64,000 bases of DNA from positions 1,736,001 through 1,800,000 of the forward strand of contig CP021424.1 in assembly GCA_002162095.1 (NCBI GenBank), written 5' to 3'. Made by a program: the position numbers and the translations under genes. The stretch's first letter is position 1, and each line of letters starts with the position of its first letter. The DNA is from Armatimonadetes bacterium Uphvl-Ar2 (GTDB taxonomy: Bacteria; Armatimonadota; Fimbriimonadia; Fimbriimonadales; Fimbriimonadaceae). The notes under the pieces are model-generated. The model was not told where the DNA came from and did not search any database. It saw only the letters and a list, made by a program, of their open reading frames with translations. Below, piece by piece: positions 1 to 64,000 of this stretch.

Positions 1-612
1 GTGGCCGCGACGGTGGGCACGTTCGTCTTCGTATGTCCGGGCTGTCCAGAGAGAGGCGGCGATGGTGGCCGTGAGCCACCAGCCAAAGAAGTTCAAAATC
101 GGGGCACCACCGGGCAGCGGGCCGGGTTCTAGCCACTTCCAGTAGCCCAGTGGTCCCGCCAGCACCGGCTCCATCCCGAGGTCAAAGAGGGCGGCCAGCA
201 GACCCGCGAGCGGGGCTAGCATGGTGCGGTTCCAGCGCCCCGAGCGCACCACCACAAAGCACGCGCCCGCCAGCATCAGCCAGGCGAAGGGCAACGGCAC
301 GGGGAAGGGCGAGCCCCCCGGCCCGGGCACGCTGGGCCACCACCGGCCGGTGTATTCATAGCGCCCGAAGGGCAACCCGGTGGCGAGGCCGACCCACTCG
401 GCGGCGAACCCCACGCCCAGCGCGGCGATCCATCGCCAGGGGGCCACGCCCAGCGTTTGCAGCACGGCCGCGACGCCGCAACCGACCATGAGGAGGCTGA
501 CAGTACGTTCAATGAAGACCGGCGCCGGGCCGACGAAGCGCTCGGCAAACGTGCCCAGCACACCAAAAATCGCCAACCCGACGTACACCCGGAGGGCGAA
601 GGGCCAATCCAA
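1..612 (-). CDS. Carotenoid biosynthesis protein (DUF422/CruF-like), 3' end cut by window
   Basis: Integral membrane protein of the carotenoid biosynthesis family (PF04240), which includes CruF-type hydratases acting on the ends of carotenoid chains. About 204 residues are visible, with several hydrophobic helices. Two family signatures can be read: EWVGLATGLPFGRYEYT near residue 70-87, and the block containing DLGMEP, GYWKW and ILNFFGWW near residues 145-185. The frame has no upstream ATG. The first usable start after the in-frame stop is a TTG at 612, with a GTG a few codons later as the alternative. The reading frame is still open at base 1, so the C-terminus lies outside the window. The exact reaction cannot be fixed from sequence. 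Confidence 0.8.
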   Translation of the reverse strand, partial: MDWPFALRVYVGLAIFGVLGTFAERFVGPAPVFIERTVSLLMVGCGVAAVLQTLGVAPWRWIAALGVGFAAEWVGLATGLPFGRYEYTGRWWPSVPGPGGSPFPVPLPFAWLMLAGACFVVVRSGRWNRTMLAPLAGLLAALFDLGMEPVLAGPLGYWKWLEPGPLPGGAPILNFFGWWLTATIAASLWTARTYEDERAHRRGH

Positions 613-693
613 TTTTTGAGTGCCTGCCGGGCCCGAAAGACCATCAGTCCGTCCTTACATGCTGATGATGACATTCTTGCGGGCCAACAATGC

Positions 694-699
694 TAGAAT
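694..699 (+). promoter_or_regulatory. Probable -10 element (TAGAAT) of tRNA-Ser
   Basis: TAGAAT lies 10 bases before the first base of the tRNA-Ser gene, a normal distance for transcription starting at or just before the tRNA. No convincing -35 was seen at 16-18 bases upstream. Confidence 0.4.
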
Positions 700-709
700 G
701 AAGGCTCGC

Positions 710-799
710 GGACAGATGGCCGAGCGGCTTAAGGCGCCCGCCTGCTAAGCGGGTTGAGGTGATCACCTCTCCCGGGTTCGAATCCCGGTCTGTCCGCCA
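710..799 (+). tRNA. tRNA-Ser (anticodon GCT)
   Basis: Class II tRNA with a 7-bp acceptor stem (GGACAGA paired with TCTGTCC), an anticodon loop CTGCTAA giving GCT, a long variable arm (TTGAGGTGATCACCTCT region) and a canonical TTCGAAT T-loop. The discriminator base is G and CCA is encoded, ending at 799. It reads serine AGC/AGT codons. It lies 18 bases before the transglycosylase start and may share its transcript. Confidence 0.97.
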
Positions 800-817
800 C
801 CTGTTTTCGAGGTGGAA

Positions 818-1861
818 ATGAAATTTGGCATCGTTATGGGTTGGTTAGCCCTTGTAGCCACGGCTACAGCGGCTCCATCGTTCGATGACTACCTCGCGCT
901 ACGCCGCCAGCACGGGGTTGCCATTTCCGCCAGCCAAGAAGCCCTGGAGACCTTTGTGGGTTCGCGCGTTATGGAAGTCCGCGGGATCGTGAAGGGTTCC
1001 ATCGGCTCCGGCGACACCCGCTCGCTCTTGCTGGAAACCAAAGAAGGCCGCACGCTCAACATCAAAGCCGCCGGGGCCCCGGATTGGGTGACCTATCCCA
1101 ACACCACCGCCCGCCTGTTGGTGAAAGCCGAGCGCCGCACCGAATTGGGCTTGCTTCGCGCTGAACTCCTGGGGGCCGCCTCGGAAGATCAGATGCTGAA
1201 GTTCGAGGCCGCCGAGAACGCCCGCCTGGAGCAGCAGCGCCAAGCCGCATTGGCCCGCCAACAGGCCGCCGAGCGTAACCAGCGCGGGGGCACCACCAGC
1301 CGGGGAGGCCGTCCGCCCGCCCTGCCGGGGAACATCCCTTCGCTTAGCGTGGCGACGCGCACGAACCTCGCGCCGGAACTGAACAATGTGCTGGGCGCCT
1401 ATGCCGGATTCATTCGATCTCGCAATAGCCGCCTGAGCGTCGCCCAAGCCACCGATATTGCCGCCAAGATTCTGGAGCACAGCGCCCGCTTTGGCGTGGA
1501 CGCCCGCCTCATCATGGCGATCGTCTTGGTGGAAAGCAATTTCAATCCGAACGCGGTGAGCCATGCCGGCGCCCGCGGCCTGGGGCAGCTGATGCCGGGC
1601 ACCGCGCGCGGGCTGGGCGTTAGTAACGTATTTGACACGGACCAGAACCTGATGGGGACGGCCAAGCTGATTACGCAGCACCTCAGCACCTATAGCCGCA
1701 ACAACGATGAAATCGAAGCGCTGGTGCTGTCGCTGGCAGCTTATAACGCCGGGCCGGGGGCTGTGCGCCGCTTTGGGGGTGTGCCGCCGTACCGCGAAAC
1801 CCAGAACTACGTGAAGAAAGTGATGAGCACCTACCGCCAGTTGTGCGGTCAGCCGGGCTAG
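818..1861 (+). CDS. Exported lytic transglycosylase (SLT domain)
   Basis: Predicted periplasmic murein lytic transglycosylase that cleaves the MurNAc-GlcNAc bond of peptidoglycan. Residues 1-19 form a signal peptide ending in ATA-A. Residues 35-115 look like a small beta-rich domain, followed by a Gln/Arg/Ala-rich coiled linker (about 125-175). The C-terminal SLT domain spans about 205-345. It carries the catalytic glutamate in VESNFNP (about residue 239), then GLGQLMPGTA and the AAYNAGPGAV motif. ATG at 818 is preferred over GTG at 812 because GAGG sits five bases before it. Length (347 residues) suits a single-domain Slt enzyme with an extra N-terminal module. Confidence 0.9.
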   Translation: MKFGIVMGWLALVATATAAPSFDDYLALRRQHGVAISASQEALETFVGSRVMEVRGIVKGSIGSGDTRSLLLETKEGRTLNIKAAGAPDWVTYPNTTARLLVKAERRTELGLLRAELLGAASEDQMLKFEAAENARLEQQRQAALARQQAAERNQRGGTTSRGGRPPALPGNIPSLSVATRTNLAPELNNVLGAYAGFIRSRNSRLSVAQATDIAAKILEHSARFGVDARLIMAIVLVESNFNPNAVSHAGARGLGQLMPGTARGLGVSNVFDTDQNLMGTAKLITQHLSTYSRNNDEIEALVLSLAAYNAGPGAVRRFGGVPPYRETQNYVKKVMSTYRQLCGQPG

Positions 1862-1867
1862 TTTTCG

Positions 1868-2395
1868 TCAGTCAAAAAGACTCGCCTGCCCGGTGCGCAG
1901 GAGTTCGGCTCCGGCCAAAGAATCCGCCACGCGCCCATCCGGCGTGATGTGCCGCACCAGCAGCCCGCGCGCCTCCAGGGCCGGGGTCAGCAGCCGCCCG
2001 CGGTGGCAGCCCTGCGGCCAGCCGCACCCACACATGAACGCGGTGGGGGCTTCTTGCGCCCATTGGATCAGGGCCGTGAGCTCGGCCTCAAAACGCGGAT
2101 CGTCCAGGATCTTCCCGTCGTCCGGGCGGCCATCGGTCAGGCGTTCTTCGTCGTCCGGTTTGCCCCCCAGCCCCTCGCCGAAGAAGCGGTACGCCACCCC
2201 GGCGTCGCTGAACAGGCGCTCGATGGTGCCGCGCCGGAAGTCGGTTTGGTAGCGGCTCCAGGCGTTAGTGCGGATGTCCGCGATTTGCACAATGCCGTGG
2301 GCGGCCAAGCGGCGCAGGAAACCGGGGGCCTCGTCGGCGGCGTAGCCCACCGACCAAATTGTGGGTCCGCCGGTGGTTCGTTCGGGCAGCGCCAT
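1868..2395 (-). CDS. DUF488 family protein
   Basis: About 175-residue protein of the DUF488 family, whose biochemical role is poorly defined. Family features visible are SVGYAADE near the N-terminus, a central IADIRTNAWSRYQTDF segment, and a cysteine-bearing MCGCGWPQGCHRG block near residues 115-130, matching the conserved C-x-x-CHR motif. The ATG at 2395 is chosen because it gives a compact protein and avoids overlapping the divergent csaA start at 2421. The 3' end faces the transglycosylase gene convergently with a 6-base gap. Confidence 0.75.
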   Translation of the reverse strand: MALPERTTGGPTIWSVGYAADEAPGFLRRLAAHGIVQIADIRTNAWSRYQTDFRRGTIERLFSDAGVAYRFFGEGLGGKPDDEERLTDGRPDDGKILDDPRFEAELTALIQWAQEAPTAFMCGCGWPQGCHRGRLLTPALEARGLLVRHITPDGRVADSLAGAELLRTGQASLFD

Positions 2396-2420
2396 CGGGG
2401 CAAAGAGTAGCCTATTTCGC

Positions 2421-2749
2421 ATGACCCCCTTTGAGGCATTCATGAGCGTGGACATGCGGGTGGGCACGGTGGTGGAAGTGCTGCCGTTCCCGGAGGCGCG
2501 CAAGCCCGCCTACAAGGTGCGCGTGGACCTGGGGCCGGAGCTGGGGCACAAGTGGAGCAGCGCCCAGCTGACGGTGCACTATCAACCCGAGGACCTGGTG
2601 GGGCGGCAGGTGCTGTGCGTGGTGAGCTTAGGGACGCGGCAGATTGGGCCGTTCTTGAGCGAGGTGTTGATAACCGGCGCGGATGCCGAGGGGGCGTGGT
2701 GGTGTTCACTACCGAGAGCCCCGTACCCAACGGGGCTCGCCTGTACTAA
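2421..2749 (+). CDS. csaA: CsaA-like tRNA-binding protein, single-base frameshift
   Basis: Small dimeric OB-fold protein of the CsaA / Trbp111 group, the same fold as the C-terminal domain of MetG in this window. The N-terminal part (MTPFEAFMSVDMRVGTVVEV, then EARKPAYKVRVDLGPELG and KWSSAQLTVHY) and QIGPFLSEVLI are typical. At the G run 2690-2694 the frame is lost. The expected ending, VVVFTTESPVPNGARLY followed by TAA at 2749, is present one frame over, so adding one G restores a protein of about 110 residues. Either consensus error or a real mutation would produce this. In the unshifted frame translation instead runs on to 2828. Confidence 0.85.
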
Positions 2750-2791
2750 GAGAACACTTCGGTTTGCTCACGATGCAAGATTGTTTATAGG

Positions 2792-2797
2792 TATAAT
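2792..2797 (+). promoter_or_regulatory. Consensus -10 element (TATAAT)
   Basis: A perfect TATAAT sits in an AT-rich stretch 41 bases before the ATG of the secreted 438-residue protein. The hexamer 17 bases upstream (CACGAT) is a poor -35 match. It marks the upstream edge of the first AT-rich island. Confidence 0.45.
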
Positions 2798-2838
2798 GGC
2801 CCATAACACCACGGGGGGGGCAAGTTAGCATCAAGGAT

Positions 2839-4155
2839 ATGAACAGGTTTCTGGCGGTTGTTGCTATCTGGCTGATGGTCCTTATGGCGCTGGCTCAGGG
2901 CGGGCCGGGTGGACCCGGAGGGCCGGGTGGCGGAGGCTCACCGACCCTCTCGCCAAGGTTCGATCTAAACGATTGGATGACGAACGAACCTGCCACCGAC
3001 CGCTTCACCTTTCCGAATCAGCTCCCCGCCGTTGAAGGCAACACGGTCACTGTTGTTTACGATAAGGGTGGCAGTGCCCAAGTCCAGTTGTTCTTCAAGA
3101 ACGACAATCCGCAGCAGGCCTTTGTAGGACAATTGATCGTTGAGGATGCGCGGTACATCCATGACGCCGCGCCGTTGCCGGTGCCGTGGGGTTTGCCGCC
3201 TCCGGTCACGATTCCGGACACAATCCTGAGTGCCCCTACGGTCTCCCTGAATATTGCAAGTCTGGCAACGGCACCGGCGACGCTCACGATTTCGGGATTG
3301 CCCGCCTTCGTTACCAAGGGTCATATCCAGTTGCAGATGAGGGCCGAAGGCAACTTTGGTGCGCAAGTTGCGGGAAGCGAAAGTCTGGTGCCTTGGAGTG
3401 GAGGGCTAACGTCGCAGAAGGTGCTGATCACTTATGCCTCGCCGACTGGATTTATGAGCCCAGTGTGGACGGAGGTTGCCGAGATGTCATGTACGATGGC
3501 GCAAGGAGACGCGACGATTTCAGATGTGAATCGGAATCTCACTAAGGGGTTATACTACGCGAACTATTTCACGTACAACCTTGGTATGCAATATGTGCCG
3601 TCCGTCTGGATCGACATTGATACAGGCTTGTACGACCTTAGTGGACTCTTGGTTGCAAATGCCGCAAATGGAAGTGCGCCAGTGCCGGGCAACTGTTGGG
3701 ACGTGAATTCATTCTTGATGTTCTTGCACGATTCTCAGGGAATTGACACCGAAGGGCAGAGAACAGTGCTAGGGCCAAACGAAGGCCCATTCGTGACAAA
3801 TTATTTTTGCCCCATCGGATCCGACCCAACTGATTCTGCTTTACACCTCCGAGTAAAGTTCATCTCACATTTTCAGTGCGTAGTGCAAGGGAATGTTAGC
3901 GACGCCGCTTTAGGTTACTGGAATGAGTTGAGCGGTGGCGCTCATCAGAATCCTGCTTGGGGTTGGCCGAATTTGCCGAGCTGGCAAGTGATAGACGGCT
4001 CAAATGCTTATGGGTTGACTTTTAGAAGGTGGCTCACGGGCGACCTTGAGCAAACTCATCCTTACCATCCATTCAATGAGGTAATAATTCTAGTGAATAC
4101 ACCGATCGATGAGCCTCGGATCGCTCAAGCCATGTCAGTAGCGGGTGTGGAATAA
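2839..4155 (+). CDS. Secreted protein of unknown function, Gly/Pro-rich N-terminal linker
   Basis: 438 residues that match no family I recognise. Residues 1-20 are a clear signal peptide ending in ALAQ. A GGPGG-repeat low-complexity linker follows (about 21-35), then a beta-rich extracellular-looking body with few charged clusters and several cysteines in the second half. Base composition falls from GC-rich at the 5' end to clearly AT-richer after about 2990, unlike the flanking housekeeping genes. Its stop overlaps the start of the next gene (TAATG), so the two are probably translated together. Export is well supported; function is unknown. Confidence 0.6.
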   Translation: MNRFLAVVAIWLMVLMALAQGGPGGPGGPGGGGSPTLSPRFDLNDWMTNEPATDRFTFPNQLPAVEGNTVTVVYDKGGSAQVQLFFKNDNPQQAFVGQLIVEDARYIHDAAPLPVPWGLPPPVTIPDTILSAPTVSLNIASLATAPATLTISGLPAFVTKGHIQLQMRAEGNFGAQVAGSESLVPWSGGLTSQKVLITYASPTGFMSPVWTEVAEMSCTMAQGDATISDVNRNLTKGLYYANYFTYNLGMQYVPSVWIDIDTGLYDLSGLLVANAANGSAPVPGNCWDVNSFLMFLHDSQGIDTEGQRTVLGPNEGPFVTNYFCPIGSDPTDSALHLRVKFISHFQCVVQGNVSDAALGYWNELSGGAHQNPAWGWPNLPSWQVIDGSNAYGLTFRRWLTGDLEQTHPYHPFNEVIILVNTPIDEPRIAQAMSVAGVE

Positions 4156-5003
4156 TGATCGCATTCTTCCTAATGCAAGCTAGTAACGGAAATAATCCGT
4201 TCAATGAAGTCGTTGCAAGCAGTGGTTTCAAGGAGACGGCGGAACTCACAAGAGTTCATGCGGCATCCAATGGTTCATCTAGACAAAGTCTCTCTCAGAC
4301 GTTTGTTAGTGAATCGAATAGAGCCTCATTCATGATCAGGTCTATTGAGTCGCAAGTAGAACCTCTTCGATCTATTGAGAACTCGCTCACTATGAGTGGA
4401 CAACCGTCAAATGATGGCGATATTGGTCTAGGTGATGGAAGCCCAGCCGGAACGCTTGTGAAGCCACCAATGGACTCGTTGGCGGTCCGGTACCAACTAT
4501 GTCGCGAAGGTGAGGAGATGGAATCAGTTTTGGGACACCTCCTGGTCTCCAACGGCCTGGTGACACAATTTACATGGATGCCGGTCGGGAATCGTGATCG
4601 AAACACGGACTGGGGCCAAGATAAGAGAGTCCTTGAGAGTTTAAGAGTTGCGGCAACGCGTTGGCATCACAGTCAGCTACGATGTAAATCGGGATTTGTT
4701 GACAACATCCAGCGCGTAGCCGGGAGAGAGATGGTCACCAAGGTGGACAAAGACCAGAATGTCTACGTGGACATGAACGAGCTGAGCCGCCACCGGGGAT
4801 GGAACTTCAGCATCAGCCTGGAGCCCGCCCGCGCGGACGTCCGCATTGGCAATGACCACATCCGGATCTATCCGGGTGCGGACCGCATCCACATCAACGA
4901 CGAACTGGTCACCCTCCCCGGCACCGTGCCCACCCAGGGCTACGGCGTCTACCTCCCGCTCCGGCTGCTGCAAGAGCGCGGCTATCTGCCTTCGGAGGGT
5001 TAA
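4155..5003 (+). CDS. Exported protein with copper-amine-oxidase-like C-terminal module, copy A
   Basis: 282 residues. The N-terminal two thirds is AT-rich, unique sequence after a short hydrophobic lead (MIAFFLM). From residue 183 it becomes a GC-rich module that recurs at 12976 and 13896. The module reads like the copper-amine-oxidase N-terminal-like fold (PF07833 type): VYVDMNELSRHRGWNFSI, then DVRIG, IRIYPGADRIHINDELVTL and YGVYLPLRLLQERGYL. Such modules usually bind envelope ligands or act as structural domains; no catalytic claim is made. The start overlaps the stop of the preceding secreted protein, implying coupling. The stop shares bases with the convergent DUF1592 gene. Confidence 0.65.
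   Translation: MIAFFLMQASNGNNPFNEVVASSGFKETAELTRVHAASNGSSRQSLSQTFVSESNRASFMIRSIESQVEPLRSIENSLTMSGQPSNDGDIGLGDGSPAGTLVKPPMDSLAVRYQLCREGEEMESVLGHLLVSNGLVTQFTWMPVGNRDRNTDWGQDKRVLESLRVAATRWHHSQLRCKSGFVDNIQRVAGREMVTKVDKDQNVYVDMNELSRHRGWNFSISLEPARADVRIGNDHIRIYPGADRIHINDELVTLPGTVPTQGYGVYLPLRLLQERGYLPSEG
4701..4990 (+). repeat. 290-bp conserved 3' module, copy A of three
   Basis: Begins at GACAACATCCAGCGCG and ends at GGCTATCTGCC. It aligns without gaps to copies B (12976-13265) and C (13896-14185). By hand count copy A differs from B at 21 of 290 positions (about 93% identity), with many differences in third codon positions. Sequence upstream of the boundary is dissimilar at the DNA level. Confidence 0.9.
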
Positions 5004-7318
5004 TCCCCCGAAGGTAGCGCCGACGGCGAACGCTTTCGGAACGGGTCACTCAGCACCACGGCGGTGATCAGCCCTTTCATGGTGCCGCCGCGCCGCTTGG
5101 CCTCATCCCGGATGGCATCGAGGTGGCAGTGGTCGCTGGGGCGCATCCCCCGCCCGATGGCGTAGGTCAGCATCCGCTCGCCCAGGTACCGCACCAGTTC
5201 GTCTTCGCGCTTGAGTAGCACATTCTTAAGCCCGCTCACGCCCGCAAACTTGGCTCCGTCCGGGAACTCGCCGCTCGGGTCAATCGGGTGCGGCCCGTCG
5301 GTTTCGCGCCACCGGCCAATGCCGTCGTAGTTCTCCAGCGAGAACCCAATCGGGTCCATCACGCTGTGGCAACTGGCGCAGGCCGGGTTGCGGCGGTGGA
5401 TCTCCATGCGCTCGCGCACGCTGGCCTCGGTCATCGCCTTGGCGTCCTCCGCAATCGCCCCGACATCGGGCGGCGGGGGCGGCAGGGGCGTGCCCAGCAG
5501 GTTATCCAGCACAAAGCGGCCGCGCTTGACCGGGGAGGTGCGGTTGGGGTTGCTGGTGACAGTAAGGAACGCCGCCCGCGTAAGCAAGCCGCCGCTCCCC
5601 TTGGGCAGCGTGACGGCCTGCCAGGATTCGCCGGTGACCCGGAGCCCGTAGTGGCGAGCGAGTTCGCCATTGACCATGGTCTCGTCGCTGGTTAGGATTT
5701 CCCGGACGGGTCGATCCGTAGCCACGAGGCGGTTAAAGAACCGCTCAATCTCCTCGATCATGGCCGTGCGCAGGCTGGGCGTGAACGAGGGGAAGGCGTT
5801 GGGGTCCACTTCGTGTTCCGAGAGCTTGCGGAGCTGCAGCCACTGCCCGGCAAAGCCGGTGCCGAGGCGAGCGGCGCGGGGGTCCTTCAGCATGCGGTCC
5901 ACTTGGGCGGTCAGGCCCGCGTCCGTCAGCAGGGAGCCATCCTGGGCGGCCCGGCGGAGCGCGTCGTCGGGGAACGACCCCCACAAGAAGTAGCTCAGTC
6001 GGCTGGCCAGTTCGTGCGCGCCGATGGCGGTATTGGGCTCGCCTTGCTCATCCAGTTCCGCGCGGAACAGGAAGTGCGGCGACACCAATACGCCCGTCAC
6101 CGCCACCTGCAGGGCTTCTTCGCTCCCCGCACCGTCGCGGGTGGCTTGGTCATACAGCGCCATGATGCGCTGAATCTCGCCGGGCTGCAGCGGGCGGCGG
6201 TAAGCGCGTTCGGCAAAGCGCTGGAGGGCGGATTCGGCCAGCGTGCGCCCGGTGCCGGTAAGCCCCACCAGCAGGCGGGTGCGCCCGGGGGTGGTGATGG
6301 GGGCGGCGTTCTTCGGCCCCGTCAGGCTCATGCTGTAGACGAGGAGGTTCCGGTCGCGCTGGTTCTGGTCGGGGTGGTTGGGGTTGTAGTAGTCGTTGAC
6401 GAAGTCCACCCGAATCTCGAGCTCCATCGGCCGCAGGTCCACCGGGATTTCGACCTCGTAGCGGGCGCCCCGGGCACTCTTGACGCTGATCGGGGCGAGC
6501 GCACGGCCATTGAGTTTGACAACGGCCTGCGGGGGCTCCGGCCCGGCGGGGTGGGCACCCAGGCTGAGCGCCAAGGTGTACGCCCCCGCCGTCTCGATCT
6601 TGGCCCGGAACGGCACGCTCCCATTGGCAAAGTAGAGCATGGCGTCCTCTTCCACCACGCGCACGGATTCGGGCAGGATGGCCTTGCTAAAGTCGAACGC
6701 AATGGTGCGTGGTTGCGATACCGGTAGCACCTCGGCGGCGATCTTCTCGGCGGCGGCCAAATACTTCTCCAGGTGGAGCGTGCTCATGGTCAGCACGTCC
6801 CCGTTGTTGTCAAACCCGTAGCCCACGTCGTCGTTGGGGAAGTCGTCGCTCACGTTGAACGTCATCCCAAAGAGGTCGTTGACGGTGTTGGTGTATTCAA
6901 ACCGGTTGAGGCGGCGGATGGTAACGCGCCCGGCGTCGGCCAGTTGACAGTTGGCGGCAAAGAACCGCTCCAGGCCTTCCACCAGCGCCTTGCGTTCGGC
7001 CTCGGTGGGCTGGGGCATGTTGGCAGGGGGCATGCTGCGGCCCCGCAGGTACTGGATCATCTTTTCCAGCAAGGGCGCGTTGGCCACCAGGGCCTCGGGT
7101 TCCTGAATCTCGTCGAGGTCAAAGCCCCCGGCGGCGGCCGCGCCACTGTGGCAGTCCAGGCAGTACTTTTCCAGGCCGGGCAGGAGCTTCTCGGTGAACT
7201 CCTTGCGGGTTTCGGGGGTCAGGGTCACCGGCGGGGCCGTGCTGGCCTTGGGGGCGAGGCCTGCTCCCCCCAGCACCAAAAGGGCCGCCGCCCACGTGAG
7301 CGATCCCGCGCCGCGCAT
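5000..7318 (-). CDS. DUF1587/DUF1592/DUF1588 secreted cytochrome-like protein
   Basis: 772-residue exported protein of the planctomycete-type multidomain family (PSCyt/DUF1587/DUF1592/DUF1588/DUF1585). A signal peptide covers residues 1-27. An N-terminal haem c motif CLDCH lies near residue 55, and a second motif CASCH lies in the C-terminal part before MDPIGFSLENYDGIGRWRE. The DUF1592 core contains FAERAYRRPLQPGE and the DUF1588 part SPVKRGRFVLDNLL. These proteins normally sit beside a DUF1552 partner; here the partner is about 3.7 kb away (11060-12403) on the other strand. It follows dxs by 20 bases, so the two are probably cotranscribed. Confidence 0.88.
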   Translation of the reverse strand: MRGAGSLTWAAALLVLGGAGLAPKASTAPPVTLTPETRKEFTEKLLPGLEKYCLDCHSGAAAAGGFDLDEIQEPEALVANAPLLEKMIQYLRGRSMPPANMPQPTEAERKALVEGLERFFAANCQLADAGRVTIRRLNRFEYTNTVNDLFGMTFNVSDDFPNDDVGYGFDNNGDVLTMSTLHLEKYLAAAEKIAAEVLPVSQPRTIAFDFSKAILPESVRVVEEDAMLYFANGSVPFRAKIETAGAYTLALSLGAHPAGPEPPQAVVKLNGRALAPISVKSARGARYEVEIPVDLRPMELEIRVDFVNDYYNPNHPDQNQRDRNLLVYSMSLTGPKNAAPITTPGRTRLLVGLTGTGRTLAESALQRFAERAYRRPLQPGEIQRIMALYDQATRDGAGSEEALQVAVTGVLVSPHFLFRAELDEQGEPNTAIGAHELASRLSYFLWGSFPDDALRRAAQDGSLLTDAGLTAQVDRMLKDPRAARLGTGFAGQWLQLRKLSEHEVDPNAFPSFTPSLRTAMIEEIERFFNRLVATDRPVREILTSDETMVNGELARHYGLRVTGESWQAVTLPKGSGGLLTRAAFLTVTSNPNRTSPVKRGRFVLDNLLGTPLPPPPPDVGAIAEDAKAMTEASVRERMEIHRRNPACASCHSVMDPIGFSLENYDGIGRWRETDGPHPIDPSGEFPDGAKFAGVSGLKNVLLKREDELVRYLGERMLTYAIGRGMRPSDHCHLDAIRDEAKRRGGTMKGLITAVVLSDPFRKRSPSALPSGD

Positions 7319-7338
7319 ACCCCTAGTTTACAGCCGAA

Positions 7339-9195
7339 CTAGGAGTTGCGCGCTTGCTTTTGAACGTTGCGCACCGCATTCACGATGTCGTCCACGCTCA
7401 AGCCGTTCTCGTCCAGCAGCTTGTCTTGGTCGCCGTGCTCAATGAAGCGGTCCGGCAGGGACAAGACGGTGTGCGGCAGGGCGGCGAGGTCGGCATCCAC
7501 CAGGGCTTCGCGTACCAGCTCGCCAAAGCCGCCGGTGCGGGCATTTTCTTCCACCGTCACCAGGCCGCCGTGCTCGCGGGTGGCTTGGGTGATCATGGCG
7601 GCATCGAGCGGCTTGGCAAAGCGCGCGTTGATGACCGCAGTGGGGGTGCCCGTGGCGGTGAGCTTGGTCGCGGCCTGCCAGGCGCGGTCCACCATGCTGC
7701 CGTAGGCCGCGATCACGGCCACGGATTCAGCCTCACCACCCGGGACGCCCAGATTCTCGGCACGGCCGAGCTGGATGGGGGAACGGCCTTCGGGCAAGCC
7801 CTCGGGCACGCTGCCGCGCGGGTAGCGCAGGGCGGTAGGGGCATCTTGGTAGCCTGCCATCCAGTCCACCATCGCGCGGAGTTCGGTGCCGTCGCGCGGG
7901 GCGAGTTGCACCAACCCCGGGATGAAGGAGAGGTAGCTAATATCAAAGGTGCCGTGGTGCGTGGGGCCATCCGCACCCACCAGTCCGGCCCGGTCCATGA
8001 TGAACCGCACCGGGAGGTGCTGCAGGGCGCAATCGTGCACGATCTGGTCGAAGGCCCGCTGCATGAACGTGCTGTAGATGGCCACAAACGGCTTGACGCC
8101 CCCGGCGGCCAGACCGGCGGCAAAAGTGACCGCATGCGGCTCGGCAATGCCAACGTCGTAGTAGCGGTCCGGGAACTCGTTGGCAAACTCCGTCAGGCCG
8201 GTGCCGTCGGGCATGGCGGCGGTGATGGCCACGACCCGCTCATCGCGCCGGGCGAGTTCGCTCAGGGCATCGCCGAATACCGACGTGTACGCCGGGCGGC
8301 CCCCGCTCTTGGCGGCGAATTCGCACTTCTGCAAGTCGAACGGGCCGACCCCGTGCCAGGTACGGGCGTCCGCTTCGGCCTTCTCGTATCCCTTGCCCTT
8401 CACGGTGAGGGCGTGGACAAAGACGGGCCCCGGCAGTTGCCGCACGTTGCGGAAGATTTCCAGCAGCATCGGCAGGTCGTGGCCGTCCACCGGGCCGATG
8501 TATTCGAACCCGATCTCTTCAAAGAGGGTGCCGGTTTCTTCCGGCGCAAAGTAGTGCGTCAGGCCGTGGCGCATCCCGGCCGCCAGGCGCGGGGCGGGGC
8601 CAGGGAGGCGTTGCACCAGGTCCTTGGCGCGGCGGGCGGCGGCCTGCAGGTCGGGACGGGAACGCAGGCGGTTGAAGTAACGGTTCAGGGCGCCCACGTT
8701 GGGGGCAATGGACATGCGGTTGTCGTTCAGCACCACCGTGATGTCGGTGCCCGCGATGCCGGCGTGGTTGAGGGCTTCCCAACTCATGCCGCTGGCAATG
8801 GCGGCGTCGCCGGTAATGGCCACCACGCGGTGGTCCTGCTTCAGCGTATCTCGAGCCCGGGCAAAGCCGAGCGCGGCGCTGATGGCGGTACCGGCGTGGC
8901 CCGCGCCGAAGTTATCGAGTTCGTGTTCGTCCCGCTTGAGGAAGCCGCTCAATCCCTTGTGCTTGCGCAGGGTTGGGAAGCGGGGCAGGCGCCCGGTAAG
9001 CAGCTTGTGGGGGTACGCCTGGTGGCCGGTATCCCACACCACCACGTCCGGCGGGAGGCTGTGAGTGGCGTAGAGCGCCACCGTGAGTTCGACCGTGCCG
9101 AGGTTGCTGCTAAAGTGGCCCCCGGTTTGGCTGACTTGATCGAGGATGGCTTGCCGCACCTCGTTCGCGACTTGTTGGAGCTCGGCATCCGTCAT
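7339..9195 (-). CDS. dxs: 1-deoxy-D-xylulose-5-phosphate synthase
   Basis: Thiamine-diphosphate enzyme that condenses pyruvate and glyceraldehyde-3-phosphate, the first step of the MEP isoprenoid pathway. 618 residues is standard. Visible motifs are GGHFSSNLGTVELTVAL, WDTGHQAYPHK, the ThDP/Mg site GDAAIASGMSWEALNHAG followed by VVLNDNRMSI, YIGPVDGHD, the pyrimidine-binding region with DVGIAEPHAVTFAAGLA, and HHGTFDISYLSFIPG. The third position of the usual GDG is alanine. Supply of isoprenoid precursors agrees with the carotenoid gene at the start of the window. Confidence 0.96.
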   Translation of the reverse strand: MTDAELQQVANEVRQAILDQVSQTGGHFSSNLGTVELTVALYATHSLPPDVVVWDTGHQAYPHKLLTGRLPRFPTLRKHKGLSGFLKRDEHELDNFGAGHAGTAISAALGFARARDTLKQDHRVVAITGDAAIASGMSWEALNHAGIAGTDITVVLNDNRMSIAPNVGALNRYFNRLRSRPDLQAAARRAKDLVQRLPGPAPRLAAGMRHGLTHYFAPEETGTLFEEIGFEYIGPVDGHDLPMLLEIFRNVRQLPGPVFVHALTVKGKGYEKAEADARTWHGVGPFDLQKCEFAAKSGGRPAYTSVFGDALSELARRDERVVAITAAMPDGTGLTEFANEFPDRYYDVGIAEPHAVTFAAGLAAGGVKPFVAIYSTFMQRAFDQIVHDCALQHLPVRFIMDRAGLVGADGPTHHGTFDISYLSFIPGLVQLAPRDGTELRAMVDWMAGYQDAPTALRYPRGSVPEGLPEGRSPIQLGRAENLGVPGGEAESVAVIAAYGSMVDRAWQAATKLTATGTPTAVINARFAKPLDAAMITQATREHGGLVTVEENARTGGFGELVREALVDADLAALPHTVLSLPDRFIEHGDQDKLLDENGLSVDDIVNAVRNVQKQARNS

Positions 9196-9290
9196 GCCGT
9201 GCAGTTCGGTGGGGCTACCAGCCGCGAGAGGATGGGATACACATCCATATTCGGTTCTACGCCGATGTGGGCAAGAAGGTTGTGAGGGGC

Positions 9291-9731
9291 TCAGTCGTCC
9301 CAGCGTTCGGCCAGGATTTCGGCCATGGCTTCCAGCAGGGCCACGTCCTCTTGTTGGAATCGGTTGGTGGTGTGGCTGTCAATGTCAATCTGCCCCAGGA
9401 TTTGGCCGTCGCGGCGGATGAGCACCACGAGTTCGGCGCGGGTTTCCAGGCTGCAGGCCAGGTAGTTGCTCAGCTCGCGCACGTCGGGGATGACTTGGTT
9501 TTGGTTCTCGGCCACGGCGGTGCCGCACACCCCGCGCCCGACCGGGATCTCGGTGTGGTCGGTGGGGGTGCCCACGTAGGCGTCCAGGTGGAGCAGGTCG
9601 CTGTGGAGGCCGTAGATGCCAGACCAGTCGTAGCCGTCGAGCTTGTTCAGCCAGTTCATGGCGTCCAGGCGCAGGGCCAGGCCACGGCGGGGGCTGCGGC
9701 GGAGGTGATCCAGGATCGCGTCGGGGGTCAT
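9291..9731 (-). CDS. GAF-domain protein, free methionine-(R)-sulfoxide reductase-like
   Basis: 146-residue single GAF domain. It resembles fRMsr enzymes, which reduce free methionine-R-sulfoxide: WSGIYGLHSDLLHLDAYVGTP, then the cysteine-bearing GRGVCGTAVAENQNQVIPDV, YLACSLETRAELVV and GQIDIDSH. The cysteines of GVCG and LACS match family catalytic positions. A simple signalling GAF domain is the alternative. It lies 95 bases upstream of dxs on the same strand. Confidence 0.75.
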   Translation of the reverse strand: MTPDAILDHLRRSPRRGLALRLDAMNWLNKLDGYDWSGIYGLHSDLLHLDAYVGTPTDHTEIPVGRGVCGTAVAENQNQVIPDVRELSNYLACSLETRAELVVLIRRDGQILGQIDIDSHTTNRFQQEDVALLEAMAEILAERWDD

Positions 9732-9841
9732 GGGTTCATTTTGGCGCGGGCGGCGCGGGGTCGGGGCGCCTTTCTCCTAGCGGTGATGGGCGCGTGCGAG
9801 TGGTCGTTGAAACTCAGGACATCGTGCAGAAATCTCTCTGC

Positions 9842-10165
9842 ATGCCCAATGTAGGGGATCGCGTGCTGGCCCAGTGGCCGGTGGAAAAGGTGTGGTGGTA
9901 TCCCGGCACCATCATCGGGATGAGCGGCGGCCAGGTCGTGGTGCAGTTTGATGACGGCGACCGCTCGCCGGTGGGGCTGAACGAAGTGCGAGACCTCGCG
10001 GTCCGGGTGGGCACGCGGGTGTATGGCCGGTGGGAAGGCGGCGGCACCTACTACCCGGGCAAGGTGAGCGAGGCCGTGGGCCAGGCCATCCACATCAACT
10101 ACGACGACGGCGACCAGGAGTGGACCGCGGTCGGCATGGTCCGCATCCACCAGGACGACATCTAA
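9842..10165 (+). CDS. Tandem Tudor/agenet-like domain protein
   Basis: 107 residues made of two similar units. The first has VGDRVLAQWPVEKVWWYPGTI and VVVQFDDGDRSPV. The second has VGTRVYGRWEGGGTYYPGKV and IHINYDDGDQEWT. This is the aromatic, acidic pattern of Tudor/agenet-like (DUF4537-type) folds, best known in eukaryotic chromatin proteins and scattered among bacteria. ATG at 9842 is chosen as the first methionine before the first unit; a GTG at 9794 would add 16 residues. No Shine-Dalgarno was found. Its ligand is unknown. Confidence 0.65.
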   Translation: MPNVGDRVLAQWPVEKVWWYPGTIIGMSGGQVVVQFDDGDRSPVGLNEVRDLAVRVGTRVYGRWEGGGTYYPGKVSEAVGQAIHINYDDGDQEWTAVGMVRIHQDDI

Positions 10166-10192
10166 ATTACGGTTTGCCAGCGCGGGGCGGGA

Positions 10193-10969
10193 TTACGCCC
10201 AGCGCTTCGCCAATCGATCCCGCATCCACTGCGCCACCGCGAACGGGTCCGCCAGGCGGTGGCCGGTGGCGGGGTCGGTCCACTGGTAGTGCGCCGGCCC
10301 GAACTCCGGGTCCACCCCCAGTTCGGCCTGCCCCCGGGCGCTGGCCGCCTCCTTGATCTTGTCCCACCACCCCTCGTGCAGGGTCACGTAATCCGCCCAC
10401 ATCGGCACGCGGGGGTCGGGCACTTGGGGGCCTTCTTCGAACCCCACCCGCGCATGAATGTGCCGGGTGCGACCGATGGCCAGGTTCAGCGCCTCCACGT
10501 AGCCGCCCAGGCGGCTCTCGGTCACCACCGTCCAGTGGCTGAAGTCCGCGCACAGCCACAAATCGGGCAGCGCCCGCAGCAAATCCGCCGTGCTTAGCGG
10601 TTCAAAAAGCAAACGGCCGCGGTGCGTCTCAAAGTCCACCGGGAAGGGGTAGGGCGTGGCAATCTCCACCAGCCGACCGAGGAAATCCACCGCCTCTTGC
10701 CCGCGCATCCAGGGGCGGCCCGCGTGGACGGTGACGCCCGTGCACTGGCAATCGAACGCTTCATCCAGCCCGCGCCGGAAGGCGTCCGGCTCATCCCCGC
10801 CCACCATCGCGCGGTAGGCCAGGCCGTGCTTTTCGGCCACGGGGCGGAGTTCGGCGTGCGGGCGCACCCAGTCTTCGAATCCCTCAAACCCGGCGGCCTT
10901 CACCGCGGCCAGGCGGGCATCGAAGTCGCCGCCTAGGGGCCACAGCGTGGCGTAGTACCGAATCCGCAT
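10193..10969 (-). CDS. Sugar phosphate isomerase/epimerase-like TIM barrel
   Basis: 258-residue protein of the xylose-isomerase-like TIM barrel superfamily (AP endonuclease 2 fold). Supporting features are the N-terminal RYYATLWPLGG, AAVKAAGFEGFEDWV, VTVHAGRPW, VDFETHRGRL, LCADFSHWTVV and HIHARVGFEEG, which contribute likely metal ligands (Glu, Asp, His, His, Glu). Metal-dependent sugar isomerase or epimerase activity is likely; the substrate is unknown. ATG at 10969 is preferred because the protein begins with the first barrel strand there. Confidence 0.75.
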   Translation of the reverse strand: MRIRYYATLWPLGGDFDARLAAVKAAGFEGFEDWVRPHAELRPVAEKHGLAYRAMVGGDEPDAFRRGLDEAFDCQCTGVTVHAGRPWMRGQEAVDFLGRLVEIATPYPFPVDFETHRGRLLFEPLSTADLLRALPDLWLCADFSHWTVVTESRLGGYVEALNLAIGRTRHIHARVGFEEGPQVPDPRVPMWADYVTLHEGWWDKIKEAASARGQAELGVDPEFGPAHYQWTDPATGHRLADPFAVAQWMRDRLAKRWA

Positions 10970-11047
10970 AACGCTCCGAACGTTACCCCGCCCCTGCCCG
11001 CCCCGCAAAATGAACAAAACCAAGAACGAAAACGCGCAAAAACCCGA

Positions 11048-11053
11048 TAAACT
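11048..11053 (+). promoter_or_regulatory. -10-like hexamer (TAAACT) 6 bases before the DUF1552 start
   Basis: TAAACT ends six bases before ATG 11060, a spacing that would place transcription initiation at the start codon itself. An AGAGGT also lies just before the ATG, so a leadered message from further upstream is possible. Confidence 0.4.
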
Positions 11054-11059
11054 AGAGGT

Positions 11060-12403
11060 ATGCGCGAAGTCAGCCGCCGCACGGTATTGCGAGGGATGGG
11101 GGTGGCGATGGCCGTCCCGTTCCTCGAAGGATTAGCCCCCCGGAGCGTGCTGGCGGTGAGCGCCCCCGCCCGCCCCGTGCGCATGGCCTACCTTTTTGTG
11201 CCCAACGGCGTGGCGCACATGGACGCCTGGCGCCCCGCGGCCTCCGGCGTGCTGAATGATTTGCCCCCCATCCTGCGGCCGCTGGACAAGGTGAAGCAGC
11301 ACATGAACGTGCTGACCGGCCTGGACCAGCGCAACGCCAACGCCCTGGGCGACGGCCCCGGCGACCACGCCCGAAGCACCGCCACCTGGCTAACCGGCGT
11401 ACACATCAAGAAAACCGACGGCAGCGACATCCGCGCTGGGATCAGTGCCGACCAAGTGGCTGCCCAGTTCATTGGTAAGCAGACGCGCTTTGCCTCGCTC
11501 GAAATCGGGTGCGAGCGCGGCGCGATGGCGGGCAACTGCGACAGTGGTTACTCCTGCGCGTATTCCAGCAGCGTCTCGTGGGCCAGCGAAAGCACCCCCG
11601 TGGCGAAGGAAGTGAACCCGCGCGCGGTGTTCGAGCGGCTGTTCGGCACCGGCGATGAAGTGGCCGATGCGGTGAGCCGCGAGCGGCGTATGGCGCACCG
11701 GCGCAGCATCCTCGACTTTGTGATGGAGGACGCCGATGCCCTGCGGGGGCGACTAGGCACCCGCGACCAGCAGAAGCTGGACGAATATCTGGATGGGGTG
11801 CGCGACATCGAGCGGCGCATTGCCCGCGCGGAAACCGAAAACCGCTCGCTGATGGGCGAGGGCATCCCCGCGCCGGCCCCCGGCATCCCCCGCGACCGGG
11901 GCGAGCACATCCGCCTGCTGGGCGACATGATGGTGCTGGCGTTCCAGAGCGATCTCACCCGGATTTGCACCTTTATGCTGGCCAACGATGGCAGCAACCG
12001 GCCGTTCCCCGAGCTGAACATCGGCGACGGCCACCACGACGTGAGCCACCACGGCAACGACCCGGACAAGGTGCGGAAGAAGCAGCTGATTGACATCTTC
12101 CACACCCAGCAGCTGGCCTACATCTTGGAGCGTATGGCCACCACCGAGGATGGCGACGGCACCCTGCTGGACAACACCATGCTGGTGTACGGGGCGGGGA
12201 TTAGCAACGGCGACCGCCATAACCACGACGACCTGCCGACGATTGTGGCGGGGCGCGCCGGGGGGACACTGCGCACCGGGCGGCACCTGGTGTATCAGCA
12301 GGGCACGCCGATGAGCAATCTGTACGTTTCGATGCTGGGGCGCGTGGGCGTGCCGGTGGAAAGGCTGGGCGATAGCACGGGTCCGCTGCGCGAGTTGTTC
12401 TGA
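11060..12403 (+). CDS. DUF1552 family exported protein (Tat signal)
   Basis: 447 residues. The N-terminus has a twin-arginine signal (SRRTVLRGMGVAMAVPF) cleaved after about residue 35. The body follows the DUF1552 pattern: AYLFVPNGVAHMDAW, HMNVLTGLDQ, DHARSTATWLTGV, SLEIGCERG and CAYSSSVSWASESTP, with a C-terminal alkaline-phosphatase-like GDGHHDVSHHG region. It is usually the partner of DUF1592 proteins in Planctomycetes, Verrucomicrobia and relatives; the pair's function is not established. Its stop overlaps the start of the next gene (TGATG), indicating translational coupling with copy B of the copper-amine-oxidase-like family. Confidence 0.87.
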   Translation: MREVSRRTVLRGMGVAMAVPFLEGLAPRSVLAVSAPARPVRMAYLFVPNGVAHMDAWRPAASGVLNDLPPILRPLDKVKQHMNVLTGLDQRNANALGDGPGDHARSTATWLTGVHIKKTDGSDIRAGISADQVAAQFIGKQTRFASLEIGCERGAMAGNCDSGYSCAYSSSVSWASESTPVAKEVNPRAVFERLFGTGDEVADAVSRERRMAHRRSILDFVMEDADALRGRLGTRDQQKLDEYLDGVRDIERRIARAETENRSLMGEGIPAPAPGIPRDRGEHIRLLGDMMVLAFQSDLTRICTFMLANDGSNRPFPELNIGDGHHDVSHHGNDPDKVRKKQLIDIFHTQQLAYILERMATTEDGDGTLLDNTMLVYGAGISNGDRHNHDDLPTIVAGRAGGTLRTGRHLVYQQGTPMSNLYVSMLGRVGVPVERLGDSTGPLRELF

Positions 12404-13278
12404 TGGCGGCGGTGGCACTGGCTCTGACCTTGGTCGCGGCGCAAAATGGTACGCCTTTTGAAGATGCGGCTAAGATGAACGGATTTGTCGTGTCCGAAAG
12501 CAATGGCGATTCAAGTGATGAGTTTCGTACCCTGCGACTGCATCATTCATCAGGGTTACATAGCCTGTTAGTAGAAAGCCAAGCAGTTCGGAAGGATGCC
12601 GAGGAGGAGTTTCGGAATCTCATTGACGGAATGAACGCTATGCAACTGGACTCGACCGGCACTGCCATAAATTTGAACGCATTGGATAGTGCGCCCATCG
12701 GTACAAATACTGTCGTTAGAAGTGGTTCTATTCTGATACGTGAAGGGGATGCATGGGACGGAAAGAGCGTTCAGTCCATTTGGTTTCTCAACGGCAAGTT
12801 GCCAGCAATGTTCTTAGTCGGCACGAATGTCCGAACTTACGTACGCTGGGTTGATACTCCCAACCGAGGTAGCGGATTTCGGCTTGGTGCCAGTGACAAG
12901 TCAGCGCTCAGCAGCGCAGTTACTAGTCTTGCTAGATGGCACAACAGCGAAGTAACAGGAGCGCTTACATTTACCGACAACATCCAGCGCGTGGCCGGTC
13001 GGGAGATGGTCACCAAGGTGGACAAGAACCAGAATGTCTACGTGGACATGAACGAGTTGAGCCGTCACCGGGGTTGGAACTTCACAATCAGCCTGGAGCC
13101 CGCCCGCGCGGACGTCCGCATTGGCGATGATCACATCCGGATCTACCCCGGCGCGGACCGCATCCACATCAACGACGAACTGGTCACGCTACCCGGCACC
13201 GTGCCCACCCAGGGTTACGGCGTGTACCTCCCGCTCCGGCTGCTGCAAGAGCGCGGCTATTTGCCAAACGAAGGGTAG
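12403..13278 (+). CDS. Exported protein with copper-amine-oxidase-like C-terminal module, copy B
   Basis: 291 residues. A short hydrophobic lead (MAAVALALTLVAAQ) is followed by an AT-richer N-terminal domain unrelated at DNA level to copies A and C. The three do share weak protein landmarks in the same order: a TYVRW-type strand and LARWHNSE about 20 residues before the module. From residue 192 the conserved 290-bp module encodes VYVDMNELSRHRGW, DVRIGDDHIRIYPGADRI and YGVYLPLRLLQERGYL. The start overlaps the DUF1552 stop by one base; copy C follows after 56 bases. Confidence 0.65.
   Translation: MAAVALALTLVAAQNGTPFEDAAKMNGFVVSESNGDSSDEFRTLRLHHSSGLHSLLVESQAVRKDAEEEFRNLIDGMNAMQLDSTGTAINLNALDSAPIGTNTVVRSGSILIREGDAWDGKSVQSIWFLNGKLPAMFLVGTNVRTYVRWVDTPNRGSGFRLGASDKSALSSAVTSLARWHNSEVTGALTFTDNIQRVAGREMVTKVDKNQNVYVDMNELSRHRGWNFTISLEPARADVRIGDDHIRIYPGADRIHINDELVTLPGTVPTQGYGVYLPLRLLQERGYLPNEG
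12976..13265 (+). repeat. 290-bp conserved 3' module, copy B of three
   Basis: Gap-free alignment to copies A and C. By hand count it differs from C at 24 of 290 positions (about 92% identity) and from A at 21. It is in direct orientation relative to copy A, 8.3 kb away, with dxs and the DUF1592 and DUF1552 genes between them. Confidence 0.9.
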
Positions 13279-13334
13279 GTTCCTTCGGAACTTCGGACGA
13301 GTAGATTCTGTTGGGATGACTGGGGTGACTTGAA

Positions 13335-14198
13335 TTGATTCCGCTCTTACTTGCCATGACCACACCGGCAGGGCCGATTGAGGCGGTATGCGCGGACGAG
13401 GGGTTCGTCTTGATGTCTGACCGAACGTATGAGAGCGATAAGTACATCCGTAACTCAGTCAAGCACAAGAATTACAGACTTCTCATAACTATGAAGTCCA
13501 CCCTGGTTCATTTGGATCCGGGATGGTCTTTCTTTTCGTGGGTGGATAGCCCTGGCTTTGATACGAACCATCACGGTGGCAAAGAACGTATGTTTAAGGC
13601 GAGTGATGATTCTCCCGTCGGGGTCATTGCTCCCATACCAAAAGACTTGGTTTTTGTGAGAAGAGGTGAGTTTCTTGATGATGAGCGGCACCAGACCTGT
13701 TTAGTCAGTATTGTCCCATTCCCAACCGTAAAGGTGGTTGGCAAGACATCTGAAACCTACATTCGCTGGGACGCCGTCGGGGTTAATGAGCGAAACGTGG
13801 ACCTAGGTTCGGAGAAGAAGGGTAAGTACGCCGCACTCTTCATGGCTCTGGCGCGGTGGCACAACAGTGAAACAACGACCAAGTTTGCATTGGTAGACAA
13901 CATCCAGCGCGTTGCCGGACGGGAGATGGTGGCCAAGGTAGACAAGGACCAGAACGTCTACGTGGACATGAACGAGCTGAGCCGCCACCGGGGCTGGAAC
14001 TTCAGCATCAGCCTGGAGCCCGCCCGCGCGGACGTCCGCATTGGCGATGATCACATCCGGATCTACCCCGGCGCGGACCGCATTCACATCAACAACGAAC
14101 TCGTGACCCTGCCGGGCACAGTGCCCACCCAGGGCTACGGCGTGTACCTCCCGCTCCGGCTGCTGCAAGAGCGCGGCTACCTCCCTGCTGAGAACTAA
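13335..14198 (+). CDS. Exported protein with copper-amine-oxidase-like C-terminal module, copy C
   Basis: 287 residues, with TTG at 13335 chosen as the start because it gives the same short hydrophobic lead (MIPLLLAM) seen in copies A and B; ATG at 13356 is the alternative. The N-terminal domain is AT-rich and diverged, keeping TYIRWDAV and LARWHNSE. The conserved module starts at residue 188 and ends with YLPLRLLQERGYLPAEN. Copy C lies immediately downstream of copy B in tandem. Confidence 0.6.
   Translation: MIPLLLAMTTPAGPIEAVCADEGFVLMSDRTYESDKYIRNSVKHKNYRLLITMKSTLVHLDPGWSFFSWVDSPGFDTNHHGGKERMFKASDDSPVGVIAPIPKDLVFVRRGEFLDDERHQTCLVSIVPFPTVKVVGKTSETYIRWDAVGVNERNVDLGSEKKGKYAALFMALARWHNSETTTKFALVDNIQRVAGREMVAKVDKDQNVYVDMNELSRHRGWNFSISLEPARADVRIGDDHIRIYPGADRIHINNELVTLPGTVPTQGYGVYLPLRLLQERGYLPAEN
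13896..14185 (+). repeat. 290-bp conserved 3' module, copy C of three
   Basis: Third copy of the module, same length and boundary as A and B. Identity to the others is about 92% by hand count, with most changes in third codon positions. Confidence 0.9.
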
Positions 14199-14242
14199 TC
14201 CGGAAGGCTAGGCACCCGGGACCGCCACCCCCGGGCGCGCCG

Positions 14243-14248
14243 TATACT
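14243..14248 (+). promoter_or_regulatory. Probable -10 element (TATACT) of nadA
   Basis: TATACT ends 21 bases before the nadA ATG, giving a short leader that contains CAGCAGG as a possible weak Shine-Dalgarno. No clear -35 was seen. Confidence 0.4.
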
Positions 14249-14269
14249 CAAGAGCAGCAGGTTCGCCCG

Positions 14270-15430
14270 ATGTACCAGGCTCCCCTCCCCACCGAATACG
14301 CCCAACTAACGGATGAGCAGGCCGCCGCCCGCATCCGGGCTGCCAAGGCCTCCCTGGGCAAGCGCCTGGTAATTCTGGGGCACCACTATCAGCGGGATGA
14401 GATCATCGTCCACGCGGACTACCGGGGCGACAGCTACAAGCTGGCCAAGGACGCCAATCTGCACCCCGAGGCCGAATTCATCGTCTTTTGCGGCGTGCAC
14501 TTTATGGCCGAAAGCGCCGACATCCTGACCCCCGATAACCAGATCGTCATCTTGCCGAACCTGGCGGCGGGCTGCAGCATGGCCGACATGGCCAACATCT
14601 TTCAGGTGCGCAACGCCTGGCGGCAGATCAGCGAGGTGCTGAGGGATGTCGCCGCTCCGCTGAGTGCCCACGCCGACCCCGCCCAGCCCCGAGGGGCCAA
14701 CGCGGTGGTGCCCGTCACCTACATCAACAGCGCCGCGAACCTCAAGGCCTTTGTGGGCGAGCACGGCGGCACCGTATGCACCAGCACCAACGCCCGGCAG
14801 GCCCTGGAATGGGCGCTGACCCAGGGCGAGAAGGTGCTCTTCTTCCCCGACCAGCACCTGGGGCGCAACACGGCCTGGCGCATGGGGTTCGACCCCGAGC
14901 GGGACATGGTGGTGTGGGACCCGTTCCGACCCTACGGCGGCAACACCCCCGAGCGGCTGCGCGAGGCCAAATTCTTGCTGTGGAAAGGCCACTGCAGTGT
15001 GCATAAGCGCTTTACGGTGGAGCAAATCGAAGCGGCCCGGGCCGCGCACCCCGATGTGCGCGTGATCGTCCACCCGGAATGCACGCTGGATGTGGTGCAG
15101 GCCGCCGACGATGCGGGCAGCACCGAATACATCATCAAAGCCGTGACGGCCGGGGCGCCGGGCTCGGTGTGGGCCGTGGGGACGGAAATAAACCTCGTCC
15201 GCCGCTTGGCCAACGAGCTTCCGGACCGCACCGTGGTGTGCCTGGATGATCAAATCTGCCCGTGCAGCACCATGTATCGCATCCACCCGACCTTCTTGTG
15301 CTGGGTGCTGGAGCGGCTGGTGGCGGGCGAAGTGGTGAACCAGGTGCGGGTGCCCGATGCGGTGGCCGAATGGGCGCGCGTGGCCCTGCGCCGGATGCTG
15401 GAAGTCACGGCGGCGCCAACCCGAGATTGA
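14270..15430 (+). CDS. nadA: Quinolinate synthase
   Basis: [4Fe-4S] enzyme that condenses iminoaspartate with dihydroxyacetone phosphate to quinolinate in de novo NAD synthesis. 386 residues. Family motifs are LGHHYQRDEI, GDSYKLAKDA, VFCGVHFMAESADIL (first cluster cysteine), GCSMADMA, TYINSAANLKAF, VCTSTNA, FFPDQHLGRNTA, VIVHPECTLDV (second cluster cysteine) and a C-terminal CPCSTMYR holding the third. Its partner nadB lies far away at 45133-46644. Confidence 0.95.
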   Translation: MYQAPLPTEYAQLTDEQAAARIRAAKASLGKRLVILGHHYQRDEIIVHADYRGDSYKLAKDANLHPEAEFIVFCGVHFMAESADILTPDNQIVILPNLAAGCSMADMANIFQVRNAWRQISEVLRDVAAPLSAHADPAQPRGANAVVPVTYINSAANLKAFVGEHGGTVCTSTNARQALEWALTQGEKVLFFPDQHLGRNTAWRMGFDPERDMVVWDPFRPYGGNTPERLREAKFLLWKGHCSVHKRFTVEQIEAARAAHPDVRVIVHPECTLDVVQAADDAGSTEYIIKAVTAGAPGSVWAVGTEINLVRRLANELPDRTVVCLDDQICPCSTMYRIHPTFLCWVLERLVAGEVVNQVRVPDAVAEWARVALRRMLEVTAAPTRD

Positions 15431-15431
15431 G

Positions 15432-16244
15432 TTACGAGCCGCGCAGGTCGTCTACCAACCCCACCGAGCTAAACCGCAAGAGCGACGGCTTCAAGTAGCC
15501 CTCGCCCAGGATTTGCTGCACCAACGAGAGGTAGGGCGCGGCGTCGGCGAAGCTCTCCACCCCGCCGCCAATCACCAGTCCCCGGGGGACGTTGGTTTCG
15601 TTGTGCCAGTCGGCGAGGGCGTGGAGCATGGGCTCCACCACTTCGGGCGAGACCACGTCCGATTCCTTGCCCGTGCAGGTCTTCACAAATTCGGCCCCGT
15701 TCACCAGGGCGCACATGGTGGCGCGATAGATGGTCAGGCGGTTGGCCAGTTCGCCCGCGCTGATGGTGACCTTGAAAGTGCAGGTGTGGGCGGCCTCGCG
15801 CAGTTCGCTGATCCATCCGCTCAGGGCCATCCAGTCTTTGCTGCGGGCCATGTAGCGGGGGATGACAACCTCAATCTCGTCCACTTCCATGGCGGCGCAG
15901 GTGGCGACCTCGATGGTGGCGGCCTCGAGGGTGGTGAGGCCGTGCGGGAAGCCCCCGGCCACCGTGCTCAGGCGTACGCCCCGGCCCCCCAGCGCGCCCT
16001 GCCCGGCCAGCACGAAGGCGGGATACACGCACAGGGCGGCAACCGGCGGAAGCCCCTCGGGTTGGTCGCACAGCGCCCGGCTGAGCATGGCGATTTTGAG
16101 CGGAGAATCAAACCCTTCCAGGCATTCGACTTCAAGCAGGCCGTGGGCTTGCGCCACGCGCTCGGGGGTGCGATCCAGGGGTAACGGGTAGTTGACGCCC
16201 GGCGGAGGCCCGTAACTGAGGAGGTCTCTAAGCCTTGGGTCCAT
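15432..16244 (-). CDS. deoC: Deoxyribose-phosphate aldolase-like protein
   Basis: 270-residue class I aldolase of the DeoC family, which splits 2-deoxyribose-5-phosphate into acetaldehyde and glyceraldehyde-3-phosphate. Visible are VAALCVYPAFV, LSTVAGGFPHG, EVDEIEVVIPRY, the Schiff-base region FKVTISAGEL, EFVKTCTGKESD with the second active-site lysine, and GLVIGGGVESF. The lysine of FKVT fits the Schiff-base position. The ATG overlaps the end of the upstream membrane-protein gene by 17 bases, implying coupling. Confidence 0.8.
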   Translation of the reverse strand: MDPRLRDLLSYGPPPGVNYPLPLDRTPERVAQAHGLLEVECLEGFDSPLKIAMLSRALCDQPEGLPPVAALCVYPAFVLAGQGALGGRGVRLSTVAGGFPHGLTTLEAATIEVATCAAMEVDEIEVVIPRYMARSKDWMALSGWISELREAAHTCTFKVTISAGELANRLTIYRATMCALVNGAEFVKTCTGKESDVVSPEVVEPMLHALADWHNETNVPRGLVIGGGVESFADAAPYLSLVQQILGEGYLKPSLLRFSSVGLVDDLRGS

Positions 16245-16581
16245 GATCCAGGGGCGCGCCCAAACAGGCTTCGAAAAGTCGAATCCCCCGGGTGGCCACA
16301 ATGCTTCCCAGGCCGGCCATCAGCAGCAAAAGAATGACCCGCGTGACCGTGTCACCCACCCCATTTACAATGCCCTGGAGCTGCACGGGCTGACCGCTCT
16401 TTTCCGCGCCGACCACGGCGGCCGCGGGCGTGGTGAAGACCTGATAAGCCTGCCAAAAGGTGAGCACGACCAGCCCCACGCCGATGACGAAGGTGATGGT
16501 GGCCAGGGCCATTCCCCAACTCGCGCCCGGCGGTCGCACGGGCCGGGTGGGGGCCGAAGATGTCGAAGGGGTCTCCTCCAC
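16228..16581 (-). CDS. Small membrane protein, two TM helices
   Basis: 117 residues starting at GTG. A Pro/Ser/Thr-rich N-terminus is followed by one helix at about 24-46 (MALATITFVIGVGLVVLTF) and a second at about 80-98 (VILLLLMAGLGSIVA). No family is recognised. It overlaps the deoC start by 17 bases on the same strand, so the two are probably one transcript. Confidence 0.6.
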   Translation of the reverse strand: MEETPSTSSAPTRPVRPPGASWGMALATITFVIGVGLVVLTFWQAYQVFTTPAAAVVGAEKSGQPVQLQGIVNGVGDTVTRVILLLLMAGLGSIVATRGIRLFEACLGAPLDHGPKA

Positions 16582-16622
16582 GGTTGCGCGTAGGATACCG
16601 GGTCGGCTGGGGGCGGCGTCGG

Positions 16623-16628
16623 TAAACT
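16623..16628 (+). promoter_or_regulatory. -10-like hexamer (TAAACT) 6 bases before hisI
   Basis: TAAACT ends six bases before the hisI ATG with no Shine-Dalgarno between them, as expected for a leaderless message. Confidence 0.45.
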
Positions 16629-16634
16629 CCTGTC

Positions 16635-17009
16635 ATGATTTCTGTTCCCGCCGGCCTGATGGAAGGCCTCAAGTTCGATGACAACGGGTTGATCCCCGCG
16701 ATTGCCCAGGATGCGGACAACGGCGACGTGCTGATGATGGCGTGGATGAACGCCGAGAGCCTGCGCCGCACGCTGGAAACGGGCCGCGCGACCTACTGGA
16801 GCCGCAGCCGCCAATCATTTTGGGTGAAGGGCGAGACGAGCGGACACACCCAAGAGGTGGTGCGCCTGAGCGTGGATTGCGACCAGGATTGCCTGCTGAT
16901 GCAGATCCGGCAGGTGGGCGCCGCGTGCCACGAGAATTTCCGCAGTTGCTTCTACCGCGATGTGACGGAAGAAGGGCTGATGGAGAATCAGGTTCGCCTG
17001 GTGGACTGA
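16635..17009 (+). CDS. hisI: Phosphoribosyl-AMP cyclohydrolase
   Basis: Opens the adenine ring of phosphoribosyl-AMP in histidine biosynthesis. 124 residues, a stand-alone HisI without the HisE domain. Motifs are [52 protein letters not shown], then the Mg/Zn-binding [12 protein letters not shown] and [11 protein letters not shown]. No other his gene is nearby. The next gene begins four bases after its stop. Confidence 0.95.
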
Positions 17010-17013
17010 GGCG

Positions 17014-17409
17014 GTGGAAGTCGTCGCCCGCGAACTGAAGGCGCACTTGCGGCGGCTGGCCGTGTGGTCCGGCTTTTCGTTGGTGACGGGCGGGGTTTTG
17101 CTGGGGATGCAGCATGGTTCGGCGGGGGTGATGACAGCGTCGTGGGCGGTGATCAACCTCATCATCGTGGCCCTGAGCTGGAAAGGGAAGCCACCGGCGA
17201 GCTATCAGAAGTTCCGGGAGTTCTTGGCGTTCAATCAGGGGCTCAATCTCATGTACATCGCGGTGGGGCTGACGCTTGGCTTGGCTGCCGGGCCGCCGGA
17301 TGTGCGCGCCAATGGCTGGGCGGTGGTGCCGCAGGGGTTGGCGTTGCTGATTCTGGACGGCATCTTGATGGCCCGAACGTCCACTCCCTCCGCCGAGCCC
17401 ACCGGGTAA
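17014..17409 (+). CDS. DUF6992-like membrane protein, native GC-rich copy
   Basis: 131 residues with a GTG start directly after hisI. Four hydrophobic segments are visible, beginning near LAVWSGFSLVTGGVLLGM. The SYQKFREFLAFNQGLNLMYIAVGLTLG and VVPQGLALLILDGILM blocks resemble the DUF6992 family of small membrane proteins of unknown function. It ends in ARTSTPSAEPTG, whose coding DNA is the left half of a direct repeat continuing into a truncated thuA. Confidence 0.6.
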   Translation: MEVVARELKAHLRRLAVWSGFSLVTGGVLLGMQHGSAGVMTASWAVINLIIVALSWKGKPPASYQKFREFLAFNQGLNLMYIAVGLTLGLAAGPPDVRANGWAVVPQGLALLILDGILMARTSTPSAEPTG

Positions 17410-17466
17410 GACCGAACCCATGCCGCGCGCACTCGTGCTTGCCGGAGGGTGGGATGGCCACCACCC
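17376..17466 (+). repeat. 91-bp direct repeat, left copy (native DUF6992 end plus thuA start)
   Basis: Covers the last codons and stop of the native DUF6992-like gene, the 10-base spacer and the first 15 codons of thuA. It matches 17944-18034 at 87 of 91 positions by hand count. The two copies bracket the AT-rich DUF6992-like gene at 17543-17977. Confidence 0.9.
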
Positions 17467-17506
17467 TATGCTGTCCTCTACAGATTCAATAGCGTCAGAG
17501 GGGTAG
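17420..17506 (+). pseudogene. Truncated duplicate of the thuA 5' end
   Basis: ATG followed by the same first 16 codons as thuA (one change near the start), then diverging to a stop after 28 codons. Scattered similarity to thuA persists just beyond the junction (GCTG-CCTCTAC shared after an 8-10 base deletion), so this is a decaying fragment and not a designed leader peptide. Confidence 0.75.
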
Positions 17507-17542
17507 ACTATTTGGTGTCCTCCAGAAAGGGGGAGGCGTTCG

Positions 17543-17977
17543 GTGCATCAAGTTCGTAGCACATTCAATCCGAGACTTCACAAAGTCCTTCAGATGCACA
17601 AAAAGCGAGCCATCTTTTGGTTCTGCATTTCGTTTGTTTTGGGATGTGTAACGATTGCTTTTCATAGGCAGGTTGGAGCGCTTGCATGTATGATGTCAAG
17701 CTTCTCCTTAGTTACTAACTTGCTTGATGGTTCAAGGCTCAGCCGCTTAGGTGTTCACAAGTTCAGGGAAGAAAGACGATTTGAAAAAGGCATTTTCGTG
17801 GGCCTGTGTTTTGGGTTAGCCGCTGCCTTGATATACAGCTCACGCCTTGATCCCTTTGATCGAGAGCAGATCATGTGGTTCGTATTTGGCATGCTTCCTC
17901 ACGTTCTCATTTGGTTGATTCTCGAAGACAATCTGATGAGACAAACGTCCACTCCCCCGGCCGAGTCCACCGGGTAA
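17543..17977 (+). CDS. DUF6992-like membrane protein, AT-rich divergent copy
   Basis: 144 residues with a GTG start preceded by an AAAGGGGGAGG Shine-Dalgarno. It has about four hydrophobic segments. It is a distant homologue of the neighbour at 17014: VHKFREERRFEKGI against YQKFREFLAFNQGL, and LILEDNLM against LILDGILM. The last 12 codons (RQTSTPPAESTG) and everything after them are nearly identical to the native copy. The body is AT-rich, unlike hisI and thuA. It looks like a transferred homologue whose 3' end is native sequence. Confidence 0.6.
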   Translation: MHQVRSTFNPRLHKVLQMHKKRAIFWFCISFVLGCVTIAFHRQVGALACMMSSFSLVTNLLDGSRLSRLGVHKFREERRFEKGIFVGLCFGLAAALIYSSRLDPFDREQIMWFVFGMLPHVLIWLILEDNLMRQTSTPPAESTG

Positions 17978-18034
17978 GACCGAACCCATGCCGCACGCAC
18001 TCGTGCTTGCCGGAGGGTGGGATGGCCACCACCC
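17944..18034 (+). repeat. 91-bp direct repeat, right copy
   Basis: Right-hand copy of the repeat at 17376-17466 (87/91 identical). It contains the C-terminal codons of the AT-rich DUF6992-like gene and the start of the intact thuA. Confidence 0.9.
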
Positions 18035-18662
18035 CGGTGCCTTCGCTGACCTCTACCGCTCCTGGCTCACCGCCGATGGATTCGAGGTCGAGGTGATTGA
18101 AGACCTCGCCCAGATGGACCGCATCGCCAAGTACCGCAAGGGCGACCTCTTTGTCCCCCACTGGACGATGGGGCCGGGCCTGGGCGAGAACGCCGGCAAG
18201 GTCTATGAAGCCGTCGCCAAGCGCGGCGTGGCCGTGGCCGGCTGCCACGGCGGCATGTGCGACGCCTTCCGCGAAGACAGCGAGTGGCAGTTCATGACTG
18301 GCGGCCAGTTTGTGGCGCACCCGGGCAACGATGGCCTGCGCCACCTCATCCACATCGGTCCGCGCCGCCACGCCATCACCGAAGGGCTGACCGAATTTGA
18401 GGTCGCCACCGAGCAGTACTACATGCACGTGGACCCGGCGGTGAAGGTGCTGGCCTACAGCGCGTTCCCGCAGGCCGCCGCCCCCGGGCCGCACGGCAAG
18501 CAACGCTGTCGCATGCCGGTGACGTGGACCAAGCAGTACGGCCGAGGCCGGATTTTCTACTGCTCGCTGGGCCATCACCCCAACGTTTTCGACAACGAAA
18601 TGGCGGCCAAGATGCTCAGACGGGGCCTCCGGTGGGCCGCCGGTTGGCGAGAGTTGAACTAG
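17988..18662 (+). CDS. ThuA-domain protein
   Basis: 224-residue glutamine-amidotransferase-like protein of the ThuA family, linked to trehalose and other sugar utilisation. Features are ALVLAGGWDGHHPG, GVAVAGCHGGMCDAF with the nucleophile-like position, FVAHPG, EGLTEFEVATEQYYMHVD, PVTWTKQYGRGRIFYCSLGHHPNVF and a C-terminal ML-RGLRWAAG. Substrate and reaction are not assigned. Its first 15 codons are duplicated upstream at 17420. Confidence 0.82.
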   Translation: MPHALVLAGGWDGHHPGAFADLYRSWLTADGFEVEVIEDLAQMDRIAKYRKGDLFVPHWTMGPGLGENAGKVYEAVAKRGVAVAGCHGGMCDAFREDSEWQFMTGGQFVAHPGNDGLRHLIHIGPRRHAITEGLTEFEVATEQYYMHVDPAVKVLAYSAFPQAAAPGPHGKQRCRMPVTWTKQYGRGRIFYCSLGHHPNVFDNEMAAKMLRRGLRWAAGWRELN

Positions 18663-18685
18663 CCTCGCCGGTATCCTTCGCTCCA

Positions 18686-20332
18686 ATGAGCGACTTAAGA
18701 TTGATCCCCCTGGGCGGGGCCGGCGAAATCGGAAAGAATTGTACGGTACTTGAACAGGGCGACGATCTCATCGTCATTGATTGCGGCATCTCCTTCCCGC
18801 ACGCCGAGCAGTATGGGGTGGATATCGTCATCCCCGACTTCACCTATCTCATCGAGAACAAGGATCGGATTAAGGGGCTGTTCATCACCCACGCGCACGA
18901 GGACCACATCGGGGCGATCTCGTTCTTGCTGCCGCACATCAGCTGCCCGATCTACGGCACCAAGCTGACGCTGGCCTTGATTGAGCTGCGCCTGGACGAC
19001 CGCTGGAAGGGGCCGATGCCCAAGATGGTGGAAGTGAAGCCCGGCGCCAAGGTGCCAGCGGGCGACCTGGAAGTGGAATTTGTGCGCGTGACGCACTCCA
19101 TCCCCGAGACGTGCGCCCTGGCCATCCGCACCCAGCACGGGATTGTGCTGTTTACGGCCGACTTTAAGTTCGATTTCACGCCGGTGGACCGGCAACTGAC
19201 CGACATGGCGCGGCTGATCGAGCTGGGGCAGGAGGGTGTGCTGCTGCTGGTCAGCGACTCCACCAATGCCACCACGCCGGGCTGGGGCCTGAGTGAAAGC
19301 GCGGTGACCGAGGGCCTGAGGCCGCTGGTGGCCGGGGCGCGGGGCCGGGTGCTCATCACCACCTTTAGTAGCCATCTGCACCGGATGCAGCAGGCGATTT
19401 TGATCGCCCACGAGTTTGGCCGCAAGGTCGTCATCATGGGTCGCCGCATGGAGCAGACCCTGAACCTGGCGCGGCAGATGGAATACGTGCGGTTCCCGCG
19501 CGAAACGCTGATCTCGATGGACGAAATGAGCGATTACCCGCCGGAGCAGCTGATGGTGCTGCTGACAGGGAGCCAGGGCGAACCGAACGCTGCCCTCAGC
19601 CAGATGTCGCGGGGCGAATACCGCCGCCTGAAGGTGCACGAAGGCGACACGATTGTCTTCAGCACCCGCCCGATCCCGGGCAACGAGGGCGAAATCAACC
19701 GCGTCATCAACAACCTGGTGCGGCGCGGCGCGAACGTGATTACCGACGCCCCGACCCCCATCCACGCGAGCGGCCACGGCTACCAGGACGAGCTGAAGAC
19801 GATGATCACGCTCACCAAACCGTTCTATCTCGCTCCGGTGCACGGTGAACCCCTGCACCAGAAGGCGTACAAGGAGATGGCGCTGGCCATGGGCCACGCC
19901 CCCCACCGCATCTTTGTTCTGGACAACGGTGACCCGCTGGAACTGGACGAGCAGAAGGCCTGGCTGGGCAAGCCCGTGACCACCGGCGAGGTGATGATTG
20001 ACCAGAACGAGGGCCGCCCGATTGAAGTGGAAGAGCTGCGGGCGCGCCAGCAAATGGCGCACGACGGGATTGTGATGGTGACCCTGGCCGTGGACCGCGA
20101 CGGCACGATGGTGGCCAACCCGCACGTGGAAGCCCACGGGGTGTGCGGCGGCGACGACGTGGTGCCGGAGATCCAGGACATGCTGCGCGGCGCGATTGGC
20201 CGTTTGACGGAGTTTGAGATGCAGGAGACGGATTACTTCCGCGCCACCATCGAACAGCAAGTCCGCAAGGTCTTGCAGGCCAAAACCCGCCAGCGCCCGA
20301 AGGTGCTGACGACGGTTTTGGTCACCAAGTAA
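18686..20332 (+). CDS. rnj: Ribonuclease J
   Basis: Metallo-beta-lactamase/beta-CASP ribonuclease with endo- and 5'-exonuclease activity in RNA decay and maturation. 548 residues starting at SDLRLIPLGGAGEIGKNC. The zinc motif THAHEDHIGA lies near residues 67-76, followed by VTHSIPETCALAI, LFTADFKFD, LLVSDSTNA, the beta-CASP region LITTFSSHLHRMQQAI, LLTGSQGEP and VHGEPLHQKAY. A TATCCT lies eight bases before the ATG. The last codons and stop are echoed 1.1 kb downstream beyond an AT-rich orphan gene. Confidence 0.95.
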   Translation: MSDLRLIPLGGAGEIGKNCTVLEQGDDLIVIDCGISFPHAEQYGVDIVIPDFTYLIENKDRIKGLFITHAHEDHIGAISFLLPHISCPIYGTKLTLALIELRLDDRWKGPMPKMVEVKPGAKVPAGDLEVEFVRVTHSIPETCALAIRTQHGIVLFTADFKFDFTPVDRQLTDMARLIELGQEGVLLLVSDSTNATTPGWGLSESAVTEGLRPLVAGARGRVLITTFSSHLHRMQQAILIAHEFGRKVVIMGRRMEQTLNLARQMEYVRFPRETLISMDEMSDYPPEQLMVLLTGSQGEPNAALSQMSRGEYRRLKVHEGDTIVFSTRPIPGNEGEINRVINNLVRRGANVITDAPTPIHASGHGYQDELKTMITLTKPFYLAPVHGEPLHQKAYKEMALAMGHAPHRIFVLDNGDPLELDEQKAWLGKPVTTGEVMIDQNEGRPIEVEELRARQQMAHDGIVMVTLAVDRDGTMVANPHVEAHGVCGGDDVVPEIQDMLRGAIGRLTEFEMQETDYFRATIEQQVRKVLQAKTRQRPKVLTTVLVTK

Positions 20333-20338
20333 CGACTT
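20318..20338 (+). repeat. 21-bp direct repeat, left copy (RNase J stop region)
   Basis: Contains the last four codons and the TAA of RNase J plus a few bases downstream. Matches 21412-21432 at 19 of 21 positions. The copies bracket the AT-rich gene at 20390-21379. Confidence 0.75.
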
Positions 20339-20389
20339 CGTTAATCTGTGCCAGCAGGTATAGAATTGCCATAAAAGCATCATCTTTAG

Positions 20390-21379
20390 TTGCGGAAAGT
20401 CGTGAGGTTTGTGAAGTTGATACGCACGATGGACATGCTCATGAGTGATGCGCAAGAAAGGCTCTTTCGTGCGCAGGTGCGTCGGGACGAGTTCTCAAGA
20501 TTCATTACCAGATTGAGGAGTTCTCAGAGCTGGGTAAGGAGAATTGTATCTACACCTCAACATCGAACTAACGAAGAGGGTTCGCTCGAATTTGAAGTCG
20601 AAGTATTATCTTTGATTGATGCTCCAAGTGAACTCAAAGTCATTTTCAGCGAGTGTATTCACCATTTACGAACAGCGAACGAACAACTCCTTTTTGCTGT
20701 GGTTTCAGGAGCCAAGAGTGCAGTCCGGAAGAAAAGTGTGTTAAACAAACTCAAATTCCCGTTGTGTGCAGAGCCAGAAGATTACGCATGTTGGTGTAAG
20801 CCACTTCATTTGCCTGAAAGTATTCAAGAGTATATCGAAGTGATACAACCTTATAAGTTTGAACAATCAGTCTTTGGTGGTCCGTGGTCAGGGCCAGGGC
20901 TTAAGCCTTTGGTTGTCCATCCGCTTCAGGTGCTTGCCGCAGTATCCAACCATGATAAGCATCGTTCAGCAATAAACCCGGCAGTAAAGCTAGGTCGAGT
21001 GGGTGTCAAGTGTCCAGGTTCACCTGAATTGTGGATTCCTAATACAAATAGTATTAGTAAGATCGCATTTGAGCGAGCCAGTCTGATTTCAAGAGGCTTC
21101 CCAGATTATATAAAATCGGTCTCGATTGACGTTCAATTTAAGGTTTCAACTCAAGGTCATTCCGTGACAATGGTATTCGTAAAGGTTGTAGGTGATTTGC
21201 CAATGGTCGAAACGCAATTCTTGATTGATGTATGGCCAGAGATTGACAATCGCGTACAATACTGCAGAGGCCGCGATTGCCTCCAAATATTGGACGAGAT
21301 TATCGAATATTCATCTAACGTATCGTTTCCTGCATTATTCAGATGTTTACAAGAAAATCATAAAAACAACTATCCATAG
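20390..21379 (+). CDS. AT-rich orphan gene, unknown function
   Basis: 329 residues from TTG 20390 (ATG 20429 is an alternative start). GC content is near 42% in a sampled line, far below RNase J and uvrA on either side. The N-terminal half looks helical. A central HPLQVLAAVSNHDKHRSAI resembles a motif (H-x-DKHR-type) found in a broad set of hypothetical proteins of mobile or accessory regions. A beta-rich half follows. No signal peptide and no enzyme motif was recognised. It is bracketed by a 21-bp imperfect direct repeat and is probably acquired. Confidence 0.6.
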   Translation: MRKVVRFVKLIRTMDMLMSDAQERLFRAQVRRDEFSRFITRLRSSQSWVRRIVSTPQHRTNEEGSLEFEVEVLSLIDAPSELKVIFSECIHHLRTANEQLLFAVVSGAKSAVRKKSVLNKLKFPLCAEPEDYACWCKPLHLPESIQEYIEVIQPYKFEQSVFGGPWSGPGLKPLVVHPLQVLAAVSNHDKHRSAINPAVKLGRVGVKCPGSPELWIPNTNSISKIAFERASLISRGFPDYIKSVSIDVQFKVSTQGHSVTMVFVKVVGDLPMVETQFLIDVWPEIDNRVQYCRGRDCLQILDEIIEYSSNVSFPALFRCLQENHKNNYP

Positions 21380-21411
21380 TGCATTCGACTATGGGGGCAT
21401 GGAAGTCGAGC

Positions 21412-21432
21412 TTGGTGACCAAGTAACGCCTT
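21412..21432 (+). repeat. 21-bp direct repeat, right copy
   Basis: Copy of the RNase J stop region (19/21) placed just before the convergent uvrA stop codon. With 20318-20338 it brackets the AT-rich orphan gene. Confidence 0.75.
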
Positions 21433-24354
21433 AGCTCACCGGAACGCGGTCTCGCTCCAAGAGCGGGGCGAGGAAACGACCGGTGTGCGAGGTCGGGTGG
21501 GCGACGATGGCTTCGGGTGGGCCGGCCACCAGCAAGGTGCCGCCACCGCTACCGCCTTCCGGCCCCAGGTCAATCACCCAGTCAGAGGTCTTGATGACGT
21601 CCAAGTTGTGCTCAATCACGACCACGGTGTTGCCCCCTTCCACTAACCGGTGCAGCACGGTGAGCAGACGATTGACATCCTCGAAGTGCAGGCCCGTGGT
21701 GGGTTCATCCAGGATGTAGAGCGTGCGCCCGGTGGCGCGCTTGCTGAGTTCCTCGGCGAGCTTGACGCGCTGGGCTTCCCCCCGGAAAGGGTGGTGGCGG
21801 GCTGCCCCATGCGGATGTAACCGAGGCCGACATCAAGGAGCGTCACCAGCTTGCGGTGGATCTTGGGGATGGGCGCGAAGAATTCGGTGGCTTCCTCAAT
21901 CGTCATCTCCAGCACGTCGGCGATGGTCTTGCCCTTGTAGCGCACTTCCAGCGTTTCGCGGTTGTAGCGCTTGCCCTTGCACAGCTCGCACGGCACGTAG
22001 ACATCCGGCAAAAAGTGCATTTCAATCTTGATGATGCCGTCGCCCCGGCAGGCTTCGCAGCGGCCGCCCTTCACGTTGAACGAGAAGCGCCCCTGGGTGT
22101 AGCCCCGCATCTTGGCGTCGGGGGCTAGGGCGAACAAGGCCCGGATGAGGTCGAACGTGCCCGTGTAGGTGGCCGGGTTGCTGCGCGGGGTGCGCCCGAT
22201 GGGCGATTGGTCAATGTCAATCACCTTGTCGAACTGGTCCACGCCCCGGATTTCGCGATGATGCTCCCACGCACTGCGCGTGCCGAACAGTTCGAACATC
22301 AGGCGAGGGTGCAGGGTGTCCTGGATGAGCGTGGATTTGCCGCTGCCGCTGACCCCGGTGACGCTGACGAAGCACCCCGCCGGGATGTGCAGGTCCACCC
22401 CCTTGAGGTTGTGCCCGGTGGCCCCATAGAGGCTGAGCCAGCCCGGCCCGCCGGGTTCTGGCGCCCGGGGCTCTCGGCGCTGGGCTGGCACTTCAATCTT
22501 CTTGTCGCCCCGCATGTAGAGCGAGGTGGGCGAATCGCGCTGAATGAACTCTTCGTAGGGGCCCTCATTCACCACGTAGCCCCCGTGCTCGCCCGCGCCG
22601 GGGCCGAGGTCCACCAGCCAGTCGGCGGCCCGCATGGTGTCCTCGTCGTGTTCCACCACCAGCACGGTGTTGCCGAGGTCGCGCAGGCGCTTGAGCGTTT
22701 CAATCAGGCGGGCATTGTCCCGTTGGTGCAAGCCGATGCTGGGCTCGTCGAGCACGTAAAGGCAGCCCATCAGGCCGCTCCCGATCTGGGTGGCCAGGCG
22801 GATGCGCTGGGCTTCGCCACCGGCCAGGGTGTTGGCGCTGCGGTCGAGGGTCAGGTAGGTCAACCCCACGTTGTCGAGGAAGTGCAGACGCTCGGTGATC
22901 TCTTTGACGGCGCGCTCCCCGATCGCCCACTGGCGGGCGGAAAGCCGCTCGGGCAGGTTGCGGAAGAACGCCAGCGCATCCCCCACGCTCATGGCGGCGA
23001 TGTGCGAAATGGTCTTGCCGTCAATGAGGACGGTCAGGCTCTCGGGCTTCAGGCGCTGACCCTGGCACACGGGGCACGGGCGGGTGCTCATGTATTGCCC
23101 CAGGTCGTTCTTCACCCACTCGCTTTCGGTGTTCTCCCACTTGCGGCGGAGGATGGCGATGACGCCCTTCCACTCGGTGGTGAAGGTGCGCGTGCCCTTG
23201 CCGTACTTCATCTGCACTGCCAGCGGGTCGTCGTGGCCGTGCCACACGTACTGCATCTGGTTTTCGGTGATTTCACTCACCGGCAGGCTGGCGTCGAACC
23301 CGATGGCGCGGCCCAAGGCGTCCAGCACTTCCGGCCACCACTCCTTGGTTTCGCCGCTCTTGTAGACGAACGGGCGAATGGCACCATCGCGGAGGGGCAG
23401 GGTGGGGTCGGTGATGATGAGATCGGGGTCGAACTCCGTTCGGGTGCCCAGGCCGGTGCATTCCGGACACGCCCCGTAGGGCGAGTTGAACGAGAACATC
23501 CGGGGTTCAAGCTCGGGCAGGGTAAAGCCGGAAACCGGACAGGCATAGTGCTCGCTGAAGACTTCCTCGCGCGGTTCGGGGGCGTCGGGCTCCTGGATGG
23601 TGAGGACGGCCAGCCCCTTGCCAAGTTTGAGGGCGGTTTCCACGCTCTCAGTGAGGCGGCGCTGGACGCCCTCTTTCAGCACAATGCGGTCAATGACGAC
23701 CTCGATGGTGTGCTGTTCGTAGCGGGCCATCGGAATGTCGTCGCTGACTTCGTAAATCTCGCCGTCCACCCGCACGCGCACAAAACCCTGCGAGGCGATC
23801 TCCTTGATTTCCTTCTTGTATTCGCCCTTGCGGCCGCGCACGATGGGGGCAAGGACTTGCAGGCGGGTGCCCTCGGGGTAGGCCAGCACCCGGTCCACGA
23901 TCTCATCTGGGGTTTGGCGGCTGATGGGCAGGCCGGTGGCGGGGGAGTGCGGGATGCCCACGCGGGCATAGAGCACGCGCAGGTAGTCGTAAATTTCGGT
24001 GACGGTGCCGACCGTGGAGCGGGGGTTGCGGCTGGTGCTCTTTTGGTCGATGGAGATGGCGGGGGAGAGGCCTTCCACGTGGTCCACATCGGGCTTGTCC
24101 ATCTGCCCGAGGAACTGGCGAGCGTAGGCGCTGAGGCTCTCCACGTAGCGGCGCTGGCCCTCGGCAAAGATGGTGTCGAACGCGAGGCTGCTCTTGCCGG
24201 AGCCGCTGAGGCCGGTGACCACCACCAGCTTGTTGCGCGGGATGGCAATGCTGATGTTCTTGAGGTTGTTCTCCCGGGCCCCGTGCACCACGATCTGGTC
24301 CGCCTTGGCGGCAGGCTCGATCAAGGGTTCTTGGGCGCGGGTGCGTTCCGACAT
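21431..24354 (-). CDS. uvrA: Excinuclease ABC subunit A, single-base frameshift near 3' end
   Basis: DNA-damage recognition ATPase of nucleotide excision repair, about 970 residues once repaired. Walker A motifs [13 protein letters not shown] (near residue 50) and [16 protein letters not shown] signatures [17 protein letters not shown] and TTLSGG, and zinc-finger cysteines [16 protein letters not shown] and CELCKGKR are present. After TLSGG, at the run of six C (plus strand) 21778-21783, the frame shifts. Adding one G on the coding strand restores EAQRVKL and the normal end with [20 protein letters not shown] and DLGPEGG. An intact uvrA is likely in the organism. Confidence 0.95.
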
Positions 24355-24444
24355 GATAGGTAGACAAATGATGACATGTCAGGGCGGGTTGTGTCATCCC
24401 CCGCGTAGGGCTTGCGGAGGGGGAATGTGATGTATCATTCAGGC

Positions 24445-24768
24445 ATGCGGCATGGGTTTTTGTTCCTCGCTTTGTCCCTCTTGCTGGTGGGTTGCAACCC
24501 GCCGGCCGCTGAAGATGCGGGGGCCACGCCCGATGCGGGCTCGACTCCGGCCGTGGAAGGTGGGACGGCGCCGGCGGCTGGGGGTTCGGGCGATAGTAGC
24601 CAGGGCAATGTGGGCGTGATGCCGAGTGCGGCCGGAGGAATGGCGCCGGTGCAGAACCCGGAAGCCCTGCAAGGGGCTGGCGGTGGCGGCGTGCAACAAG
24701 CGGCCAAAGACCGAGCGCGCAACGTGGGCGGGGCGACCTCCGCCGACCAAATGCCGACGGACGAGTAA
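24445..24768 (+). CDS. Small lipoprotein, Ala/Gly-rich
   Basis: About 107 residues beginning MRHGFLFLALSLLLVGC, a lipoprotein signal with lipobox LVGC, so Cys17 would be lipidated. The rest is an Ala/Gly/Pro/Thr-rich low-complexity chain with no fold evident. TATCAT ends six bases before this ATG, fitting a leaderless start. ATG at 24430, preceded by GGAGGGGGA, is the alternative. It diverges from uvrA. Confidence 0.6.
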   Translation: MRHGFLFLALSLLLVGCNPPAAEDAGATPDAGSTPAVEGGTAPAAGGSGDSSQGNVGVMPSAAGGMAPVQNPEALQGAGGGGVQQAAKDRARNVGGATSADQMPTDE

Positions 24769-24776
24769 GGGAAATT

Positions 24777-24853
24777 TGGGGCGGATAATGGGTCTTGAAC
24801 CCACGACCTCCTCAGCCACAGTGAGGCGCTCTAACCCCTGAGCTATATCCGCC
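24777..24853 (-). tRNA. tRNA-His (anticodon GTG)
   Basis: Cloverleaf on the minus strand: acceptor GCGGATA with TATCCGC, D-arm GCTC/GAGC, anticodon stem CCTCA/TGAGG with loop CTGTGGC (anticodon GTG), and T-loop GTTCAAG. The extra G at -1 (base 24853) faces discriminator C73, the histidine identity pair, and CCA is encoded ending at 24777. Confidence 0.97.
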
Positions 24854-24919
24854 GCGTGGGCTAGAGTATAGACGAATTGGCGCGCACGCGTGAGGCCACC
24901 GGGACTGCCCGGCTCGGCG

Positions 24920-24964
24920 CCTGAATCCTCGCGCGAACCCGGCGCGTCTGGTGAAGAACAATGG
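24920..24964 (+). repeat. 45-bp direct repeat, left copy (rnhB start region)
   Basis: Matches 25903-25947 at 43 of 45 positions. It includes the bases just upstream of rnhB and an ATG. Here that ATG opens the kinase-like gene; in the right copy it opens rnhB. The copies bracket an AT-rich gene. Confidence 0.92.
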
Positions 24965-25869
24965 GTGCGAGCGGAGACCAGCCACGGGCCACGCGGTTGC
25001 TTCAGCAAGCCATATCCAGGCTTGGTCTCGAGATCCAGCGGGTTGTGCCCGTCTCAGACTCCTTCAGTTCCAGTGTTCTTTCCTTTGTCACGACACATGG
25101 ACAGCATCTCGTTCTCAAGCTTCCTTGGAGCCGAGCCAAGGCTGAGCGCGAGATACGGGCACTAGACCTCTTACAGAATCACGCGTTTGTGCCGAACTTG
25201 GTGGACACTCTGGAGATAGAAGGGGAATTGATTCTCCTGATCCAGGGCCTCGGTGGTGAACCTTGGCAAGAAAGTTGGGAATTGCCGCCAAAGAGTCTCT
25301 ATGACATTGGGCTTGCCGTGGCTCAAATACACGAAGTGTCTGTTGAGGGTTACAGTGGTCACGCATCTTGGGAGAGTTTTCTTCAGGAAAATGCTCGGGA
25401 GTACATTCAGCGAATCAAGGGAGATGATCGTGATCTTGCCCAAATCGCATTGCAGATTCTAAGCGAAAACATTGATATAGTTGACTTTTCTGGTAGTGCT
25501 CAGCTCGTTCACTTTGACCTCCGTCCCGGAAATGTGCTTGTGCGAGAATTGAACTTTGTCGGAATCATTGATTTCGAGTCTTGGAGGGGTGGTCACGCTT
25601 CCATGGACTTCTTCAAATTCTGGGAGCACTTCGCCAAAACCGGCCACAACGGGCTCGACTTGATTTGTAAAGCCTACCGTGACTCTGTTTCAGTAGCAGA
25701 AGGCTGGATGTATCCGAATGAGTTAGCTGAGCTGATGAAACTGTATTCCGCTTATCACGGGCTTGCCGGGCTATCTTGGTGCTATACGAGGAGTAACTTT
25801 GAAGGTGATTTTCCGGTGAGAAACCGGCAGCGGATTCAAGACGCCATTCAGTTTTTTGGCGTACCTTAG
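24961..25869 (+). CDS. Aminoglycoside phosphotransferase/choline-kinase-like protein
   Basis: 302-residue small-molecule kinase of the APH/ChoK (protein-kinase-like) fold. An N-lobe with LVLKLPW gives the likely ATP-binding lysine. The catalytic loop LVHFDLRPGNVLV (about residues 180-192) has the HxDxxxxN pattern, and GIIDFES (about 200-206) supplies the metal-binding aspartate. Substrate is unknown, and resistance should not be assumed. The gene is AT-rich relative to rnhB and uvrA. Its ATG lies inside a duplicated copy of the rnhB start region, so it appears to use native initiation signals. Confidence 0.75.
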   Translation: MGASGDQPRATRLLQQAISRLGLEIQRVVPVSDSFSSSVLSFVTTHGQHLVLKLPWSRAKAEREIRALDLLQNHAFVPNLVDTLEIEGELILLIQGLGGEPWQESWELPPKSLYDIGLAVAQIHEVSVEGYSGHASWESFLQENAREYIQRIKGDDRDLAQIALQILSENIDIVDFSGSAQLVHFDLRPGNVLVRELNFVGIIDFESWRGGHASMDFFKFWEHFAKTGHNGLDLICKAYRDSVSVAEGWMYPNELAELMKLYSAYHGLAGLSWCYTRSNFEGDFPVRNRQRIQDAIQFFGVP

Positions 25870-25902
25870 GGTCTGGGGAGGTGACATTGCACGAATGCCT
25901 AT

Positions 25903-25947
25903 CCTGAATCCTCGCGCGAACCCGATGCGTCTGGTGAAGAACAATGG
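25903..25947 (+). repeat. 45-bp direct repeat, right copy (native rnhB start)
   Basis: Right copy of the repeat at 24920-24964 (43/45). It ends with the ATG and next base of rnhB. Confidence 0.92.
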
Positions 25948-26540
25948 AATGGTTTGAGGACGAACTGGGCGTGGACGAGGTCGGGCGGGGTCCGCTCGCC
26001 GGTCCGGTCGTCGTCGCGGCGGTGTGGCTGCCGCCCGGGTTCGACCTCACGGGGTTGGGCGACAGCAAGGCCCTGACCGAACGCCAGCGCCAAACCCAGG
26101 CCGCCCGCATCCGCGCGGAGGCCACCTTCCACGTGGTGGCGATGACCCACGACGACGTGGACACTTACAACGTGCTGGGCGCCACCGAAGAGGGCATGCG
26201 CCGCGCCGTGGCTGCCATCCAAAGTTCCGCCCAACGCGCCGCCATTGACGGCAACCGGGTGCCCCTGGGGCTGGCCTTGCCGGGGCGGGCCATCGTGAAG
26301 GGCGACCGGCACCACGCCGCCATTGCCGCCGCCAGCATCCTGGCCAAGGTGGAGCGCGACGCCTACATGATTGCCGCCGGCCGTCGCTGGCCGCAGTACG
26401 GATTCGAGAAGCACAAGGGCTACCCTAGCCCCACCCACCTGGAGGCGCTGAACCGCTACGGCCCGTGCCCGATTCACCGCCGATCCTTTGCGCCCGTGCG
26501 GCAGGCGGAACTGCAAGGATGTCTGGTCCTCAATCCGTAG
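25944..26540 (+). CDS. rnhB: Ribonuclease HII
   Basis: Degrades RNA in RNA-DNA hybrids and removes single ribonucleotides from DNA. 198 residues. Catalytic carboxylates sit in GVDEVGRGPLAGPVVVAA (Asp and Glu near residues 11-12). Other motifs are GLGDSKALTERQR, IVKGDRHHAAIAAASILAKVERD and YGFEKHKGYPSPTH. The 3' end overlaps yraN by 22 bases, so the two are coupled. The start lies at the right-hand direct repeat. Confidence 0.95.
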   Translation: MEWFEDELGVDEVGRGPLAGPVVVAAVWLPPGFDLTGLGDSKALTERQRQTQAARIRAEATFHVVAMTHDDVDTYNVLGATEEGMRRAVAAIQSSAQRAAIDGNRVPLGLALPGRAIVKGDRHHAAIAAASILAKVERDAYMIAAGRRWPQYGFEKHKGYPSPTHLEALNRYGPCPIHRRSFAPVRQAELQGCLVLNP

Positions 26541-26860
26541 GCCGGGCCGCCGAAGATCGCGCGGCCGCCGAACTTCTGGCCCGGGGCTACACCCTGCTCA
26601 CCCGCCGGTGGCGCGGGGGCGGCGGGGAACTGGACCTGGTGGCCCTGGAGGGCGACACCCTGGTAGTGGTGGAAGTGAAAGAGCGCGCGGCGGGGCTGAC
26701 GGCCGCCCTGGAAAGCCTGACCCCGACGAAACGCCGCCGCCTGCGCCAAGCCGCCGAGGCGTACCAAGCGACGCACGAACTGCAAGAGCACGAGCTGAGG
26801 TTCGACCTGGCGCTGGTAACTCCCGCCGGCATCGAGTGGATGCACGGCGTGGAAATCTGA
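26519..26860 (+). CDS. YraN family (UPF0102) endonuclease-like protein
   Basis: 113 residues from ATG 26519. The restriction-endonuclease-like fold is indicated by GRAAEDRAAAELLARGY, GGGELDLVALEGDTLVVVEVKER (D and E-x-K positions) and RRLRQAAEAY. Genes of this family commonly follow rnhB, as here, with an overlapping start. Function is unsettled. Confidence 0.88.
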   Translation: MSGPQSVGRAAEDRAAAELLARGYTLLTRRWRGGGGELDLVALEGDTLVVVEVKERAAGLTAALESLTPTKRRRLRQAAEAYQATHELQEHELRFDLALVTPAGIEWMHGVEI

Positions 26861-26868
26861 GCGTTCGC

Positions 26869-28809
26869 TTAGTGAACGCGGGAGCCTTCGGGGGCTTCCT
26901 TGTCCGGTTCCAGCAGGATGGCGCCGCCATCTGGGCCGTCGGCGGCCATGATCATCCCCTGGCTATCCAGGCCCATCAGCTTGGCGGGTTTGAGGTTGAA
27001 CACCACCACCACCTGGCGCCCGATGAGGTCCTCGGGGGCGTACTGCTTGGCGATGCCGGCCACGATCTGGCGCTGGATGTCGCCCACCCGCACTTGCAGC
27101 TTCATCAGCTTGTCACTCCCTTCGGCACGTTCGGCTTCGATGATCCGCGCCACGCGCAGATCGAACCGGAAGAACTCATCAATGCTGACTTCGGGGGCGG
27201 GTTCGGGCAGGCCGCGCTTCGGCTTCTCCTTCTTTTCGGCCTTCTCCGCCGGGGCGGCAGCGGGCTTGGGTTCCGGCTTGGCGCGCTCTAGGCGCGGGAA
27301 CATGGGCTCGGGATTGTTGAGCTTGGTGCCCGCAGGGAGGCTCGCCGGAGTGCCAATCGCGTCGTAATCTGTAAGCGGGGCGAGGTTGAGTTGCTTGGCC
27401 ATGGCATCGGCGGCGTGCGGAATGAACGGCCGCACCAGGGACTCGCTGGCGCGCAGGCCGAGCAGAATGGAGAGCATCACGGCCCCCAGTGCCGGGTCTT
27501 CGCTCTTGGCCAGGGCCCACGGGGCGCGGGTGTCGATGTACTTGTTGAGGAAGCGCACGAGGCCAATGGCGCCGTCGGCAGCTTCGTCAATCCGGTGACG
27601 ATCAAAGGCATCGGCAACCTTGGCTTTGGCCTCGGCGATGGCGGCCACGAGGTCGGCTTCGGGTTCGGCATCCGGAATCTGGCCGCCCACGAACTTGTGC
27701 GCCATATTCAGCGCCCGGTTGAGGGCATTGCCGAGGTCGTTGGCGAGGTCGGCGTTGTAAATCCGCTCGATCGAATCTTCGGTGAAGTTCGTGTCGTTGT
27801 CGTAGGGAACGCTGCGGGCCAGCACCCAGCGCACGGCATCCATGGCCAGCTCCGGCTGGCAACCGGCCTCGACGAACTTCTGGATCAGGTCGTCGGGGTT
27901 GATGACGTTGCCCTTGCTCTTGCTCATCTTGCCGCCCTCGCCGAAGGTGAACCATCCGTGGGCGATGACCGTGCGGGGCAGGGGGAGGTCGGCGGCCATC
28001 AGCATGGCGGGCCACAGCGTGGCGTGGAACCGCGTAAAGATCTCCTTGGCCATCCAGTGCACATCGCAGGGCCACAGGTCTTCCCACCCAGCTTCGGGCC
28101 ATCCCGTCGCGGCGAGATAGTTAATAAGAGCGTCAAACCATACATAAATCACGCGGCTCTCGTCGCCCGGCACGGGGATGCCCCAGCCCGGGTTGGCGCG
28201 CGTGATACACATGTCGCGCAGGCCCTGCTTAATGAACGAAATGACTTCATTACGGCGGCCTTCGGGCTGCAAGAACTCGGGGTTTTGTTCAATATGAGCG
28301 AGCAAAGGATCGCCAAATGCGCTGAGTCGGAAGAAATAGTTCTCCTCGCTCACCCATCGCACTTCGTTGCCGTCCGGGCTCTTGCCGTCCACCAGGTCGG
28401 TTTCGCGCACAAAGGTTTCGGCGGAAACGTCGTACCACCCTTCGTACGAGCCCATGTAGACGTGGCCCTTCTCGCGGAGGATGTCGAAAAGGCGCTGGAC
28501 GGCCGCGTGGTGGCGGGGTTCGGTGGTGCGGATGAAGTCGTCGTACTGGAAATCGAGCTTGCGCCAGGCTTCTACAAAGGCTTGGCTGATGCGGTCGGTG
28601 AAGGCTTGCGGAGTCTCGCCGGCGGCAGTGGCGGCTTCGGCGACCTTCGTGCCGTTCTCGTCGGTGCCGGTCAGGAACACCACTTCCTCCCCGCGCAGCT
28701 CACGGTGGCGCTTGGTGGCGTCGCACACCATCATTGTCAGCGCGTGGCCGGCATGGGGCACGCTATTGACATAGTAAATGGGTGTGGTCAGGTAGTAGCG
28801 CTTCGGCAT
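26869..28809 (-). CDS. metG: Methionyl-tRNA synthetase
   Basis: Charges tRNA-Met. 646 residues: class I catalytic core with the HIGH variant HAGH near residue 20, FLTGTDENGTKVAEAA, and KMSKSKGNVI near residue 300. An anticodon-binding helical domain follows, then an Ala/Lys/Pro-rich linker (about 515-545) and a C-terminal tRNA-binding OB domain (FRFDLRVARIIEAERAEG to SRVH). No zinc-knuckle cysteine pairs are seen, as in the MetG2-type enzymes. It follows the DnaJ gene by 23 bases in a gspF-dnaJ-metG run. Confidence 0.96.
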   Translation of the reverse strand: MPKRYYLTTPIYYVNSVPHAGHALTMMVCDATKRHRELRGEEVVFLTGTDENGTKVAEAATAAGETPQAFTDRISQAFVEAWRKLDFQYDDFIRTTEPRHHAAVQRLFDILREKGHVYMGSYEGWYDVSAETFVRETDLVDGKSPDGNEVRWVSEENYFFRLSAFGDPLLAHIEQNPEFLQPEGRRNEVISFIKQGLRDMCITRANPGWGIPVPGDESRVIYVWFDALINYLAATGWPEAGWEDLWPCDVHWMAKEIFTRFHATLWPAMLMAADLPLPRTVIAHGWFTFGEGGKMSKSKGNVINPDDLIQKFVEAGCQPELAMDAVRWVLARSVPYDNDTNFTEDSIERIYNADLANDLGNALNRALNMAHKFVGGQIPDAEPEADLVAAIAEAKAKVADAFDRHRIDEAADGAIGLVRFLNKYIDTRAPWALAKSEDPALGAVMLSILLGLRASESLVRPFIPHAADAMAKQLNLAPLTDYDAIGTPASLPAGTKLNNPEPMFPRLERAKPEPKPAAAPAEKAEKKEKPKRGLPEPAPEVSIDEFFRFDLRVARIIEAERAEGSDKLMKLQVRVGDIQRQIVAGIAKQYAPEDLIGRQVVVVFNLKPAKLMGLDSQGMIMAADGPDGGAILLEPDKEAPEGSRVH

Positions 28810-28832
28810 CGAGGCCAGAGTTTACCGGTCGC

Positions 28833-29978
28833 TCAAACGCGGTTCCGGACATCCCCCAGGGCCCACCCGAGGAGCGCGGCGATGCCCATCACGTTGCCGC
28901 CCCACAGCAGCATCTGGCCGACCAATCCCCAACCCGAAGGGAGGCCGCCTACCGCTAGGATGGCGAGGCCGGCGATGACCAGGATCATGAGCCGGAAAGC
29001 CGGGTGCGACCAACCCCGCCGACGGTAGGCAAACCACCACTGGACGGCCGCGCAAAGAGGGAAGGAGAATGGCGCCAGAATCAGCACCCACACCACCGGG
29101 CCGACCCGCTGGACGCTGCTTTCCATGCTGATGCTCCAGGAACTGAGGTAGCCGCCCCACGCCCCGGCGAGGCCCAGGGCAAAACCGCTGACGACGAAGG
29201 CCATCAGCACCCCGGCGGTCCACTCGCTGAGCGGGCCGAACTGTGGCACCAGCGCGGGCTCTCGGGCCAGCGCCAGGTAGCAGGCGAGCCCCAGGATAGT
29301 GGCAAAGGCCAGGGTGAGGGGGCGACCCGCGCGTTCATCCCGGGCCACGCGGCTTTGCGGGGCCCGGGCGGCGGCCACGGTGAGCGCCTCGTATTGCCGC
29401 AGGTACACCGCGTTATCGGGCGCGAACTGGGCGGCAAAGGCGTAAGCGGTGGCGGCGGTGCGCACGTCGCCTTGGGCCAAGGCAAAGTCGGCCTGCACGG
29501 CGTAGGCGTCGGCCTGGCGGGGGTCGATTTCGAGAATCCGCTTGGCCAGCAGGGAGGCGGCGGCAAGTTCGCCCCGGTTGGCCAGCTTCTGCATTTCATC
29601 CACGTCGGCGCGGAGGGCACGGTATTCGTGCTCGTCAAAGGTGGGGCGCACGTGGTCCATCCGGCGGGCATCGGCGCGGCGGCGGAGCTCTTCGGCCTCC
29701 TTGGCCTCGCGCTCTTCGCGGATGCGGCGCATCCGCTCTCGGATTTCCTCGGCTTGCCGTTGCTCGTGGTCGCGGGCGGTGAGGGCGTCGTAAGCCTGGC
29801 GGCGCAGGGGTTCACTCAGGGTTTCGTAGGCGGATTGCACGGCCTCAAACTGGGCTCGCGCCTCCGGGCTGTCGTTGACATCTGGGTGATAGGTGCGCGC
29901 TAGCCGCCGGTACGCCTGGCGGACAGCCGCGTCATCGGCCTCGCGGTCAATGCCTAAAACTTCGTAATGATCGGGCAA
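28833..29978 (-). CDS. J-domain protein with TPR-like middle and C-terminal TM helices
   Basis: 381 residues. Residues 3-65 form a J-domain (HYEVLGIDREADD, YHPDVN with the HPD tripeptide, AYETLSEPLRRQAYD), so it should recruit an Hsp70. A charged Arg/Glu coiled coil follows (about 70-105), then TPR-like helices (LAAASLLAKRILEIDPRQADAYAVQADFALAQGD). At least four hydrophobic helices from about residue 205 to the C-terminus suggest membrane anchoring. It starts with TTG three bases after the gspF stop. It is unlike DnaJ itself, lacking the Gly/Phe and zinc domains. Confidence 0.82.
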   Translation of the reverse strand: MPDHYEVLGIDREADDAAVRQAYRRLARTYHPDVNDSPEARAQFEAVQSAYETLSEPLRRQAYDALTARDHEQRQAEEIRERMRRIREEREAKEAEELRRRADARRMDHVRPTFDEHEYRALRADVDEMQKLANRGELAAASLLAKRILEIDPRQADAYAVQADFALAQGDVRTAATAYAFAAQFAPDNAVYLRQYEALTVAAARAPQSRVARDERAGRPLTLAFATILGLACYLALAREPALVPQFGPLSEWTAGVLMAFVVSGFALGLAGAWGGYLSSWSISMESSVQRVGPVVWVLILAPFSFPLCAAVQWWFAYRRRGWSHPAFRLMILVIAGLAILAVGGLPSGWGLVGQMLLWGGNVMGIAALLGWALGDVRNRV

Positions 29979-29981
29979 TCC

Positions 29982-31298
29982 TTAGGGCTCCGCGAACTCG
30001 AAGATCCTTGTAAAGTATCCCGACCAGAAATTGATGACGATCATGCCAATAAAGATGAACACCGCGAGCATCACCACCACGGTCAAGACTTGCGCGGCCT
30101 GCTTGGCCCGTACCCGTCCCTCGTCTTCGTAGTATTCCGAGACCTTAAGAAGCATCTGATCGAGGTTTCCGGTTTGCTCCCCGGTGCCGGTCATGTCCAG
30201 CACAATCTGGTTGAAGGCGCCGGTGCGGCCCCAGGCCTCGGTGATGCCGATGCCTTCCTTTAACCATTCGGAGGCCGGATAAATTTGACGTCGCACGGCC
30301 AGGTTTCCGCAGGCGTCAGCGGCGAGGCGGGTGCTTTCCGGCATGCTCATGCCGGAGCGGTAAAGCGCCCCGAACGCCCGACCAAAACGGGCCATCGCAA
30401 AGCCGTGTGCCGTCTTGCCGATGTACGGAATGCGCAAGGCGATCTGGTCAATAGTCTCTCGGAACGCGGGAATCTTAGAGAACACGCGATTGTAGAAAAG
30501 TAGCCCCAAAATCAAGGCCGCCACAAAGAGATAGAAGCCGATACTCTCGAACGGAGACTTAATGGCAAAGGTGGGTTGGCCCACCACGCTGCGGATAATG
30601 AAATTCGCTCCGACGATGATGATGATCGCCACCACCACCAGCATCTTGGGATAGAAGGTCTCCTTCTTAATGAGCGTGACGATAGAGTGCTCGTGCTCGT
30701 AATAGTCGGCGAGGTGGAAGCACTGGTGCTCTAGGGTGCCGCCGAGCTCTCCGGCGCGGATCATAGAGACGGCTAACGGAGAGAAGACCTCGGGGTACCG
30801 CTGCATACAGGCGGAGAAAGGTCGCCCCTCTCGCACGTGCGCCGAGCCCTCTTGCAAAACCGACTTCAGCTTGCGGCTGGTGGTTTGGTTGCTCAGGGTC
30901 TGCAGCGCCTGTACAGGGTTCACCCCGGCGCCGAGCATCGTGCCGTACTGCCGGAAGAAGAACATCAGGTCACGCAGACCGACGTGCTCAAACATCCCGC
31001 CGATGACATAGGAGCGCACCGGATTGCGCGCGTCCAGCGGCGGGGGAGGTGGCATATCTCCGGGTTGCGGTCCGGTGGGGATCGCCCCCGGGATCGCCGC
31101 ACCGCGAGGTTGCTCCATACGCGCCCGGGATCCCGGCGGTGGAGTGGCATCCAGCCCGCCCGTGGCTTGCGAGAGACCCGTGACAATCAAGCCCTGGTTT
31201 TGCAGCTTCTTCAGCGCTTCGTCCAAAGACTTGCCCAGAGTGGTGCCACTCCGCTGCTTGCCCTCGGCGTCCATGGCCTGATATTCAAAAAGTGGCAT
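29982..31298 (-). CDS. Type II secretion / type IV pilus inner-membrane platform protein (GspF/PilC)
   Basis: 438 residues from ATG 31298, preceded by GGAAGGAG. The N-terminus MPLFEYQAMDAEGKQRSGT is the family hallmark. A Pro-rich stretch follows, then two T2SSF domains, each with LMFFFRQYGTMLGAGVNPVQAL or FGRAFGALYRSGMSMPEST at the start and long TM helices (FYPKMLVVVAIIIIVGANFII; LTVVVMLAVFIFIGMIVINF). No ATPase, pilin or secretin gene is adjacent, so its machine is encoded elsewhere. Confidence 0.9.
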   Translation of the reverse strand: MPLFEYQAMDAEGKQRSGTTLGKSLDEALKKLQNQGLIVTGLSQATGGLDATPPPGSRARMEQPRGAAIPGAIPTGPQPGDMPPPPPLDARNPVRSYVIGGMFEHVGLRDLMFFFRQYGTMLGAGVNPVQALQTLSNQTTSRKLKSVLQEGSAHVREGRPFSACMQRYPEVFSPLAVSMIRAGELGGTLEHQCFHLADYYEHEHSIVTLIKKETFYPKMLVVVAIIIIVGANFIIRSVVGQPTFAIKSPFESIGFYLFVAALILGLLFYNRVFSKIPAFRETIDQIALRIPYIGKTAHGFAMARFGRAFGALYRSGMSMPESTRLAADACGNLAVRRQIYPASEWLKEGIGITEAWGRTGAFNQIVLDMTGTGEQTGNLDQMLLKVSEYYEDEGRVRAKQAAQVLTVVVMLAVFIFIGMIVINFWSGYFTRIFEFAEP

Positions 31299-31387
31299 GC
31301 CCCGCTCCTTCCTTAATTCTACGGGGAAAAGGGACAAAACGTAAGGGTCGCGGGTGCAAATTTATGCCTCTGCCATACTCCCAGGCT

Positions 31388-32830
31388 ATGACCGAGGCCG
31401 CTGCGCCGACCCTCACTTCCCGCCAGGTGTGGTGGTGGGTGCTGTTGCCGCTGCTCGGAACTTGGATTCCGCCCTTCTTCGATCTCGACGAGGGCTTCTA
31501 TGCGGCCATTGTCTCGGAAATGAGCCGCCGGGGCGACTGGATCACCCCGTTCTACAACGGGGCGCCCTGGTTCGAGAAGCCCATCCTCATCTACTGGGCG
31601 GCGCTGATTCCGTACCAACTTTTCGGGAGTTTTGCGCCGGAGTTCGCCATGCGTCTACCCAGTGGCGTGGCGACCATGGTGACGGCGTGGATCCTCACCC
31701 GGTGGCTGGCCGCCACTGGCCGCGAACCGAGCGCGGGCGTGGTGGCTCTCATTTATGGCTCGATGCTGCTGCCGGTGGTGATGGGGCACCTCATGACCCC
31801 CGACGCCCTCTTTGTGATGTGCCTGGCGGGGGCGCTGAGTACGTTCTTCAAGAGCCTGGAGGTGCCCAAGTTTCGGGTGGCCACGGGGTTCTGGCTGGGT
31901 ATGGGGGTACTGGCCAAGGGGCCAGTGACGCTGGCGTTCTTCGGGGCGTTCTTGATCTGGCAGTACTTGGGCGAAAAGGAACTGCGCCCGGCCTGGCGTG
32001 GGGGCTGGCTAGGCGGCATCGCCGTGATGGTGGCGGTGATCTGCACTTGGTACCTGCCGTGCTATCTCGTCAACCGGGAGTTGTTCGTCCAGGAGTTTTT
32101 GATTGAGCAGAACGTCAACCGGTTCCTCGGCGGCGACACGGCGCACCGCACTCCGTTCTGGATGACCCCCATCTACTTCCCGGTAATCCTCTTGATCGCA
32201 GCCTTGCCCTGGAGCCTCCGGGCCATTCGCAGCCGCACACTGTGGAAGGAATGCGCCGATTACCGCTACGCCGCGCGGTGGCTGGTATTGGTAACGGTGT
32301 TCTTCAGCATTTCACAAAGCAAACTGCCGCACTACATCCTGCCCGCGTTCCCGGCGCTCGCCATGGTGGCCGCGATTAGCGTGGCCCCCGGAGATATCCG
32401 CCGCCTGACGGGCCAGGCCCGGTGGACCATAGGGATTGTGACCGCGTTGGTGGCCGGCGGCCTGGTGTGGTGGGGCGGCGCGAGCGGCCAATTGGAAGCC
32501 CGGGATGAACTTCGCCTGGCCAAGAGCGCTCTGCCGGGGGCCCCGATTGTCCTCTTCCAGTTGCCCAAGCAGGAAGGCATCGTCTACGAAGCTCGCCTGC
32601 AACAAACATCCTTGCCCTCCATGGTGGCCTATGCGAACCGCGTGGTCTTGATGACTTCGGAGCCTGAAGACCTGGATGCTCAGCCGGCGGGAGATTCGCT
32701 CTTGTTCACGCGGACCGGGCGCATCACTCCCGAGGTGGCCGAGGCCATCCGTACGCACGGAGGCGAGATTGAATTGATCACGGGGACCGCCGGGGGCGCG
32801 TTCGAGTCGTACCGACTCCGACGACCTTAG
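31388..32830 (+). CDS. ArnT/PMT-family membrane glycosyltransferase
   Basis: About 480 residues of the GT83/ArnT-like superfamily, which transfers sugars from polyprenyl phosphate donors to envelope acceptors. The catalytic-type aspartate-glutamate motif FFDLDEGFYAAIVSEM lies near residues 35-50, followed by FYNGAPWFEKPILIYW and GVLAKGPVTLAFFGAFLIW. About ten hydrophobic helices are followed by a soluble C-terminal part. ATG 31388 and ATG 31364 are both possible starts. It runs divergently from gspF. Confidence 0.8.
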   Translation: MTEAAAPTLTSRQVWWWVLLPLLGTWIPPFFDLDEGFYAAIVSEMSRRGDWITPFYNGAPWFEKPILIYWAALIPYQLFGSFAPEFAMRLPSGVATMVTAWILTRWLAATGREPSAGVVALIYGSMLLPVVMGHLMTPDALFVMCLAGALSTFFKSLEVPKFRVATGFWLGMGVLAKGPVTLAFFGAFLIWQYLGEKELRPAWRGGWLGGIAVMVAVICTWYLPCYLVNRELFVQEFLIEQNVNRFLGGDTAHRTPFWMTPIYFPVILLIAALPWSLRAIRSRTLWKECADYRYAARWLVLVTVFFSISQSKLPHYILPAFPALAMVAAISVAPGDIRRLTGQARWTIGIVTALVAGGLVWWGGASGQLEARDELRLAKSALPGAPIVLFQLPKQEGIVYEARLQQTSLPSMVAYANRVVLMTSEPEDLDAQPAGDSLLFTRTGRITPEVAEAIRTHGGEIELITGTAGGAFESYRLRRP

Positions 32831-33150
32831 GGGTTCGCGGGGCCTTCGATCACCACGGCCGTGCCATCGGCCAGCGGTTCATCCAGGGGCAGGGAAGGCG
32901 GTAAGGCTCCCGTTCTGGGTTTGGCCAGAGCCAGCACCTCTCTCAGCGTTTTGCCTTTCTGAATCTGGTAGCGGCCGGAATTGCGCACATGCCCCCGCAC
33001 AGAGACTTCGATCCACTCAATTTGCACCGGCTGGGGCGCGGCGATCGGCTGGCTTCGGGCTTGCTGGCGCAATTGAAGCTGCCCCGCGAGGGCCAGGATC
33101 ACGACGCCACTGAGGATAGCTAGCCACTTGCCCGCTTGCCGTCGATCCAT
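32827..33150 (-). CDS. Small membrane-anchored SLBB-like protein
   Basis: 107 residues with one N-terminal TM helix (LAILSGVVILALAG), a linker, then a single SLBB-like unit (IEVSVRGHVRNSGRYQIQKGKTLREVLALAK and DGTAVVIEG). It resembles the N-terminal half of ComEA-type proteins, but no helix-hairpin-helix is present. It lies 23 bases downstream of ppx on the same strand. The stop overlaps the end of the convergent glycosyltransferase gene. Confidence 0.65.
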   Translation of the reverse strand: MDRRQAGKWLAILSGVVILALAGQLQLRQQARSQPIAAPQPVQIEWIEVSVRGHVRNSGRYQIQKGKTLREVLALAKPRTGALPPSLPLDEPLADGTAVVIEGPANP

Positions 33151-33173
33151 GCCGGAATGTTACTTAAAGTGAC

Positions 33174-34096
33174 TTAGATGAAGTAACGGTCGTTTTCCAG
33201 CAAGGCGTGTCGCCAACCCCGCACGCTGACCGTGCAAGTGAGTGCGTGGAGTGAGAAAAGGAACCGTTCCAGGATGAGCGCCCCCGCGTGTAGGGTGTGC
33301 TCCCGGCCCGGTTCCAGGCCCGGAATGGCGCGGCGTTCGTCCAGCGTCATGCCGCCCAACCAGTTCACGGCCTTGCTGATCTCTTCGTAATCCAACACCT
33401 GCCCGTGCACCACCTCGGGATCCCATTCTCGCAACTGCTGGCGGATGGAGATCAGGTTGGTACCCGTGGCCCCAGCGTGACGACGTGTCCGCACTGGTGG
33501 GGGCGGTACTCCAACCCTATGGTGGCATCAAGTTCTTTCACCGCCGCCATGAGTTGAGGGAAGGAGCAGACTTCCTCCCGCAGGGGGCCTTCCCGCAGGG
33601 CCAGCGCCCCCACCGGGAAGCTGTGGCGGTACTTCACTTCCCAGCCATGGGCGGTGCGGTCGGCCGTCACCAGCTCGGTGGAATGTCCACCCGGATCCAC
33701 CATGCTCAGACGGGTTTCCGAGGCAAAGCGGGGGTCATTGGCCACGGCCATAAACCCTAAGGTGGCCTCATCATCTCCGCTCAAAACCTGCACCGGCGTG
33801 CCTTGGGCGGCGGCCTTTTGCAGGAACTCGGGCGTGTCGGTGGCCATGCGCAGGGCCATGGTGCCGGCCGCCACCACTTGCTGGGCTCCGTGGGTCGCAG
33901 CGTCTTGGAAAGCGGTGCGGAGCGCCGCCAGCGAATCCTCGACCCCCTGGGCGCACAGTCGCCCGGTGGCCTTGGTGCCCTTGCCAATCCCGGTCACTTG
34001 CGAAAGCTCGTAAACGGGGTGCCATTGACCCTCTCGAAGTTCGGCCACGGCCAGGAGGACGGAATTCGAGCCAAGGTCAATGACCGCTCTGCGCAT
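33174..34096 (-). CDS. Exopolyphosphatase/GppA-family phosphatase, single-base frameshift
   Basis: Member of the Ppx/GppA actin-like ATPase superfamily, hydrolysing polyphosphate or pppGpp. Motifs are AVIDLGSNSVLLAVAEL, GTKATGRLCAQGVEDSLAAL, AAGTMALRMATDTPEFL, LSGDDEATLGFMAV and the phosphate loop VDPGGHSTELV. The frame breaks at the C run 33470-33473 (plus strand). One added G on the coding strand gives TLGATGTNLISIRQQL and continues to RYFI at 33174, about 307 residues. The C-terminal domain of longer Ppx enzymes is absent. Confidence 0.88.
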
Positions 34097-34202
34097 GGGC
34101 CCAGTTTACGACCCGGGATGCGCCCTAAGTCCGACCTTCCCCATTGTCCTTAGAAAAGAGGTAAAGTTGAGCTCCCGCACTTGCCCTTGGCGGTGCCTGA
34201 GG

Positions 34203-35732
34203 ATGATGACCACCGGTATGACCGACGACTTGACGACGACTGCTACGACTGACGAACCGACCGCGAACGCGGTGACGGAGAACGAAGCAGTCGCAACCCC
34301 CGAAGCTACGGCGACGGAAGTGACCCAACCCGAACCGGCCCCCGTGGCCGAACCCGCTCCGACCGCAGCTGTGGCGCCGGTCGCCCCGACCACCACCGAA
34401 CCTACCGCCGGCGGACCGAGTGATGCGGAGCTCTTTGAAGCTGCCCTCGCCGAGTTCTCGGGCGAAGAAGCTGCGGCGGAAGCCGCCGGTGCCGGCCGCC
34501 TGAACAAGGGCGACCGTGTGGAAGCCAAGGTCATCTTGGTCGAGAAGGAGCGCGTTTTCGTTGACCTGGGCACCAAAGCCGAAGGCATCATCCCCCTCAA
34601 TGAGCTGACCGATTCGAACATCTCGGACGCGAACGAACTGGTGAAGACCGGCGACGTGTTCGAAGTCATTGTTCTGCGCACCAACAGCACCGAAGGAAGC
34701 CCGATCGTTTCGAAGAAGCGAGCGGATTTCGACGCCATGTGGCAAGGTATCCTGGACGCCTTTGAAGAGGGCCGCACCTACGAGGCCACCGTGGTGGACC
34801 GCGTGAAGGGTGGCGTCGTGGTGGACATCGGCGTGCGCGGCTTCGTGCCGGCGACGCACGTGGGCAATGGTCGCCTGCGCAACCTCGAGAAGTTCGTGGG
34901 TCAGACGCTGGTCGTCAAGATCATCGAAGTGGACAAGGAGCGCAAGAAGGTGGTCCTTTCCAACAAGGTGGCCGAAGACCAGAGCAAGGCGGAAGTCCGC
35001 GACAAGATGTTCACGGACGTCAAGGCCGGTGACGTGCTGGAAGGCACCGTGCGCCGCCTGACCGACTACGGCGCCTTTGTGGACCTGGGCGGCATCGATG
35101 GCCTCCTCCACATCAGCGAAATGAGCTGGGTGCGCATCGACCACCCGCGCGAAGTGCTGAAGGTGGGCGACACGATCAACGTGAAGGTGCTGAAGCTGGA
35201 TCCGTCCGGTGGCCGCATCAGCCTGGGCCTGCGCCAAGTGCTGCCGGATCCGTGGAACTCGGTCCGCGACATCTACAAGGTCGGCCAAAAGATCAAGTGC
35301 TCCGTCACCCGCCTGGTGCAGAGCGGTGCGTTCATTCGACTGCCGGAAGGCATTGAAGCCTTCTTGCCGATGAGCGAGATGAGTGACCAGCGCATTAAGA
35401 AGGCCGAAGAAGCCATCAACGTCGGCGACGAAATCGAGCCGATGGTGATTGACCTGCGACCGGAAGACCGACGCATGGTGCTGAGCCTCCGCGAAAAGCC
35501 GTCCTTCGGTTCGGGTGTGGATTACCGCATGCCGGGCGACCGAGGCGGTCAGAGCGGCGGTCGACGCGACAACCGACGCGGTGGCGGACACCGTGGCGGC
35601 GATTTCGAACCGGCTCCGACCACTCCGCGCGCCCCGACGGGCGGTGCGACCATCGGCGAACGCCTGGGCATGCTGAAGGGCATGCTGCGCAATGCCGAAG
35701 GCGACGACGCGAAGGAAGGGAAGGGCGAGTAA
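34203..35732 (+). CDS. rpsA: Ribosomal protein S1
   Basis: 509 residues. An N-terminal Thr/Ala/Glu-rich tail of about 95 residues precedes four S1 OB domains: KGDRVEAKVILVEKERVFVDL, GRTYEATVVDRVKGGVVVDI, GDVLEGTVRRLTDYGAFVDL and GQKIKCSVTRLVQSGAFIRL. A Gly/Arg-rich C-terminal tail (GGQSGGRRDNRRGGGHRGG) may bind RNA. The ATG at 34203 follows TGAGG directly, and ATGs at 34206 and 34218 are alternatives. A TAAAGT at 34162 may be the -10. coaE follows after three bases. Confidence 0.95.
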   Translation: MMTTGMTDDLTTTATTDEPTANAVTENEAVATPEATATEVTQPEPAPVAEPAPTAAVAPVAPTTTEPTAGGPSDAELFEAALAEFSGEEAAAEAAGAGRLNKGDRVEAKVILVEKERVFVDLGTKAEGIIPLNELTDSNISDANELVKTGDVFEVIVLRTNSTEGSPIVSKKRADFDAMWQGILDAFEEGRTYEATVVDRVKGGVVVDIGVRGFVPATHVGNGRLRNLEKFVGQTLVVKIIEVDKERKKVVLSNKVAEDQSKAEVRDKMFTDVKAGDVLEGTVRRLTDYGAFVDLGGIDGLLHISEMSWVRIDHPREVLKVGDTINVKVLKLDPSGGRISLGLRQVLPDPWNSVRDIYKVGQKIKCSVTRLVQSGAFIRLPEGIEAFLPMSEMSDQRIKKAEEAINVGDEIEPMVIDLRPEDRRMVLSLREKPSFGSGVDYRMPGDRGGQSGGRRDNRRGGGHRGGDFEPAPTTPRAPTGGATIGERLGMLKGMLRNAEGDDAKEGKGE

Positions 35733-35735
35733 GCC

Positions 35736-36323
35736 GTGGCGTATTCCCCCGTGCCCCTTGCGGTCACGGGGGGTATTGCCGAAGGCAAATCCACGGTCCT
35801 GCAAATGCTGGCAGACCTGGGCTGGCGCACTCTCAGTGCCGACCAAGTTGCCGCTGAGGTCCGAGCCCGACCTGAAGTCCTACGTGACCTCCCGCGCACG
35901 CTTGGCCTCCCCTCTTTAAACGATCGCGTGGCGCTGAGAGAAGTGCTGGCGACTGAGCCGGCCCTGCGCCGCGCTCTCAATCTTCAACTCCACCAATTGA
36001 TTTGGGACGAAATTCTGGCGCGCGAGCCGGAAGCGGTGGAGGTTCCCCTCCTGGTCGAAACGGCCCTCACCGGCGCGTGCGAGCGCATCTGGGTGGTGAC
36101 CTGCCGGGCCTCTGAACAGCGCCGTCGCTTGCTGGAGCGCCTGGGCGATGAGCGCGCCGTGGACCAAATTTTGCAAGCGCAACTACCAAGTCGGGCGAAA
36201 TGTGCGTTTGCCGACGCGGTCATCCGAACAAATAGCCCCATTGAATCCGTCCGCGAGATAGTCGAGCGTTTGGCGGACTCTGCCCGCAACGATCTTCAGG
36301 GACGCCCATCGCCCCTCTCTTAG
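35736..36323 (+). CDS. coaE: Dephospho-CoA kinase
   Basis: Final enzyme of coenzyme A synthesis. 195 residues with a GTG start three bases after rpsA. The P-loop is VTGGIAEGKST, where Ala-Glu replaces the common Gly-Ser. LGWRTLSADQVAAE supplies the catalytic Asp, VEVPLLVETAL is the acceptor region, and RLGDERAVDQILQAQ is the lid. It is coupled to rpsA by proximity. Confidence 0.92.
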   Translation: MAYSPVPLAVTGGIAEGKSTVLQMLADLGWRTLSADQVAAEVRARPEVLRDLPRTLGLPSLNDRVALREVLATEPALRRALNLQLHQLIWDEILAREPEAVEVPLLVETALTGACERIWVVTCRASEQRRRLLERLGDERAVDQILQAQLPSRAKCAFADAVIRTNSPIESVREIVERLADSARNDLQGRPSPLS

Positions 36324-36374
36324 CGCGAATTTGCGCCGATCGAGCGAGAATCGTGCGAAACAAGGTCAATGAGG

Positions 36375-36404
36375 TTGCAAGCCGCACTGCGTATCGGCTA
36401 TAGT
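36375..36404 (+). promoter_or_regulatory. Sigma70-like promoter (TTGCAA, 18 bases, TATAGT)
   Basis: TTGCAA at 36375 and TATAGT at 36399 are separated by 18 bases, the best -35/-10 pair seen in the window. It gives a leader of about 70 bases before GTG 36481 and would drive the surface-protein locus. Confidence 0.6.
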
Positions 36405-36480
36405 CTCACCTGGCATGTTCAACAGGACTGGCTTTGCCGTTCCTGTTGGTCATCCAAACCAGGGAGATCGAGGAGCACGC

Positions 36481-38418
36481 GTGACACAGCGTAAGGATCT
36501 GAAGATGCGTTGGTTGGCCCTTTGGGGACTTCTGATAGCTTTCGTGGCGGTGGCAATGGCCCCGCGAACGGCGTATGCCCAAGTGGTAACGGCAGGGGAA
36601 CCTGTCGGCGTCGTTGATTTCGTCGGCAAGAATGGCGTGGATAACGCCTTCGGAGTTCAGGCGGCGCAAGCCGTCCTGGACGTGATGGAGGATAACCCTC
36701 GATTCCAGATGGAAACGCTGGATCGAGCTTATCGAGAAATGGAAGATTTGGGCCTGGTTGGCCCGCTGGAATCCACCCGCGACCTGATTCGATTGGGTCA
36801 GGCGATGGAAGTCGGCAAAATCGTTCATGGCGAAGTTTATGCCGCTCGGATTACCGAGGTGGGCAATGGCAAGCGCGCTGAAGTTTCGGTTCGCGTTCTC
36901 ATGACCAGTGTTGCTTCGGGCCGCGTGGTGAACGGTGCCGCCGTCGCGGGTACTAGTGCTGTCCGAGATAATTCTTTCGAAGACGAGCAACTGCTCTCCG
37001 ACGCCTTTGCCGCCATGGCCTTCGACGCCATGAGCCAAATCAGCTCGCGCACGCTTCCCAACGCCGCCGTTTTGAACGTGCTGGGTGGCGAAGTGCTGCT
37101 GAACCGAGGCGAAACCTCGGGTCTCAAGCAGGGCATGACCCTGATCATCACGCGTGGCGACCAACTGGTGGCCGACGCGACCGTGAGTTCGACGGACGCC
37201 GACTCGGCTTACGTCCGCGTGACGCGTTCCTATGTGGGTGTGCGCCCCGGCGACAAGGCAGAACCGCTCTTCACGGTTCCCATTCCGCAATCGACGATTA
37301 ACCCCGACGGTTCGGTGAAGACTCGCAACAACCGCTCCGGTGGGAACAACAACGCTGTGATTGGCGTCGTGGTGCTCCTCGTGGTGGCGGGCCTGCTGTT
37401 CGGCCAAGGTCGAGGCAGCAACAACGTCGCGGCCAACAACGTGACGGTCGAAGCTCTTACGGTGAGCGCGAACAACCCGGGTGTCAAGATCTCCTGGAAG
37501 CGCGACGCCTTCTTCCGAGGTACGCAAAGCGGATTCGCTTGGCAGGTCTACCGCAACAACAACGTCACTCCGGTGGCCGTTGTGGCTGGTGCGCAAAGCT
37601 TCGCCTTCGACGACCTGCTGGGCACGAACGCCCCGAACGAAAACGGCATTGGCATGTTTAGTGGCGCAGAACTGGAAGGCGGCATCACTTGTAACGACGT
37701 TCCTTCGACGGACGTTGTCGCTCCGACCCCGATTGCGCTGGGCGAGCGCTACACCTACTTCGTAGAATCCATCTACCGTGTCAGTCCGAACGACCTTCCG
37801 GGTGAAGGGGGCGGCGGTGGTGGCGGCACGACGGGCGGCGGTCTGACGACCGGTGGCTCGACGGGTACGACCACGGGTGGAGGCACCACGGGTACCACGA
37901 CCGGTACCACAACGGGTGGTGGCACAACGGGGAGCACGACGGGGAGCACCACGGGTGGAACCACCGGCGGTGGCGGAACTTCCGGCGCCCAATGGTGCTA
38001 TTTCATCAGCGGTCGCCAACCGTCCAACGGTTCGGCCACCCCGCTCAACTCCACGGAGTTGGTGCAGCCGATTGACGGGGAAACCGTCGCCATCCCGCGC
38101 TCGGTCCTGTTCCGCAGCGTGCGAGGTGCGAACCCGACGATCCAGATCGAGTATGTCGTCCAAGTGTCGGATGTCTCGACTTTCCCGCGCGGTCGAACGC
38201 AAATCGTGTCTCGTGTCGTCGATAGAGAGACGGCAACGGGTGCGACGATCACCACACCGGCTATTGATTTCAGCCAAGCCTTCTCGGGCGCAGCTCAAAT
38301 CTATTACCGAGTGGGTGTGAAGGCAGTCGGCGACGAGCCGGGTCCGGTGATGGATGCCTCTGGAGAGCGCTACATCTTCTCGGGTGTCCGACTCCTGAAC
38401 CGACCGGTGGTCCCCTAG
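36481..38418 (+). CDS. Exported CsgG-like protein with fibronectin-like domains and Thr/Gly linker
   Basis: 645 residues from GTG 36481, preceded by GAGGAG; ATG 36505 is an alternative. A signal peptide ends at TAYAQ. Residues about 40-190 resemble the CsgG/curli-assembly lipoprotein fold (VGVVDFVG, VQAAQAVLDVMEDNPRFQMETLD, LIRLGQAMEVGKIVHGEV), but the N-terminal lipidation Cys is missing. A hydrophobic helix (AVIGVVVLLVVAGLLFG) lies near 292-308, then a fibronectin-III-like unit, a Thr/Gly repeat linker and a second beta unit ending in RLLNRPVVP. It probably spans or sits at the envelope. It is the first gene of a four-gene exported set. Confidence 0.65.
   Translation: MTQRKDLKMRWLALWGLLIAFVAVAMAPRTAYAQVVTAGEPVGVVDFVGKNGVDNAFGVQAAQAVLDVMEDNPRFQMETLDRAYREMEDLGLVGPLESTRDLIRLGQAMEVGKIVHGEVYAARITEVGNGKRAEVSVRVLMTSVASGRVVNGAAVAGTSAVRDNSFEDEQLLSDAFAAMAFDAMSQISSRTLPNAAVLNVLGGEVLLNRGETSGLKQGMTLIITRGDQLVADATVSSTDADSAYVRVTRSYVGVRPGDKAEPLFTVPIPQSTINPDGSVKTRNNRSGGNNNAVIGVVVLLVVAGLLFGQGRGSNNVAANNVTVEALTVSANNPGVKISWKRDAFFRGTQSGFAWQVYRNNNVTPVAVVAGAQSFAFDDLLGTNAPNENGIGMFSGAELEGGITCNDVPSTDVVAPTPIALGERYTYFVESIYRVSPNDLPGEGGGGGGGTTGGGLTTGGSTGTTTGGGTTGTTTGTTTGGGTTGSTTGSTTGGTTGGGGTSGAQWCYFISGRQPSNGSATPLNSTELVQPIDGETVAIPRSVLFRSVRGANPTIQIEYVVQVSDVSTFPRGRTQIVSRVVDRETATGATITTPAIDFSQAFSGAAQIYYRVGVKAVGDEPGPVMDASGERYIFSGVRLLNRPVVP
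37830..37975 (+). repeat. Thr/Gly low-complexity coding repeat
   Basis: Short imperfect repeats of ACGACGGGTGGT type encode runs such as TTGGGTTG within the CsgG-like protein. It looks like a flexible linker and is prone to slippage. There are no unique spacers and it lies in frame inside a gene, so it is not a CRISPR array. Confidence 0.85.
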
Positions 38419-38448
38419 GGGGAAACGCTCGACGCTTGTCACTTGACC

Positions 38449-38482
38449 GGAGGCAGTGCCCCTACTGAGGGGTTCTGCCTCC
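38449..38482 (+). terminator. Strong hairpin between surface genes
   Basis: GGAGGCAG pairs with CTGCCTCC, with an inner CCCC/GGGG and a short loop. No T tract follows, so it may be an mRNA stabiliser or attenuator and not an intrinsic terminator. It lies 25 bases before the next ATG. Confidence 0.5.
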
Positions 38483-38506
38483 ACCCTGGAAAGAGAACAG
38501 AACAAA

Positions 38507-41302
38507 ATGAATCGCAGATTTGGAGTGCTCATGGCGACCGCCGCCCTCGCCGCGGTCTCCCAAGCTCAGATGGGCTGGTCGTTCGAGTGTATCGACCCGC
38601 AGAACACGGCCCCGTATTCCACGGACTATGGCTTCAACCTCATTGAAAATGAGCTGATGAGAATTTCCGTGGGTGCCAGCGGCACCGTGACTTACGGTGG
38701 CCAAAACGGCCCCTGTTACGCCCCGACGGCCCGCACGCTTGATGCGGCAGGTCGCTTCGCTTTCCAGGTCGGAAACCTCGGGAGCGTACAGAGCAATTTT
38801 GATGACGATATGGCCCTCACTTTTGGGGCCCCGACGGATCCGGTGGGCGACTACGTCTTTGCCCGCATCCTGAAGGGTGACAACGATGGTGCGGGTTCTG
38901 CCTTGTTCGGCGATGGCGGCCTTCGCGTCACTTTTGTGGGTGCCAGCCGACGCTATATCGTGGCCTCGTGGAATGACGCGGACGTAGATGTCGAGTGCCA
39001 AGTGCGCCTGCTGGGCGACGCTGCTCGCATCCGATGGCGCATGACCAACCTGGCTGCAGAAGGCCAGTCTTACGGATTGCTATTCTCGTGCTATCCGGGG
39101 ATGCGCACGGGCAATGGTGTCTTTGACTCCGAATCTGGTGCGAACCAGGCTCACTCGGGCCGCGCTAGCTTGACGGGTAACCGGAAGCAAACGCCGGAAG
39201 GCTACATCGGCGTGAGCGACCTCCCGGGTCAGCGACCGATTCGAACGGAACGTCGCCACGATATCCGCAGTCTCCGCTTCCCGCCTTATATGCAATTCCT
39301 GTTCGGTCAAACGAACAACTATGGCTTGCGCGTGGACAACATCCCGCCGAAGGAAACGCCCGACGCGACGGGTACGGACCTGATCAAGGTTGGCAATCAC
39401 ACGACCACGAGTTTTGGCAACAATATCAACCTCCGCGTCTTTGGGGACAATAACCCGGTGCCGGCGGAGGAAGCTGACGTCTTCATCGGTGAAACCACCT
39501 TTGTGCAGCGCTTCCCAGTCGCCCAAGTTGGTGCGGGTCAGCAACGCACGATCGTGCACTACGTCCGATCGTCCTGGAGCGTCTCCGACTATGCCGACCC
39601 GTACACTGTTGTGGTGGACGCGCCGAAGTTCTTGGCGACCGACCCGGACGACCCGCAGTCCTTTGCGCAGAACCCATTTACGGTCCGCGTCTATATCGAC
39701 AACCAGTTTGCCGATATCGATAAGGAAGTCCCGCTGAACAACGCTCAGGTTCGCCTGTTCTTGCCCAATGGCATGAGCTTCCCGGCGGGCCAAACCGGCA
39801 CGCGAACTATTGGTAGCATCGCCGCCAACGGGATCGGCTTTGTGGACTTCCAGGTGGAAGTGGACGAGAACCTCGCCGGTCCGCAAAAGCTCAGCGTGAA
39901 CGTCATCGCTCCTCCGGGTGCCGAAAAGAATCTGGAAACGACCGTAGTCGTCGCTCCGACCCCGCGCCTGCCGCTTCCGGCCGGCCCGAGCCTTGTGACC
40001 CTACCTTACACCTTCGAAGACTCCTCGTTCGATACGATCCTCGGCCTGCAAGCTGGCGTGGACTTCCAAGCCTTCCGGTTCGATCCGCTGAGCGATACCT
40101 TCCGCCCGGCGGAAAGTGCCGAACGCGGTCGCGCTTACTGGGTGTTGCCCACCAGCGACCTGGGCAACTACGTGTTGCCGAACGCGATTCCGCCGACCGA
40201 TGCGGGCCAAGGTGGCCTCTCCATCACCCTCCAACAGGGCTGGAACCTGATTGGTAACCCATATCCGTATCCGGTGCCGGCCGCTCAGGTCAACGCCGTC
40301 TACGCCGACAGCCCCGAAACCGTGTTCAGCCTGAACCAACTGGTTTCGCAGGGTGTGGTCAGCTCGAGCCTCGTCTACTGGGATCGCTCCGATGGGGGTA
40401 CCGGTCAGTACAAGTTCGAAAGCAGCTCCAACGGTACGTTCGTGCCGCACGTCGGATACTGGGTCTTCAGCAACGGCTTCCGCCCGGTGCGCCTGATCTT
40501 CCCGCCGGTCTTCCAAGAAGGTCTGCCGAACTCAGGTCGCTCCGTGGACGATGGCTTTGTGCAGTCGGACCGCAACTGGCGCCTCGAACTTGCTGTTCGC
40601 AGCAATAAGGGTATCGACAGTCAGAACTTTATCGGCCAAGTGCGCGACGCGCAGCAAGCCAAGGTGCTGACCACGCCGGAACCGCCGATGGCTCCTAGCG
40701 CCGTGGCCGCCCTTTCTATCAAGAACTCCGAAGACAACAACCTCGACCTGTCCCGCAGCTTCAGTGCTCGCGTGGGCCGCGAAGAGTGGAAGGTCTCGGT
40801 GAACGCGACGGAAGCCGGTGAATACACCGTGACCTGGCCGAACCTGCCGAGCGTGACGCGCGCCGTCCGCTTCCGCATCAAGGACGAAGTGACCGGCGAA
40901 AGCCGTGACCTCCGAGCCAGCAGTGGCTACACCTTCCGCGTGAGCGAGCCGGGCACCCGCCTGTTCACCATCTCCGCCGAGCCGGGTGGCGCTAGCCGAC
41001 CTGTTATTGGCAACGTGGTGGTCAGCCGACCGACCCGCGACGTGAATGCCCCGGTGACGGTGCAGTACGCGCTCAGCGCCGACGCGCTGGTGTCGGTCCG
41101 CATCCTCAGCAGCACGGGTCGAGAAGTGTTCACGGTCAGCCGAGGCCGCAGCGAAGGGGCCGGTGAGAACAGCGTCACCTGGAACCTGCAAGACAATGCG
41201 AACCGAGCCGTGGCGCCGGGCGTCTACCGAGTGGAGATACTCGCGGAAGCTCCGTCCGGAGAACGAGTCCGACGCATCGTGCCGGTCAACGTGGTTCGAT
41301 AA
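38507..41302 (+). CDS. Large exported beta-rich protein with FlgD-like C-terminal Ig domain
   Basis: 931 residues with a signal peptide ending in VSQAQ. Beta-rich throughout. A middle part carries ITLQQGWNLIGNPYPYPVPA-type sequence seen in secreted proteins of diverse bacteria. The last about 85 residues read as a FlgD-type Ig-like domain (VQYALSADALVSVRILSSTGREVFTV, then VTWNLQDNANRAVAPGVYRVEI), a fold also found in C-terminal secretion signals of Bacteroidetes-type proteins. It could be a secreted or surface-attached protein handled by the neighbouring envelope proteins. No enzyme motif was recognised. Confidence 0.7.
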   Translation: MNRRFGVLMATAALAAVSQAQMGWSFECIDPQNTAPYSTDYGFNLIENELMRISVGASGTVTYGGQNGPCYAPTARTLDAAGRFAFQVGNLGSVQSNFDDDMALTFGAPTDPVGDYVFARILKGDNDGAGSALFGDGGLRVTFVGASRRYIVASWNDADVDVECQVRLLGDAARIRWRMTNLAAEGQSYGLLFSCYPGMRTGNGVFDSESGANQAHSGRASLTGNRKQTPEGYIGVSDLPGQRPIRTERRHDIRSLRFPPYMQFLFGQTNNYGLRVDNIPPKETPDATGTDLIKVGNHTTTSFGNNINLRVFGDNNPVPAEEADVFIGETTFVQRFPVAQVGAGQQRTIVHYVRSSWSVSDYADPYTVVVDAPKFLATDPDDPQSFAQNPFTVRVYIDNQFADIDKEVPLNNAQVRLFLPNGMSFPAGQTGTRTIGSIAANGIGFVDFQVEVDENLAGPQKLSVNVIAPPGAEKNLETTVVVAPTPRLPLPAGPSLVTLPYTFEDSSFDTILGLQAGVDFQAFRFDPLSDTFRPAESAERGRAYWVLPTSDLGNYVLPNAIPPTDAGQGGLSITLQQGWNLIGNPYPYPVPAAQVNAVYADSPETVFSLNQLVSQGVVSSSLVYWDRSDGGTGQYKFESSSNGTFVPHVGYWVFSNGFRPVRLIFPPVFQEGLPNSGRSVDDGFVQSDRNWRLELAVRSNKGIDSQNFIGQVRDAQQAKVLTTPEPPMAPSAVAALSIKNSEDNNLDLSRSFSARVGREEWKVSVNATEAGEYTVTWPNLPSVTRAVRFRIKDEVTGESRDLRASSGYTFRVSEPGTRLFTISAEPGGASRPVIGNVVVSRPTRDVNAPVTVQYALSADALVSVRILSSTGREVFTVSRGRSEGAGENSVTWNLQDNANRAVAPGVYRVEILAEAPSGERVRRIVPVNVVR

Positions 41303-41324
41303 TCAACCATCGCAACCAACAAGG

Positions 41325-41352
41325 GGGCCGATGCGGGAGACCGCATCGGCCC
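41325..41352 (+). terminator. Perfect 12-bp hairpin between surface genes
   Basis: GGGCCGATGCGG and CCGCATCGGCCC pair perfectly around a GAGA loop. The sequence after it (GTCTGTAT) is only weakly T-rich. It is either a terminator for the upstream pair or a processing/stability element. It lies 25 bases before the next GTG start. Confidence 0.6.
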
Positions 41353-41377
41353 GTCTGTATCTAGGGAGAACTCATTC

Positions 41378-43372
41378 GTGACCAACGCCATCCGATTCGC
41401 CTTTGCCCTCACCCTCCTGATGGGTGCGGCCCTGGCGTGGGCGCAGAACGGTACGGTCCAACTCAACGCGTTCCCCAACATCCTAGTGGGCGACGGACGT
41501 TCCACCACTACGCTCTCCGCCGAAGTGCGAGACAGCACCGGACGCCTGGTGCCCGATGGCACCCAAGTCGTTTTCGAATCCACCCTCGGTGACCTCCGAG
41601 AAACCCTCGTCACCACCAACAGTGGTCTGGCCCAGGTCATCCTCCGCGCACCAGGGGCTCCAGGCGTCGCCAAGGTGCGTGCCTCCGCCCTTCGCTATGC
41701 GGCCAGCACCTCCATGGAGATTGAATTCGTGGAGAGCCGCGACGTGCTGGATCAGCAGCAAGACTTTGTCGAGGTGGTGAGCAAGGGGGCTCAGTTCTAC
41801 GCTTTCCAAGAGAAGGTCTTGGAGGCCGCCGCCAAGGATCAGGGCGTAAGCGTCAAGTACCGCGACATCGAAATAGTCGCGGACGACATCCAGCTCAATG
41901 TCCCCATCTATGAACTGAGAGCCCGCAACGGGGTTCTCAAAACCAAGAACTACACCATTCCGTTCCGGCGCCTGCAACTCACGCTCAACCGTATGCGTGG
42001 CGTGGTGGAAGCCACCCAAGAGGTCACCCGTTACCGCTGGCGGCAGTCCGGACGTCTGGCCATCGTCACGCCCTTCGAAGGCCGCATCACCCAGTACCTG
42101 CGCCTCAACCGGCAAGAGGCAGTGCCGCTCGAGGAAGACCTCCTCATGGGCACCTTTGACTTTGTTGAGGTGGTGGATTCGCTCACCAAAATCCACGCCA
42201 CCAAGGTCATCGCTTTCCCGGCCCGCGAAATCCAGTTCGTCAATGCGGACGTCAAGATTCAAGAGTTGTCCGTTCTCCGGTTCCCGCTCTACCGGATCAA
42301 CGTCTACGACAACAACCCCATCGTCACCGAGCAGTACGTCACCGTCAGCAACAACGCGTTCCAGGTGGATTACCCCCACTATCTCAGCCTCGCGCCGGGC
42401 CGCAGCAGCGCCCTCCGGTTCCGCTACGGCGAGCGCTACTCTACCGGGGTCGGTGGGGCGGGCGGCACCTTCCTCGATTACGAGATGTCGTGGAACGAAG
42501 GATCGCGCACTCAGGGGGGGCTCACCTTCTCGGGCCTGGGCCGCAACGACTGGGGCTTCCATATGCGCCAAAGCCTCCGGCCGACAGAAAACACGTCGGT
42601 GCAGGCGCAGCTTTCGTTCCCGGCGCACCGATCCATGGTGGCCAATACGAACCTCACTCACACCTTCGATGGGGTCCAGATCAGCCTCGCTACCAACTAC
42701 AACGAGACCCTGCGCGGCATCAAGAACCGCACCTTCACCTCCAGCCTGGTGGCCGAACTCGACCCGGTGAGCTGGGGCAACATGCCGTTCCGTACGTACC
42801 TGGGGGTCAGCGCGGACTACACCGAATTCAGCGGCGCTTTCAATCGCGTCACCAACACGCAGGGATTACGGGTGCGCACCCTCAGCAAGCCGCTCAATGT
42901 GGGGTCGGGCTCCTCGCTCACGCTCGCCCACCAAGCGCGCTACCTGGCCAATAGCAACACCAGCACACCGCTCACCAATACGTTCACGATGAACCTGTCG
43001 AGTCGTTTAAACTCGTCTCTCAGTGTCAATACCGGGTATGAATACGGGGACGATGCGTTTACGCGTACGGCTCTGGGGCGCCACCGGCTCACGCTGGATG
43101 GCCTGTATCAATCCGGAGCCTTTAGCACCAACGCGTATCTCAGCCGGAGCCTCGACATTGACCGATACACCTTCTCCGGGAACGCATCGTATCGTCTCGG
43201 CCCCCTTTGGAACACCTACTTCAATTGGTTCCAAGATCGCTTTATTGGCCAGTCTTACGAAGATCAAAGCCTGGTGCTCAGCTATCAGCTGGGCTTCCGC
43301 GAGGTCGGCATTAGCTATTCGTGGCGCACGCGGCGGCTGGGCTTGGAGCTCTTGGGCACTCGCTTCCGTTAG
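41378..43372 (+). CDS. Outer-membrane beta-barrel with invasin-type Ig and OstA/LptD-like domain
   Basis: 664 residues from GTG 41378, preceded by AGGGAGA. Signal peptide ends at AWAQ. Residues about 25-110 form an invasin/Big_1-like Ig domain (VQLNAFPNILVGDGRSTTTLSAEVRDSTGRLVPDG). Residues about 160-230 resemble the OstA/LptD periplasmic fold (YRDIEIVADDIQLNVPIYELRARNGVL). The remainder alternates in the pattern of a large beta-barrel and ends in an aromatic strand (GTRFR). The combination points to an outer-membrane assembly or export pore in a diderm cell. Substrate is unknown. Confidence 0.65.
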   Translation: MTNAIRFAFALTLLMGAALAWAQNGTVQLNAFPNILVGDGRSTTTLSAEVRDSTGRLVPDGTQVVFESTLGDLRETLVTTNSGLAQVILRAPGAPGVAKVRASALRYAASTSMEIEFVESRDVLDQQQDFVEVVSKGAQFYAFQEKVLEAAAKDQGVSVKYRDIEIVADDIQLNVPIYELRARNGVLKTKNYTIPFRRLQLTLNRMRGVVEATQEVTRYRWRQSGRLAIVTPFEGRITQYLRLNRQEAVPLEEDLLMGTFDFVEVVDSLTKIHATKVIAFPAREIQFVNADVKIQELSVLRFPLYRINVYDNNPIVTEQYVTVSNNAFQVDYPHYLSLAPGRSSALRFRYGERYSTGVGGAGGTFLDYEMSWNEGSRTQGGLTFSGLGRNDWGFHMRQSLRPTENTSVQAQLSFPAHRSMVANTNLTHTFDGVQISLATNYNETLRGIKNRTFTSSLVAELDPVSWGNMPFRTYLGVSADYTEFSGAFNRVTNTQGLRVRTLSKPLNVGSGSSLTLAHQARYLANSNTSTPLTNTFTMNLSSRLNSSLSVNTGYEYGDDAFTRTALGRHRLTLDGLYQSGAFSTNAYLSRSLDIDRYTFSGNASYRLGPLWNTYFNWFQDRFIGQSYEDQSLVLSYQLGFREVGISYSWRTRRLGLELLGTRFR

Positions 43373-43385
43373 TCTGCTGGGCGCG

Positions 43386-45161
43386 TTGGCGCCGACCACG
43401 GTCTCTGCTCAAGCATTCGGGCGGTTTGGCTACGTTTCACTCCCGGCCACGCCCGGGATCGAGCTCAAGAACGAAGGCTTCCGGGCGCGGCACCCCATGG
43501 CCGATATGCTCAAGTTCAAGGAGTCCATCGCCCGCTCGGTGCCGCTCGAAATCCGGTGGGAGCAGGGCATTTACGGCCTCCGGGGTGGCCCGGCTGCGCC
43601 GGACAAACTTCGGGTGAACCTGTTCTCCCCGGGTGTCGACATCTACGTCGAATCGGGGCTGGAACTCACGGTCACGTCCACGGGTGCTCCTTATCTCTCC
43701 TTCCCGGGCGGTACGGTCACGCCAGAATTGCCCACCGCCCCCGGGAGCTACGCACTGCTCACGTTCCGAGATCGGCAGCCCGCCATCTTGTTCTCGTTCC
43801 TGAGCGACCCCGGCCAGATGATCGTGCACGGGAAGAGCGGCGAGTGGACCATCCGCACCGTAGACGCCTACAAGGGGTGGATTCGGCTCTCTCTCCCATT
43901 CGGACTAAAGGCGGTGAGCGCGAATACTGCCGGTGCCCTGGGCGACCTGGCCATCGAGCTTGAGCCCAAACTGAGCGCCTTCCAGAACCCCGCGCCCCTA
44001 CTGAAGAGTCTCGTTTGGACGGAATCCGAAGGCATCATCCAAGGGGTTTGGACTTTCGATCGCCCGGGAGCCTTGGTGCCCCCTGCGCTCTCGCTCGCCC
44101 GAGAAGGCGGCATGCGCCCCATCATTAAGAGCGGGCTCAAGCCAGCCAACGCGGACCTCGAAGACGGGCCAAGCCTGTTCTGCGTCAACTCCAAGCTGGT
44201 GGTGCAATGGGTGGTGCCCCCGGCCTTGCAGGGCCGCGCGCTCGCGGGCATCAACGGCGAGTGGCCGGTCAGCACGCCCGATTCCCCCCTCGATGCGGTC
44301 CGCCTTCTCATGCTGGCCGGGGCTCCGCCCACTTGGCATGACCAAGTGAAGGCTGACCTCGACAAGTGGACGAACGCGGCCGTCTTGGTCAAGGAACCCA
44401 ACACCCAACAGTCGCTACCCTTCGACCATGCGGGAGCGGGCCTGCTTGAATCGGCGACCGCCGCCTTGCAGGCTATGGCCCTTGCCCGGAGCGAGAACCG
44501 CCTGGAGGACGCCAACCCCTGGGTGACGAGCCTCGGCTGGCGGGTGGATGCCCGGAGTTGGATATTGGACGTGAGCGACCCCGCCCTCAGAAGTGAGGCG
44601 TCGGCCCGGCTAGCCGTGGCCAGCGCCCTCAGCAATGAACCGGAAGTGCGAGGCATGGCGGTCCTGTTGCAGACCGGGCTTGCTGCCGAGAGCGTGCGCC
44701 CCCTCTATGCCCGCAAGCGAGAACTGGAGATTGACCCCACGGGTCGGTCGCAGTTCTGGTTCCCGTGGCGGACCCGCCTCTTTAGCCTCGATGCGGCCAG
44801 CCTGGGCGAAAACACGCAGGAAGATGCCCTCGAGTCCCCGCTCCGCTTGCTGAAGGGTCCGCGGGTGTTAACTCAAGTGAACGGCAGAGAGCTTTTGATG
44901 GATTTTGAAACGGCTGCCCCCGGACAATTTGAGATTCAGCTGGCGTACCCCGCGCCGCTGCGCTTCATCCCGGCGGGATCCACCAACGTCCTTCAGCCCA
45001 AGTTGGTTGAGAAAGAAGGCACTTGGCTGATGCAAGGGCAAGCCGAAATAGCCGGCCCGGTGCGCCTGATGATCAAGATTGACCCGGCCGGACCGCTCGT
45101 TCCGACTTGGTTTGTCCCGCGGCCGAGCGCGCCTACGCCCCCGGCGTCTCCGGCGGGTTAG
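43386..45161 (+). CDS. Exported protein of unknown function; start uncertain
   Basis: The frame encodes a hydrophobic signal-like segment (SLLGALAPTTVSAQA) followed by about 585 residues of beta-rich then helical sequence. Its middle contains a domain with SLVWTESEGIIQGVWTFDRPGA, and its end has LAYPAPLRFIPAGS and a Pro-rich tail. The only near in-frame start is TTG at 43386, inside the signal. The region overlaps the end of the barrel gene, so either an unusual start or another missed base near 43360-43372 is likely. No family is recognised. It ends 29 bases inside the convergent nadB. Confidence 0.55.
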   Translation: MAPTTVSAQAFGRFGYVSLPATPGIELKNEGFRARHPMADMLKFKESIARSVPLEIRWEQGIYGLRGGPAAPDKLRVNLFSPGVDIYVESGLELTVTSTGAPYLSFPGGTVTPELPTAPGSYALLTFRDRQPAILFSFLSDPGQMIVHGKSGEWTIRTVDAYKGWIRLSLPFGLKAVSANTAGALGDLAIELEPKLSAFQNPAPLLKSLVWTESEGIIQGVWTFDRPGALVPPALSLAREGGMRPIIKSGLKPANADLEDGPSLFCVNSKLVVQWVVPPALQGRALAGINGEWPVSTPDSPLDAVRLLMLAGAPPTWHDQVKADLDKWTNAAVLVKEPNTQQSLPFDHAGAGLLESATAALQAMALARSENRLEDANPWVTSLGWRVDARSWILDVSDPALRSEASARLAVASALSNEPEVRGMAVLLQTGLAAESVRPLYARKRELEIDPTGRSQFWFPWRTRLFSLDAASLGENTQEDALESPLRLLKGPRVLTQVNGRELLMDFETAAPGQFEIQLAYPAPLRFIPAGSTNVLQPKLVEKEGTWLMQGQAEIAGPVRLMIKIDPAGPLVPTWFVPRPSAPTPPASPAG

Positions 45162-46644
45162 TGCTGGCCAGATCGGCATTGAAGTGGAGCCCGATATTCT
45201 CCTTGCGGGCCAGGGCTTGCTCCACCACGTAGCCGGCGGCCACCAGCAGGTTGTAGGCCTCGTGCGCGTAAGCCGAGAACGGGGCGCCTCTTAGCGATTC
45301 GTACTCTTGCCGCAGCGACTCGATCTCCCGGGCGGCAGTTTGTAAGCCCGCCGTGCTGCGGAAGACCCCGGCGTACCGGGTCATCAAGGACTGCAAGCGG
45401 TGCCGAATGCGGATCGCGTCGGCCTCGGGAATGGTCTGGCTCGGGGTGACCTCACCGTTCATTTCCGGTAAGGGGCGAGGATTGGCCGCCACATGGTCGG
45501 CTACCGCGTGGGCAAAGACCAAGGCCTCTAGCAAGCTATTGCTGGCTAAACGGTTTGCACCGTGAACACCGGTTCGGGCCACTTCGCCGGCGGCATACAG
45601 CCCCGGCACCGAGGTCTGCCCGTGCAGGTTGGTCACCAAGCCCCCACAGGCGTAGTGCTGGGCCGGGACGACGGGGATCCAATCCCGTTCGAGCTTGAGC
45701 CCGATCCCCCGCAGGCGCTCCCAAATGGTGGGGAACTCGTGCTGCAAGTCTTCGGGCTTCAGGTGGGTGGCATCCAAATACACGCACCACGTGTCCAGGC
45801 GCTTCATTTCCGATTCAATCGCCCGGGCCACTACGTCTCGCGGGGCCAGTTCCAGGCGCTCATCGTATTCGTACATAAAGCGCTCACCCCGGTGGTTGCG
45901 CAGGGTGGCGCCCGCCCCGCGCAGGGCTTCGGTCAAGAGGAATCCTTTGAGCTGAGCGTGTTCCAGCACGGTGGGGTGGAACTGCATGAACTCCATGTCC
46001 TTGATTTCGGCCCCCACGCGGTGCCCCAGCCCAATGCCATCCGCCGTGGCCACCAGCGGGTTAGTGGTGTGCGCATAAATCTTGCCGCAACCGCCCGTGG
46101 CCAGCACCACGGCCCGGCCAATGAAGGCCCGGGTGCCCATTTCATTCACGTGCGCCATCGCCCCGCAGACTTGGCCGTCTTCGAAGATCAAGTCGGTGAC
46201 GAAGGCCTTCTCGTACACCGTCAGTTGGGGGTTGGCGCGCACAGCGCTGGCCACGGCCCGCTCGACTTCCCACCCGGTGCGGTCGGCGTGGTGGACGATG
46301 CGGTTGCGGCTGTGGCCGCCTTCACGGCCGAGGGCGAGGTCAAAACGAGCCCCCAGGCTGGTGAGCCACTCAATGGCGGCCGGCGCCTGCTGAACCAAAA
46401 ACCGCACGGCCTCGGGGTCGTTCAATCCGGCCCCGGCCACGAGGGTGTCTTCTTCGTGCAACTTCCAGCTATCGCTTTCGCCGACGGCGGCGGCGATGCC
46501 CCCTTGCGCCCAACTGGTGTTGCTATCGGTAACGGTGCCCTTGGTGAGAATGGCCACCCGACCATGGGGGGCGGCGCGGAGGGCAAAGCTAAGCCCGGCC
46601 AGGCCGCTGCCGATCACGATGAAGTCGAACGTCTCGGTTCGCAC
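45133..46644 (-). CDS. nadB: L-aspartate oxidase
   Basis: FAD enzyme that oxidises aspartate to iminoaspartate, the substrate of NadA (gene at 14270). 503 residues with a GTG start. FAD motif FIVIGSGLAGLSFALRAA, then TSWAQGGIAAAV, the active-site region GREGGHSRNRIVH, ALRGAGATLRNHRGERFM, HYACGGLVTNLHGQTSVPGLYAAGEVA and GANRLASNSLLEALVFA. A TAAACT lies upstream on the minus strand. Confidence 0.95.
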   Translation of the reverse strand: MRTETFDFIVIGSGLAGLSFALRAAPHGRVAILTKGTVTDSNTSWAQGGIAAAVGESDSWKLHEEDTLVAGAGLNDPEAVRFLVQQAPAAIEWLTSLGARFDLALGREGGHSRNRIVHHADRTGWEVERAVASAVRANPQLTVYEKAFVTDLIFEDGQVCGAMAHVNEMGTRAFIGRAVVLATGGCGKIYAHTTNPLVATADGIGLGHRVGAEIKDMEFMQFHPTVLEHAQLKGFLLTEALRGAGATLRNHRGERFMYEYDERLELAPRDVVARAIESEMKRLDTWCVYLDATHLKPEDLQHEFPTIWERLRGIGLKLERDWIPVVPAQHYACGGLVTNLHGQTSVPGLYAAGEVARTGVHGANRLASNSLLEALVFAHAVADHVAANPRPLPEMNGEVTPSQTIPEADAIRIRHRLQSLMTRYAGVFRSTAGLQTAAREIESLRQEYESLRGAPFSAYAHEAYNLLVAAGYVVEQALARKENIGLHFNADLASTNPPETPGA

Positions 46645-46744
46645 GAGGGCTGCAGTTTATCGTGACCTGGCAACCCCGCCGGGGTATTGCGGCGGCCCGC
46701 CCCCTTTTGCCGCCCCGATTCTGGGTACCTTAGGCAGGGCTCTC

Positions 46745-47356
46745 ATGGTGTCATCTCCGCAAGTTATCGCCATCAGCGGCATCAGTGGCAGTGGCAAGTC
46801 CACGCTCGCGCAGGCTTTGGCCCAGCGCATGGATGCCGTGGTGCTGTGCGTGGATGACTATTACCGGGAAACCGACCCGGAAGCGCTAGAGGCCACTAAC
46901 TTCGAAGACCCGGCCCTGACGGACTGGGAACTGCTGCTGGCGCACCTGGATGAGCTCAAAGAGGGCCGGCCGGTGGAGGTGCCGCAGTATTGCTACACCC
47001 GCTGCCGGCGCATTGCGTTTCACCGCCGGAACCCCCGCCCCACCGTGATTGTGGAAGGCCAGTACGCGCTCACCCAGCCGCAACTCGTGGAGCGGACGGA
47101 CCTGAGTGTGCTGATTCGGATTGACCTTGCGGAGGCCGAAGAGCGCCGCTGTCACCGCGATGTGTCGGTGCACGGACGGCGAGCGGAAGACAGCCGCGCC
47201 CGCTTTGCCCGCGAGATTGCCCCGACGTATCGTGAATTCAGCCCGCGCATGGAGGCCCTCAGCCACCTGCAGTTGGAGCCCAGCGAAGTCGCCCACTGGG
47301 TTCAGCAAGTGGATCTGGCCCTGCGCACACCGGCCCGGGCTAACTTCCTCGCTTAG
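46745..47356 (+). CDS. Uridine kinase-like P-loop kinase
   Basis: 203 residues. P-loop [27 protein letters not shown] (the uridine-kinase DDYY motif), LTDWELLLAHLDELKEGRPVEVPQY, VIVEGQYAL and RRCHRDVSVHGR. It fits the uridine kinase / phosphoribulokinase family; the nucleoside specificity is assumed from the family. The end overlaps the convergent DUF817 gene by 17 bases. Confidence 0.82.
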   Translation: MVSSPQVIAISGISGSGKSTLAQALAQRMDAVVLCVDDYYRETDPEALEATNFEDPALTDWELLLAHLDELKEGRPVEVPQYCYTRCRRIAFHRRNPRPTVIVEGQYALTQPQLVERTDLSVLIRIDLAEAEERRCHRDVSVHGRRAEDSRARFAREIAPTYREFSPRMEALSHLQLEPSEVAHWVQQVDLALRTPARANFLA

Positions 47357-48131
47357 GAATCAACCGCTGCGCGGTTTCGCCTTCACGGACGCCGAAGGCC
47401 AAAGTGTCTCGCCGAACCGCCGCCACCACCAGCACGCTGACAATGCAGAGCAGCACCCACGAAGAGAGCTTGCCGATGCCCACGGGCGACCACACGCCGA
47501 TCTGATGGGGATAGGAATACAACCCCATCAGCGTGCATAAGTTCTCGGCGAAGTAGATAAACAGCCCGATGAGGAAGAACGCCAGGGGCAGCGGCATGCG
47601 CCAGCGCCGGGTGACGGTGAAGTCCACGTAGGTTCGCCAGAAGATAGCCAGGGCAAAGACGCCGATGATCCAGCGGAAATCCCCTAGCCAGCGGTTGAGG
47701 AAGAAATTGGCATAAATCGCCAGCGCCAAGAGGAGGGCGGCAGCCGGCCGAGGCCAGTAACCGAACTTGAGATCGAACCTGCGCCAGGCTTGCAGAAGGT
47801 AGCTTGCCACGGCGGCATACATGAAACCGCTAAAGAGGGGCACATCCGCGATGCGCCAGTTTCCGGTGGCCGTGTATTGCCATGAGCCGTGGTGGACTTT
47901 GTAGATCTCAAGCCCGAGGCCGAGAAGGTGGAAGGCACTGAGGGCGAGGGACTCGCGCCACGTTTCTTGCTTGGCCAAAACCAATCCCACCTGAATGCCC
48001 AGGCACGCAATGAGCAGGGCATCGTAACGCGGCCAGGGGCTGTACGCGCTTAAGAAACCACAGGCAAAGAGCCACAGGGCGCACTGCGCGCTCTGGACTT
48101 GAATGCCCACAAAACGAACGAACTCTCGCAC
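47340..48131 (-). CDS. DUF817 family membrane protein
   Basis: About 263 residues with eight or more hydrophobic helices. Family landmarks are FGWPRYDAL-type (YSPWPRYDALLI), EIYKVHHGSWQYT, FSGFMYAAVASYLLQAWRRFDL and FFIGLFIYFAENLCTLMGLYSYP. The function of the family is unknown. GTG at 48131 is chosen as the start; sequence upstream in frame lacks membrane character. Confidence 0.75.
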   Translation of the reverse strand: MREFVRFVGIQVQSAQCALWLFACGFLSAYSPWPRYDALLIACLGIQVGLVLAKQETWRESLALSAFHLLGLGLEIYKVHHGSWQYTATGNWRIADVPLFSGFMYAAVASYLLQAWRRFDLKFGYWPRPAAALLLALAIYANFFLNRWLGDFRWIIGVFALAIFWRTYVDFTVTRRWRMPLPLAFFLIGLFIYFAENLCTLMGLYSYPHQIGVWSPVGIGKLSSWVLLCIVSVLVVAAVRRDTLAFGVREGETAQRLIPKRGS

Positions 48132-48187
48132 CCTTAGGGAGAGAAAGCCTTTCCGCTCGGGTTGGAGTTCCCGGGTGGTGCGTTCGG

Positions 48188-48652
48188 CTAAACGCGGGTA
48201 ACGGGTCCGCTGAGGCTGGGGTGGCGGTGGGTGTTGCCCGAAAGCTTGAGGGCCAGGCGATCCAGTCCCCGGTTCTTGCCCCACTCTTCTTGGCGCAGGG
48301 CGCGGGTGCCCTGGATGATGCTGCTCACGGTGTTCCACAGGCCGAACAGGGCCAGCATCAGCCACACCACCACCGACTTGACGAGCATCGCCACCCAGTC
48401 GATTTGATCCCATTGGCCTTGCAGCACCAGTTGGGCGCTAGGGATGCTCATGATGAGCGAAATGATAATGACCGTAGCCGTGACCATGAGGGCGGCGACT
48501 TCACCGAGGAACGCGCGCGCGGCGTGGTAGCGGGCGTACTGATTACCGGTGGCCATGGCCACAAAGTAACCCACGATCGCGCCCATCCAGGGGAAGGGGA
48601 TACCGGCGTAGTGGATCAAGGCGGCAAGGGTGCGATGATCGCGATTGGTCAT
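48188..48652 (-). CDS. DUF4870-like membrane protein
   Basis: 154 residues starting MTNRDHRTLAALIHYAGIPFP. Three hydrophobic segments are separated by GNQYARYHAARAFL, the hallmark of small DUF4870-type (Tic20-like) membrane proteins. A basic C-terminal tail follows. Function is unknown. It lies 56 bases upstream of the DUF817 gene on the same strand. Confidence 0.72.
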   Translation of the reverse strand: MTNRDHRTLAALIHYAGIPFPWMGAIVGYFVAMATGNQYARYHAARAFLGEVAALMVTATVIIISLIMSIPSAQLVLQGQWDQIDWVAMLVKSVVVWLMLALFGLWNTVSSIIQGTRALRQEEWGKNRGLDRLALKLSGNTHRHPSLSGPVTRV

Positions 48653-48738
48653 CTCGTTGTCACTGTATCACGAGAGCTAGACAGATTGGTTGCGCCATGC
48701 CCATTGCGGAGCCGTTGCCAAGCCATCCACAGGCCCGC

Positions 48739-48744
48739 TACAAT
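48739..48744 (+). promoter_or_regulatory. -10-like hexamer (TACAAT) 8 bases before a PhyH gene
   Basis: TACAAT ends eight bases before ATG 48753 and no Shine-Dalgarno is present, consistent with a leaderless or near-leaderless message. Confidence 0.5.
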
Positions 48745-48752
48745 AGGCCGTC

Positions 48753-49514
48753 ATGTCCCTGCGCGAATCGTACGACGCCGATGGATACGTTGTGGTGCGG
48801 GGCGTTTTCTCCCCCGCCGAAGTGGCCGAACTGGAAGCCGCCTTCGACGAGATCGTGCGTCAGCTCATGGCCAGCGGGGAACACCTCAACGCGCGCTGGG
48901 GCGGGGAAGCCATGGACGCCATGGGCGCCGCCGACACCGTGGTGCTGCACACCCACAATGTCCAGTACTACTCGGCGGTATGGGCGCGGGCTCTGACCCA
49001 TCCCGGGTTCCTGGCGGCCGCCACCGAGCTTCTTGGCCCCGATGTGGTGCTGCACCACACCAAGCTGTTCCAAAAGCCAGCCGAGAACGGGGCGCCCTTC
49101 CCGATGCACCAGGATTGGAGCTACTTCCCCAGCCGCAAGGACACCATGGCGGCGGCCATCATTCACGTTTCCCGCGCCACCGATGCGATGGGCTGCCTGC
49201 GCGTGGTGCCGGGCTCGCACCGCCTGGGCCGGATGGAAGCCAGCAGTGGGGCTTCGCTTGAGTTAGCGCAAAAGTATCCAATAGAAGAAGCTGTGGCCCT
49301 CGAAGCAAATCCAGGCGATCTGGTCTTCTTTAACTATCTGACCCTACACGGGAGCATGCCGAATCGCTCGGACGACGTGCGCAAGACCGTGTTGGTGCAA
49401 ATGCACGCGGGCGATGATGAAATCGAGAACCCGGAAGGTCACCCTTACGACAAGTGGGTGCTGGCCGGCCGGAATCATCACATGAGCCGGGCGCAAGCCA
49501 ACGTCGTTCGATAA
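48753..49514 (+). CDS. Phytanoyl-CoA dioxygenase (PhyH) family protein
   Basis: 253-residue Fe(II)/2-oxoglutarate dioxygenase. The iron facial triad is visible as HQDWSYF (His and Asp near residue 118) and the distal His in YLTLHGSMPNRSDDVRKT, with the Arg that binds 2-oxoglutarate. SRATDAMGCLRVVPGSHRLG is typical. Substrate is unknown; family members hydroxylate lipids, ectoine, mitomycin precursors and others. A second PhyH gene lies at 53624. Confidence 0.85.
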   Translation: MSLRESYDADGYVVVRGVFSPAEVAELEAAFDEIVRQLMASGEHLNARWGGEAMDAMGAADTVVLHTHNVQYYSAVWARALTHPGFLAAATELLGPDVVLHHTKLFQKPAENGAPFPMHQDWSYFPSRKDTMAAAIIHVSRATDAMGCLRVVPGSHRLGRMEASSGASLELAQKYPIEEAVALEANPGDLVFFNYLTLHGSMPNRSDDVRKTVLVQMHAGDDEIENPEGHPYDKWVLAGRNHHMSRAQANVVR

Positions 49515-49552
49515 CTCCCCCGATCCTGTATCGGAGAGGCCAGGTGGCGCGT

Positions 49553-49558
49553 TAGAAT
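49553..49558 (+). promoter_or_regulatory. -10-like hexamer (TAGAAT) 6 bases before an exported-protein gene
   Basis: TAGAAT ends six bases before ATG 49565, the same geometry as at hisI and the DUF1552 gene. Confidence 0.5.
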
Positions 49559-49564
49559 AGACAC

Positions 49565-50203
49565 ATGCGCTGGCTGGCCGTTCTGTTTCTCCTCCTCTCT
49601 TCTTTTGCCTGGGCGCAAACGGATGGTGAACCCACCGAGCCGGAAATCTCGCCCCTGCGTCTCTTGGGCTTCCTCTCGCAAGCCAAGATTGAGAATCCGC
49701 AGGCCGGGGCCACCAAGTTTAAGCCGGCCGATGAGCGCGTCGCGATTGTGATGCTCATCGAATCGCTGGAAGAAGAACCGACGGCCCAGAAGGAGTTGAT
49801 CGCCGGTTTCCTTGAGGCCCTCAAGCCGATCGAGACGCTCTTCAAGGAGATCGAAGCCGAGCACGATGTCGCCACCGCCTTCGCTTTCTTTGTCGCCAGC
49901 AACTACAGCACGGCCTCCGGCAAGGACCTGAGCGGGGATGAGATGAAGGCGGTGATCAAGCAGTTCCAAACCGGCCTCGGCAGCAAAGAGATGGGCGAAT
50001 TGGAAGATCTGGATCGACAGATGCTGTACGAGACTTGCCTCTTCCACGCGCTCCTGCCGCTTCTGCTGTTTGGTGAGCAAGAAACGGCCAGCGACGAAGC
50101 CAAGGCCCTGGCCAATGAGCAACTGAAGGAAGCCTTCCGGGTGGATGCCAGCGGCATCACGGTCACCGAGAAGGGCTTCGTTTTCGCCAAGCCGACTGAG
50201 TAA
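49565..50203 (+). CDS. Exported protein, DUF6683-like
   Basis: 212 residues with signal peptide MRWLAVLFLLLSSFAWAQ. The mature part is helical. TKFKPADERVAI, then AFAFFVASNYSTASGKDLSGDEMKAVIKQF resembles the DUF6683 family of secreted proteins of unknown function. It ends convergently against the GH78 remnant, with adjacent stops. Confidence 0.6.
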   Translation: MRWLAVLFLLLSSFAWAQTDGEPTEPEISPLRLLGFLSQAKIENPQAGATKFKPADERVAIVMLIESLEEEPTAQKELIAGFLEALKPIETLFKEIEAEHDVATAFAFFVASNYSTASGKDLSGDEMKAVIKQFQTGLGSKEMGELEDLDRQMLYETCLFHALLPLLLFGEQETASDEAKALANEQLKEAFRVDASGITVTEKGFVFAKPTE

Positions 50204-50712
50204 CTACTGAGGTAGGGGACAGGAGTAAGTCCACGTCCCCGACCCGGCCTGTCGGGTACTTCCATCGGGTAGCACCACTTCGGCCCGCACATTGGGCGGG
50301 ATGCTCACCGTGAGTTGGAACTTCCCGTTGGCTTCGCGCCATTCAGTAGAAATCGGCCCGCGCACGGAGTCAAAGCGGGTCTTGGCGAACTTGAGTTCGG
50401 CGTTCCACTTGGGCTCAATCCTCACCGTGGCAAACCCGGGCTGGTTTCGCGGATACCACCGACGTGTTGGAACATCCAGCCCACCACCGCGCCGTAGGCG
50501 TAGTGCGCAAAGGAGTTCATACCGGGGTCTTGGAATCCGCGTTCGGGCGTCCAGCCATCCCAGCGCTCCCAAACCGAGGTCGCGCCATGCTTGATGGTGA
50601 AGCCCCAACTCGGGAAGGTGTCGTTGAGGAGTAGCCGGTAGGCGACATCATCGCGGCCAAGCGCCGCCGCGCGCGCTAAGCTGGCCTTTGCACACCCGGC
50701 GACCCTGCGGAT
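50204..50712 (-). pseudogene. C-terminal remnant of a GH78 alpha-L-rhamnosidase
   Basis: Encodes only the end of a rhamnosidase: AYRLLLNDTFPSWGF, GATSVWERWDGWTPERGF, DPGMNSFAHYAYGAVVGWMF, then the C-terminal beta domain (FATVRIEPKWN and ISTEWREANGKFQLTVSIPPN). A one-base deletion within 50435-50440 also shifts the frame. The N-terminal catalytic half (usually well over 500 residues) is missing; upstream is only the tRNA-Val promoter. It is a broken gene beside an island boundary. Confidence 0.82.
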
Positions 50713-50758
50713 TAGGTCCGTGGGGTCGCGTTGGTTGTGGGGTCCGGGGCGCGGCGGG

Positions 50759-50764
50759 TATAGT
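50759..50764 (+). promoter_or_regulatory. -10 element (TATAGT) of tRNA-Val
   Basis: TATAGT ends 12 bases before the first base of tRNA-Val. No good -35 is seen in the GC-rich sequence upstream. Confidence 0.45.
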
Positions 50765-50776
50765 TTTGCCCTGACC

Positions 50777-50851
50777 GGGCGGTTAGCTCAGTGGTAGAGC
50801 ACTTCGTTCACACCGAAGGGGTCACAGGTTCAAATCCTGTACCGCCCACCA
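50777..50851 (+). tRNA. tRNA-Val (anticodon CAC)
   Basis: Acceptor GGGCGGT/ACCGCCC, D-arm GCTC/GAGC, anticodon stem CTTCG/CGAAG with loop TTCACAC (anticodon CAC), T-arm CAGGTTCAAATCCTG, discriminator A and encoded CCA to 50851. It is flanked by a truncated glycosidase and an AT-rich accessory gene, as is common for tRNA integration sites. Confidence 0.97.
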
Positions 50852-50854
50852 TTT

Positions 50855-50897
50855 TGGTCGTGGTTATCTGAGGGTAGCCACGGCCAATTTGCTTTTT
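50855..50897 (+). terminator. Intrinsic terminator of tRNA-Val
   Basis: TGGTCGTGGTTA and TAGCCACGGCCA form a 12-bp stem including two G-T pairs around an 8-base loop. The sequence then runs to TTTGCTTTTT. Confidence 0.75.
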
Positions 50898-51258
50898 GGG
50901 GTGGCGTCGGTGCGGCTCGGGGGCTGCCGGTTGCCGATGGGAGGGAGAGGCGGTGGGCGGTGAGGTTGCTTTCGCTGACGTTGCGCACCACCCGCTGGGT
51001 GAAGGTGAGGGGCATCACCGCCGCCCGGATGAGACGGAGCGGCCCGCCGGGGTTGGGGTGCGTTGCGGCGGATGCATGGAGGGATCATACACTTTGCACG
51101 TCAAAGTGAACATACTAGTTACCGGCTCGCAAGTGCGTCCAAATACCAACACCGCTTAGGAATGTGCGCTCAACCGCGCCGTCAGTACTTAGATTGCTTT
51201 ACCGTGCGAGAAGCACTCGAACTCAACCTAGGGTAAATTTCATAAAGGGCTCTATAGT
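50898..51258 (+). other. Non-coding junction between tRNA-Val and the KAP gene
   Basis: The first about 190 bases are GC-rich. On the minus strand they give an open frame with PLRLIRAAVMPLTFTQRVV, but it has no family match or proper end, so it may be a remnant. From about 51090 the sequence turns AT-rich, with short palindromic bits (TTTGCACGTCAAAG). TATAGT at 51253 abuts the KAP start codon. No repeat matching the far end of the island was found. Confidence 0.4.
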
Positions 51259-53394
51259 ATGACTTTTCCAAATTACTGGAGCGATGAGCCGCTCGAGCAA
51301 GAGACCGACGACATGCTAGGGCGAGGTCAGTTTGCTGAAACAGTGGCAAGGACTCTGCTTTCTGCCTGTGGGCCGAAATCACTGGTTGTTGGTTTGATCG
51401 GCCCTTGGGGGTCGGGGAAGAGCACCGTAGCCCACTTTGCTGCCAATAGACTAAAGAGTCACAATCCGGAAATTCCTATTATCTGGTTTGAACCTTGGTT
51501 GATCGGCAGCACCGAAGCATTTGTTAGAGAGTTCTTCATTGAACTGGGACGTGTTTTGCTTACCGATGGTGACACAGACCAAGGGAGAAGCAAGCGATCC
51601 AATTTCTATAAGTATGCAGCAAGAATCACAGACTCTTTATCACATTCGCTGCAAATAGGTTCTGCTTTTGGCGTTCAAAATGCGGCCCAAATCGCTGCGG
51701 CCATGATTGCAAGCGCTCAGGTATTTAACACATTAAGTACTGCGCTAGAACCAGATTCCGAAACTCCAACACTGAGCGAGTTGAGAAATGAGATATGCAG
51801 TGAGTTACGCAAGAACTCCAAGCCAGTCGTTGTTGTGATCGATGATCTAGATCGGCTTAGCGCTTTCGAAATTAGAGCAGTGTTCCAACTCATCAAGGCA
51901 TGTGCCGAGTTTCCAAATCTGAGATTTTTAGTTCTGTTTGATAGAGCGCAGGCTACAACGGCGCTAAACTCGGTTGTCGGTGATGCTGAGGGGTTTCTGG
52001 AGAAAATCGTAAATCAAGCATTTGATTTGCCGTTTGTGACTCAAGATCAGAGGCAATCGTACATCGATCGATGTATCGAGACTTTGAATCTAGGGTCACT
52101 AAGTGAGGAGGCGAAGACTCGTTTGCACTTTGTTTCCCAAGGGTTACTTGTTCCAGGGTTGTCATCAATTCGGCGGGCTAAGCGCTTCTTTGGGTCTGCA
52201 TCGGTATTACTTAGGGAGTTACGTGATGATCACTATACAAATATTGACCTACCCGATTTCCTTGTGCTCGAGTTCATACGTCAGTTCTTGCCGGAGTTGT
52301 ATAGTACTCTGAAAGATGAAGAACTGCGGCTGCCGGGCTTCTATATAAACGATGCTCTTTATTTAGAGGACGAGAAGACGATTAGAGAGAAGAGGCGGCA
52401 AGATGCTCTTCCGAGCGACCCCGATTTGAGAAAGCTTGCGGACGTTGCATTAGGGCTTCTTGACGCTGACAATCCTCCATTCGAGGAGACGACGTTCGTG
52501 CGGCGCACTCGTGTGCACGCTGACCGACGATTCAGTTCCTATCAGTGGCGAGGAGTGTATTTCGGATTTTCCCCAAATCTTGCATGGTTTAAGGATGAGG
52601 ATTGGCAACTGATCAAGAAGAGTCTGGCTCCAGATGGTGACTGTAGCGGCTGGCTATCCCGGCTAGAGGTGTCTGAGCGGCGTGGTGAACTTGCCCGGTC
52701 GATTGCAGATAGAATAATCCTATTGAATCTTGATGAAGTTCGTAAAATGGCTACTGTAGTGTCCAAATGGGAGTGGGATACAAAAATCGAATCCGAGCTT
52801 ATTGAGAATCAAAAGGTTACACGCTTCAATGTGGCCGCAATGTTGTTTGATTCATGCTTGCAGAGGATATCGGAGATGTCAAACATAGGCGACGAGATTC
52901 GTGTGTTACTCGGTGATGAGGTGACTCTTGGTTGTCTGGCGAATGCTTTAGGTAGTGAGGCTATTCATTTCATGCGAGAACATTCTGAGGGTGTCTACAT
53001 GAATCGTCAAACCTTTGAGGAGTTGAAAGGAATAGTAGTTCCAAAGATTAGCGCACTTGTTGAAAGCGATGACTTTTTTGAATACCATGAGCCTGACCGT
53101 CTGTTGTTGGCGTGGCGTCGACTTGCTGATAAGAAGACCCGATCAGAGTGGTTTTCCAGGTTAGTATGTGATGAAAGGCGATTTCTGTTGTTTGTTGAAT
53201 CTGCCCTTTCACTTGCGGTGAATCGCGATAGGAGCTATGATTGGTGGATAAATCCTACCTCAGAGTTCTTTATTGCATTGGAGGCCATTAACGAAGGTCA
53301 GCTATCCGAGAAAGGAAGGTTTGCTAGGGTCGTGATTCTGGAGTCAAGTCGCAAAAACCATGAGGAGCGTCGTGCGGAGCTAGCAGATCCGTAA
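51259..53394 (+). CDS. KAP family P-loop NTPase, AT-rich
   Basis: 711 residues. Walker A is GPWGSGKST (about residues 49-57) and Walker B is VVVVIDDLDRLS (about 189-200), with FEPWLIGS and LRFLVLFDRAQ between and after them, as in KAP NTPases. These proteins are linked to plasmids, phage exclusion and signalling at membranes. A hydrophobic stretch (AAQIAAAMIASAQVF) inside the NTPase domain may be the usual membrane insertion. The C-terminal 350 residues are helical and unassigned. GC content is low. TATAGT directly before the ATG makes the start uncertain; ATG 51313 is an option. No partner gene is present. Confidence 0.82.
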   Translation: MTFPNYWSDEPLEQETDDMLGRGQFAETVARTLLSACGPKSLVVGLIGPWGSGKSTVAHFAANRLKSHNPEIPIIWFEPWLIGSTEAFVREFFIELGRVLLTDGDTDQGRSKRSNFYKYAARITDSLSHSLQIGSAFGVQNAAQIAAAMIASAQVFNTLSTALEPDSETPTLSELRNEICSELRKNSKPVVVVIDDLDRLSAFEIRAVFQLIKACAEFPNLRFLVLFDRAQATTALNSVVGDAEGFLEKIVNQAFDLPFVTQDQRQSYIDRCIETLNLGSLSEEAKTRLHFVSQGLLVPGLSSIRRAKRFFGSASVLLRELRDDHYTNIDLPDFLVLEFIRQFLPELYSTLKDEELRLPGFYINDALYLEDEKTIREKRRQDALPSDPDLRKLADVALGLLDADNPPFEETTFVRRTRVHADRRFSSYQWRGVYFGFSPNLAWFKDEDWQLIKKSLAPDGDCSGWLSRLEVSERRGELARSIADRIILLNLDEVRKMATVVSKWEWDTKIESELIENQKVTRFNVAAMLFDSCLQRISEMSNIGDEIRVLLGDEVTLGCLANALGSEAIHFMREHSEGVYMNRQTFEELKGIVVPKISALVESDDFFEYHEPDRLLLAWRRLADKKTRSEWFSRLVCDERRFLLFVESALSLAVNRDRSYDWWINPTSEFFIALEAINEGQLSEKGRFARVVILESSRKNHEERRAELADP

Positions 53395-53623
53395 TGCGAT
53401 AGAATGTTATTCCATCCTGAATGTTCTTATACCGTCTAGCTGTTAAGCGACTGTGTTTGATTTCTTAGCCATTTACTCTTGCTGCCTAGATCTGGGGCTG
53501 TGAGCATCATGTTTGCATCGGTATCGAGCGTTATGAGCTACTAGTTTGTCCGGGCTGCTCGATGGAGGCTCCTTAGAATGAATTTGCTAGTGTATTGTGA
53601 TCGGCTTTGCAGACTGTTAACCC
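53395..53623 (+). other. AT-rich tail of the KAP island, no gene seen
   Basis: About 230 bases of AT-rich sequence without a convincing reading frame, terminator or repeat. Composition returns to GC-rich at about 53630, inside the 3' end of the PhyH gene. Confidence 0.5.
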
Positions 53624-54400
53624 CTAGCCCCGATCCGCCCGCTCCTGCCGCGCCGTTTGCTTCACCTCGTTCCACACAAAGCGGCGGCCATCCCCACGCG
53701 GCCGGGTGTCGCGCCCCCCACTCAAAATGTACGCCCGCCGGTCCACCTCGGACCGGTTCGCCCCGGTGTAGTGCCACGTGCGTGAACTATGGAAAGTCGC
53801 CCCGCCCGGCGGCAGCGGGCACGCCACCATCCCCTCGCGCGGCGGCTCCAGCATCTCCAGCGCGTGCACCCGCACATCGCCCCCCACGCTCTGGTGGGCG
53901 TGCACCTCATCGTTCTGCGTGCGCGGCACAAACCACATGCACCCGTTCTCAATCGTCGCCTCTTGCAGCGGCACCCAGATGCTCAGGCTTTCGTAATCCA
54001 GGCTTGGGTCCCAATAGGCTTCGTCCTGGTGCCAGGGGGTTTCCGCCCCGATGCGCGCGGGCTTAAAGATCATGTGGCCATCGCCAAAGTGGGCGTCCGG
54101 CCCCAGCAGTTGCCGCACCATGTGGGCGGCGTTCACCCACAGCTGGCTTTCGCGCAGTTCCGGCGCGTACTTGGCCGGCCCGAGGATCTGCGGCAGCACC
54201 GGGGTGGCGTCGGGGTCGTCGGTGCCCGCCAGGTCAAATTGGTCGCCCACGTCGCGGCCCGCCCGCTCTCGGAACAAGCGATCGTAAATCTCGCGCATGG
54301 TGGCCACCTCGTCCAGCGGCATGATGTTGGGGATGCTGAGGTAGCCGTTCTCGTGATAGAACGCGATCTGCTCGTCGGTGAGGGTCACCGTGGGTTCCAT
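53624..54400 (-). CDS. Phytanoyl-CoA dioxygenase (PhyH) family protein
   Basis: 258 residues. Fe(II)/2-oxoglutarate oxygenase with TPWHQDEAYWDP (His and Asp ligands near 130), LSIWVPLQEATIENGCMWFVP, and the distal HYTGANRSEVDRRAYIL carrying the third His and the Arg. N-terminal ENGYLSIPNIMPLDEV is typical. It is a paralogue, not a duplicate, of 48753-49514. Substrate is unknown. Confidence 0.86.
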   Translation of the reverse strand: MEPTVTLTDEQIAFYHENGYLSIPNIMPLDEVATMREIYDRLFRERAGRDVGDQFDLAGTDDPDATPVLPQILGPAKYAPELRESQLWVNAAHMVRQLLGPDAHFGDGHMIFKPARIGAETPWHQDEAYWDPSLDYESLSIWVPLQEATIENGCMWFVPRTQNDEVHAHQSVGGDVRVHALEMLEPPREGMVACPLPPGGATFHSSRTWHYTGANRSEVDRRAYILSGGRDTRPRGDGRRFVWNEVKQTARQERADRG

Positions 54401-54433
54401 GCCGGGAGTATTCCCGGTGGCCCGCGCCCAGCG

Positions 54434-54955
54434 CTACAAGGTGAGCGCGGGGAAGCCGGTGTGCAGCAGGGTCAGCGCCAGAATCCAGCTGCTGGCGGGC
54501 TTGCGCAGGCGGGCGGCGGGGGGCACAATCTGCGCCATAAAGATCTGCTCGGCCTGCAGGCAGTGGCGCACGGCCCGGGCGTAATCGGCCTCGGTGCTGC
54601 GCACGGTCTTGAGATGATCGCGCACTTCTTGCTGGCGGTGCGCCACCTGGGAGACGGTGGCCTCCTCGCGCTGCGATTCGCCGTTGAGGATGTCTTGGAT
54701 CAGTTCCTCGGTGTCGGCGCGCAGGGAAGCCAGGTAGAAGCCTTCGTTCTGGCCGCCCGCCCCGATGGCGGATTGCGCGGCCATGTAGGTCTGGCCGTAG
54801 GATTTGAGAGCGATCCGAAGAAGCCGCAAATCGCGGGCGCGCAGGGCGTCCAGGTCGGCCAAGCGGGCGTTGTTCGTCTGCTCCAGTTGCTCCGCGAAGT
54901 CAAATTGACTCTGGTGCAGGCTCTGGCTACTCCTCAAATCCCTCTCTTCGTCCAT
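54434..54955 (-). CDS. Helical protein of unknown function
   Basis: 173 residues from ATG 54955, almost all predicted alpha-helix with heptad-like Leu/Ala spacing (QSQFDFAEQLEQTNNARLADL, then HRQQEVRDHLKTVRSTEADYARAVRHCLQAEQIF). A final hydrophobic stretch (SSWILALTLLHTGF) could be a membrane anchor. No family is recognised. It diverges from the SLBB gene. Confidence 0.5.
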   Translation of the reverse strand: MDEERDLRSSQSLHQSQFDFAEQLEQTNNARLADLDALRARDLRLLRIALKSYGQTYMAAQSAIGAGGQNEGFYLASLRADTEELIQDILNGESQREEATVSQVAHRQQEVRDHLKTVRSTEADYARAVRHCLQAEQIFMAQIVPPAARLRKPASSWILALTLLHTGFPALTL

Positions 54956-55137
54956 GAAAAAGCTGTCACTCAAAACGCGAAGGCAGCATCGCCGCCGTCG
55001 AGATTCAATGGAAGTACGGTGAAGGGGATATCCCGTTACTCCCAAACTCAAAAAAAGGATCAAAAAAGCGAGAATGGGGTCCGAAAGCGGGGCGGGCCTC
55101 GCGTCGCCAGGCCCAGTTGGCGCGTCTGTTCTTTAAT

Positions 55138-56252
55138 ATGAAGCGTCTTCTCTCGCTGGTTTTGGTGCTGTGCGGCCTGGTGGGCCTGGCATGGTCACAG
55201 GCGGCGGCCGGGGCGCGGACGATTCAGCCCGGCGACAAGCTGCGGATGGTGTGCGAGGAAGAGCCCAGCATCAGCAAGGATTACACGGTCAAAGAGGACG
55301 GCACCATCACGGTCACCTTCCTCGGCACCATCCGGGTGCAAGGGCAGACGGCCGATCAGTTGGCCCAGTTCGTGGCCAAGAAGCTGGAAGACGACCGCAT
55401 TGTGCGGCGGGCCACGGTGCGGGTGAGCATCATCGGCGAGGTGGCGGGCCGGGTGAGCTTTAGCGGCGCGGTGCGCAGCACGGGCGATGCCCCCCTCACC
55501 GCCGGGATGCGCCTGGCGGACGTGATCAAGCTGGCCAACCCATTGCCCGATGCCGACCTGACCCGGGTGCAACTGCGCAGCGCGGAAGGCACGCTGAACG
55601 TGATTGACTTCACCAAATTTGACCCCCAGACCAACGCCGCCAACCCGGTGCTGCGCCCTGGCGACACGGTGGTGTTTGTGCTAAAGGTGCAGGGCGAAAC
55701 GATCACGATTCTGGGCGGCGTGATGCGCCCCGGCGTGATGGAGTGGAAGCGCGACCTGACGGTGGCGGGGGCGGTGCAACTGGCGGGTGGCCTCTCACCG
55801 CTGGCCCGGGGGAGCCGGGTGCGCCTGCGCCGGGGCACCACCGAGCGCACGATTGACCTGGGTAACCCCACCCAGGCCAGCACGGTGCTGCAGCCGGGCG
55901 ACCAGGTGTTGGTGGATATCTCCGAAGGCCGCCGCTACGTGCGCGTGGGCGGGGGCGTGCAGGTGCCGGGCTTGGTGGAGTTCACCCCGGGCTGACCCTG
56001 ATGGCCGCGGTGCAGAACCGGGGCGGGGTGGTGCCCAAGGCGCAACTGAACAAGGTGGAGATCCAGACCGTGGACCTGGAGAAGCGCACGGTGGACCTGG
56101 GGCCGATTTTGGCAGGCTACGCCGCCGATATCACCCTGCAGGCGGGCGATGTGGTGAATATCCCCGGGGGCGAACGCCGCCGCTCGGGTGGGTCGCTCCA
56201 GCAGATTGGCATTGCCGTCATCGGAATTTTGCTATTCTTCTTGGGCGGATGA
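55138..56252 (+). CDS. Exported SLBB/polysaccharide-export-type protein, single-base frameshift
   Basis: Signal peptide to AWSQ, then a Poly_export-like domain (TIQPGDKLRMVCEEEPSIS, KEDGTITVTFLGTIRVQGQT) and three SLBB units (VSFSGAVRSTGDAPL, ITILGGVMRPGVMEWKRDL, VRVGGGVQVPGLVEF). The frame stops at 55995. Adding one G at 55989-55991 continues it as LTLMAAVQNRGGVVPKAQ to a C-terminal hydrophobic helix (IGIAVIGILLFFLGG) ending at 56252, about 371 residues. A C-terminal helix is unusual for Wza-like exporters, which span the outer membrane. The stop overlaps the next start (ATGA). Confidence 0.78.
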
Positions 56253-56976
56253 GCTGGGATCGGAGCATAGGGCGGCCGGAGCCGGTGGCGGCGCTGGACC
56301 GCATTCGGCATGTGGACGACGGCGAGCCGCTCGTCAGCCTGCTGGAGCACGCCCCCGAGATCACCATCCACCGTGATTCCGTCATCCCTTACCTCCGGGA
56401 GACGGTTGTGCGGATGCTGAAAGACGCCCAGACCCGACTGCCTGAGGGGGTTCGGTATGGCGTGACGGATGCCTGGCGCCCCTTGCAGCGGCAGGTCCGC
56501 ATTTACGAGCGCATGACGGATTGGCTGAAGGAGGCCAAGCCCGAACTGCCGCCCCACATGGTGAAGCGCACCGTGAACCGGTGGGTGGCGCCACCCAACC
56601 GCAAGGCTCCCCGGGGCACTGCACCGGGGCGGCGGTGGACTTGGTGCTACTGAACGCACAAGGTGAAGTGCTGGACACCACCTCGCCTTTCGATCGGCTG
56701 GGGGGCGCGCCGACATTTTCTTACGGCCTGACGCCCGAAGCCCGGGCGAACCGAATGATGCTGTACGAGGCCATGATGGCGGCGGGGTTCAGCAACTGCC
56801 GCGATGAGTGGTGGCACTACAGCTACGGCGATGCGGGCTGGGCCGTGCGCATGGGGCGGGATGCGTGCATCTACGACGCGATTGACCTCCCGATGGAGGA
56901 ATACGCGGAGAAGGAAGAAGTTTGGGTTCGGCTGTTTCAATCCCGGCCGAACCCCTTCTTGCCGACGCCTGATTAG
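56249..56976 (+). CDS. VanX-like D-Ala-D-Ala dipeptidase (M15), single-base frameshift
   Basis: Zinc peptidase of family M15D acting on D-Ala-D-Ala or similar peptidoglycan dipeptides. The N-terminal half includes YGVTDAWRPLQRQVRIYERM. The zinc motif H-x-x-G-x-A-x-D (GHCTGAAVDL) and the catalytic EWWHYSYG are in the second half, which sits one frame over. One missing base near 56596-56606 explains this; repaired length is about 242 residues. No signal peptide, so cytoplasmic. Its ATG overlaps the SLBB stop. Confidence 0.8.
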
Positions 56977-59290
56977 CGGTTGGCCGGGGCCTTGAGGGCG
57001 CCGTCCATCCAGTCGCTCGGCGGGCGCGGGCCATCGGGCCGGAAGTTCATCGGGGCTAACACCAGCGTATCCAGCAGCACTTCCTCGCCCGGATTGGCCG
57101 AGAACTGCACTTTCACTTGGTGGTCGCCTTCGATGAGGTTGACGGAGCCGAGCTTGTACCAGGCAAAACCTTGACCGTAGCCGGAGATGCCGGTCTCAGC
57201 GGGGCCGAGCACGATTTCGCCGAACTGCGCCGCCAGCCGGTGAACGGCACCGCTCGGCACACTGGCGGCCACCCAGACTTCGTGATTACCCGGGATACGG
57301 GTGGTCACCTTGAACTGGGCTTCGGCCATGCCGCCGAAGCGGGGGGCCATGCGAAGCACCTGCTTGCTAGAGGAACCCGTGCGCGTCACCAGGCCCGCCA
57401 GTTGGGCGGCATTGGCGCTGTCCGCGCTGCGCCACAGGTAGGGCGCACTGCGGGCCAGCATGCGGTCCAGGATGGTCCACATGGCTTGGCTGGCGCGGCC
57501 GGGGTTGCGTTCCCATCCGCTCAGGGCGGCGGTGACTTCCACTTGCTCGCGCCCGTCGGGGTCGGCCAGGGTCGGCACGGCGGTGAGCAGGGTGTTGACC
57601 TTAAGGGCAGCGTTTTCAAAGGCGTCCGCCGGGATGATCGGGTCGTTAGATCCCCGGACGATAATGGGCAGCGAAGGCAGCACCATCTCCACACCGCGCC
57701 GCACCTTCTTCACCTCGATGGGCGTGCCATCGGGCGTGTAGAACTTGAGGGCATCGGCCTGGTCGTGCACGATGCGCACGGTGGTGTCGGCGGCCAGACT
57801 CCACAACACGGTCGCGATGCCGTCTTGCTCCTGCACGGTGTAGCCCTCATAACGGCCGCCCATGCGCAGGCGATCTCCGGCCACCGGGGCGGGCAGCCAC
57901 AGCACGTTGCCCGGCAGCACCATCGGCTGGGCAGGGTCGCGGGCGTCCAGGGGGAAGAACAAAGTCTGCGGGGCGGTGAGCGGCGTGCTTAGCGGCTCCG
58001 TGCTGGCCACGCGTCGCCACACTTCGGGGTCCTGGCTACGCACAAAGACGGCTTGCGAGCCCGCCTGCGCCACGCGGTCCAGCGCGTCGTCTACGGTCAA
58101 TTCGCCGCTCAGTCGCAGGTCCGTGACGCCCATCCAGGTGGGCGCGGTGCGGCGGAAGGCCGTCCCCACCGGGCCGGCCATTTCGTTGATGATTTCGAAC
58201 TCGCGGGCGGCGTTCAGGCTCGCGCCGACGCCATCAAGACCGGCTTCCGGCCGGGCGGCGAGGCCATCCCAGCCGTCCCACTCCTGCATCACCGGTACCC
58301 CGGTTTCTTTGCGCAGAGCATCCGTCAGACGGGTGGTGCGGCGCACCCCGGCGATGGTCTGGGCTTCGCGCAGGTCATTCCACAGCGTGGTGGCCCGCAC
58401 ATTGACGTTGAAGATGGTGTTGGTCTCGGGTCCCACGCGGCGTCCAAGCCCTTGCCGTTGGACCACAGGGGCACCAAGCGGGCGGCATCGTTGATATCGC
58501 GGAAGTTGGCCGCGCCAATGCCCCAGGAGCGAACCAGTGTGGAGACGGCACCGTACTTGGCCCGCAAGTACGCCGCAAACTCGGTGCGGAAAAGCGGCGA
58601 AAGCGGCACGCCATTCTTGGGGGCGCTAGTGCTGGGGATGCGGCCGAGAGGGTTCACCCAACCGCGCAGGCCCGGCCCGAAATCGCTCTGCTTGAGATTC
58701 AACAGCATCTGGTCACGGTGGGCGTCGAGGCCTTCATAGAAGTCCGGTTGGCCTCCCGTGCGGGTGACCGGGTAGGCCAGCAGCACATGCGTGCCCCCGA
58801 GCGGGTGCGTCACTTTGTATTCCAGGCGTCCCCCGGTTGTCGGTACGACTTCGGAATGCGTCCGGCGGCCGTCGGCGCCCGCGAGAACGATAAGAACTCG
58901 CGTCACCCCCGGCATGGGCGTGGAGATCACGGTGCCGGTGCGGGCGTTTTCAATGCGGTAGGAATCGGGCTCGATGGTCACCGACTCCGGCATTGGGGCC
59001 AGGCTGTCCACGGCAATCCAATAGCGTTGGCCGGTGTTGCGCACGGCATCGAGGGCTTCGGACCAACCCCGGCCATCGGCCGGGAGTTCGATCATGATGT
59101 CGGTGATGCCTGCTTCGTGGGTGCCTTGAATGGCCTCCACCGTGCCTGGCACGCGCACGCCAACGGGACGATAGGGGCGTCCTTCCCATTCCAGAGCATG
59201 GCCCGGGGTGACTTTCCACAGGTGGGAAGAAGACGTTTGGGGGGTAGCCGGGGCGCTTCCGGCGATCGCCATGAATAGGGCGGCAATCAT
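56973..59290 (-). CDS. Exported GH42-like/TIM-barrel protein, single-base frameshift
   Basis: About 770 residues once repaired. Signal peptide MIAALFMAIAGSAPA. A barrel-like region includes TEFAAYLRAKYGAVSTLVRSWG, similar to the conserved segment of GH42-type glycosidases, then LVPLWSNGKGLDAAWD. At the G run 58428-58430 (plus strand) one base is missing. The coding strand should read DPETNTIFNVNVRATTLW. The C-terminal half is beta-rich with a possible carbohydrate-binding module near LGSVNLIEGDHQVKVQF. Catalytic residues were not pinned down. GTG 59296 is an alternative start. Confidence 0.65.
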
Positions 59291-59340
59291 TGGCACACTC
59301 TACCCGTCAAACGGATGGCAGGCAGGTAGGCTTCACTTCG

Positions 59341-61320
59341 GTGACTACTTCCACGCTCCCCGTTTCTCAACGCGCCATCAACACCTTGCGCGGCCTTGCC
59401 ATGGACATGGTGGAAGCAGCGAACAGTGGCCACCCGGGCTTGCCGATGGGCGCGGCGGTGATGGCCCACCAACTGTGGACCGGGCCGCTGTACGTGGACC
59501 CGACCCACCCGGAGTGGTTTGACCGCGACCGGTTTATCCTCTCGGCGGGGCACGGTTCGGCGTTGCTCTACGGCTTGCTCCACCTGGCGGGATTTGACTT
59601 GCCGATGGAGGAACTCCAGAACTTCCGTCAATGGGGCAGCAAGACCCCGGGCCACCCCGAAAACGGCCTGACCCCGGGCGTGGAAATGGCCACCGGCCCC
59701 CTGGGCCAAGGCATCAGCACTGCCGTGGGGATGGCAATGGCCGAGCGTTGGCTGGCCGCGCGCTTTAACCGCCCCGGCCATGACGTGGTGGACCACCGCA
59801 CGTGGGTGATTGCCAGCGACGGCGACCTGATGGAGGGCGTGGCCCAGGAAGCGATCAGCTTGGCCGGCCACCAGAAGCTCAACAAGCTGGTAGTGCTCTA
59901 CGACGACAACAAGATCACCATTGACGGGCGCACCGAGCTGGCCTTTACCGAAGATACGGAACTGAAGTTCAAGAGCGTGGGGTGGCGCGTGCTGCACTGC
60001 GATGGGATGGACGCGGCGGCCGTGGATGCCGCCCTCGCCGAAGCCCAAACCCCGGCCGAGGGCCCGACGGTGATTATCTGCCGCACCATCATCGGGTTTG
60101 GGAGCCCGAACAAGGCCGACAGTGCGGGCGTGCACGGTTCGCCGCTCGGTGCCACGGAGCTGGATCTCGCCAAGGACCAACTTGGCATCCCCCGCGAACC
60201 CAAGTTCTTGGTGGAAAATGACGTGCGGGCGCACTTTGCCGCCGCGATGGCCAAGGGCACGGCCCGCCGCGCCGATTGGGAGGCCCGGATGCAGGCCTAC
60301 GCCGCCGCTCACCCCGAGGACGCCGCCACTTTGCAGCGGATCATCCGAGGCGAACTTCCGGCCGGATGGGATGCGGCCCTCTTTGCCGAAGAGAAGGCCG
60401 ACGCCACCCGCAATCAGTGTGGCCGTGCGCTGGATGCCGTCGCGGGGGCGGTGGTTGAACTCATCGGCGGTAGCGCCGACCTGAGTGGGAGCACCAAGAC
60501 GGCCCTGAAGGGCCAAGCCAGTTTGCAAGCCACCGAACCCGGGGGCCGCAATATCAACTACGGCGTGCGAGAGCATGCGATGGGGGCCATCGTCAACGGC
60601 ATGACCCTGCACGGCCTGCGTCCGCTGGGGGCGACGTTCCTCATCTTCAGCGACTACTGCCGCCCCAGCCTCCGCTTGGCGGGGTTGATGCACTGCCCGA
60701 GCCTGTTCTTCTTCAGCCACGACTCGATTGGCCTCGGCGAAGACGGCCCGACCCACCAGCCGGTGGAGCAAACCATGTCTCTCCGCCTGATTCCGAACCT
60801 CAACGTCTTCCGCCCGGCGGATGGTTACGAGCTGCAGGTGGCGGTGCACCAGGCGATGACCCAGCGCACCACCCCGAGCTGCATTATCACCACCCGGCAG
60901 ACCTTGCCGATGGTGTCGCCGGCGGGTTCGGTCAATCACCCGGCCATGCGGGGCGGCTACGTGCTGCGCGAAGCCTCGGCCGCGCCGCAGGTCATCCTGG
61001 TGGCCACGGGCAGCGAAGTTTCCATTGCCTGCGAGGCCCAGATTCACCTGGAAGCCGAAGGCGTCCCCACCCGCGTGGTGAGCCTGCCTTGCTGGGAAAT
61101 TTTCGAAGCCCAAGACGCCAGCTACCGCGCGGAGGTGTTTCCGCTCGGGGTGCCGTGCGTCTCCATCGAGGCGGGTACGACGCTGGGCTGGGCGCGCTAC
61201 GCGCAGGCGCACGTGGGGCTGGATCACTTTGGCGCTTCGGCTCCGGCGGAGCGGCTGTTCGAAGAGTTCGGCATCACGCCGGAGAACGTGGTGAAGACCG
61301 CTCGCGCCCTCATCCGCTAA
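59341..61320 (+). CDS. tkt: Transketolase
   Basis: ThDP enzyme of the pentose phosphate pathway. 659 residues from GTG 59341. Motifs are MVEAANSGHPGLPMGAA, FILSAGHGSALLYGLLHL, GHPENGLTPGVEMATGPLGQG, the ThDP site ASDGDLMEGVAQEAISLAGH followed by VLYDDNKITIDG, GSPNKADSAGVHGSPLG, GVREHAMGAIVNGM, HDSIGLGEDGPTHQPVEQ and SIEAGTTLGWARY. It links sugar phosphates to the glyceraldehyde-3-phosphate used by Dxs and DeoC. A terminator follows. Confidence 0.96.
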   Translation: MTTSTLPVSQRAINTLRGLAMDMVEAANSGHPGLPMGAAVMAHQLWTGPLYVDPTHPEWFDRDRFILSAGHGSALLYGLLHLAGFDLPMEELQNFRQWGSKTPGHPENGLTPGVEMATGPLGQGISTAVGMAMAERWLAARFNRPGHDVVDHRTWVIASDGDLMEGVAQEAISLAGHQKLNKLVVLYDDNKITIDGRTELAFTEDTELKFKSVGWRVLHCDGMDAAAVDAALAEAQTPAEGPTVIICRTIIGFGSPNKADSAGVHGSPLGATELDLAKDQLGIPREPKFLVENDVRAHFAAAMAKGTARRADWEARMQAYAAAHPEDAATLQRIIRGELPAGWDAALFAEEKADATRNQCGRALDAVAGAVVELIGGSADLSGSTKTALKGQASLQATEPGGRNINYGVREHAMGAIVNGMTLHGLRPLGATFLIFSDYCRPSLRLAGLMHCPSLFFFSHDSIGLGEDGPTHQPVEQTMSLRLIPNLNVFRPADGYELQVAVHQAMTQRTTPSCIITTRQTLPMVSPAGSVNHPAMRGGYVLREASAAPQVILVATGSEVSIACEAQIHLEAEGVPTRVVSLPCWEIFEAQDASYRAEVFPLGVPCVSIEAGTTLGWARYAQAHVGLDHFGASAPAERLFEEFGITPENVVKTARALIR

Positions 61321-61337
61321 GAGCCAGCAAAACAGAA

Positions 61338-61376
61338 AAAGTCCATCGCCCGCAGGGGAGATGGACTTTCTTTTTG
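61338..61376 (+). terminator. Bidirectional intrinsic terminator
   Basis: AAAGTCCATC pairs with GATGGACTTT around a 12-base loop, with an A run before and CTTTTT after. It can serve tkt on the plus strand and the convergent gene at 61392 on the minus strand. Confidence 0.85.
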
Positions 61377-61391
61377 CCTGGAAAGCCAGAC

Positions 61392-61943
61392 TTAGCGCTT
61401 CTTGCGCTTGCCGCTCTGGGCCAGCTCAACGGCGGCACAGGGCTCTTCAAATTCGGCTTGGAACTTGATGCGGCGCATCAGTTCGCCGCCGCTCACGGTG
61501 GACCAGTTCACACGTTCCAGCGTCCACGGCCAGCCCAGGTCGGTGGGGCTGTAGAGGAACTCGACGCCTTCACTCAGGATGTCGCTGACCATGGTAATGA
61601 GGTCCTTGCGTCGGCCCAAGATGCGCTCAGCGGCGGCCATGCTGGGGCGCAGTTGGCAGGTCAAGGTCACCGTTTCTTCTGCCATTACCTTGGCCTTCGC
61701 CTTGGTCAAACCGGTCTCGGCTTGCTGCACCTGCTCGACTTCTTTTTGATACGCACGGGTCAGGGCCTCGTGTTGATTGGGATTCCATGCGTAAACTTGT
61801 CCATCGTAGACACAGTCCGCAAACTTACCGGCCTGGACGAGCGCGGTGGCCACCAGGGCTACATCGGTCGGCTTCAGGTCCTTGTAGGTCTTGCGAATTG
61901 AGTCGAACGTGGATTCCGGTTTGGTCAGGTTGCAACTGGTCAA
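61392..61943 (-). CDS. Protein of unknown function, Lys-rich C-terminus
   Basis: 183 residues with no family I recognise. The N-terminus (MTSCNLTKPESTFD) lacks a signal peptide. The middle (AYQKEVEQVQQAETGLTKAKAKVMAEE) looks like a coiled coil, followed by a segment with YSPTDLGWPWTLERVNWSTV and a basic end (GKRKKR). GC content is slightly lower than its neighbours. It diverges from the BMP lipoprotein gene over a 56-base gap containing a palindrome. Confidence 0.55.
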   Translation of the reverse strand: MTSCNLTKPESTFDSIRKTYKDLKPTDVALVATALVQAGKFADCVYDGQVYAWNPNQHEALTRAYQKEVEQVQQAETGLTKAKAKVMAEETVTLTCQLRPSMAAAERILGRRKDLITMVSDILSEGVEFLYSPTDLGWPWTLERVNWSTVSGGELMRRIKFQAEFEEPCAAVELAQSGKRKKR

Positions 61944-61960
61944 AGGAAAAACACCTCATA

Positions 61961-61977
61961 ATCCGGTTAACCCGGAT
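61961..61977. promoter_or_regulatory. Palindrome in a divergent promoter region
   Basis: ATCCGG and CCGGAT flank a 5-base spacer, centred in the 56-base gap between the divergent genes at 61943 and 62000. CATAAT hexamers lie on both sides. It could be an operator, but no regulator gene is in the window. Confidence 0.4.
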
Positions 61978-61999
61978 CATAATCCGCGAGATACTACCC

Positions 62000-63040
62000 A
62001 TGAAGCACTTCTTGAAACCTGGCCTTTGGGGATTCGGCACGGTTGCCACCCTGGCCTTTGGCCTGGCCATTGCTTGTTCGCCATCGGCTCCGGCCACCTC
62101 CGAGGGGACCTCGACCACCGGTGAAGGCACCGCGCCGAAGAAGCAAATCACCGTCGGCATCGTCTTTGACAAGGGCGGTCGGGGCGATAAGTCGTTCAAC
62201 GACTCCGCTTATCGGGGCATTGAGCGCGCCGAGAAGGAATTCGGCATCAAGGTTAACGCCGTTGACAGCCGCACCGATGCGGATTACGAAACCAACATCA
62301 CCAGCCAAGCCGAGCGCGGCGCGGATCTCGTGATTGCGGTGGGCTTCGGCATGCTGACCGCCGCTATCCAGGTGGCGCCTCAGTTCCCGGACACCAAGTT
62401 TGCCTTGATTGACGCCGTGGCGGAGCCCAGCAACGTCCGCTCGATCCTCTTTAAGGAGCACGAGGGTTCTTTCCTGGTGGGCTACATCGCGGGCCGCACC
62501 AGCAAGACCAAGAAGGTGGGCTTTGTCGGTGGCAAGCCGGGCGACCTTATCACCAAGTTCTACGCGGGCTTTGTGGCGGGCGTGAAGGAAGCCGGCACGG
62601 GCACCGAAGTGCTGCCGCCGAAGTACACCCAAGACTGGGACAACGTGGACGTCGCCAAGGCGGCCGCCAACGTGCTGTACGGCCAGGGCGCCGACATCAT
62701 CTACCACGCGGCGGGCCGCGCGGGCCTGGGTGTGTTCGAAGCCGCCAAGGAGCAGAACAAGTACGCCATTGGGGTGGATAGCGACCAGGACGACATCGCT
62801 CCGGGCCGCATCGTGACCAGCATGGTCAAGCGCGTGGACGAAGCCGTTTACCAGACCATTAAGGATGTTGTGGAAGGCAAGTTCAGCGGCGGCACCAAGG
62901 TTTATGACCTGGCCAGCGGCGGCGTGGGCACCACGGACTTCCGCAACGCGAAGGAACTCGTGACCGATGCCATCAAGGCGGACCTCGACAAGGTCGCCGA
63001 GCGCATCAAGAGCGGCGATATCGTCGTTCCGGAAAAGTAA
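62000..63040 (+). CDS. BMP/PnrA-family substrate-binding lipoprotein
   Basis: 346 residues of the basic-membrane-protein family, typically the nucleoside-binding component of an ABC importer. Lipobox LAIAC (Cys26). Family motifs are VGIVFDKGGRGDKSFNDSAYRG, DYETNITSQAERGADLVIAVGF, GSFLVGYIAGR, KVGFVGGKPGDLITKFYAGFVAGVKE, DIIYHAAGRAGLGVFEAAKEQ and IGVDSDQDDIAPG. No permease or ATPase is adjacent. GATACT lies five bases before the ATG. Confidence 0.92.
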   Translation: MKHFLKPGLWGFGTVATLAFGLAIACSPSAPATSEGTSTTGEGTAPKKQITVGIVFDKGGRGDKSFNDSAYRGIERAEKEFGIKVNAVDSRTDADYETNITSQAERGADLVIAVGFGMLTAAIQVAPQFPDTKFALIDAVAEPSNVRSILFKEHEGSFLVGYIAGRTSKTKKVGFVGGKPGDLITKFYAGFVAGVKEAGTGTEVLPPKYTQDWDNVDVAKAAANVLYGQGADIIYHAAGRAGLGVFEAAKEQNKYAIGVDSDQDDIAPGRIVTSMVKRVDEAVYQTIKDVVEGKFSGGTKVYDLASGGVGTTDFRNAKELVTDAIKADLDKVAERIKSGDIVVPEK

Positions 63041-63053
63041 CGCCTCGGCGTGA

Positions 63054-63332
63054 TTAGTGGGCCGGCGGGTCGTTGGGTGCGCAAGCACACGACGGCCCGC
63101 ATGCTTCTTGGGGGGCAGTTTCCTTGGCAGGGGAAGCACTGGTGGCCGAGGACCCGCCGGAATCGTTGACGTAGAAGCCCGATCCCTTGAACGCGATGGC
63201 CACCGGCTGGATGATTCGGCGCAGGGCGCCCTTAGCCCCGCAATCGCAGTCCGTCAGCGCGTCTTCCGCCATGCGCTGTTCGACTTCAAACACCTTTTCA
63301 CAGGTCTTGCACTCGTAAACGTAAGTTGGCAT
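63054..63332 (-). CDS. FmdB-like zinc-ribbon protein
   Basis: 92 residues starting MPTYVYECKTCEKVFEVEQRM. Two cysteine pairs (CKTC and CDC) form the zinc ribbon of the FmdB/CxxC regulatory family. GSGFYVND follows as in the family. A Ser/Ala/Cys-rich tail ends with CGPSCACAPN. Role is unknown; the family is often called putative regulatory. It converges on the BMP gene with a 13-base gap. Confidence 0.88.
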   Translation of the reverse strand: MPTYVYECKTCEKVFEVEQRMAEDALTDCDCGAKGALRRIIQPVAIAFKGSGFYVNDSGGSSATSASPAKETAPQEACGPSCACAPNDPPAH

Positions 63333-63405
63333 TTCGACTCCGCCTCTTCCGGGAGGCACCCTCGCATTGTGCCAGAATCGTACGGCCCTGCGGGGCGACG
63401 GTCTT

Positions 63406-64000
63406 ATGTTTGTCCCCCAGACGTTTAGCGTGGGTGACCTTGGCGCGATTGGCTTTCTGATCTTGCTGGAGGGTCTGCTTTCGGCAGATAACGCTTTGGT
63501 GCTGGCCATTATGGTCAAGCACTTGCCGGATAAGTTGCAAAAAAGGCCCTGCTTTACGGATTGGGCGGGGCGTTCGTCTTCCGGTTCCTGGCCATCATCT
63601 TTGCCACTTTCATCCTGAATCTCTGGTGGCTGCAGCTCATCGGTGCGGCGTACTTGCTCTGGCTACCCGTCAAGCACTTCATCAGCAAAGCTTCTTCCTC
63701 CGGCCACTCCGTGAACCCAGTCAAGCAGCGCGGGTTCTGGCAGACAGTCATCGCGGTGGAACTGACCGACATCGCCTTTGCGGTGGACTCCGTGCTGGCC
63801 GCCGTGGGCACGGTGAGCGCCAAAGATAAAGTTTGGGTCGTCTATCTTGGTGCCATCCTGGGGATTATCCTCCTGCGCTTTGCGGCGGGGGTCTTCATTG
63901 GCGTGCTGCGCCGCTTCCCCGATATCGAGCATCTCGCCTTCTTGCTGGTGGGCTGGGTGGCCGTTAAGCTGTTCCTCTTTGCGGGCCACAGCTACGAAAA
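63406..64000 (+). CDS. TerC-family membrane protein, frameshifted and cut by window end
   Basis: Multi-TM protein of the TerC/Alx family, linked to metal (often manganese) homeostasis or tellurite resistance. LILLEGLLSADNALVLAIMV carries the conserved acidic-polar motif in the first helix, and VIAVELTDIAFAVDSVLAAVG the second. At the A run 63539-63544 one base is missing. Restoring it gives KKALLYGLGGAFVFRFLA and an open frame to the window edge. The A run and the eight-gene pattern argue for a consensus error. Confidence 0.85.

Follow-up and report, generated by a model that had tools for sequence, protein, structure and literature searches.

Acquisition of a kinase-like gene ahead of rnhB, with a long target duplication whose start codon it appears to use

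The event that we describe combines the gain of a single gene by the chromosome of Armatimonadetes bacterium Uphvl-Ar2 with the duplication of the site that received it. An APH-family kinase-like gene has been acquired by insertion next to rnhB, perhaps over a short stretch of homology, and the newcomer would probably be translated from the left-hand copy of the duplicated stretch and rnhB from the right-hand one. The event matches an already known type, the insertion with long target duplication; it is its junction that is unusual, and the pattern of the junctions is what deserves further attention. The entry and the expression of single machinery-free genes in bacterial chromosomes are poorly understood, and the question becomes testable here owing to the availability of sister genomes, an intact empty site, six parallel insertions of the duplication type and junctions at the edges of reading frames. 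The junction sequence can indeed separate a target-duplicating cut from an integration by short homology. Unless a contig is named, positions refer to the window, the whole stretch of 64,000 nucleotides (contig CP021424.1, 1,736,001 to 1,800,000) that was analysed.

The rnhB locus and its empty counterpart

The locus is made up of the following features.

24777-24852, minus strand: tRNA-His (ARAGORN), old divergent neighbour of rnhB, which it adjoins in other genomes too
24853-24919, no strand: native tRNA-His/rnhB spacer, now 5' of the kinase only; unbroken alignment to UBA2785
24920-24964, plus strand: left 45-bp copy, with leader, GGTGA ribosome-binding site and ATGG; gives the predicted kinase start codon
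24961-25869, plus strand: APH-family kinase-like gene, 302 aa (Pfam PF01636, E 9e-23)
24965-25902, plus strand: inserted 938 bp, GC 0.51, missing from UBA2785
25903-25947, plus strand: right 45-bp copy, before and including the rnhB start codon
25944-26540, plus strand: rnhB, ribonuclease HII, 198 aa, intact (Pfam PF01351, RNase_HII, E 1.5e-39); 98% identical in UBA2785

The two copies of the direct repeat (24920-24964 and 25903-25947, spacing 983) are identical at 43 of their 45 nucleotides (96%), the two mismatches being those of GGCGCG/GATGCG. These coordinates confirm the preliminary description, which had placed a 45-bp repeat at the starts of both genes, except as regards its end: the repeat includes the ATGs of the kinase and of rnhB but does not stop there as had been claimed, both copies running one base further, to ATGG at 24961-24964 and 25944-25947. 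A genome-wide match gave only these two copies in the 2.63-Mb source genome, and the repeat reaches a score of 40, versus a 99th percentile of 13.5 for a null in which the left and right flanks were taken from different insertions. The 938 bp between the copies, whose GC content compares with about 0.62 in the genome stretches read, carry one APH gene that fills the insert. The open reading frames, the Pfam matches and the comparison of the ends revealed no terminal inverted repeats, transposase, recombinase or integrase in these 938 bp. No microhomology is visible between the ends of the insert and the native flanks, and its GC-rich start has no strong second source in the source genome, in UBA2785 or in a further relative, G002.

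The kinase carries the catalytic motifs HFDLRPGN and IDFE and has in common with the APH/choline-kinase-like phosphotransferases (PF01636) the kinase fold family and the HxDxxxxN and IDFE motifs. It differs from the named antibiotic phosphotransferases, for which its NCBIfam matches all lie far below the cut-offs (30.7 bits versus 205 for APH(3')); the name of an aminoglycoside or macrolide phosphotransferase was therefore rejected, the score being under every curated NCBIfam cut-off. The PDB matches are weak and are to eukaryotic-type kinases only. The PADLOC matches to PD-T4-6 are confined to some 50 residues of the kinase core, and no defence assignment was based on them. Contigs of other genomes, viral contigs, plasmids and phages yielded no homologues of the kinase.

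Among the genomes compared, the closest relative is Chthonomonas sp. UBA2785 (G001, DEIB01000009.1, Armatimonadota), of the same genus, the 98% given above for rnhB being an amino-acid identity. Aligned to the window, its contig runs without a break from tRNA-His through a single 45-bp copy into rnhB, with no kinase between them; this bears out the single copy predicted earlier for genomes without the gene; the repeat without the insert, i.e. two 45-bp copies and no kinase, had been named as the contrary outcome and was looked for and not found in the relatives compared. A divergent tRNA-His is present just upstream of rnhB, without the kinase, in UBA2785, G002 and five further genera, and the kinase is the newcomer because this adjacency occurs in six or more genomes that are less closely related. 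Furthermore, 291 genomes of the phylum contained no close match to the kinase, the other matches being weak and remote kinases. On this comparison, the kinase gene is a recent arrival, gained after the split from the sister species, and the 45 bp, made up of rnhB leader and ATGG, now lie on both of its sides. The opposite direction of change, in which the kinase and both repeats are ancestral and UBA2785 has lost the gene by recombination between the repeats, is highly improbable. Such a recombination would leave exactly one 45-bp copy, as UBA2785 shows, but no close match to the kinase occurs elsewhere in the family, the tRNA-His/rnhB adjacency without kinase recurs in several genera, and the loss would still require an earlier duplicating insertion. 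A deletion in UBA2785 in place of an insertion was thus rejected, since the kinase is absent elsewhere and the adjacency is old.

Probable initiation at the duplicated start codon

The ATG of the kinase and that of rnhB are preceded by the same leader, TCTGGTGAAGAACAATGG, in which an identical GGTGA site, at a spacing of 6 nt, is complementary to the 3' end that bacterial 16S rRNA usually has. The duplex energy of this site is -7.4 kcal/mol, versus -2.5 at the in-frame TTG13 and -3.0 at GTG29, and it is a moderate ribosome-binding site, about 10% of random positions also reaching -7.4. Since the insert offers no equally good start, the kinase would begin at the left copy of the rnhB ribosome-binding site and start codon, and the most probable point of initiation is the duplicated ATG. 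That the kinase sits on the native initiation site, as the preliminary description had proposed, is likely in view of the identical GGTGA before both ATGs and the weaker sites at TTG13 and GTG29.

The kinase might instead start at a downstream codon, the in-frame ATG of the 45 bp being fortuitous, which we consider rather unlikely. The Pfam APH match begins only at residue 28 and allows a later start, and the first 12 codons, which are GC-rich (GC3 of 0.75 versus 0.53 for the whole gene), need not come from the original protein; no close homologue of the kinase was found that would fix the ancestral start. On the other hand, the ribosome-binding sites before TTG13 and GTG29 are weak, so that the rival start with a ribosome-binding site of its own, already envisaged in the preliminary description, falls short of GGTGA, and the frame from the duplicated ATG is open from codon 1 without any frameshift.

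Of the 108 bp that separate tRNA-His from the start codon, only 45 were duplicated. The promoter of rnhB has therefore probably come to lie 5' of the kinase, and rnhB would depend in large part on read-through from the kinase gene. The kinase/rnhB region showed no recognisable promoter-like site. For this reason, and because rnhB is now downstream of the kinase, the immediate expression without loss to the host that had been proposed is unproven. As for rnhB itself, it is intact and has its own 45-bp copy; that it suffers no loss is likewise unproven, its promoter having probably been left on the far side of the kinase.

Parallel insertions in the two genomes and a possible route of entry

About 960 kb of the source genome were aligned with UBA2785 and simple insertions were counted if they measured 250 bp or more. 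Six of the 43 insertions thus obtained are unrelated inserts flanked by direct target duplications (74, 18, 30, 45, 207 and 70 bp), four being in the source genome and two in UBA2785. Seven other repeat-flanked insertions (events 14, 17, 29, 34, 37, 39 and 41) were left out by eye, as they resemble tandem paralogues or repeated domains. Besides the rnhB event, the duplication-type insertions are located as follows.

10194-10267: empty site; UBA2785 has a 1,497-bp insert with an SLFN_AlbA_2-type protein and a 74-bp duplication ending inside a stop codon
20317-20334, no strand: left 18-bp copy, holding the rnj stop codon (source genome)
20335-21410, plus strand: 1,076-bp insert between rnj and uvrA, GC 0.43, with a 329-aa frame of no family; missing from UBA2785
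21411-21428, no strand: right 18-bp copy, adjoining the uvrA end
24735-24764, no strand: empty site of the 30-bp duplication; UBA2785 has a 1,989-bp insert between two 30-bp copies
contig 2578242-2581081 and 2587183-2588291: two inserts at which 207 bp and 70 bp, respectively, of a host gene's 3' end are duplicated (source genome)

Among the proteins encoded by the duplication-type inserts are one of SLFN_AlbA_2 type, one of ImmA type that matches the PADLOC RmrA models, and others that belong to no family. The 1,989-bp insert of UBA2785 (L035, about 10050-12070), which carries an ImmA/RmrA-like gene and a 197-aa frame, is located where a small lipoprotein gene ends. At the five events other than that of rnhB, the gene-side junction is within 4 nt of a host stop codon, the offsets from its final base being -1, +2, -4, -1 and -4 nt according to frame calls on the empty-site genomes. 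The missing bases of the stop codon are supplied by the insert itself in several of the five, and in both the 207-bp and the 70-bp events the junction is at a stop codon that the insert completes. Random positions do not explain these stop-codon junctions under a rough uniform model, framed post hoc and with ranges and some neighbour distances assumed, which gives a joint probability of about 4e-6.

Could the kinase segment be a non-autonomous mobile element or cassette moved in trans (IS-like, an integron cassette or by a tRNA-linked integrase), the 45 bp being its target duplication or attachment site? A small one-gene insert beside a tRNA gene, with direct repeats on both sides, would suit such an origin, which is nevertheless improbable. 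No terminal inverted repeats or shared ends were found among the six inserts, whose ends are unrelated, and the 45-bp sequence occurs nowhere else in the genome. Transposases give fixed, short target duplications, whereas the length varies from 18 to 207 bp across the six events. A transposon or insertion sequence was accordingly rejected, there being no transposase, no terminal inverted repeats and no fixed duplication length. The same holds for a tRNA-targeted integrative element: the repeat (24920-24964) does not overlap tRNA-His (24777-24852), and the insert contains no integrase.

Insertion with long target duplication was described in Helicobacter pylori by Nobusato et al. 2000, as related in the relevant parts of PMC3031569 and PMC1643837, where the genes concerned are restriction-modification genes with long and variable target duplications; in these parts of the two papers the molecular route is not established. 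The present case has in common with it a gene-sized insertion between close genomes, a long and variable duplication and a recombinase-free insert: the site is single-copy and uninterrupted in UBA2785, the duplications are long and of variable length, and no recombinase was found. It differs by its cargo, which is an APH-family kinase and not a restriction-modification system, and by its duplication, which holds the ribosome-binding site and the start codon from which the newcomer seems to be translated. Homology-facilitated illegitimate recombination and single-crossover integration (PMC3240628; V. cholerae effector modules, PMC5361080) also place foreign DNA beside a shared stretch. Partial target duplications are reported for single-crossover integration, those produced in E. 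coli by the single crossover of a circular molecule measuring 109-950 bp (PMC3240628), and competence genes are present in the source genome. On the other hand, the classic products of homology-facilitated illegitimate recombination carry deletions and not duplications as here, and neither route explains the edge at the rnhB start codon.

We infer, less firmly, that the kinase segment was brought by transformation and joined by short homology. The DNA would enter by natural transformation, and a short shared stretch would serve to join it, through either a RecA-type single crossover or homology-assisted end joining; the duplication would be as long as this stretch and would have one edge where the homology ends. 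More firmly, translation of the kinase would begin at the left-hand copy and that of rnhB still at the right-hand one, rnhB probably coming second on a transcript shared with the kinase. Both the source genome and UBA2785 have ComEC and DprA but lack Ku, and Ku end-joining was ruled out on that account. Furthermore, the copies within one genome show 28 differences over 444 bp, versus 23 and 25 between species (small counts, P about 0.03), and a within-genome difference as large as that between species is expected if one copy is donor-derived. These two observations, together with junctions located where coding conservation ends, favour the short-homology route over a staggered cut.

The edge that short-homology joining would leave where the homology ends fits the stop-codon edges of the five other events, and explains them better than it does the start-codon edge of rnhB. 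The latter needs either a donor with the rnhB leader beside the kinase, or a chance event on which selection for expression then acted, the second being at least as likely as the first; a junction at the start codon is seen only once and may reflect chance or selection. No donor DNA with a stretch homologous to the target was found. If the six events are taken together, does this lineage repeatedly acquire recombinase-free genes or gene pairs by short homology, with junctions exactly at reading-frame edges, whether native stop codons or, in the rnhB case, a duplicated native ribosome-binding site and start codon, and with immediate translation and intact neighbours? We hold this generalization to be tentative and somewhat doubtful.

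The region upstream of the kinase presents other differences. The first 25 kb of the window and the DNA just before it (contig 1731-1761 kb) are hypervariable, with eight simple insertions between the sister genomes in 30 kb. Three inserts found only in the source genome (2750-5005, 12402-14204 and contig 1731166-1733422) encode proteins with differing N-termini and a near-identical C-terminal block, VDNIQRVAGREMVTKVDKNQNVYVDMNELSRHRGW, and no target duplication was seen at them. Finally, uvrA shows a frameshift close to the 3' end (about 21643-21800), where a 903-aa frame changes register after TTLSGG; the uvrA of UBA2785 reads through to its end, and the one-base difference in the alignment is either a real mutation or a sequencing error.
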